Below are positions 1 to 26,490 of a stretch of 26,490 nucleotides of DNA, piece by piece. The stretch's first letter is position 1, and every line of letters begins with the position of its first letter. Source of the DNA: a virus. The notes under the pieces are model-generated. The model saw only the letters and a program-made list of their open reading frames with translations. It did no database searches and had not been told where the DNA came from. The DNA is taken from positions 1-26,490 of the IMG/VR virus record IMGVR_UViG_3300030117_000663; one strand, written 5' to 3'. Both the position numbers and the translations under genes were made by a program.

Positions 1-105
1 TATTGCGCCACCGATAGTTCTTTTCGCTGACCACCTTTTCAAATCTCCAAATTTTTTGTCTTTGAAAATTGAAGTAATGTCTATAAATTTTAATAAATTA
101 TTCAT
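1..105 (-). CDS. N-terminal part of small membrane protein, cut by the window edge
   Basis: This is the first 35 codons of the same gene that is complete at 26224-26460, read again because the window ends overlap. The start ATG (103-105) lies inside the last codons of the gene at 98-274, sharing the string ATGAATAA. It differs from the right-hand copy by Leu for Val at codon 22 and a silent Asp codon change. It should be treated as the same locus, not as a second gene, unless the genome is shown to be linear with true terminal repeats. Confidence 0.85.
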   Translation of the reverse strand, partial: MNNLLKFIDITSIFKDKKFGDLKRWSAKRTIGGAI

Positions 106-135
106 GCGTTCCACCACCTTTTTTGTAGTTAGGAA
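1..135. repeat. Left copy of terminal direct repeat
   Basis: Bases 1-135 match bases 26356-26490 with three mismatches (positions 40, 42 and 58 against 26395, 26397 and 26413). The repeat covers the start of the membrane-protein gene that is complete at the right end and the end of the gene upstream of it. In reading frame the mismatches give one silent change and one Leu/Val exchange. This fits overlap of a circular or circularly permuted genome assembled from a mixed population better than an independent gene duplication. Confidence 0.95.
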
Positions 136-274
136 TTATTGCATTAAAGATACTATCCAAATAAGAAAAGACTTGGTTGTCATCTTCTGTTGGAGTTAAG
201 TTAATTACGATCTTTATAAAAGCCATAAAGCCAATTAATAATTCTAACCAATTTGAAAAAATAAAATCTGTCAT
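98..274 (-). CDS. Small membrane protein downstream of the endolysin
   Basis: This encodes 58 residues from the ATG at 272-274. A GTG at 304 would extend it by ten residues but overlaps the end of the endolysin gene. The N-terminal half has one hydrophobic segment (motif WLELLIGFMAFIKIVI, about residues 8-23), followed by a polar tail ending in KKGGGTHE. It starts 14 bases after the endolysin stop, and its last codons contain the start of the next membrane gene (ATGAATAA overlap, with AAAGGTGG just upstream). Position in the lysis block suggests a holin, antiholin or spanin-like role, but nothing in the sequence is diagnostic. Confidence 0.75.
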   Translation of the reverse strand: MTDFIFSNWLELLIGFMAFIKIVINLTPTEDDNQVFSYLDSIFNAIIPNYKKGGGTHE

Positions 275-288
275 AATAATAAATTTAA

Positions 289-672
289 TTAATAATAAGT
301 CCACAACACCTGTTGTGATTTGTCTTCGTCTATGTCGCAGTGAATAAAATTGTTTCCTATTCCAATTCTGTTTATTCCAACGATCATTAATGCTGTTACA
401 ATTTTAAATCTTGTAAATGAATCTTTTGCATATATATCGGCTGCCAATCCTTTAGTATGAGATGAATTTTTAGAACCTTTATAGCCTTGCTCTAATAATG
501 CTTTGTTGTATTCTGGTGTTCTATAACCAGAAGTTATTTCAAAAGGAACACCTGCAATGCCTCGTGCATCATCTAAAAGACAAATAAATTCTTTATCCAT
601 ATTGTCTATTCCTTTTCCTTTTCCACTTTTGCAATCAAACTCTTTCCAACTAAAATGCTTAAAATCGTCCAT
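289..672 (-). CDS. M15-family peptidase, endolysin
   Basis: The 127-residue protein is a compact Peptidase_M15_3-type enzyme, a zinc D-Ala-D-Ala or L-Ala-D-Glu endopeptidase that cuts peptidoglycan cross-links at the end of infection. The family signature is clear: SGYRTPEYN (48-56), then SSHTKGLAADI (70-80), then FIHCDID (109-115). The zinc ligands are expected to be His72, Asp79 and His111. There is no signal peptide, so release to the cell wall should need a holin; the gene upstream, which overlaps its start by one base (TAATG at 672), encodes a small membrane protein that could serve. Length is normal for single-domain phage endolysins of this type. Confidence 0.93.
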   Translation of the reverse strand: MDDFKHFSWKEFDCKSGKGKGIDNMDKEFICLLDDARGIAGVPFEITSGYRTPEYNKALLEQGYKGSKNSSHTKGLAADIYAKDSFTRFKIVTALMIVGINRIGIGNNFIHCDIDEDKSQQVLWTYY

Positions 673-845
673 TATTTGCGTTTTAAGATACTTTTAATAA
701 AATTATATATATCCTTACTTAACATAGCAACAAAGCCCCCTAGAAGCCCTAAAATGACCGTTTCTGCTATTGTTTGGGTTGGTATCATTCCAATAGTGAG
801 TAAATTCCCACAAAAAAAGCAACCAAAGTATTCTAGTTTTTCCAT
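672..845 (-). CDS. Small membrane protein, holin candidate
   Basis: A 57-residue frame fits exactly between two genes. Its ATG (843-845) overlaps the preceding stop as TAATG, and its TAA (672-674) overlaps the endolysin ATG in the same way. The N-terminus is short with two cysteines (FGCFFCGN). A hydrophobic Gly-rich helix follows (motif TVILGLLGGFVAML, about residues 29-42), and the tail is strongly basic (KSILKRK). One membrane helix, a positive C-terminus and position directly before an unexported endolysin make it the best holin candidate here. No holin family could be named from sequence. Confidence 0.8.
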   Translation of the reverse strand: MEKLEYFGCFFCGNLLTIGMIPTQTIAETVILGLLGGFVAMLSKDIYNFIKSILKRK

Positions 846-1399
846 TATGATATATCTATAAGCCTATATGTTGTCCAAATATCTAAAGTTCCTGTTGCAC
901 CAACTGTTGGAGGCAATGCACCTGCAAAATAAAAAAACAAATCTGCATTAGCAGGCGTTGTGCTAAGACCTACTCCCTTTGCTGACCTTGATCCACCTTG
1001 AAATATCCACCATTCTCCATTTGATGAGGGAGAATCAAAAGCAAATCTTTCTGTATCCCAATACTCAGTTACAGATTGATCGATATAACCAATAGAAGGG
1101 TTTAGAGTTACAGTGTTTGCTGTTGCACCTTCTGTGTATTGAACAATAACACTAATTGGCAAAATAACCTTATTAGCACCCTTTTTCTCTACTATTTTTT
1201 TTCCTGTTGTTCCTAAAAGTAAAAATTCAACATTGCTAACAGCAACCTTTTCTGTAGCTATAACATATTCAGAAATTACCTTTTTACTTGTTCCATCTGC
1301 TGATCCTGTCGTATCGTTTACATCAACGACCATTAAAAGGTCATCACTCGCAGGATTGTTTGCTAGTGCCGATTTGTCGGTTAATCTTTGTCCAGCCAT
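845..1399 (-). CDS. Virion surface protein (decoration or fibre-like)
   Basis: The 184-residue protein begins with a pattern I associate with flavobacterial phage surface proteins: AGQRLTDKSALANN followed by a DDLLMVVDVND stretch and DGTSKKV. This looks like a short particle-attachment region. The rest is rich in beta-prone Val, Thr, Gly and aromatic residues (EWWIFQGG, FFYFAGALPP), consistent with a beta-sandwich or fibre tip. It lies after the connector gene and before lysis. Start choice follows the MAGQRL motif. The assignment as structural is inference from context and composition; whether it sits on head or tail cannot be decided. Confidence 0.72.
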   Translation of the reverse strand: MAGQRLTDKSALANNPASDDLLMVVDVNDTTGSADGTSKKVISEYVIATEKVAVSNVEFLLLGTTGKKIVEKKGANKVILPISVIVQYTEGATANTVTLNPSIGYIDQSVTEYWDTERFAFDSPSSNGEWWIFQGGSRSAKGVGLSTTPANADLFFYFAGALPPTVGATGTLDIWTTYRLIDIS

Positions 1400-1478
1400 A
1401 ATTTAATTTTTTAATATATTTTTTAAGTTTCTTAAAATTTTCCTTGCTCGAAGGATATGTTCTTCTTTTAACAGCCAT
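1344..1478 (-). CDS. Possible small basic protein overlapping its neighbours
   Basis: A 44-codon frame starts at an ATG (1476-1478) that overlaps the stop of the connector gene by 11 bases, the same kind of coupling used across this genome. It fills the otherwise empty 68-base gap before the next gene and runs 56 bases into it. The product is very basic (KRRTYPSSKENFKKLKKYIKKL) and ends in CE. It could be a nucleic-acid or capsid-binding peptide, or a chance frame in A-rich sequence. The alternative is that the gap is just a leader for the gene at 845-1399. Confidence 0.35.
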   Translation of the reverse strand: MAVKRRTYPSSKENFKKLKKYIKKLNYGWTKINRQIGTSKQSCE

Positions 1479-2049
1479 AAATAGTAATATCTGCACCTTG
1501 CAAAAAACTTTTTAATCTATTGCTTCTTGGTGCTGTTGGCTCTAAATTAATTCCTGCAAAATAATTGTTTGTTGTTGGATCAAGGTCTGAACCTGTATTG
1601 CTTGAATACTCTGGAAAAGAACTCGAATTATTTCTTAAATAGTCAATTGCTCTTTGACGATAAAATTCTGCTGCATCTGTTGCTGTGTCCATAACAGGCT
1701 TTAAGTCGTCATAAGTTGCACTAGAAGACTGATCTGTTGCCCCCATAACCACAACTGCATTATTAACAAATCTAAGTCTTAAATAAGGCATTAATTGTGT
1801 AAATGCAAATTGAACTAATGCAGGTTGTATATAAGTTTCTAAAAGTGTTTTATATTGGTTTGCTAATGTTCCTGCTTGAATCTCAGCTTTTAGTTTAGCA
1901 TCTAAGTCAGTTCCTAAAATTGGTAAAATGTGCATATCTTGAGCCAATAAGATATACGGCATAATAAGGTCATCTGAAACAGAACCACCTAATGCAGAAT
2001 CTTTTTTTAATCTTGTAGAACTTATATAAAGTGTATGTTGAATCGCCAT
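1468..2049 (-). CDS. Head-tail connector (adaptor) protein, DUF6712-like
   Basis: The 193-residue, mostly helical protein has the pattern of connector proteins from Bacteroidota phages: an early LGGSVSDDLIMPYILLAQD stretch, then ILGTDLDAKLK, a YIQPALVQFAFTQLMPYLR helix and a C-terminal AEFYRQRAIDYLRNN helix. Such proteins form the ring below the portal that links head to tail, similar in role to HK97 gp6. It lies just downstream of the portal and a small unknown protein, as expected. The family name is from memory of the pattern and was not searched; the structural role is moderately sure. Confidence 0.72.
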   Translation of the reverse strand: MAIQHTLYISSTRLKKDSALGGSVSDDLIMPYILLAQDMHILPILGTDLDAKLKAEIQAGTLANQYKTLLETYIQPALVQFAFTQLMPYLRLRFVNNAVVVMGATDQSSSATYDDLKPVMDTATDAAEFYRQRAIDYLRNNSSSFPEYSSNTGSDLDPTTNNYFAGINLEPTAPRSNRLKSFLQGADITIYGC

Positions 2050-2050
2050 A

Positions 2051-2371
2051 TTATACGTCTTTTACGTTTTTATCTTTGTAATTAATGCTTTTGATGTTTC
2101 CTCTGCTATCTTTAACAGATTCTTTAGTTTTCATTGCTGTGTATGCTTGTTTTACAGGGTTTTTGTCTGTATCTCCTACAGCCATTGTAAATTCAAATTC
2201 TACAACATCAATCGGTGTTTTATTACTGTTTCTAGCTGCTTCATTATGAAAAACTTCTGCACAAGCTGTAGCTGTTGATTTTTTATTGTTATAAATTATT
2301 TTATAAATTCTGTGATAAGCCTTACTAGATGTAATGCCTGTTGAACTTGTAAATGTATATTCTAAAGCCAT
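2051..2371 (-). CDS. Unknown protein between portal and connector
   Basis: The 106-residue product is Lys-, Asn- and Thr-rich. The N-terminal part looks beta-rich (MALEYTFTSSTGIT, YHRIYKIIYNNKK); the middle has VEFEFTMAVGDTDKNPVKQ; the C-terminus is charged and probably flexible (KSINYKDKNVKDV). No membrane segment or signal peptide is visible. It is separated by one base from the connector start and by 11 bases from the portal stop, so it should be expressed with the late genes and is probably a minor virion or assembly protein. I do not recognise the family. Confidence 0.7.
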   Translation of the reverse strand: MALEYTFTSSTGITSSKAYHRIYKIIYNNKKSTATACAEVFHNEAARNSNKTPIDVVEFEFTMAVGDTDKNPVKQAYTAMKTKESVKDSRGNIKSINYKDKNVKDV

Positions 2372-2382
2372 ATTTTTATTAT

Positions 2383-4536
2383 TTATTTAACACCAGGATA
2401 ATGACCTTGATTAGGCATATTTTCTGGCGCAATTACTGCATCTTTAATTCCTCTTGGTTTTGGTGTATACGATTTTGGTATACTATCTGTCTTGATATAG
2501 TCGTCCATGCTCTGACCCTCTCTTAATTCTGTTCCGTCTTTTAATCTATATAAAATAACTTTCCAAGCGTGTCTACAATAAACACCACCTTTAAATCTAA
2601 ATAAATCATAAGGACGACCTTTATGTCCTAGCTGTCTGTTCACACCTTCACGACTTGCTTTGTCTATGTCTTCTAATCTATAAACAAAACCTGCTTTTGC
2701 TAGTCGCATCATATTCTTACAGAATGTTCTAGTTGATTTGCTAGGTTTTCTGCTCTTTTTGATATATTTAAAACGAACCCTATAATAAGATTTATCTAAT
2801 GAACTAGGTTGATCTTCTTTGCTTCTTATTTCATCAGCAAACTTTTCTTTGTTTTCTTTAATTAATCTTTTTGCCCAATCTTCATAATCTTCAATTAATC
2901 CTTCGTCTTGCTCATCAACAATTTCCCAGACTTCTTCGTCCATTTGCTCACCTTGTAAATTTTCAAATAATTCATCAAATTCTTCATCAGATAAATCTTC
3001 ACGAACGCCTTCAATTTCTTTTACTTTTTTTGATGCCCAAGACTGACCAGCATCACCACCCCATAATGCCCAAGCTATTCGTCCTGCACTTGGAAAACCT
3101 TCTTCACCAGGATAAAAACCTTCTGCTTTCTTATCTACTTCGTGTCTTGCAAAAAAACTGTTCATACGAGAAATGGTATCAAACGAAAGATTATCTCCAT
3201 TCTTGATGTTTGTTGCACGAGCAACTGCAACCTGCGTTCCACCACGTCCGTATTCTCTACGCCATTCTAAACCCTTTTCAGCTTCTTCAATCATTCCTTT
3301 TGTTGGTTTAGTGTCTATGTCTTGCAAGTCTTTAAATTCTTGCTTTAAATTATCTGTATCTATATTTTCTTTAGTAACACCTTCTTTTTCTTGATCTTCT
3401 TCTGATTGTGTCTTTGTAACTTCTAAATCAATGAAATCTGCAGGTTTAAGCGATTTAAAGTATAAATCAAGGTTTATGTCATTAACCTTAAAAATCTTAT
3501 TTAAACCCTTTAAAAGTGTTGTTTGGAAGGGTATTATAACTGTATTATTAAATAAGCTATAAGCATCACGCAATTCGTCTGCATTATTGCCTAATCCACC
3601 ACCTTCTGCACGAATACCAAATAAAATTGGTGACGTAACTCTGTGTCCTGCGAGTATTTGCGAAACAGATTGTTTTGACATTTCAACCCAAGCAGACTGT
3701 GCATCATTCATTTGTATAGGTTCAATAATTGGTGCAGTTTCTTTTCCATCATTAAATGTAATTAGAATTTTACCTGCATTTCCTGTTCCTGCAAATTTTT
3801 GATTTAATTGTCGTTCTATGGTGCGACGTTCCTCATCTGTAGGGATTCCATTAGAAAATCCAACGTGCATAGAAGGTGTCATTCCTGATGTTATATTAGA
3901 TAAATGAAATTGTGCAATCTCTAATTCCATTTGAATCCAATCTGTTGCTGCAACGTAATCTGGTGCAAAACCATAAAACAATGCAGGGTTTTTATCTCTT
4001 ATCATTAAGATTTGTGATGCTTGACTTCTGTCTTCTTTGTCAAATGCTTTATATGCTCTAGGTTTATATTCAGATTTTTTATGATTTGCCCAATCAGCAG
4101 AATAATAATAATGCTCTATTTCTCCGTCAATCATTTTACCAGATCGAATATATTGGGCAGGTATATGCTTCATTTTAGCTATCTTGCTTCTATCTCTTGA
4201 CCAAATTACATTTACATAACAACCACCAAAGAGCTTTAAATCTAATGCTAAATCCTTTAATACATCATCATCTGAATTGTGCAATAATTCTGTTAGTCTT
4301 AAATAAGATTCTTTTGTTGCTTCTGATTCGTCAACATTAGTTGCTGCTATTCCTTCACCATAGATCATTGCACCGATTGACTTTATTAATGCACCATTGA
4401 TTGCACTACCTAAAAACAATTCTAATAGATAGTTTGGATATAAATTGTTTTCGCCAAAGCTGATCCATTCTTGATTAGTTTTTTCTACTAAATGTGGGAT
4501 GTTGTAATGTGATAATTTTACTAAATTTAAATTCAT
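2383..4536 (-). CDS. Portal protein with two extra C-terminal domains
   Basis: Residues 1 to about 375 resemble PBSX-type portals (motifs WISFGENNLYPNYLLELF, IPAQYIR, LAGHRVTSPILFGI), the 12-mer ring through which DNA enters and leaves the head. After an acidic linker, about 409-505 hold a module with GLEWRREYGRGGTQVAVARA, FFARHEVDKKAEGF and RIAWALWGGDAGQSWA; a second acidic linker (to about 580) leads to a Cys-containing module (RTFCKNMM, VYRLEDI, YCRHAWKVILY). From memory, these modules are attached to proheads proteases or other structural proteins in related phages, so the fusion to portal is notable. At 717 residues it is much longer than usual portals (400-550). The start overlaps the preceding stop as ATGA. 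Confidence 0.85.
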   Translation of the reverse strand: MNLNLVKLSHYNIPHLVEKTNQEWISFGENNLYPNYLLELFLGSAINGALIKSIGAMIYGEGIAATNVDESEATKESYLRLTELLHNSDDDVLKDLALDLKLFGGCYVNVIWSRDRSKIAKMKHIPAQYIRSGKMIDGEIEHYYYSADWANHKKSEYKPRAYKAFDKEDRSQASQILMIRDKNPALFYGFAPDYVAATDWIQMELEIAQFHLSNITSGMTPSMHVGFSNGIPTDEERRTIERQLNQKFAGTGNAGKILITFNDGKETAPIIEPIQMNDAQSAWVEMSKQSVSQILAGHRVTSPILFGIRAEGGGLGNNADELRDAYSLFNNTVIIPFQTTLLKGLNKIFKVNDINLDLYFKSLKPADFIDLEVTKTQSEEDQEKEGVTKENIDTDNLKQEFKDLQDIDTKPTKGMIEEAEKGLEWRREYGRGGTQVAVARATNIKNGDNLSFDTISRMNSFFARHEVDKKAEGFYPGEEGFPSAGRIAWALWGGDAGQSWASKKVKEIEGVREDLSDEEFDELFENLQGEQMDEEVWEIVDEQDEGLIEDYEDWAKRLIKENKEKFADEIRSKEDQPSSLDKSYYRVRFKYIKKSRKPSKSTRTFCKNMMRLAKAGFVYRLEDIDKASREGVNRQLGHKGRPYDLFRFKGGVYCRHAWKVILYRLKDGTELREGQSMDDYIKTDSIPKSYTPKPRGIKDAVIAPENMPNQGHYPGVK

Positions 4537-5096
4537 ACTGTGTCATTTGTTAAATAAATGCTTTCTGTGTCTGCATCATTAGTTGTATATTCTTTGTATT
4601 TTACAGATTCAAAGTTTAAGTTTGTGTCGGTGCTTTCACTACCTGTCATGTTAAATATGCCTGTATATAAAGTAGCTGTTGCATTAGCAGGGTTTAATTC
4701 GCCACTAGATAAGGTTTCAAAAATAGTTAGATCATAAAAACCTAATGGAAATTCTGTTGTTCCCACTCTTACTTTTCCTTCTGACAAATCTTCTGTTTGT
4801 GTGCTTGATACACTATAAAAAAAAGGCAAACTAATATATCTTTCATGCTTGTCAATTCCTGTTCCTGTCGGATAGCTTATTTCTCTAGTAAAATACTTCA
4901 CTTTGCCTGTTTGTTGACTTTCTAACTTAAACAAAAAATAAGGATATGAAATGACATAATATGTAACTCCACTAATAACTGTTGAAACTATCGTTGGTGT
5001 AACAGTAAAATATGGTGCTACATTAAAAATAGTATTAGCTGTTGATCTCCATGTTGGAGAATCTGGCGTGTCATTATATATAATTTCCTGTATCAT
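4533..5096 (-). CDS. Virion-associated protein, paralogue of the gene at 5236-5676
   Basis: The 187-residue product matches its upstream neighbour block by block: YPYFLFKLESQQTGKVKYF, DKHERYISLPF, TTEFPLGFYDLTIFE, LYTGIFNMTG, YKEYTTNDADTESIYLT. The shared fold is probably an all-beta domain with a short N-terminal extension. Related proteins with this Y-x-VYE-like core are, from memory, encoded beside structural genes in many Bacteroidota phages, but their position in the particle is not known to me. The start shares one base with the stop of a 45-residue protein, and the stop shares ATGA with the portal start. A head-completion or tail-tube accessory role is inference. Confidence 0.75.
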   Translation of the reverse strand: MIQEIIYNDTPDSPTWRSTANTIFNVAPYFTVTPTIVSTVISGVTYYVISYPYFLFKLESQQTGKVKYFTREISYPTGTGIDKHERYISLPFFYSVSSTQTEDLSEGKVRVGTTEFPLGFYDLTIFETLSSGELNPANATATLYTGIFNMTGSESTDTNLNFESVKYKEYTTNDADTESIYLTNDTV

Positions 5097-5233
5097 TAAA
5101 TACTCTTATAATAATTTAACATTTCTATAATGCTTTCTGGCATGCCCTCTAATTCTTCTTCAGACTTATTTAATAATGGTTTTATAAACTCATTAAACAT
5201 AAAACTTTTCTCAAAATAATCTTTATAAGTCAT
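5096..5233 (-). CDS. 45-residue acidic helical protein
   Basis: This short frame fills the gap between the two paralogues: it starts two bases after the upstream stop and its TAA overlaps the next ATG by one base (TAATG). The product is acidic and probably helical, with FNEFIKPLLNKSEEELEGMP and a C-terminal IIEMLNYYKSI. It resembles loosely the small protein at 5669-5815, which precedes the other paralogue and also has an FI-x-P motif and ends in NYY. A paired chaperone or adaptor for the following protein is possible. No known family recognised. Confidence 0.65.
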   Translation of the reverse strand: MTYKDYFEKSFMFNEFIKPLLNKSEEELEGMPESIIEMLNYYKSI

Positions 5234-5235
5234 AA

Positions 5236-5676
5236 TTAATTGTTTGCAACAGCTGTTATGTAAACAGATTCATTTTCACTATCGTTCACTGTGTATTCAG
5301 TATAGTCAACTGCTAAATTATTTGCTTGTGCTGTTAAATTCATTAAACCATTATATACAACAGGAAGTCCTGTCGGATCAAGATTGTAAGTTCCGTCATT
5401 TTCATAAATAGTAACGTCATACATTCCGTATGGATAATTAGTATTTCCTAAATTTAAAACACCAACTATAGGAATAGATAATGAGGAAACAGTAAATTGA
5501 ACTTTTACATATCTTTCTTTGTTATCATAGCTAGTAGCTTTTGGTAGAGCATACAAAGTTTTTCCAGATAATTGACTTTTAAAAGAAAACAAAGGTGGAT
5601 ATAAATAATACAATTGACTCATTTCATCAAAGAAATTTATATAAAAGTCTTTAAAAACGCCTGTAAAGCTAGTCAT
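5236..5676 (-). CDS. Virion-associated protein, paralogue of the gene at 4533-5096
   Basis: From the ATG at 5674-5676 the product is 146 residues. That start makes the usual short overlap (ATGACTAG) with the preceding small gene; an ATG at 5706 would place it deep inside that gene. Blocks shared with the downstream paralogue are YPPLFSFKSQLSGKTLYAL, DNKERYVKVQF, TNYPYGMYDVTIYE, VVYNGLMNLTA and YTEYTVNDSENESVYIT. Divergence outside these blocks shows the duplication is old. Role is unknown; location between major tail protein and portal suggests a particle component. Confidence 0.75.
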   Translation of the reverse strand: MTSFTGVFKDFYINFFDEMSQLYYLYPPLFSFKSQLSGKTLYALPKATSYDNKERYVKVQFTVSSLSIPIVGVLNLGNTNYPYGMYDVTIYENDGTYNLDPTGLPVVYNGLMNLTAQANNLAVDYTEYTVNDSENESVYITAVANN

Positions 5677-5815
5677 TTGCATCATAATAATTAAAGTATT
5701 CATCAAACAAGTCTGGAAAATTATCCAAAATCATTTGTTTTGTTTTTTCATCTAATTTATTTGGATCAATAAAAACATAATCTTTAGTTTTATATTTCTC
5801 CTTTAATGTCCACAT
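5669..5815 (-). CDS. 48-residue small protein, relative of the one upstream
   Basis: The frame starts at ATG 5813-5815 inside the end of the preceding small gene and stops at TAG 5669-5671 inside the start of the next. The N-terminus MWTLKEKYKTKDYVF mirrors MAWKLKKEYKGKSID of the protein encoded just before it. Its centre (LDEKTKQMILDNFPDLFDEYF) is an acidic helix pattern, and it ends NYYDAND. The tight overlaps on both sides and the homology to its neighbour argue that it is translated. Function unknown; a small assembly factor is plausible. Confidence 0.68.
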   Translation of the reverse strand: MWTLKEKYKTKDYVFIDPNKLDEKTKQMILDNFPDLFDEYFNYYDAND

Positions 5816-5963
5816 TCTTTTTCTTCTTTTTTTCTTGTGTAAATAGCTTATCTCTTACTTCTTTTCTTAAACCTTCTATTTGCTTTTGTGTTAGGTCATC
5901 TAAAGGCATTCTGATTGAATCAATGCTTTTACCTTTATATTCTTTTTTTAATTTCCAAGCCAT
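5790..5963 (-). CDS. 57-residue basic-tailed small protein
   Basis: This is the first gene after the major tail gene terminator. Its product has an N-terminal MAWKLKKEYKGKSI motif shared with the next small protein, a helical centre (LDDLTQKQIEGLRKEVRDKLF) and a lysine-rich end (EKKKKKN). It overlaps the next gene by 26 bases. The conserved 11-base element TTTATATTTAT (minus strand) sits 11 bases before its ATG, so this gene probably starts a new expression unit that reads through to the portal and beyond. Function unknown. Confidence 0.68.
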   Translation of the reverse strand: MAWKLKKEYKGKSIDSIRMPLDDLTQKQIEGLRKEVRDKLFTQEKKKKKNVDIKGEI

Positions 5964-5974
5964 AGTATTTTACT

Positions 5975-5985
5975 ATAAATATAAA
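5975..5985 (-). promoter_or_regulatory. Upstream element TTTATATTTAT of the portal-side gene cluster
   Basis: The exact 11-base string lies 11 bases before the ATG at 5963 and is shared with three other late genes (elements at 8408, 9447 and 17872). It could be the -7 part of a late promoter or an AU-rich ribosome-binding enhancer; Bacteroidota starts commonly lack Shine-Dalgarno sites. Confidence 0.5.
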
Positions 5986-6010
5986 TATATGTTATTTGTT
6001 TTTTTTAATA

Positions 6011-6040
6011 AAAAAAAGGGGCAATAAAACCCCTTCTTTT
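6011..6040 (-). terminator. Rho-independent terminator after the major tail protein gene
   Basis: On the minus strand the stem AAGGGG/CCCCTT (6030-6035 with 6016-6021) has an 8-base loop and is followed by a run of seven T (6017-6011). One mismatch further out, four A-T pairs extend the stem. It lies about 20 bases after the stop at 6060, and would end or attenuate transcription before the small-protein and portal cluster. Confidence 0.88.
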
Positions 6041-6059
6041 CTTTTGTATTGAGTAACGA

Positions 6060-6659
6060 TTATGGCAATGTTCCTACTGTAATAGTTAAATTAGCTTCAT
6101 CAGATAATCCGTCAAATGGATATTTAGCTGTTGCTGCACCTGCACTAGGAGGAAGCTGAATTAAAGCATTCTTTTCTTGAGCTGCCCATTCAATTGTATA
6201 ACCATTTTGGTCGCCCATAGCCGTCCCTGTTATAACTGTTCCACCAGATACATGACAACCGTTATCAATTCCTAATAAGAAAACATTATCGTTCTGGTCT
6301 TGAACAAAAATTTGACTTCTTGAATACGCCATTAATCGTAATTCATTAGTCATATCGTGATCTATTTTTTGTAAAGTTACTGATAAAGTTTGTTCGAAAA
6401 ATGTTGTTCCGTTAGCATTATCAGAATTAATATTTACAGTCATTGAACTTAAATTAGGCACTAAATCATATTTAAAAACCTCAACAGTTCCACCACAACA
6501 AGACCAAGTTGCAAAACCTGCCGTTGTCATTTCTGTTGTGTTTATATTGGCAACTGCATTAATGTTGTTACTGTATGCTTTACAAATGTAAATAGCTTTC
6601 AATCCACCAATAGTGTCTTTACAGTCTATTAATCGTCCTCTTGTAATATCACAAGCCAT
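6060..6659 (-). CDS. Putative major tail (tube) protein
   Basis: The 199-residue product starts MACDITRGRLIDCKDTIGG, a beginning I associate with abundant structural proteins of Bacteroidota phages. The middle has paired cysteines (WSCCGGTVEVFKYDL), a helix-like LSVTLQKIDHDMTNELRLM segment and an RSQIFVQDQNDNVFLLG strand pair. The GTAMGDQNGYTIEWAAQEK ending resembles the last strands of tail tube folds, where a bound-copy surface follows GTA-x-GD-x-xGY. It lies between the capsid gene and the portal cluster and has its own hairpin terminator, which fits high expression. A head decoration protein is the main alternative. Confidence 0.65.
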   Translation of the reverse strand: MACDITRGRLIDCKDTIGGLKAIYICKAYSNNINAVANINTTEMTTAGFATWSCCGGTVEVFKYDLVPNLSSMTVNINSDNANGTTFFEQTLSVTLQKIDHDMTNELRLMAYSRSQIFVQDQNDNVFLLGIDNGCHVSGGTVITGTAMGDQNGYTIEWAAQEKNALIQLPPSAGAATAKYPFDGLSDEANLTITVGTLP

Positions 6660-6680
6660 ATTATTATAGTATTAAAAAGT

Positions 6681-6710
6681 TAATAAAAGGGGAGTATATT
6701 ACAACTCCCC
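6681..6710 (-). terminator. Rho-independent terminator after the major capsid gene
   Basis: A perfect 7-bp stem, GGGGAGT/ACTCCCC in the plus strand (6689-6695 with 6704-6710), has an 8-base loop. On the minus strand it is followed by TTTTATTA (6688-6681). It is about 15 bases past the capsid stop at 6725 and before the next start at 6659. Partial read-through would set capsid mRNA above that of later genes. Confidence 0.85.
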
Positions 6711-6724
6711 ATTTAAAGTGTCTA

Positions 6725-7702
6725 TTAAGTCCAAACAGATGTAGCAAATACACCGTCTGTTCCTACTGCAGTTTGAACACCCATTGCAAAGTTCATAACA
6801 ATTCTAACATTGTCTGAACCGTCATATTGATATGTTGGTATAACTCTTGCTTCTGTCCAATCAGTTGCAAGGTTTGTTCCAACTACAAGGTTTTCAGGGT
6901 ATGTAGCAACGATAGTATCATTAAACATACCAGGGCAAACATAGATAGGGAATCCCATATAAGTAAGTCCATTAAAATCACCTGCTGCGCCTAATTGCTG
7001 AAATGTAGTAGCAGAAGCTAATTTTTGTGCATATAAAGCGTATGTTTTTTGGTTCATATAAAAACCAAAACCTGGTTTAGATAAAATACCTTCTACAGAA
7101 CCAACTACTTTATCATAAACTGCTGCCAAATCATCTAAAATGTCAGCAGTTGAAATTGCACCGTCTAAATCAACTTCGTGAAAGTCTTTCATTGCAGAAG
7201 CATCTGCGCCTGTTTCATCTAATGAACCGTCATCAGATTGAAAACCAACACCAAAAGGAGACGATCCTCTCCATATCATATTTTCAATATGCGCACCTGC
7301 TTTTGCTGCAATTGATGATAATAAAAAGTCCTCAAATGTTCCTGGTAAATTTCCGTTTCTGTCCATATTCTCGCCAATCCAAGTTGGGAATACAGTTCCA
7401 CGACAAATTTCTTCGTTAACTTTCATGTCAGTTAAAGTTAAAACTTGTTCAGTCAATGAAGTGTCATTTCCTGATGAAAATGAACATCCTGCAGCAACTA
7501 CAGGGTCACTAACACCAAGATTAGAGATAACTGCTTTTCTATTTAAACCGTCTATTTGTCTAACGTAACCTTTCGCAATTGTGTCTGGTGACTTAACTGC
7601 AGCCGTTACATAAGGCAATGCTAATTTACCTGCATAGGTGTTATCAGTTACGGTTATATCAAACTGATACTCTTTGCTTAAGTTGTATTGATTGTTCGCC
7701 AT
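6725..7702 (-). CDS. Major capsid protein, HK97-fold type
   Basis: The 325-residue protein follows protease and scaffold genes directly, the classical place for the capsid subunit, and precedes a strong hairpin terminator. The sequence has features usual for this class in Bacteroidota phages: an N-terminal arm (QYNLSKEYQFDITVTDNTYAG), DMKVNEEICRGTVFPTWIGE, a long helix region (FEDFLLSSIAAKAGAHIENMIWRG) that could be the spine helix, and a C-terminal A-domain part with MNFAMGVQTAVGTDGVF. Size fits a capsid subunit without a large cleaved delta domain. Identity is inferred mainly from context plus composition. Confidence 0.85.
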   Translation of the reverse strand: MANNQYNLSKEYQFDITVTDNTYAGKLALPYVTAAVKSPDTIAKGYVRQIDGLNRKAVISNLGVSDPVVAAGCSFSSGNDTSLTEQVLTLTDMKVNEEICRGTVFPTWIGENMDRNGNLPGTFEDFLLSSIAAKAGAHIENMIWRGSSPFGVGFQSDDGSLDETGADASAMKDFHEVDLDGAISTADILDDLAAVYDKVVGSVEGILSKPGFGFYMNQKTYALYAQKLASATTFQQLGAAGDFNGLTYMGFPIYVCPGMFNDTIVATYPENLVVGTNLATDWTEARVIPTYQYDGSDNVRIVMNFAMGVQTAVGTDGVFATSVWT

Positions 7703-7710
7703 TTTTAAAA

Positions 7711-8400
7711 TTATTTATTGTTAATGTAATAAGCTGCCCTTTCTTTAGTTGACAGTTTTCTTAAATCGATTGTTGTATTAGCGTTTTTCATGCCTTCTGG
7801 AGAATATGAAATTCCTTCTTCTGCAGGTTGTCCACTTAATTCAACTATCTTACTTTTAAGTTCTTCAATTTGTGTAGTTAATTCACCAATTATTTCAGAA
7901 CTCATTTCTGTTTTATCTTCGGAAACTTCTTCTTCTTTTTCTTCTGATAATTCAGCAGATGCTTCTACTTTGTCAGCTTTTAGGTCTGCAACTGCATCTT
8001 CTAAATTTTTAATTCTTTTTTCCATTCCTGCCCAATCTGCAACATCAGCTTCATCATGCTCGTCAAATTCTTCTTCTTTAGATTCTACTTCTTCTGACAT
8101 TTCTTCTTCTGATGCCTCAACATCTTCTGCTTCTTTTTCTTCGCCAAGATCAAGAATTTCAGAATTTTCTCCGATTGTTAACTTGTTGCCGTTTTCCATT
8201 GTATATGATCCAGCTTCTAATGCCTCTGCGTTTCCGTCATCTGAAATAGCAAATACTTTAGAACCGATCATAAATTGGTCATCTTCTGTTGCAACTACTC
8301 TGCCGTCATCTAGCTTCATTTCAGCATAGAATTTTACAGAATAAGATTTAGGTTCATTTTTCATTTTTAAGATATTTAAAATTTTTTCTATTGTTCCCAT
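7711..8400 (-). CDS. Scaffold-like acidic coiled-coil protein
   Basis: From the ATG at 8398-8400 the product is 229 residues. That start is preferred over one at 8475 because it clears the protease stop and has the TTTATATTTAT element seven bases upstream. Residues 20-85 form a beta-rich head (VKFYAEMKLDDGRVVATEDD, GSYTMENGNKLTIG). A long Glu-rich stretch and a coiled coil (MEKRIKNLEDAVADLKADK; IIGELTTQIEELKSKIVEL) follow, and the protein ends in a short helix (LRKLSTKERAAYYINNK) that could bind capsid subunits. Highly acidic, helical and placed between protease and capsid genes, it fits an internal scaffold later degraded by the protease. Confidence 0.8.
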   Translation of the reverse strand: MGTIEKILNILKMKNEPKSYSVKFYAEMKLDDGRVVATEDDQFMIGSKVFAISDDGNAEALEAGSYTMENGNKLTIGENSEILDLGEEKEAEDVEASEEEMSEEVESKEEEFDEHDEADVADWAGMEKRIKNLEDAVADLKADKVEASAELSEEKEEEVSEDKTEMSSEIIGELTTQIEELKSKIVELSGQPAEEGISYSPEGMKNANTTIDLRKLSTKERAAYYINNK

Positions 8401-8407
8401 AACATTA

Positions 8408-8418
8408 ATAAATATAAA
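8408..8418 (-). promoter_or_regulatory. Upstream element TTTATATTTAT of the scaffold gene
   Basis: The exact 11-base string seen before three other late genes lies seven bases upstream of the ATG at 8400. Its presence supports this start over the upstream in-frame ATG at 8475. Confidence 0.5.
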
Positions 8419-8440
8419 AGGTTTTAAAGTGTTTATTTCT

Positions 8441-9439
8441 TTATCGTCTGACAGTCTTATTTTTGATTGCTGCACAGACTTTTGCAGCCGTTTCCCTATT
8501 GCCGTATTGTTTCATTTGATCCTTCATACAATCATCCCAAGAATACTTTAACATTGCTTTTCTTTTAGCATAAGCCACATATTCTAGCATCTTGTATTTT
8601 TTTTTGTATTTACGTTTTCCTTCTTTAGTATAAAGTTCTTCTTTCATAGTAGCAGAAGAATGATCTACGCAAGGCATATATAATTTAACACCGTCAACTG
8701 TGTGAGCATGACTACCAGAACAACCCTTAAACATTTCTGCATAAATTTCTGCTTCTTCTTTATTTCTAAATAATGGTTCTCCGTCTAAACTACCAACAGG
8801 GTTTAATTCATTAGCTAAAATAATATCTTTGATTTTGCCTAACATTACTTCATCAGGGCAATCTTCACAAACTTCGTCAAGTATATCCATTTCTTTTGAT
8901 GCTTCAATTAATTTGTCTGTAAAATATCCTTCTATAGAAAAACCTCGAACTTCTTTGTTCTTAATCTTTTCCCAAATTTCAGGATTGTTTTCTGCAGATA
9001 CTTGAACGAACCACGTTCCAACAGGCATATTGTTGAAACCATACATATTAGACTTGTCATATTTTTTATTTTCTTTTATCCAAGATTCTACGACAGTTAA
9101 TCCTTGAACTGGTTCTTTGTGTTCAAGCGTATGATTATTGTTGTTTAAACTTGACATAAATAACTTCTGTGCCTGTCTTATTGTTTCCTTAGTAAAGTAA
9201 ACATCATATTCTTCATTAGTTTCTTTATTTAGTCTAGGAATCTTTTTGTCTGGAATTAATACTGCACCGATTAACTGCTTTTGTTCTTCATCAATTTTTG
9301 CAAGTGATAAAAAGTCATTATTAAAGAATACAAAGTTTTCTTCTATTGCAGGAAATTTAACAACAGAAATAGCATCAACGCCAAAGTGTTCTGCTGTTTC
9401 GTCAATTATTAATTCTATAAGTTTTTTCTTTTTAGCCAT
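8441..9439 (-). CDS. Prohead protease, XkdF-like (Peptidase S78-type)
   Basis: The 332-residue protein has the XkdF-like serine protease pattern in its N-terminal half: QLIGAVLIPDKKIPR (about 75-89), a NHTLEHKEP motif with the likely catalytic His (about 122-130), PVGTWFVQV, and VRGFSIEGYF with the likely catalytic Ser (about 180-189). Such proteases mature the prohead by cutting scaffold and capsid. The C-terminal half carries a Cys-rich tail: LDEVCEDCPDEVM, then GCSGSHAHTVDGVKLYMPCVDH, a module I associate with flavobacterial phage structural proteins, and a final Cys-containing helix pair (WDDCMKDQMKQYGN, KVCAAIKNK). The gene precedes scaffold and capsid, as expected. Confidence 0.87.
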   Translation of the reverse strand: MAKKKKLIELIIDETAEHFGVDAISVVKFPAIEENFVFFNNDFLSLAKIDEEQKQLIGAVLIPDKKIPRLNKETNEEYDVYFTKETIRQAQKLFMSSLNNNNHTLEHKEPVQGLTVVESWIKENKKYDKSNMYGFNNMPVGTWFVQVSAENNPEIWEKIKNKEVRGFSIEGYFTDKLIEASKEMDILDEVCEDCPDEVMLGKIKDIILANELNPVGSLDGEPLFRNKEEAEIYAEMFKGCSGSHAHTVDGVKLYMPCVDHSSATMKEELYTKEGKRKYKKKYKMLEYVAYAKRKAMLKYSWDDCMKDQMKQYGNRETAAKVCAAIKNKTVRR

Positions 9440-9446
9440 AGTATCT

Positions 9447-9457
9447 ATAAATATAAA
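9447..9457 (-). promoter_or_regulatory. Upstream element TTTATATTTAT of the protease gene
   Basis: The exact 11-base string lies seven bases before the ATG at 9439, in the short gap after the tape measure gene. It may head the protease-scaffold-capsid unit. Confidence 0.5.
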
Positions 9458-9471
9458 GTTTCTAATTTTGT

Positions 9472-10863
9472 TTATAATGTTGATTGAATATCCAATTCTT
9501 CTTGCAATGCTTGAGCATTAGAAATATCGTTTTCAACTACGAATGCTTGAACAGGTTGTGCCTCTGTAATTCCTTGAGGTGATATAGTTTCCAAATTAGG
9601 TATTAAACCACCTATTCCACTCCCTAAAGGTGTAGAAGATGTAGAGGATTGGGGAACATTTGTTGAAGCACCACCACTTGCTGTATTTTCAGGATTAGTA
9701 GATTTTATTCGTGCAACATTAGCCAAACCTGCTGCAACTATCCCTGCTGCAGAAATAGCCCCAAATATTCCACCTTGTGCAAGTGCTTTATTTGCACCTG
9801 CATAAGTATCTATTAATGCTTGAGCAATAGCTAAACCTTTTGCAGCTTTACTGTTTTGTCCTAGTGCATTTGCTATATTTCCTAATGCACCTATTATTAT
9901 TTGCTCTTTAGCTTCTTGTGTTAGTTCAGTTGTTTTTACTTCTGCTTCGCCTGTTTCTTTTACAATTTTTTCAGTTTTCTTTAAACTTTCTTGATATTCT
10001 TTTTCTAAAGAATTAAGATTGGTTAATTGTTCTGATCGTTGACCTGTAATCCTTTCTTCTAAATCTGCTAATTCTGTTTTAGCATCTATTAATGCAACTT
10101 GTAAATCTATATTATCTTTGTTTCTTGATAATTCTAATGATGCTAAATCTATTTTTTTCTGTGCTAAAGCTTGTTCTTTTTCAAATTGTTCATTTAATAC
10201 TTGACCAAGTTTTTCATTTGCTGCAATTCGTTCTTCAAAAGTTAAACTGATATCATCTCTAATTTGTCTTTGCAACTCTGCTTCTTTTTGAAAAGTTAAC
10301 TGCAATTGCCTTTGTTGTGCATCTGCTAACTTTACCTCATTACGCATATTGGTTGTTGCTTTTGCAAACTCAACAGTTGCTTTTGCACCCTCTTTTGCGT
10401 TTTTAATAAAATCAGAAAAACTTTCATTGTTACCCACTACTGCTTCTTTTACACCATTAAAAGATTCTGCTGCTAAATCTCCTGCTTCCTTAAATTCTGC
10501 TCTTAAAACCTTTCCTACAGCTTTTCCTAAAAGACCCAACCCTTTAACTACCGAAATAACAACTGTTCCTATTTTTGTCATTACATCACCGAACACAGCA
10601 GAAGCGATATTTACCTTGTCTAAAATTTCTTGGTTAGCTGTAAATTTGTCTGCTAAAAACTGTAATGCAGAAATAACAGCACCAATACCAATTGCTTTCC
10701 ATGCAAGCCCAATACCTCTAAACCCTGTAGCTAATTTGTTAGTTCCTTGTTCGGTTTTTTTTGCAGCTCTGCTTATGTTTCCTAGTTCTTTTTCTACTCT
10801 ATCTAATCTCTTTATTGCGTCTTCTGCATCTAATTCTAATTTTACTGTTTTTGTTTGCGACAT
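9472..10863 (-). CDS. Tape measure protein (short)
   Basis: The 463-residue product has the normal architecture of tail length-determining proteins. It begins with an N-terminal coiled coil (VKLELDAEDAIKRLDRVEKE) and hydrophobic Gly/Ala-rich segments (LAWKAIGIGAVISALQFLAD; VVISVVKGLGLLGKAVGKVL). A long charged coiled coil follows at about residues 185-310 (QQRQLQLTFQKEAELQRQIR and onward). The C-terminal Ala/Gly-rich part (LAIAQALIDTYAGANKALAQ; GIFGAISAAGIVAAGLANVA) is typical of Bacteroidota phage tape measures. At about 1.5 angstrom per residue it would set a tail near 70 nm. Its place downstream of the tail-tip genes and upstream of the head genes is unusual. Confidence 0.87.
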   Translation of the reverse strand: MSQTKTVKLELDAEDAIKRLDRVEKELGNISRAAKKTEQGTNKLATGFRGIGLAWKAIGIGAVISALQFLADKFTANQEILDKVNIASAVFGDVMTKIGTVVISVVKGLGLLGKAVGKVLRAEFKEAGDLAAESFNGVKEAVVGNNESFSDFIKNAKEGAKATVEFAKATTNMRNEVKLADAQQRQLQLTFQKEAELQRQIRDDISLTFEERIAANEKLGQVLNEQFEKEQALAQKKIDLASLELSRNKDNIDLQVALIDAKTELADLEERITGQRSEQLTNLNSLEKEYQESLKKTEKIVKETGEAEVKTTELTQEAKEQIIIGALGNIANALGQNSKAAKGLAIAQALIDTYAGANKALAQGGIFGAISAAGIVAAGLANVARIKSTNPENTASGGASTNVPQSSTSSTPLGSGIGGLIPNLETISPQGITEAQPVQAFVVENDISNAQALQEELDIQSTL

Positions 10864-10864
10864 A

Positions 10865-11038
10865 TTATCTAAAAATTATTCTAATTATTTCTTTAAACAT
10901 TCTTCTAAAACTTGTGTGATATTCTTGCATTCCATAAACAAAATCTAATTCTTTGTCTTTGTAATCTACTAATTGTAAATGGTCAATACTTGGAATGATT
11001 AAGTCTGCTGTTGTTTCTATATATTTTTTTAGTTCCAT
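10865..11038 (-). CDS. 57-residue protein between tail hub and tape measure
   Basis: The ATG (11036-11038) overlaps the stop of the large tail protein by ten bases (ATGGAACTAA), and the TAA at 10865-10867 is one base from the tape measure start. The product is soluble and probably helical, with acidic N-terminal half (MELKKYIETTADLIIPSIDH, KDKELDF) and a basic, amphipathic end (RRMFKEIIRIIFR). Its place beside the tape measure would suit a small tail assembly factor, but I recognise no family. Confidence 0.7.
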   Translation of the reverse strand: MELKKYIETTADLIIPSIDHLQLVDYKDKELDFVYGMQEYHTSFRRMFKEIIRIIFR

Positions 11039-14000
11039 ATTAAAAAATCTCTGTTTTCAAATTCTATATTAGCACCATTTTGGAATAACGCCCAGTTCTC
11101 ATCATAAGGGAAATCCATATTAAACACTCTATTTACTTGAATTTCTGCCGTTAATGTCCACACCCTTTTAGTGTCTGTTTGACTATCTCTTATACCAAAT
11201 AATAATGCACCATTTGCGTTATTGACTATGTTTAGTGTGCAGGTCACAGGGTTTGCACCTTGTCTAAGTTGAAAATCAACCTCACCACCTGCTGCCCCAA
11301 TTTGAGTAACTACATTTTCTTTATTAACAAAAGCTGTAAAATAAGATAAGGCATCAGTTGTTCCCCTTGTGTATGTTGCACTTTTGCCACCCACCACTGT
11401 TGTAACTGCTTTGACTCTAATAACCATATTAGAATTTAAAGGAACGCCCAATGCACTGCTCATTACATTTCCTTCTGGATATGCGTAACTTTCTGTGTTA
11501 CCTATTGTATGCCCCATCAATACTATTCTGTGAGATTCACCATCTAAAACAGGCGTTCCCCTTTGCGTGTTGCGATACTTAATAACAATATCATCACCAA
11601 AATAAGGTAATATTGATTGACTATATTTGTTATTATTTACACCTCTAATGAGGGGCGTTTTTAATCCTTGAATTTTGCCACGAATAAGAGATTTTACATT
11701 GTTAGCATTTAAAATAGCTAATGCAGATGTTGCGTTCTTATATCTAATTGGTTTACTTCCTGCATTTGGCAAACAACGATACAAGCCTTCTTGGTTAGGA
11801 TAAGGACTTTCGAACCAATTAATCTCGCCACCATTGCACTGGCAACATTCTGGATCGGCATAGGAATAAATACCCCAGTCAGTAGAAGAAAGATCTACGC
11901 AATTTGGGTTGTCTTCTGGACACCAAAGATAGAAAATACCTGCTGCTGCATCATTGCTAATTTCTTCACCTTGAACTGACGATATAACATAATTACAATC
12001 GTTGCAAGGGCTTAAAGTATCTAATACTTTTATTAATACAACCTTTGTTGATGCTTTACCATTTACTTGATAATTCTGTATAGTTAAAATTCTCCAATAT
12101 GTATCTTTTACAAAAATTTCATCAGCAAAACTAAAATTGAAAATGTCTGCTTCATCTAAATTAAAGTAGCATTCCATAATTCTAGCTTCATCATTATATA
12201 TGTTATCTAAATATGGTTTCCAGTATTTGCCGTATAGAGCATTTTTCCACCAACTACCAGTAAAACCATCATAATTAAAAATGCTTAACTGACCATATAT
12301 AGGTGTTGCACCACCCCAGTATAAACTTTTAGTATCACTATTTAAACTATACGTTGTGAATGTGCCTGTTGGTTGCACATCAAAAGCACTACAAACAGGG
12401 TAACGTGAAAAACTATAAGCAACAATGGTTTCGCTTTCTGATGAATGCAAGTAATAAGTCAGATTGTTTTGGTTGCCATCTATAGGTTGTGCAGGCGTTC
12501 CACTATAATAGAACAATTTTGGTTTTGTCTTTTTAATTATATTCTCAAACACACCCTGTGCTACCTCTTCATAACTATATTCATATTGAACAGTAAAATT
12601 AGGTAAATGAGTAGAAATTGATTCATCTTGATTGACAAATACTTGACTATTTATATAGGGAGAAAAAACGCTTTCAATTTTCATTTCACCCTGTGCAAAA
12701 TCATTATTAAAATCTTTTACGTTTTGTTTACCATAAACATTAATTTCTGGATATCTTTCTTTGAATGATTTATTATATAAATCGTCATCTTCTGAATCTG
12801 TAAATTCTAATCTTGTTTTTTGTAATGCCGTTGTATCTTTGACAACTACTTCTTTTGAAATATCTAATTTATTTGTCCAATCTTTTATTTCGCCACTTGC
12901 TATAAAATCATTATAAGGTTCAATTATAAGATTAGTGTCATTGTCTGGATCAGTTAAAACAACCAAATTAAATCTTTGTATAATATCTCTTAAAAAATCT
13001 CTTTGCGTTAAATCTGGATCAATGCAAGAAGGAATATCAATAGTTGCACCAAGTAATGCACTATCTGTTGGCAACCATTCACATCTTAAACTAATGAAAT
13101 CAGTTCCACCACACATAACATCTAAATCTGGAGATAATAATGTGGTGTGTTTACACATGTGAATAGATGCAGGATCACCACCTGTTCCAACTGTCAACCC
13201 ACTAAAACGCATCATTATCATTATTTTTTGTCCAACATCAGCATTAGAAATATCAATAACATTTTCTAATAGAACTTCTGCAGGATTAGAACTTGGTGCG
13301 TTCCAATATGTAGGCGTTATAACCCAAGAGGTCTCAGACCCTTCAATTACATCATCATAATCAACAGATAAGTCATCATTTACATTAACTGCATAATATG
13401 TAATTCGTGGCATATACAAAGCCCCATTTGACAAATAACCTTGTATATTTATAAATTCTGGAATGTGGCGAATTGTGATCTGTGTCATTGTGTCCGTTGC
13501 CTTAGTGAAATTTGGCGAATAAGTATATTGCCACAATCCATCTTGATCTGTTGGAACTGAACAACCTGTATCTGGGGTATTGAAATTATTTGCCGTAACT
13601 GATCGAGTAAACGAATCACCACTTGTTGTGCTTGTAACAGAATATTCATAATTATCAACAACAGACTGCAAAGACAACCCAACTTGCATTATTCCACTCG
13701 TTGCCGTAAAACCTGTCGTTGTTGGCAAACCTAATGATTCTAAATGATTACCTGTTGTCATAAACAATTTTCCAAAATACTTTTCAGAAGCATAGTCACC
13801 AGTTCCATCTATAAAAGCTGACGTATAAGAAAAACCCGCCTTTGCAAGTATTGTTTTAAATATGTTTTTTATTTGTAATGCAGGTCTAAATTGACTTAGT
13901 GGCGTTGTAGCACTCCAAGTTGTCTCAAAGCCCCAAGAAGAAACTAGCGAATCTGCTTCTGCCTGATCCATTCTTAAATACCTTTTAACTGCCGTTCCAT

Positions 14001-14625
14001 CGCTTAATTGGTCAGAATCATTGTAGTAAAACCCCTCTCTTGTAATTGACATAGGATAAACAACTTTTGAAACACCTGCATCTGCATCTGCTAATGATGT
14101 TCCTGCTGCGTTATTTAGCGTTGATATCCAAGAATTATAAAGAGTATTATTCGTTGAATTAGTATAAAAGAATTGATGGTTTAAAGAAGCGTCATAAGTT
14201 CCGTCTGTATTTTTAAAAATATCTTTCAACCTTTGTTCTCCAATAATGCTAAAAAGTGATGCACTACTAGAAAGCAAAACAACTTCGTAACATTGTGCTT
14301 TTTGATATACTGCTTTTAATTGTAATGCACCTTCAAATTGTGGTGTTGTTCCAACATATAAGACTGCATCAAATTTTGTTCTTGTATTAAAAACTAAAGT
14401 GTCTAAGTTGACATTATACCAATCTTGAAAGAATTGATTATTATTGTCTGTAAATGGCAACTTAAATGTTTGCGAATAACTACCTTTTCTTGTTTCTGGT
14501 TCTTTAATATCTGAAAATTGATAATTGATAGATATATTGGGTGATTCCTGCAAATCTAAATTATAAGCTGTTGTCGAAGTTGATGACGTTGTTTCTTTTC
14601 TATATGCAACTAACCTTACATTCAT
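11029..14625 (-). CDS. Large tail-tip or baseplate protein
   Basis: At 1198 residues this is the largest product. Its N-terminus has a pattern I recognise from Bacteroidota phage tail proteins (LQESPNISINYQFSDIKEPE, then SYSQTFKLPFTDNNNQFF). Around residues 540-620 a hub-like domain appears (LTQRDFLRDIIQRFNLVVL, TNLIIEPYNDF, IKDWTNKLDIS), resembling the gp27/Tal class that forms the ring at the tail tip. A Cys cluster follows at about 880-945 (SPCNDCNY, CPEDNPNC, DPECCQCNGG), and the C-terminal 250 residues look beta-rich, as in a receptor-binding or carbohydrate-binding region. It likely contacts the host surface. Start shares one base with the preceding stop (TAATG). Confidence 0.75.
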   Translation of the reverse strand: MNVRLVAYRKETTSSTSTTAYNLDLQESPNISINYQFSDIKEPETRKGSYSQTFKLPFTDNNNQFFQDWYNVNLDTLVFNTRTKFDAVLYVGTTPQFEGALQLKAVYQKAQCYEVVLLSSSASLFSIIGEQRLKDIFKNTDGTYDASLNHQFFYTNSTNNTLYNSWISTLNNAAGTSLADADAGVSKVVYPMSITREGFYYNDSDQLSDGTAVKRYLRMDQAEADSLVSSWGFETTWSATTPLSQFRPALQIKNIFKTILAKAGFSYTSAFIDGTGDYASEKYFGKLFMTTGNHLESLGLPTTTGFTATSGIMQVGLSLQSVVDNYEYSVTSTTSGDSFTRSVTANNFNTPDTGCSVPTDQDGLWQYTYSPNFTKATDTMTQITIRHIPEFINIQGYLSNGALYMPRITYYAVNVNDDLSVDYDDVIEGSETSWVITPTYWNAPSSNPAEVLLENVIDISNADVGQKIMIMMRFSGLTVGTGGDPASIHMCKHTTLLSPDLDVMCGGTDFISLRCEWLPTDSALLGATIDIPSCIDPDLTQRDFLRDIIQRFNLVVLTDPDNDTNLIIEPYNDFIASGEIKDWTNKLDISKEVVVKDTTALQKTRLEFTDSEDDDLYNKSFKERYPEINVYGKQNVKDFNNDFAQGEMKIESVFSPYINSQVFVNQDESISTHLPNFTVQYEYSYEEVAQGVFENIIKKTKPKLFYYSGTPAQPIDGNQNNLTYYLHSSESETIVAYSFSRYPVCSAFDVQPTGTFTTYSLNSDTKSLYWGGATPIYGQLSIFNYDGFTGSWWKNALYGKYWKPYLDNIYNDEARIMECYFNLDEADIFNFSFADEIFVKDTYWRILTIQNYQVNGKASTKVVLIKVLDTLSPCNDCNYVISSVQGEEISNDAAAGIFYLWCPEDNPNCVDLSSTDWGIYSYADPECCQCNGGEINWFESPYPNQEGLYRCLPNAGSKPIRYKNATSALAILNANNVKSLIRGKIQGLKTPLIRGVNNNKYSQSILPYFGDDIVIKYRNTQRGTPVLDGESHRIVLMGHTIGNTESYAYPEGNVMSSALGVPLNSNMVIRVKAVTTVVGGKSATYTRGTTDALSYFTAFVNKENVVTQIGAAGGEVDFQLRQGANPVTCTLNIVNNANGALLFGIRDSQTDTKRVWTLTAEIQVNRVFNMDFPYDENWALFQNGANIEFENRDFLIWN

Positions 14626-16085
14626 TAGCTATTTGTGTTTATTGGGTTTGCGTATTCTATTTGAATTGTATATTGAATTAAATTGTCATTAGCGTTTGTC
14701 TTTTTTACAAAAGAAGAATCAGTTATTACAACGCCTTGAGTGTAAGTTGTATCAGCATTTTCAACTATATAAACGTCTGTTGATATAATTAATTTTTCTA
14801 ATAAATTAGCATCTTGTTCTGTAATCCAATCTGTGTTTAATGTTTCTTTTAGAACTGCTGTTACCTGTCTAGTCTTTTTACCTCTTTGCGTGTTATTATA
14901 TCTCCATTTACTTTTGTTAAAAGTTCCAAGCATTGTGCTGTAAGTGTTTCTATTTACATCAATCGTTTGAGTAGATTTCTTTTTAAAATTAAAGTAATCA
15001 TAAGCACCTAAACTGTTTCTAAATGCTAATCTTCGAACTTTAAACCCTTTACAACTTCCGTCTTGTTTTATAAAATAATATACTTTAGTTCTTGCTGCAT
15101 AACTATCAGATGAACTTGCTGCACCTTGAATTGTATAATATGCCCAATTAGCAAAATTAGAAGGTCTTGCTGCTGTATTGACTGATTGTGCCTCTAGGTT
15201 TCCTGCACCACAACCAAAATACAATAGTCTTTTTGCGTCAGTTAATGTTCCTGTTGGCGATTCACCACCATTTGTAGAATTGTTTTCTATGTATTTAAGC
15301 GTTCCAATTATACTATTAGAACTATCATAGTATTTAATAATAATGTTATCAATATCACTATCAAAATTTGTGTTATCATTTAAAAATGCTATTGTATGGT
15401 AGTCTGTTTCTTGAATATAGTTTATTCTACCTGTTATGTTATAATCTCCAGAACTTTCTTCTACATCACTTAAAAATAAATCTGTTGCACCACTTCCTTG
15501 ATATGTTTGGAATGCCGTTCCTTGTATATAGTTAGAGTCGTCATCTCTAGCTGTCATTAAAGGCAAAGAAGCAGATATGTAATATAAAGTATCTGTAACA
15601 TTATCAGTAGTTACTTCTTGAGGCACTTCTGATGCTGATGTGGAATATTCTTGATAACCTTTTACAAAGATTGTCTGCAACTGCGTTTCATCTGTGTTTC
15701 TATCACCATTAACGCTAAATGGTTTTGAAGCTGTGTTTACTCCAACTTTATGTATTGTTCTAAATGGAACGCCAGAATCATTTTGGTCAAATACAGTATC
15801 AACTAATTGACTATTGACAATGCTTCTAAGATCAAAAAATGCTCTTGCTTTGTTTGCGGAAACATCAACACTATATCCGTTTCTGCGTTGTTTTATCTTA
15901 GCTAATAAAAGACCAGACGCATCATCTAGTCTAACTTCTAAAATTAATTTATAATAATAATAGGAAGCTGTAGTTGCATCATCTTGATAAATCATATAAC
16001 CAATTGCAGGTGTCCAATTAGTAATTACAGGAACTTTGTCTGCTGTGTTAACAGGTTTCTGGACTATTTGTATATCTGAAGCCAT
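14625..16085 (-). CDS. Tail structural protein (distal tail-like)
   Basis: The 486-residue protein is beta-rich throughout, with Tyr/Asn/Thr-rich strands, no membrane segment, and a terminal region of QYTIQIEYANPINTN. Recognisable stretches are WTPAIGYMIYQDD, KIKQRRNGYSVDVSANKARA, FKVRRLAFRNSLGAYDYFNF and RNTYSTMLGTFNKSKWRY. In related phages a protein with this GAYDYFNFKKKS-type motif is, from memory, encoded next to the large tail-tip protein. It may be the distal tail or upper baseplate ring. It shares a base with the next gene's start, so both would be made together. Confidence 0.7.
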   Translation of the reverse strand: MASDIQIVQKPVNTADKVPVITNWTPAIGYMIYQDDATTASYYYYKLILEVRLDDASGLLLAKIKQRRNGYSVDVSANKARAFFDLRSIVNSQLVDTVFDQNDSGVPFRTIHKVGVNTASKPFSVNGDRNTDETQLQTIFVKGYQEYSTSASEVPQEVTTDNVTDTLYYISASLPLMTARDDDSNYIQGTAFQTYQGSGATDLFLSDVEESSGDYNITGRINYIQETDYHTIAFLNDNTNFDSDIDNIIIKYYDSSNSIIGTLKYIENNSTNGGESPTGTLTDAKRLLYFGCGAGNLEAQSVNTAARPSNFANWAYYTIQGAASSSDSYAARTKVYYFIKQDGSCKGFKVRRLAFRNSLGAYDYFNFKKKSTQTIDVNRNTYSTMLGTFNKSKWRYNNTQRGKKTRQVTAVLKETLNTDWITEQDANLLEKLIISTDVYIVENADTTYTQGVVITDSSFVKKTNANDNLIQYTIQIEYANPINTNS

Positions 16086-16088
16086 ATT

Positions 16089-16643
16089 CTATTTTTCTAT
16101 TGTTTTTTCAATTGCTAATTCTAAGTCATCAGCAAATGCTTTTACTATTTTGTCTGTTTCTTTTTTTAATTCATCTGTAAATGGTTTGCTGAAAAATTGT
16201 GTTCTTTGCAAACCTCTTTGATATATTGCTCTTTGTATTAAGAATGCAACGCTTCTTATATTTTGAGCATTTTTTTCTATAAATTGTCCTTTTGCACCTC
16301 TTAATTTAATTGGTTTGTTTTTTATCCAATCTATTAATGGTTGTCTTGGTGGCATTTTTGCAGAAAATTTAAAAGGACTTCCTTGACCTCTCATTTTACC
16401 ACTACCTTTAAACCCCCCTGCACCTCTAACGCCTTCATCTACAAACGCCCAATAGTCATCTGCACGACCAAATTCAAATTCTAAAGTAACAGAAGAATCT
16501 GATGCTGTTACTAAATAATCAAAGTCTTTATAAAGTGTATTTTGTTTGGTTTGTTTCTTTTTCTTTTTTAATATAGACCTACCTTCACGAACAACATTGT
16601 TGCCCATTTTCTGCATTGCTTGTATGGTGTTTTTAAACTGCAT
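16089..16643 (-). CDS. HK97 gp10-like neck or tail-completion protein
   Basis: The 184-residue protein has the family's central signature: a DYWAFVDEGVRGAGG loop, then SPFKFSAKMPPRQPLIDWI, followed by a helix with AFLIQRAIYQRGLQRTQFF and PFTDELKKETDKIVKAF. Members of this HK97 gp10-like group act at the head-tail joint during tail completion. The N-terminus is basic (LKKKKKQTKQ). It follows the putative tail terminator directly (shared TAATG), as it often does in siphoviruses, and precedes the tail proteins. Confidence 0.82.
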   Translation of the reverse strand: MQFKNTIQAMQKMGNNVVREGRSILKKKKKQTKQNTLYKDFDYLVTASDSSVTLEFEFGRADDYWAFVDEGVRGAGGFKGSGKMRGQGSPFKFSAKMPPRQPLIDWIKNKPIKLRGAKGQFIEKNAQNIRSVAFLIQRAIYQRGLQRTQFFSKPFTDELKKETDKIVKAFADDLELAIEKTIEK

Positions 16644-17134
16644 TAGCTATTTGGATCGATTGGAACAATACAAAGATTGTTTTCGTTAGGCACTTCAATA
16701 GTTAAATTAGCAGACCAACCTGTCAAAGTGTTATCAAATCTAGCTGTAAAAGGTTCTGCATTAACAGGCAAACTCAAAACGACTTTATTGTCCACCCAAG
16801 AAGTAGAATAAAGATTTTGATGAAATTCATTAATAACGTCTTGAATAATGTTTAGCGTTGTTGAAAATGTATCTACACGACCAACTCTTTGTCTATTAGG
16901 TTCTTCACCAACTTCTTCATTAACCATATCCATAACATAGATAGAAAAGTTATAAGTTAAAACACCCTTGTCTACAACAACTGTTCCTGGTTCAGCATAT
17001 AAAATAATATAATCAGTCGCACCGAGTTTATTCAAATCTACTTCGTCTAATTGACCAGAATGAAAGCTATTGATTTGATAATGCTTGTCTGCAATTGTTT
17101 CTAAATATCCGACTACGTTTCTAAAACTTATCAT
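16643..17134 (-). CDS. Putative tail terminator protein
   Basis: The 163-residue protein is an alpha/beta protein with the pattern SFRNVVGYLETIADKHYQIN at its N-terminus, a beta hairpin (VLTYNFSIYVMDMV), a helix (TFSTTLNIIQDVINEFHQNL) and closing strands (GWSANLTIEVPNENNLC). This order of helix-strand-helix-strand matches tail terminators of the gpU or gp9/10 type that cap the tail tube. It lies directly before the gp10-like gene. Its start overlaps the -1 frame end of the upstream chaperone by 14 bases. Assignment rests on size, order and predicted layout. Confidence 0.6.
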   Translation of the reverse strand: MISFRNVVGYLETIADKHYQINSFHSGQLDEVDLNKLGATDYIILYAEPGTVVVDKGVLTYNFSIYVMDMVNEEVGEEPNRQRVGRVDTFSTTLNIIQDVINEFHQNLYSTSWVDNKVVLSLPVNAEPFTARFDNTLTGWSANLTIEVPNENNLCIVPIDPNS

Positions 17135-17363
17135 AGTTGCTTCTTTGTTTATTATTATGATCTTGAGTGTAAGCTAAATATGTTAGCATTTCCAAGATCG
17201 GTATTTTTGTAATTTTTTCTATGTCTAAAATGCTATTAGCTAAACTGTATAACACATTATACCAACCCCACTTGCTCTGCATACTTACGCCTTTTGTTGT
17301 TTCATTTCCTGTTTGCTCAAAAAGTTGTGCGAAGTCTTGACTAATTGTTCGCCTAAATTCAAA
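17121..17363 (-). CDS. -1 frame extension of the tail assembly chaperone
   Basis: This is the part read after a possible slip in the run of nine T at 17361-17369. Fused to the first 168 residues of the upstream frame it gives a 248-residue product. The joined sequence begins FEFRRTISQDFAQLFEQTGN and ends with a helical stretch (YNVLYSLANSILDIEKITK, ILEMLTYLAYTQDH). It may also be made alone: an ATG at 17280-17282, two bases past the upstream stop, gives a 53-residue protein. The two-frame layout recalls the lambda G and GT tail chaperones, where a minority of ribosomes shift to make the fusion that binds the tape measure. Confidence 0.6.
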   Translation of the reverse strand, partial: FEFRRTISQDFAQLFEQTGNETTKGVSMQSKWGWYNVLYSLANSILDIEKITKIPILEMLTYLAYTQDHNNKQRSNYDKF

Positions 17364-17866
17364 AAAAAACCTAACGAACTTAACGCTATATCCATTGGGC
17401 AATCCTTAAATAATTCTTCTTTAAATTCATCAGGATTGTAGCTTTCAATAGTATATCTTTCGTTTCTTTCAAATGTTACTTTTCTATATAATATTGACAT
17501 TATTATGTGTAAATTCTCAATAGGCTTTTTACAATAGGTTTCAAGGTCTATGTATTCTCCTGTTGTAATTCCAGACAGATTAGGACAAAAGCCGTATTTT
17601 TCTTTTTTGAACATAAATGTCTTTCTAAAATTTTCTTTGTCTGGTTCTGTGTCAATCATTTTTTTTATTATGCTCATTATTTCTAACAAGTCTTTGTAAG
17701 CCATTTTTTTAACTACAAAAGGACTAACATTGCATAACAACGCTAGACTCTTTATAACTTTGTTTTTCTCACTTCCTTTGCCTTCTTGTATTTCTACATA
17801 TTTTTGATAGGTTTCTATAGTTATGTCTGACCACCTATCTGGAATAGTTAATTTAACTTCTTTCAT
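17285..17866 (-). CDS. Tail assembly chaperone candidate, zero-frame product
   Basis: The 193-residue protein begins MKEVKLTIPDRWSDITIETY, a start shared by a family of Bacteroidota phage proteins, with a helical body (VIKSLALLCNVSPFVVKKM, LLEIMSIIKKMID), a small beta patch (RKTFMFKKEKYGFCPNLSGI) and GEYIDLETYCKKPIENLHIIM. The stop at 17285 lies beyond a 9-T run from which a -1 slip opens a second frame. The combination of a 150-200-residue helical protein, overlapping -1 frame and position before tail genes fits a lambda-G-like chaperone that keeps the tape measure soluble. It follows TerL by 32 bases and carries the 11-base element upstream. Confidence 0.68.
   Translation of the reverse strand: MKEVKLTIPDRWSDITIETYQKYVEIQEGKGSEKNKVIKSLALLCNVSPFVVKKMAYKDLLEIMSIIKKMIDTEPDKENFRKTFMFKKEKYGFCPNLSGITTGEYIDLETYCKKPIENLHIIMSILYRKVTFERNERYTIESYNPDEFKEELFKDCPMDIALSSLGFFLNLGEQLVKTSHNFLSKQEMKQQKA
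17361..17371 (-). other. Probable -1 ribosomal frameshift site
   Basis: On the minus strand the zero-frame codons are GGT TTT TTT TTG, giving a T_TTT_TTT slippery heptamer within a run of nine T. A slip back by one base keeps perfect pairing in both sites and enters the open frame that ends at 17121. Ten bases downstream a short stem, GCGAA/TTCGC (17352-17348 with 17333-17329), could slow the ribosome. Confidence 0.6.
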
Positions 17867-17871
17867 TACTA

Positions 17872-17882
17872 ATAAATATAAA
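17872..17882 (-). promoter_or_regulatory. Upstream element TTTATATTTAT of the chaperone gene
   Basis: The exact 11-base string lies five bases before the ATG at 17866 in the gap after TerL. It is the first of four such elements met in the direction of late transcription. Confidence 0.5.
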
Positions 17883-17898
17883 TTGTTATTATTTGTCT

Positions 17899-19074
17899 TT
17901 ACGATATATAATACTTACCAGAATAAGACACCATTAGCTTATTTAATGCAACATATCTAACTGCATCAACTGCATGATTAAAAGCATCTATTGGCTTGTT
18001 TGTTATTTCGTTATTCTTGTTTTTAATCCACTTATAATTCCTAAATTCTTTAATTGCATTGATACTTCTTTTAGTGATATTTATTTTATGTCTTTTTAAA
18101 ACATCAATACCAATACGAATAGAATCTGCACCCTTTTTTGCAGGTTTGATATTTATTCCACCCATTCTAAAAATTTCCTCTATTGATTTAGGTTCTGCAC
18201 TATCTGCATATATTTCAATACTTCTGTCTATTCCTAAGTCTTTAATCTTATGTGCTATGTCTTGATTAGTCAAACCCTTTTCATAAATCAGTTCATCAAT
18301 ATACAAATCTAAATCGTGTTTATATACTTTCACTAAACTTGTAGGATCAGCAGAGAACCCAAAGTCTAATCCCAATGCTATTTCTGATGCGTTTTCTGGA
18401 ATGCTATCAATTATATTAAATGAAGGGAAAATGGTTTCGGTAGCGACCCCTCGTTTACCTTCACCAAAAACCCTCCATAAGTTTTCATCTACTTCTTGTA
18501 GTCTTTCAATTTCTGATACTGTTGTTTTATCTAAGAACGGATTGTCCTTATATGTTGATATATGAAAATCTACGTCATCTCTATTTGCATCAATTATTTG
18601 TGTGTATAACCAATGATATTCGTCAGACGGATTAAAGTCAATTATTATTTTAAATGTAGTTCTTAATGCAAGTTGTGTATATTCTTCAAATCCAAATTCA
18701 TTGCATTCGTTAAGAAATAGAATGTCACGTTTACGCCCTCTAACCCTCGCAGGTTGGTCAACGCTTATAAACTCAAAGTAATTGCCGTAGAGTGTATATA
18801 GACTGCTTGATTTATTGTGTAGCTTTTCGTCATATAGATTTTCTTTTTTTATAATATCAAAAAAATCTCGCATTGCCGTCCCCCTTAATGCAGGAAATGT
18901 TTTTCTAGCTATTGTGATATAAAGTCCTTTGCCCTTATTCTTATAAGCAAACTCAATCAATGCAAGTAGAATAGAATATGTTTTTCCTGATCTTGTCCCA
19001 CCTTGTAAAACGCATAATCTTTTTTTAGATTGTTTTAAATCATAATATGGCTTAGCTTGTTTCTTCATCTTCAT
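17899..19074 (-). CDS. terL: Terminase large subunit
   Basis: The 391-residue packaging motor has an N-terminal ATPase and a C-terminal nuclease. Walker A is QGGTRSGKT (24-32), Walker B with the catalytic Glu is DILFLNE (117-123), and a coupling-type motif IIIDFNPSDEYHW follows (144-156). The RNase H-like nuclease is marked by GLDFGFSADPTSL (acidic residue Asp237), YADSAEPKSI (Asp291) and AFNHAVDAVRY (Asp370). Domain order and length are normal for PBSX-like large terminases. The start ATG at 19074 overlaps the small subunit gene by 23 bases; a second ATG six bases later is equally possible. It pumps DNA into the prohead through the portal. Confidence 0.96.
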   Translation of the reverse strand: MKMKKQAKPYYDLKQSKKRLCVLQGGTRSGKTYSILLALIEFAYKNKGKGLYITIARKTFPALRGTAMRDFFDIIKKENLYDEKLHNKSSSLYTLYGNYFEFISVDQPARVRGRKRDILFLNECNEFGFEEYTQLALRTTFKIIIDFNPSDEYHWLYTQIIDANRDDVDFHISTYKDNPFLDKTTVSEIERLQEVDENLWRVFGEGKRGVATETIFPSFNIIDSIPENASEIALGLDFGFSADPTSLVKVYKHDLDLYIDELIYEKGLTNQDIAHKIKDLGIDRSIEIYADSAEPKSIEEIFRMGGINIKPAKKGADSIRIGIDVLKRHKINITKRSINAIKEFRNYKWIKNKNNEITNKPIDAFNHAVDAVRYVALNKLMVSYSGKYYIS

Positions 19075-19378
19075 TGATCCAAGAAGGTGGCGTTGCACTT
19101 ACATTAACATTTTGATCTGGTAAACCCTCTATCCTGTCTAGTATTTCTTTTATAGCTTTTAGCTTTTCATTGTTATTGCTATCCTTATGGAACGCTATTT
19201 GTATTAACATCTTTGCTATTGGCGAACCAAAATCACCTTCACCACCCATGTTTGTATCTTGCACAGATAATAATTCTTTTAATACTGTAGCTACATTTCT
19301 CCTGCCTTTTGGTCTACCATTTTTTTTTGGTTGATTAGTAGAACTGAACTGTGTTGCTTTGTTTGGAAATTTATTCAT
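19052..19378 (-). CDS. terS: Terminase small subunit
   Basis: The 108-residue protein begins with the motif SSTNQPKKNGRPKGRRN, typical of DUF5681-like small terminase subunits, followed by a helical body (ATVLKELLSVQD, SPIAKMLIQIAFHKDSNN, EKLKAIKEILDRIEGLPDQ) and an acidic C-terminal tail that ends inside the large subunit start. It should recognise phage DNA and present it to TerL. The basic N-terminus probably contacts DNA. Position and overlap with TerL make the call firm. Confidence 0.88.
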   Translation of the reverse strand: MNKFPNKATQFSSTNQPKKNGRPKGRRNVATVLKELLSVQDTNMGGEGDFGSPIAKMLIQIAFHKDSNNNEKLKAIKEILDRIEGLPDQNVNVSATPPSWINEDEETS

Positions 19379-19397
19379 TGATTCCGTTTTTATACCG

Positions 19398-19898
19398 TTA
19401 TAGCTTTATTTTTGCTTTAAAGCCTCTTTCATCTAATTCTTTATAAATTGCATTAGCTTTGCTTATATCGTCTTCTGTGATTGTAATAATATAATTATCA
19501 TTTGAAGGTTGTTCTTCAATATCTATTTTATCTATATTAAGTCCTAATTCTATTTCTTTAAAACCCCAATCTTTTAGTTCTTCTATTTCAAATTCATTTG
19601 CTAATATATCTAAATCAAATTCACCACCACTTTTATTGAGTCTTATATTTAATTCTCTTTCTTCTTCTTTTGTTAAGTCTAATACAACACAATCTATTTC
19701 TGTATGCTTTAAGTCTTTGCAAACTTTCAATCTTTGATGACCACCAATAACTGTCATGTCCTTATTGATAATAATAGGATCAACTAAATCAAACTTTTTA
19801 ATGCTTTCTTTTAAATCCTTATATTGCTTTGTGTTTATCTGTCTTGGATTGTAACTTGCAGGTTGTAATTTATTTATCTCTATCTTTTCTATTTTCAT
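19398..19898 (-). CDS. ParB-like nuclease domain protein
   Basis: The 166-residue protein has the ParB/sulfiredoxin N-terminal fold: IEINKLQPASYNPRQ, then YKDLKESIKKFDLVDPIIIN, then the nucleotide-binding GGHQRLKV (about 52-59), then ELNIRLNKSGGEFDLDIL. It lacks an obvious HTH half, so it is not a plasmid-type partition protein. Proteins like this are common beside phage terminase genes, where a role in DNA ends, regulation or methylase-linked functions has been proposed. The gene starts 29 bases inside the HNH gene and ends 19 bases before TerS, so it belongs to the packaging block. Confidence 0.85.
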   Translation of the reverse strand: MKIEKIEINKLQPASYNPRQINTKQYKDLKESIKKFDLVDPIIINKDMTVIGGHQRLKVCKDLKHTEIDCVVLDLTKEEERELNIRLNKSGGEFDLDILANEFEIEELKDWGFKEIELGLNIDKIDIEEQPSNDNYIITITEDDISKANAIYKELDERGFKAKIKL

Positions 19899-20157
19899 AT
19901 TGCTTTAATCTTTTTTCTAATTCTATTAAACTATAAATTTGAACGCATACATTTTCTAAATGTTTTATTTTGCAATACATATTGAAACATCTGTCTGATT
20001 CTGCTTTTATATGACAATCACGACAAACACCGATTAAATTTTCAATAAAATCATTTTTTGTTTTATTTCTTTTTTCTATATGGTGGATGTCAACTGCAAC
20101 ATCTTCACACATTTCGCACAGTATGGTCGAGCTTTCGTCATAACCAAAAAAGTTCAT
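19870..20157 (-). CDS. HNH endonuclease
   Basis: From the ATG at 20155-20157 the product is 95 residues. Upstream the frame opens only with a TTG that overlaps the preceding gene. The HNH core is clear: a CEMC zinc knuckle, then DIHHIEKR with the catalytic His pair, then NLIGVCRDCH giving the Asn and the second CxxC. The C-terminus is a helical basic tail. Such single-domain HNH proteins beside terminases often assist cos cleavage or DNA packaging (as HK97 gp74 does), which is the most likely role. A homing function is less likely, since the domain is minimal and sits in the packaging operon. Confidence 0.86.
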   Translation of the reverse strand: MNFFGYDESSTILCEMCEDVAVDIHHIEKRNKTKNDFIENLIGVCRDCHIKAESDRCFNMYCKIKHLENVCVQIYSLIELEKRLKQYENRKDRDK

Positions 20158-20164
20158 ATATACT

Positions 20165-20320
20165 TTAGTATGATTCTGCAACTTCCTTTTTTCTTCTTTT
20201 AATTTTAAAATCGTCTGTTGGACTTGCAACCACAAACTTACCTTTGCAGAAATAACAACAATTATCTTGCATTAGAGTCATCCTAACGCATCTACAACAG
20301 AATCTAAATATCTGACTCAT
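20165..20320 (-). CDS. 51-residue zinc-finger mini-protein
   Basis: The frame opens at an ATG (20318-20320) that overlaps the upstream stop by 17 bases and closes 7 bases before the HNH start. The product carries two cysteine groups, FCCRCVRM near residue 8 and CCYFCKGK near residue 21, and a basic tail (DFKIKRRKKEVAESY). The spacing CxxC-x10-CxxC suggests one zinc ribbon. Its place between a Cys-containing protein and HNH suggests nucleic-acid binding in packaging or regulation, but no family is known to me. Overlaps at both ends support translation. Confidence 0.68.
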   Translation of the reverse strand: MSQIFRFCCRCVRMTLMQDNCCYFCKGKFVVASPTDDFKIKRRKKEVAESY

Positions 20321-20690
20321 TATTTTCTAATTTACAACTATTTACATAAACTTTAGCTAATTGCGCAACAGTTTGCTTAACGCAACTACCACAACTGCTT
20401 GGTTTTTTATTAGCATTAAATACTTTATTATATAACTTTACTAATGTTGCTTGATCCTGTCCACTTATTCTATCTCCAATTCTAGGAAGCACAGATTCAT
20501 ATATTGACATTTCATCGTCTGTAAATTGTCTAACCTTTGCATATGGAAACATTTTATTCAATGCTTCTTTTCTCTCACTACATTTACAGTCAATTCCTGT
20601 GACTTCGCTAATTTTATCAACAACCTTTTTTATGCCTGTAGCTTTTGTTATGCGTTCAATTGAATCGCCTAAACCTTTACTTTTTGTCAT
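20304..20690 (-). CDS. Conserved phage protein with CxC and CxxC motifs
   Basis: The 128-residue product matches a type I know only as a hypothetical in Bacteroidota phages: TKSKGLGDSIERITKATGIK at the N-terminus, then DCKCSERKEALNKMFPY, a helical middle and KKPSSCGSCVKQTVAQLAKVY at the C-terminus. The CKC and CGSC pairs may bind one zinc ion. It lies upstream of the Zn mini-protein and HNH, with its start 14 bases inside the previous gene. A role in packaging or late gene control is inference only. Confidence 0.75.
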   Translation of the reverse strand: MTKSKGLGDSIERITKATGIKKVVDKISEVTGIDCKCSERKEALNKMFPYAKVRQFTDDEMSIYESVLPRIGDRISGQDQATLVKLYNKVFNANKKPSSCGSCVKQTVAQLAKVYVNSCKLENNESDI

Positions 20691-20916
20691 CTTTTATTGA
20701 ATTTAAAAATTTATCTCTTATTGTATCGTCATCTATTTTTTCTAATACCTTATGAATTGTAAAATTAACAGCTTCGTTAATCTTTATATCAAAACCTTCT
20801 TTTGTTCCTAGAACATAGGTTTTCCCTTTTTCATCGCTAAATGATACCATATTATATTTTTTAATCATATCAGTATCAGCTTTTTTTATTGCTCTTATTA
20901 TTCTGCTTTTTTTCAT
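20677..20916 (-). CDS. Unknown 79-residue protein
   Basis: The ATG at 20914-20916 is chosen because it makes an ATGA overlap with the tiny membrane protein before it. The product has a basic N-terminus (MKKSRIIRAIKKADTDMIKK), a beta pair (YNMVSFSDEKGKTYVLGTKE) and a helical acidic end (AVNFTIHKVLEKIDDD, FLNSIKDDKK). No catalytic or metal motif is visible. It could be a small regulator or DNA-binding protein; no family recognised. Confidence 0.68.
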   Translation of the reverse strand: MKKSRIIRAIKKADTDMIKKYNMVSFSDEKGKTYVLGTKEGFDIKINEAVNFTIHKVLEKIDDDTIRDKFLNSIKDDKK

Positions 20917-21008
20917 ATTATTGCTATAGATAAAAGTCCTAGACAAAACAAAGTTACTAATGCAACAATTACATTTGCAATTATTTCTTCTTCTTGATCG
21001 TTAAACAT
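20913..21008 (-). CDS. 31-residue single-span membrane protein
   Basis: This tiny frame starts eight bases inside the sigma-like gene and ends in an ATGA overlap with the next gene, filling an otherwise bare gap. The product is an acidic N-terminus (MFNDQEEEIIAN) plus one hydrophobic helix (VIVALVTLFCLGLLSIAII), a normal single-span layout. Overlap at both ends, a clean membrane helix and absence of any other use for the gap argue for a real gene. Function is open: superinfection exclusion and membrane modulation are possible for such peptides. Confidence 0.62.
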   Translation of the reverse strand: MFNDQEEEIIANVIVALVTLFCLGLLSIAII

Positions 21009-21516
21009 TTTCTTTTTCTTTAATTAAATACTTCTTGACATTATTAATAGCTTTAAATAGTGTGTTTCTATTTATCTTAGTTGCTTTAGCCATACTATTC
21101 AAACTATGTTCTTCTAAATAATAAACCTTAAAAACCTGCGAATCAAACCAATAACAGTCTTTAAGTTTTTCTTCAATCCAATCTAATCTTTCTTCTATTT
21201 TATTTTTATCTTTTATAGTGTATTCTGTATTGTCTGCTGTTATGCTTTCTATTGTGGTGGTGGTGTGATATTCATAATACTTATTGTATTTGTAATAATA
21301 ACGACTTGTTTTAGAGTGGTATTGATTAAGCATTACTCGTGCAATATAAAATGTTAGCTGATTTTTTTTTATAATTTCATCTATTCTTTCTTGATCGCAT
21401 TTGTATAATTCTTCAATAACAAAACTTAATAAATCGTCTTTTCCTTTTTTACCTGCTATATTGAAAGCCATGTCTTTCAGTTTATCATAGTTTTCAATTA
21501 GGTATTTATCTAACAT
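21001..21516 (-). CDS. Sigma-70-like HTH protein, likely late regulator
   Basis: The 171-residue protein has a helical N-terminal half (LDKYLIENYDKLKDMAFNIA, DDLLSFVIEELYKCDQ, FYIARVMLNQYHS) like a sigma region 2 core, a Tyr/Thr linker, and a C-terminal HTH (WIEEKLKDCYWFDSQVFKVY; HSLNSMAKATKINRNTLFKA; VKKYL) like sigma region 4. Similar proteins are common in Bacteroidota phages and are usually annotated as sigma-factor-like. The position before packaging and structural genes suits a switch to late transcription. Whether it binds core polymerase cannot be seen; a plain HTH DNA-binding protein is the alternative. Confidence 0.68.
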   Translation of the reverse strand: MLDKYLIENYDKLKDMAFNIAGKKGKDDLLSFVIEELYKCDQERIDEIIKKNQLTFYIARVMLNQYHSKTSRYYYKYNKYYEYHTTTTIESITADNTEYTIKDKNKIEERLDWIEEKLKDCYWFDSQVFKVYYLEEHSLNSMAKATKINRNTLFKAINNVKKYLIKEKENV

Positions 21517-21791
21517 ATCTTTATTATAGAAGGTATATTTGCCTGTTTCATTAAATTATATTCTACATCAGTTATTGTGCTTTTTTCTATCTCCATTATA
21601 TTGTCAAATCTACTGTGTAGTTTTTTATAAATATAATTTATTACGTTATTATCTTTTTTTAAATCTCGTAAAATAAAAGTAAGTTCTGCACCGCTATCAA
21701 ATAAAATTATCCACAAGTAGTTGTTTATATCAACATAATCGTCATATAATCTATCCTTCCGTGAATTAAAAAATGTTCTTTTAACTTTCAT
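21510..21791 (-). CDS. Unknown 93-residue protein
   Basis: The product has a basic N-terminus (MKVKRTFFNSRKDRLYDDY), a hydrophobic beta stretch (NNYLWIILFDSGAELTFILR) that is too short and polar for a confident membrane span, and a helical C-terminal half (VINYIYKKLHSRFDNIMEIE). The start overlaps the preceding stop by four bases (ATGA) and the stop overlaps the sigma-like start by seven. It lies among early-to-middle genes. No family recognised. Confidence 0.7.
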   Translation of the reverse strand: MKVKRTFFNSRKDRLYDDYVDINNYLWIILFDSGAELTFILRDLKKDNNVINYIYKKLHSRFDNIMEIEKSTITDVEYNLMKQANIPSIIKIC

Positions 21792-21964
21792 TTATCAAAA
21801 GGATATATTTTGTTTTTCCACTTTTCCATTGTGTCCATATAAAAATCAGTTTTATTTTCTGCTTCATTTGCTATTTCAGTATAGTTTTCTAAAATATAAT
21901 TTGCAAAATACATTAACCATTCATAGTGTTCTTCTTTGTTTCTTGTATAGTCTTTTCCTTTCAT
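21788..21964 (-). CDS. 58-residue unknown soluble protein
   Basis: The frame is bounded by ATGA overlaps at both ends (with the nuclease gene and with the next gene), the usual coupling in this operon. The product is helical and aromatic-rich: MKGKDYTRNKEEHYEWLMYF, then ANYILENYTEIANEAENK, then FYMDTMEKWKNKIYPFDK. No metal site, HTH or membrane span is visible. Function unknown. Confidence 0.68.
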   Translation of the reverse strand: MKGKDYTRNKEEHYEWLMYFANYILENYTEIANEAENKTDFYMDTMEKWKNKIYPFDK

Positions 21965-22317
21965 CTTATTTTACCTTCTAAATAACGATTAATTACTTCT
22001 AATGCTTCATCTATTCCTGTGCAAATTTCTGCATAATACCCTCTTTCTCTTAATTGATCTCTCCAATATCTTTGTTCATTAGTTGCTTTATTATATCCAA
22101 CTTTTAATTCTATTGCACAACCTGCATATAGTTTTTTGTCTATTTTTGAAATTTCATAGATAAACAAATCTGGAAATCCTTTTTTATATCCACTTTTTTT
22201 TGCTTTGATTCGTTGACTCATATGCACCTGATACTGTCCACCCATTGAGCCACAGTATAAAACATTCTGTAAGTCTAAGTATTTACAAACTGCTTTTTGT
22301 AATTCGTATTCTTTCAT
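21961..22317 (-). CDS. VRR-NUC domain nuclease
   Basis: The 118-residue protein is a single VRR-NUC domain, a PD-(D/E)xK-type nuclease related to Holliday junction resolvases. Key parts are GSMGGQYQVHMSQ (23-35), GYKKGFPDLFI (43-53, catalytic Asp50), CAIELKVGYNKATNEQ (67-82, catalytic Glu70 and Lys72) and GYYAEICTGIDEALEVI. It probably resolves branched intermediates made during replication and recombination so that concatemers can be packaged. It sits after the replication gene with a tiny membrane gene between. Confidence 0.9.
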   Translation of the reverse strand: MKEYELQKAVCKYLDLQNVLYCGSMGGQYQVHMSQRIKAKKSGYKKGFPDLFIYEISKIDKKLYAGCAIELKVGYNKATNEQRYWRDQLRERGYYAEICTGIDEALEVINRYLEGKIR

Positions 22318-22430
22318 CTGTAAAATTTATATATTAAATATGATACTATTGGCGTTGTCATTATGATTGTAAATATGTTAATATGAGGTTCACCACAAAA
22401 ACCAAATAAATGTTTTATTATTTCAATCAT
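22314..22430 (-). CDS. 38-residue single-span membrane protein
   Basis: The ATG (22428-22430) overlaps the replication gene stop as ATGA, and its own stop overlaps the nuclease ATG in the same way. The product has a short amphipathic start (MIEIIKHLFGFCGEP), then one hydrophobic segment (INIFTIIMTTPIVSYLIY) and a basic end (KFYR). Being locked between two early genes by 4-base overlaps on both sides is strong evidence for translation. Function unknown; membrane anchoring of replication or superinfection exclusion can be imagined. Confidence 0.68.
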   Translation of the reverse strand: MIEIIKHLFGFCGEPHINIFTIIMTTPIVSYLIYKFYR

Positions 22431-23185
22431 TTCTTAATCCATTTTTGACCAGCATTAGGGTTGTATTCTGTTACATACCCTAAATTCTTCAAATGTTGTT
22501 CATATTCTTTTTTAGATGAATCGTCCATTCTTTTAAATAGCAATGAATCAAAGTAGTCTGGAAATCTTGATTTTTGTTTATTAAAATTGTTATTTGACCA
22601 CCTTTTTAATCTTCTGCTTATATCAAATGTCTTTTCCATTTCTGCACGATATTTGCTGCCAGACTTGTTTTTTTCTGTCCAATACAAAAAGAATGCTTTT
22701 TTATCTTCATCATTAATTCCTTCTATTGATTGAATGGATTTTTTAAAATCCACTATTCTTTCTTCTATACTTTTACTTTTATTTACTTTACTTATACTCT
22801 TATTTACTTTACTAGCATTACGGTCGCTATGCGATTGCATTGCGATTGCATTTTTCCAACGCTTAGATGCGTTTTCTTTTGCCTTGTTTGATTTATTATT
22901 TATTTCTTCTATATGATTATTTAAACGCCTAGAATAAAAGCAATTATCTTCAATAACAAACAAATCAAAATCTTCAATAACTTGCTTTAAAACTTTTGAA
23001 TCACATTGTAAACCAAACGCTAAAGAATCATAGTCATCTATACATAGTTTATTTTCTTCTGTAAATAATAATTCTAATACTGCCCAAAATACGCCATAAC
23101 CTTCATATCCTAGCTTAGACCTTAGCTTTATAACTCTAATATCTAATCTTGCTACTGAATCATGGTTAAAATATGTTTTTTTCAT
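22427..23185 (-). CDS. Replication protein with DUF4373 (Lin1244/Lin1753-like) domain
   Basis: The 252-residue protein has an N-terminal DUF4373 domain (KKTYFNHDSVARLDIRVIK, KLGYEGYGVFWAVLELLF, about 1-100), a polar linker with direct repeats at DNA level (SKVNKSISKVNKSKS, about 125-140), and a C-terminal helical region (FKKSIQSIEGINDEDKKAFF, ISRRLKRWSNNNF, DYFDSLLFKRM) of the DnaD-like or replication initiator type. Similar phage proteins are thought to start replication by loading the host helicase. The tandem repeats inside the linker could be the origin, as in lambda O. No other initiator, helicase or primase was found in the window. Confidence 0.8.
   Translation of the reverse strand: MKKTYFNHDSVARLDIRVIKLRSKLGYEGYGVFWAVLELLFTEENKLCIDDYDSLAFGLQCDSKVLKQVIEDFDLFVIEDNCFYSRRLNNHIEEINNKSNKAKENASKRWKNAIAMQSHSDRNASKVNKSISKVNKSKSIEERIVDFKKSIQSIEGINDEDKKAFFLYWTEKNKSGSKYRAEMEKTFDISRRLKRWSNNNFNKQKSRFPDYFDSLLFKRMDDSSKKEYEQHLKNLGYVTEYNPNAGQKWIKK
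22774..22813. repeat. Tandem 21-base repeat inside the replication gene
   Basis: TACTTTTATTTACTTTACT (22774-22792) and TACTCTTATTTACTTTACT (22795-22813) match at 18 of 19 bases with a 21-base period. They encode the duplicated SKVNKS linker of the replication protein. Their AT content would suit an unwinding element of an origin. Confidence 0.85.
22830..22851. repeat. Perfect 11-base tandem repeat, iteron-like
   Basis: TGCGATTGCAT occurs twice in direct contact, 16 bases beyond the AT-rich repeat, in the same linker of the replication protein. The mixed GC content contrasts with its AT-rich surroundings. Candidate binding sites for the initiator itself. Confidence 0.85.
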
Positions 23186-23204
23186 AATTAAAGAGTTAAG
23201 AAAA

Positions 23205-23261
23205 TGCCTGTCCTAAATATAAGGATAAACTAACTAATAAAACAAGTATTACAGACAGGCA
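23205..23261 (-). promoter_or_regulatory. Long-range hairpin in the leader of the replication gene
   Basis: Perfect 8-base arms TGCCTGTC (23205-23212) and GACAGGCA (23254-23261) enclose 41 bases in the 88-base gap between the DUF3127 and replication genes. In the minus-strand RNA the 3' arm is followed by UUUUCUU. A smaller hairpin TCCT/AGGA inside the loop uses two bases of the same 3' arm, so the two folds exclude each other. It may be a terminator, an attenuator or a protein-bound leader. A weak promoter-like pair (TTG, 21 bases, TATATTTA) also falls inside the loop. Confidence 0.6.
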
Positions 23262-23273
23262 CTTTCAGGATAT

Positions 23274-23603
23274 TTAAAATGGTGCATTATGTTCGTTAGT
23301 AATTGATTCTATGCTTTCTTGTTCTCTAATTCTACAATCTTTAATCATTAAAGTATTATAAAACTTTCCTTTGTATTCTCTACATTTAATATAGAAATCA
23401 ATATCTACATATTGCCCTGCAGATAATTTTTTAGAGTGTTCAATTACATTAATAGAAGTTTGTCCGAATAACTCAAATTGCATAATGTTGCGAAAATCAG
23501 TAGTTGTTTCTTCTATTGTAATTAGCTTTTTAACAAAATCGCCTTTATCTGTATTTATTTGTTGATCTTGAACTTCTGTTATTTTACCTTTTATTTGATA
23601 CAT
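23274..23603 (-). CDS. DUF3127-like OB-fold protein (ssDNA-binding candidate)
   Basis: From the ATG at 23601-23603 the product is 109 residues and begins with the family pattern MYQIKGKITEVQDQQ. A frame-compatible ATG at 23675 would overlap the preceding gene by 62 bases. The pattern continues with KKLITIEETTTDFRNIMQFELFGQ and a second OB-like half (GQYVDIDFYIKCREYKGKFY, TLMIKDCRI). DUF3127 proteins are small OB-fold proteins seen in Bacteroidota and their phages, probably binding single-stranded DNA. It follows the possible annealing protein and precedes the replication gene, giving a coherent recombination and replication block. Confidence 0.82.
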   Translation of the reverse strand: MYQIKGKITEVQDQQINTDKGDFVKKLITIEETTTDFRNIMQFELFGQTSINVIEHSKKLSAGQYVDIDFYIKCREYKGKFYNTLMIKDCRIREQESIESITNEHNAPF

Positions 23604-23613
23604 ATTTTTAATT

Positions 23614-24003
23614 TTATTGATTATTACTTCGTTTAAATGCTTCAGCTTCATCTTCGCCAAAGACTTGATGTTCATAAAATCCTGCTAATTTTAGACAAGC
23701 ACGACTCATTGCTCTTTTTTCAGCCATTGCAACAGGGTAGCTATTCTGATTGTTAGAAGGTGATGCTTCGCCATAAGTTTCAATAGATTTATCACCCATT
23801 GTTGCTGTTGCTTTTATTATAATACATTTACAATCCATTGAATTAAATTCTAAATTATAACTAATTTTTATATTATTAGCAGCCATAATTTTATCAATTC
23901 CAGACCTTGTTATTATATTATAAAACTTATGTTTAAAAACATCTTCATCAGTTAAATTATTTTCTACAAATAATCTATTTAATATATCTTTTTTTGTTTC
24001 CAT
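23614..24003 (-). CDS. Possible single-strand annealing (Rad52/Erf-like) protein
   Basis: The 129-residue protein resembles the core of small phage annealing proteins: KFYNIITRSGIDKIMAANN, a beta pair with SMDCKCIIIKATATMGDK, a Gly-containing turn (ETYGEASPSN), then the conserved helix YPVAMAEKRAMSRACLKLAG, the AEKRA-x-xRA-x-LK pattern of Rad52- and Erf-type proteins, and an acidic end (GEDEAEAF). The next gene encodes an OB-fold protein, a common pairing. The Rad52/Erf link is from motif memory and weak, as this protein is short; it might alternatively be a recombination mediator of unknown class. Confidence 0.55.
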   Translation of the reverse strand: METKKDILNRLFVENNLTDEDVFKHKFYNIITRSGIDKIMAANNIKISYNLEFNSMDCKCIIIKATATMGDKSIETYGEASPSNNQNSYPVAMAEKRAMSRACLKLAGFYEHQVFGEDEAEAFKRSNNQ

Positions 24004-24005
24004 AT

Positions 24006-24209
24006 CTATATATTTAAAAAATCAACTCTTAATTCTAAATTAAGAATTTTACATAATTTATCAGCTTCACTAAACTTCATTAGTTCTGGTCGCTTTAACT
24101 TTGAAAGCATTGTTGGATATGAAACGTCCATATATTCAGAAAGTTCTAATTTAGATACTTTATGCTTGAACATTGCATATTCAATAGTTTCTTTTAATTT
24201 ATCATTCAT
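24006..24209 (-). CDS. Small HTH (Cro/XRE-like) regulator
   Basis: The 67-residue protein is essentially one helix-turn-helix. The sequence MFKHKVSKLELSEYMDVSYP followed by TMLSKLKRPELM fits the five-helix Cro/XRE fold (recognition helix near YPTMLSKLK), and the C-terminal EADKLCKILNLELRVDFL could dimerise. It is the first gene left of the divergent control region, which contains a perfect dyad of suitable spacing, so it probably binds there and represses one or both promoters. No CI partner or integrase is seen, so a lytic early-to-middle timer is likelier than lysogeny control. Confidence 0.83.
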   Translation of the reverse strand: MNDKLKETIEYAMFKHKVSKLELSEYMDVSYPTMLSKLKRPELMKFSEADKLCKILNLELRVDFLNI

Positions 24210-24233
24210 AATTATTTATTTAAAATTATAGGA

Positions 24234-24264
24234 CAATAATAATAAATCTTTTTTAACAACCAAA
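24234..24264 (-). promoter_or_regulatory. Leftward promoter candidate
   Basis: On the minus strand TTTG (24264-24261) is followed 19 bases later by TATTATTG (24241-24234), one base off the Bacteroidota -7 consensus TAnnTTTG. Transcription would start near 24228, about 20 bases before the regulator ATG at 24209. Confidence 0.5.
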
Positions 24265-24280
24265 CAAATTAATTTAATAG

Positions 24281-24305
24281 TTATTAACATTCCAATTGTT
24301 AATAA
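24281..24305. promoter_or_regulatory. Operator-like dyad
   Basis: TTATTAACA and TGTTAATAA are perfect 9-base inverted arms separated by 7 bases. The dyad lies between the two promoters, slightly upstream of the leftward -33 element. A symmetric 25-base site is right for a dimeric HTH protein such as the neighbouring regulator. A further half-site TTAACA is at 24253-24258. Confidence 0.72.
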
Positions 24306-24323
24306 ATAAAAAGAATTATTATG

Positions 24324-24353
24324 TTCGTATTAAAATAATTTTATATATATTTG
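24324..24353 (+). promoter_or_regulatory. Rightward promoter candidate
   Basis: TATATTTG (24346-24353) exactly fits the Bacteroidota -7 element TAnnTTTG. The -33 region (TTCG, 24324-24327) is a poor match to TTTG at a spacing of about 18 bases. The start would be near 24359, giving a 16-base leader before the ATG at 24376. Confidence 0.62.
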
Positions 24354-24375
24354 TGGAAACAAAACTATTAAAACT

Positions 24376-24561
24376 ATGAAAAAATCAACATTACTATTAG
24401 CACTAAACGCTTTAGAAGTTAAATTATTAGAAGAAAGACAAAACTATAAACGCCAACGATTAAATGATGAAGTTGAGCATATTAATAGATTATTAGAAGA
24501 AACAAGGCAAAACATAGAAGAAGTTTCTATTTATTCACCAAATAAAATAAATTTAAAATGA
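24376..24561 (+). CDS. 61-residue coiled-coil protein, first gene of the rightward operon
   Basis: The product is nearly all helix: a short basic start (MKKSTLLLALNALEVKL), then a charged amphipathic stretch (EERQNYKRQRLNDEVEHINR, LLEETRQNIEEV) with heptad-like spacing. It is one of four small genes expressed away from the rest of the genome from a consensus-like promoter, the usual place for host-takeover or antidefence factors. The stop overlaps the next start as ATGA. No family recognised. Confidence 0.75.
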   Translation: MKKSTLLLALNALEVKLLEERQNYKRQRLNDEVEHINRLLEETRQNIEEVSIYSPNKINLK

Positions 24562-24785
24562 GAACAATTGAAATTAAAGAAATAAATGTATCAACTAAAC
24601 AAGGTCGTTTAGATTGGTTAGAGTATAAAGCTAAAGACGATTGGAAATTTTTAGGAGAAACAGGAATGACAATTTTGTTTGAAAGAATTACAGAAGAAGT
24701 TTCTAATTGTTGCAATGCTAAATTAATTGAAGAATCAGATGTTTGTTCTAAATGTAACGAACATTCTAAAATAATAAACATATGA
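24558..24785 (+). CDS. 75-residue protein with C-terminal zinc ribbon
   Basis: The N-terminal 50 residues are mixed alpha/beta (RTIEIKEINVSTKQGRLDWL, AKDDWKFLGETGMTILFERI). The end has a compact zinc-binding pattern (CCNAKLIEESDVCSKCNEH, cysteines spaced C-C-x10-C-x2-C). Small phage proteins with this type of tail often bind nucleic acid or a host protein. It is joined to both neighbours by 4-base overlaps, so the first three genes of this operon should be translated together. Confidence 0.75.
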   Translation: MRTIEIKEINVSTKQGRLDWLEYKAKDDWKFLGETGMTILFERITEEVSNCCNAKLIEESDVCSKCNEHSKIINI

Positions 24786-25048
24786 AAAATTGGATAATTA
24801 CAGGAAAAGGATATGTTAACTGTGGTGTTACTAACCCTTACAACCTAAATCTTGAAATAACAGATTTACAATATAAGTATAATGAAATTCGTTTAAGATC
24901 AACAGAAAAAGATTTAGAAAAATTTGTTTCTGAATTGATAAAAGATGAAGCATCTTTTAAACTTATTGGATATTTTGAAAAAGATTCAGAAGATCATTTA
25001 GACCATATGTATGGATCAAATAGAATGTTTAAGCCTAAAAATCTATAA
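24782..25048 (+). CDS. Unknown 88-residue protein
   Basis: The product starts with a beta stretch (MKNWIITGKGYVNCGVTNPY) and has a further strand-helix pattern (LNLEITDLQYKYNEIRLRST; EKDLEKFVSELIKDEASFKL) and a His/Asp-rich end (KDSEDHLDHMYGSN). No clear active site is seen. It is the third gene of the rightward operon and starts inside the previous stop. Function unknown. Confidence 0.72.
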   Translation: MKNWIITGKGYVNCGVTNPYNLNLEITDLQYKYNEIRLRSTEKDLEKFVSELIKDEASFKLIGYFEKDSEDHLDHMYGSNRMFKPKNL

Positions 25049-25049
25049 T

Positions 25050-25367
25050 ATGAAAACATTACAATTCGTAAAAACTAGCAAGAGTTACAATTCTAAACAT
25101 GGTGGAAGCATATACTACATCTTTTTTAAAGGCATAGGAAAAAGCTATAGAACAGTATTATTTAGCAATATGCATAACTTTAAAAATTGGAATAATATAT
25201 TAAACAAAGCTGAAAGAGGTGATTATATAGCTGATCTAAAAATGAAGTTATATAAAGGCAAAGAAATAGTTGACGCTGACAGTATGCCTAAGCTAATTCC
25301 ACAGCGTGAAATGTATGAAATTGATTGTGAGAGATTTGAAGATTACTACGGTATACCCCCACACTAA
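25050..25367 (+). CDS. Unknown 105-residue protein, last gene of the rightward operon
   Basis: The ATG at 25050 is chosen because it directly follows the previous stop (one base apart); an upstream in-frame ATG at 25011 would overlap that gene by 38 bases. The product is basic and aromatic-rich (MKTLQFVKTSKSYNSKHGGS, YYIFFKGIGKSYRTVLFS) with an acidic C-terminus (ERFEDYYGIPPH). Its stop (25365-25367) abuts the stop of the converging leftward gene with no gap and no visible terminator hairpin. Function unknown. Confidence 0.72.
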   Translation: MKTLQFVKTSKSYNSKHGGSIYYIFFKGIGKSYRTVLFSNMHNFKNWNNILNKAERGDYIADLKMKLYKGKEIVDADSMPKLIPQREMYEIDCERFEDYYGIPPH

Positions 25368-25502
25368 TTATTTCAATTTTTCAATTAACTTCTTAAAGTC
25401 TTTTCTTATACCTTTAATGTCATAAACTTTTTTGTGGTTTTTGTCATAGGTATAATAAGCACCCAATTGAAGTTTTTCTCTATATAGGTTTTTATTTTTC
25501 AT
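25368..25502 (-). CDS. 44-residue basic protein, last leftward gene of the lysis-side operon
   Basis: The ATG (25500-25502) overlaps the metallophosphoesterase stop as ATGA. The product is basic with Tyr-rich beta character in the middle (LQLGAYYTYDKNHKKVYD) and a helical end (IRKDFKKLIEKLK). Its stop touches the end of the rightward operon. It is likely translated with the phosphoesterase. Function unknown. Confidence 0.68.
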   Translation of the reverse strand: MKNKNLYREKLQLGAYYTYDKNHKKVYDIKGIRKDFKKLIEKLK

Positions 25503-26227
25503 AATTCCATTAATAAATTTATGGGTAATTTTCCGTTATTCAAAACGACTGCACACCCAATAGCAGGTTTTTTTCCATATTTAGCGTAAGCCATAGCATA
25601 AGATTCGTGATTAATTCCACAACCAACTTGCATTCCAAATACTCTAAATTTTCTGCCGACAAAATGTTGACATCCTGCTAAAGTATGTAAATGACCTTGA
25701 ACTGTATTCATTAAGTCAGCTCTACACTTGCTAAACGCTTGACCACCTTCACCATGAATATATTGAACATTATCTTTTTCATAGCGTTCAACAAAATTCC
25801 ATTTAGGAACTTCTAATACTTCTTTATAAGATTTGATCCATTTAGAAGGAATTGCAGATGTTTGTGCTTTACGCATGACCATTCTGTCATGGTTTCCGAT
25901 AATAACAGTAGCTACAGGAAATGCTTTTCGCCAACGTGCTATTCTTTTTATCGCTAATTCTAATTCATCAGCACCACCCATTCCGTCTGCGTTTGTTTCA
26001 TGATATGATGAGTAATGATTGTCTATTATATCACCAATAAAGACAACTTCATTGCAGTTAAATTCAATATATTTTTCTCTACAAAAATCTAAGTATTCAT
26101 CTAGACAAAATGGTTCGTGAAGATCGCCAATAACTAGAATGTTATTAGCCGTAGTATTGTCATTATCTCTATATTCTTTTATTAAGTCCCATTCTGTGCG
26201 TGATATTCTAGGTCTGTAATAATTCAA
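25499..26227 (-). CDS. Metallophosphoesterase (calcineurin-like)
   Basis: The 242-residue enzyme has the complete two-metal motif set: GDLHEP (Asp35, His37), GDIIDN (Asp66), GNHDR (Asn112-Asp114), YIHGEGG (His158) and GHLHT (His179, His181). It should hydrolyse phosphodiesters or phosphomonoesters, possibly nucleotides or cyclic nucleotide signals, in the cytoplasm. The start is a TTG (26225-26227): a stop two codons upstream and the next Met at residue 82 leave no ATG choice. It overlaps the preceding stop as TTGA. Position at the far end of the lysis run, beside a tiny unknown gene, suggests an accessory function such as inactivating host signals. Confidence 0.88.
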   Translation of the reverse strand: MNYYRPRISRTEWDLIKEYRDNDNTTANNILVIGDLHEPFCLDEYLDFCREKYIEFNCNEVVFIGDIIDNHYSSYHETNADGMGGADELELAIKRIARWRKAFPVATVIIGNHDRMVMRKAQTSAIPSKWIKSYKEVLEVPKWNFVERYEKDNVQYIHGEGGQAFSKCRADLMNTVQGHLHTLAGCQHFVGRKFRVFGMQVGCGINHESYAMAYAKYGKKPAIGCAVVLNNGKLPINLLMEL

Positions 26228-26460
26228 ATTTTACATTTTTTATCACACTTTCTGCATTCAAACATCGATAAACATAAAGGAAGAATACCGATAGCACAAA
26301 GCACTATCCCTTCCCAGCTAATGCTTTCACCCATAGCGTTCAAAGAGTATAATACTATTGCGCCACCGATAGTTCTTTTCGCTGACCACCTTTTTACATC
26401 TCCAAATTTTTTATCTTTGAAAATTGAAGTAATGTCTATAAATTTTAATAAATTATTCAT
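26224..26460 (-). CDS. Two-span small membrane protein
   Basis: From the ATG at 26458-26460 the product is 78 residues: an N-terminal basic region (MNNLLKFIDITSIFKDKKFG), then two hydrophobic segments (RTIGGAIVLYSLNAMG and WEGIVLCAIGILPLCLSMF) and a Cys/Lys-rich tail (ECRKCDKKCKI). The ATG lies inside the last codons of the gene that, across the circle junction, sits at 98-274. The layout of two spans with a positive tail near endolysin is compatible with a holin, but a CxxC tail is unusual for holins. The same gene is cut at the left window edge. Confidence 0.8.
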   Translation of the reverse strand: MNNLLKFIDITSIFKDKKFGDVKRWSAKRTIGGAIVLYSLNAMGESISWEGIVLCAIGILPLCLSMFECRKCDKKCKI

Positions 26461-26490
26461 GCGTTCCACCACCTTTTTTGTAGTTAGGAA
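26356..26490. repeat. Right copy of terminal direct repeat
   Basis: This is the second copy of the 135-base overlap described at 1-135; 132 of 135 positions agree. Joining the copies gives a circle of about 26,355 bp in which every leftward gene stays in order. Confidence 0.95.

Follow-up and report, generated by a model that had tools for sequence, protein, structure and literature searches.

A recombining, unnamed gene cassette between the tail tube and portal genes of uncultured marine bacterial viruses

Among uncultured viruses of marine bacteria, one group carries a real, recombining and unnamed gene cassette that encodes one to three paralogous beta-proteins (B), preceded by small proteins (S). 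In the B proteins a variable body, modeled as a beta-sandwich, is joined to a conserved C-terminal tail, and exchange appears to take place at the border between the two, so that the cassette resembles an interchangeable particle accessory on a fixed anchor. Modular exchange of phage accessory proteins is already known. What is new is that the exchange border could be placed at a short constant tail and traced by sequence in dozens of relatives, and the interest of the system lies in this seam and in a candidate anchor, both of which are directly testable.

Gene Order and Neighboring Genes

The window analyzed here is a whole virus record of 26,490 bases. Its other genes encode the terminase large subunit, an XkdF-type protease, a scaffold-like protein, a capsid protein candidate, the portal, an endolysin and replication proteins. 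All five ORFs of the initial annotation (B1, B2, S1, S2, and S3) were recovered on the minus strand, and only the start of B2 was revised. The features of the region are:

2383..4536, minus strand: portal protein, 717 aa (phrog_33693, 3e-74; PF04860, 4e-14)
4533..4607, minus strand: 3′ end of B1 coding for the constant tail, a putative recombination seam leading into the portal gene (DNA identity profile, chimaera tests)
4533..5096, minus strand: B1, beta-protein of 187 aa, 'later' clade, with a longer N-terminus and the constant tail VKYKEYTTNDADTESIYLT (tblastn, tree)
5096..5233, minus strand: S3, acidic protein of 45 aa, found only directly before B1-type copies (5/5)
5236..5685, minus strand: B2, beta-sandwich protein of 149 aa, 'first' clade, with the constant tail VDYTEYTVNDSENESVYIT (AF2 model, tree, conservation)
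5669..5815, minus strand: S2, acidic protein of 48 aa, S1 paralogue, optional in relatives (hhalign, pN/pS)
5790..5963, minus strand: S1, basic protein of 57 aa, present in all cassettes, the A-rich 3′ end overlapping the next start codon
5964..6059, minus strand: gap of 96 nt between the tube gene and S1, with a terminator-like hairpin and T tract, then an AT-rich stretch (possible promoter)
6060..6659, minus strand: tail tube protein, 199 aa, encoded upstream of the cassette (AF2 model, fold matches, homology to P12024S gp3)

The module had been placed between a tail protein and the portal, which is borne out by a tail tube fold on one side and the portal on the other. For the AF2 model of the tail tube protein (pLDDT 75), most of the top fold matches in Foldseek and nearly all of those in VIA are tail tube/Hcp proteins, and the best Z scores among solved structures are 8.5 for lambda gpV and 8.4 for SPP1. 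The protein is homologous to gp3 of the Nonlabens phage P12024S (E 1e-16), and a search of MAG contigs with the tube profile revealed six matches, labeled mostly as Flavobacteria or Bacteroidia. Two matches from a PDB sequence search with this profile were judged to be due to chance.

As relatives, 60 distinct complete cassettes from scans of viral contigs were used. The gap parts the tube gene from the cassette, and by RNA folding of the gaps a strict hairpin with a T tract was detected in 40 of the 60 gaps between the tube gene and S1, compared with 0 of 60 just before the portal; a simple hairpin scan of the window lists the hairpin of the tube-S1 gap on the plus strand only. Another terminator-like hairpin is located at 6689-6710, between the capsid and tube genes. 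From S1 to the portal, the genes of the relatives are mostly touching or overlapping, and in the window the portal start overlaps the B1 stop by 4 nt. The B, S and portal genes are probably carried on one transcript, and this single run with the portal gene favors a low copy number of B.

The portal protein itself contains a domain of ~107 residues in its C-terminal part (residues about 404-512; phrog_2859), with about 40-65% identity to portal, capsid or protease proteins of Roseobacter, Synechococcus, Vibrio and archaeal viruses, which looks like a mobile insert. The portals of the relatives fall into two size classes, 27 short ones of about 600-640 aa and 29 long ones of 700+ aa.

B Proteins With a Variable Body and a Constant Tail

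The relationship between B1 and B2 proposed in the initial annotation was confirmed by pairwise alignment: they are paralogues with 41% identity (tblastn E 5e-16), and their local alignment score of 185 compares with a shuffled mean of 37 and was reached by 0 of 1000 shuffles. For the bodies without tails, the score was 133 against 33 for shuffled sequences. The family begins with M-x-Q, and because B2 has MMQ... at 5685, its start was set there (149 aa) and is probably not at 5676, as annotated initially.

The scans of B and of 44 B members gave only noise and no convincing Pfam or PHROG relative, no PDB sequence matched at E <= 10, and no cultured phage was matched by tblastn. Matches to T4-like baseplate wedge proteins (E 0.3) were too weak and were set aside. 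An assignment of B to a named family is not established. A structure search with B2 among predicted viral proteins resulted in 28 matches at E <= 1e-3, all of them uncharacterized or without a name in the tables.

The AF2 model of B2, computed for the 146-aa form, has a pLDDT of 80.5, with a beta-sandwich spanning roughly residues 10-115. Scores are 88-96 for blocks between residues 11 and 110, and the C-terminal tail, with a pLDDT below 50, is predicted to be disordered, yet it is the most conserved part of B. The family is marked by this tail, V.Y.EYTTND.DTES.Y.T, on a variable sandwich body. Mean pairwise identity amounts to 69% in the tail and 39% in the body, and the tail is the more conserved part in 97% of 3003 pairs.

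Exchange at the Border Between Body and Tail

In DNA comparisons of the window with the relatives L003, L008 and L161, the last body bins ahead of the tail are about 20-57% identical; identity then climbs to 83-100% within the tail and remains high into the portal gene. For six chosen B copies, chimaerism was assessed at informative sites, where body and tail were each matched against two candidate parents (Fisher test). All six turned out to be chimaeric where body and tail meet (p 1e-17 to 4e-3, below 1e-6 for five copies), with parents that had been picked after inspection of the sequences and thus not blind. The tail of the chimaeric copies goes with the downstream gene, and in some relatives near-identical flanks surround an exchanged cassette. 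Judged from these alignments, the body/tail border behaves as a recombination seam.

Copy Number and History of the Cassette

The cassettes consist of S1, an optional S2, one to three B genes and the portal gene, in this order. One B gene was found in 39, two in 19 and three in 2 of the 60 cassettes. In all 60, B is located between the tail tube and portal genes, which is partly a result of how the cassettes were collected. S1 is present in 60/60 cassettes, and a divergent S2-like ORF was hidden in five gaps. In the 56 cassettes of the close clade, the first B gene always follows directly after S1 or S2. Among the 22 later (second or third) copies, 17 follow directly after another B gene without a small gene in between, and five follow S3. 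S2 also occurs in many single-B cassettes and is therefore not tied to B duplication. The repeated duplication of a carrier-client pair, as suggested initially, does not agree with these counts; the sole real linked pair is S3 with the long B1-type copy, which always occur together (5/5). The two B paralogues may be two rings or two copies of one particle component, as was also suggested initially.

A tree built from 78 B proteins places 17 of 20 first copies in one clade (support 88/97) and 19 later or middle copies in a second one (94/86); support is moderate, and a few copies fall outside the two clades. B1 groups with copies from the relatives L003, L005, L006 and L118 (100/98). The separation of first and later copies into mainly two clades argues for an old duplication of B. 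In L003 and L005 the extra copy is a later-type B from another subclade and was thus gained from another lineage instead of arising by a fresh tandem duplication. Third copies are extra members of the 'later' clade that were acquired by recombination.

Variability and Selection

For 218 pairs of single-B cassettes in which tube and portal are each at least 80% identical, the mean identities were 86% for the tube, 89% for the portal, 75% for S1 and 50% for B; in the 121 of these pairs for which the MCP was available, its mean was 70%. Pairwise dN/dS was 0.22 for B, 0.19 for the tube and 0.07 for the portal, with no sign of positive selection on B in this measure. The B value is like that of the tube, and on these values B diversity results from exchange and divergence under moderate constraint. 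The MCP and tube genes are also exchanged in some pairs, and therefore variability alone is no proof of B exposure.

Small Proteins S1, S2, and S3

A kinship among the small proteins had been proposed from a shared sequence start. It holds for S1 and S2, which are paralogues (hhalign E 5e-9, probability 96%, between sets grouped by gene position; score reached by 1 of 1000 shuffles), and is marginal for S3, for which 9-11 of 1000 shuffles scored as high. With hhalign, S2 and S3 matched at E 4e-4 and a probability of 33%, S1 and S3 at a probability of 2.5%, so S3 is at best a remote and doubtful relative of S2. S2 and S3 are acidic (pI 4.5), S1 is basic (pI 9.8) and ends in poly-lysine. Conservation of the small frames in relatives had been named as a check, and all three are kept under purifying selection, with pN/pS values of 0.17 for S3, 0.42 for S1 and 0.48-0.58 for S2. 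Pfam and PHROG scans of S1-S3 and of 17 S members gave only noise.

The poly-lysine end of S1 is encoded by its A-rich 3′ end. In Bacteroidota, an A-rich ribosome-binding stretch is expected before a gene, and the A-rich end of S1 lies at that place for the next gene. The gene detected next after S1 lies in the +1 frame in 50/60 cassettes. S2 is in the +1 frame relative to S1 in nearly all cases and has its own start codon; a programmed S1-S2 frameshift is unlikely.

Likeness to Known Systems and Possible Function

In our preferred reading, to which we assign roughly an even chance, the cassette belongs to a tailed flavobacterial phage and supplies its virion with minor accessory proteins that have an exchangeable body and a constant docking tail. 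The beta-sandwich body of B would be displayed on the particle, and the constant C-terminal peptide would dock to a conserved partner in or close to the portal, neck or tail. S1 and S2, as well as S3 in the case of B1, may be translated just ahead as small partners or assembly factors. Homology in the DNA that codes for the tail would provide a seam for swapping bodies and for gaining or losing extra B genes, the outcome being phages with 1-3 B proteins of changing kind. The diversification of the bodies probably stems from contact with the host surface or from other host-variable factors. More tentatively, with a chance somewhat short of even, the cassette may form an expandable display, in which portal-linked bodies of the virion are swapped at the constant anchor-coding seam, with one docking site (or one per copy) for 1-3 domains.

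The only cultured relatives found by the tube and by the whole portal are the Nonlabens (Persicivirga) phages P12024S and P12024L, whose gp5 (phrog_31097), like B, is located between the tail tube (gp3) and the portal (gp6). Unlike B, gp5 is a single short gene of 125 aa, no S gene was seen and the body is not clearly alignable. In a P12024S-like clade, a single short gene of 108-144 aa is found at the place of B. The B profile matches this family in the C-terminal half, with the tail as part of the match (hhalign E 2.9e-4, probability 40%), which is suggestive of a relationship, and P12024S gp5 weakly matches one of its members (41% over 46 residues, E 3e-3). The tail tube family has a second member in P12024S gp9 (L096 5953-6552; phrog_19091, 4e-95), which follows the DUF6712 protein. 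The short portal-upstream protein at L096 3031-3408 and L095 2265-2699 contains an insert like 'NRVI.DGG.FES..CL..L', which also occurs at the end of gp9.

A possible but rather unlikely alternative is that B is a connector at the portal vertex or neck, with copies around the portal or adaptor sealing the capsid join and the tail peptide binding the portal or adaptor. The B gene overlaps or abuts the portal gene, and the best VIA match of the B2 model is the attachment (Ig-like) domain of the adaptor of siphophage vB_DshS-R4C (Z 6.4, rmsd 3.6, 100 residues; PMC10276861), but this fold match is weak, its Z lying under the level that excludes chance and its identity to B being 8%. In R4C the sandwich is fused to a helical adaptor with a helical tube domain and a C-terminal hook, whereas B2 consists of the sandwich alone plus a tail predicted to be disordered, and B is encoded by a separate gene in 1-3 copies. 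Since the B2 fold matches in the PDB are weak (none at E <= 1e-3, Z under 8) and many are antibodies, the likeness to R4C may only be that of a common sandwich. In the Bacteroidota phage crAss001, the protein gp57 is specific to the portal vertex, and together with the ring protein paralogues R1-R4 it is located at the portal and neck (PMC10172136). The likeness to the cassette lies in such a paralogue set or vertex protein at this position; unlike B, the ring proteins also have a helical domain. No sequence match between B and R1-R4 or gp57 was found, and AUX, gp57 and the ring proteins are absent among the B2 fold matches listed. The B bodies are far more variable than portal and tube, which would be unusual for a buried connector, and the adaptor role is probably taken by the DUF6712 protein at 1468-2049.

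It is unlikely that B is a receptor-binding or baseplate accessory within a tail-tip adhesion device, as its gene sits between tube and portal and the record has another large variable fibre candidate (11029-14625). Swapped bodies are a typical trait of host-range genes, a single weak BFVD match carries the name tail fibre, and VIA matches were obtained to BppU of the lactococcal phage TP901-1 (4v96_AA, Z 5.7; 3uh8, Z 5.1) and to a baseplate protein of NF5 (9m8o_Q, Z 5.1), but these structural matches are at noise level. The N-terminal domain of BppU has a sandwich of similar size to that of B2; its gene neighborhood differs, no sequence likeness was detected, and BppU_N is absent among the Pfam matches of 44 B members at E <= 1.

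Less likely still is a role of B in head decoration, with many copies on the capsid. The MCP was exchanged along with the tube, small genes and B in some near-identical phages, but this joint exchange is explicable by linkage alone, and the terminator-like hairpins after the MCP and tube genes suggest separate expression. We regard it as very improbable that S1 and S2 act as tail assembly chaperones in the manner of lambda G/GT, with B as an assembly factor that is absent from the finished particle. S1 and S2 do overlap directly after the tail tube gene, and the next gene after S1 lies in the +1 frame (50/60), but S2 and B each start at a codon of their own that is preceded by an A-rich stretch, the +1 frame is not reached by a -1 slip, S2 is often absent and the tape-measure-like gene is located elsewhere.

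Under the preferred reading of B as an accessory with an exchangeable body, the tail would be the anchor. If so, a fixed docking site near the portal would accept many bodies, and assembly and host contact in common uncultured marine flavophages would become directly testable.

Other Genes of the Record

The gene order is unusual in that the tape-measure-like gene (9472-10863, 463 aa; phrog_3336, 9e-8) is upstream of those for the protease and the head. At 11029-14625 a protein of 1198 aa without a family match is encoded, which shows about 40-51% identity in relatives whose protease is 88-99.7% identical. It is a candidate fibre or other variable virion protein.
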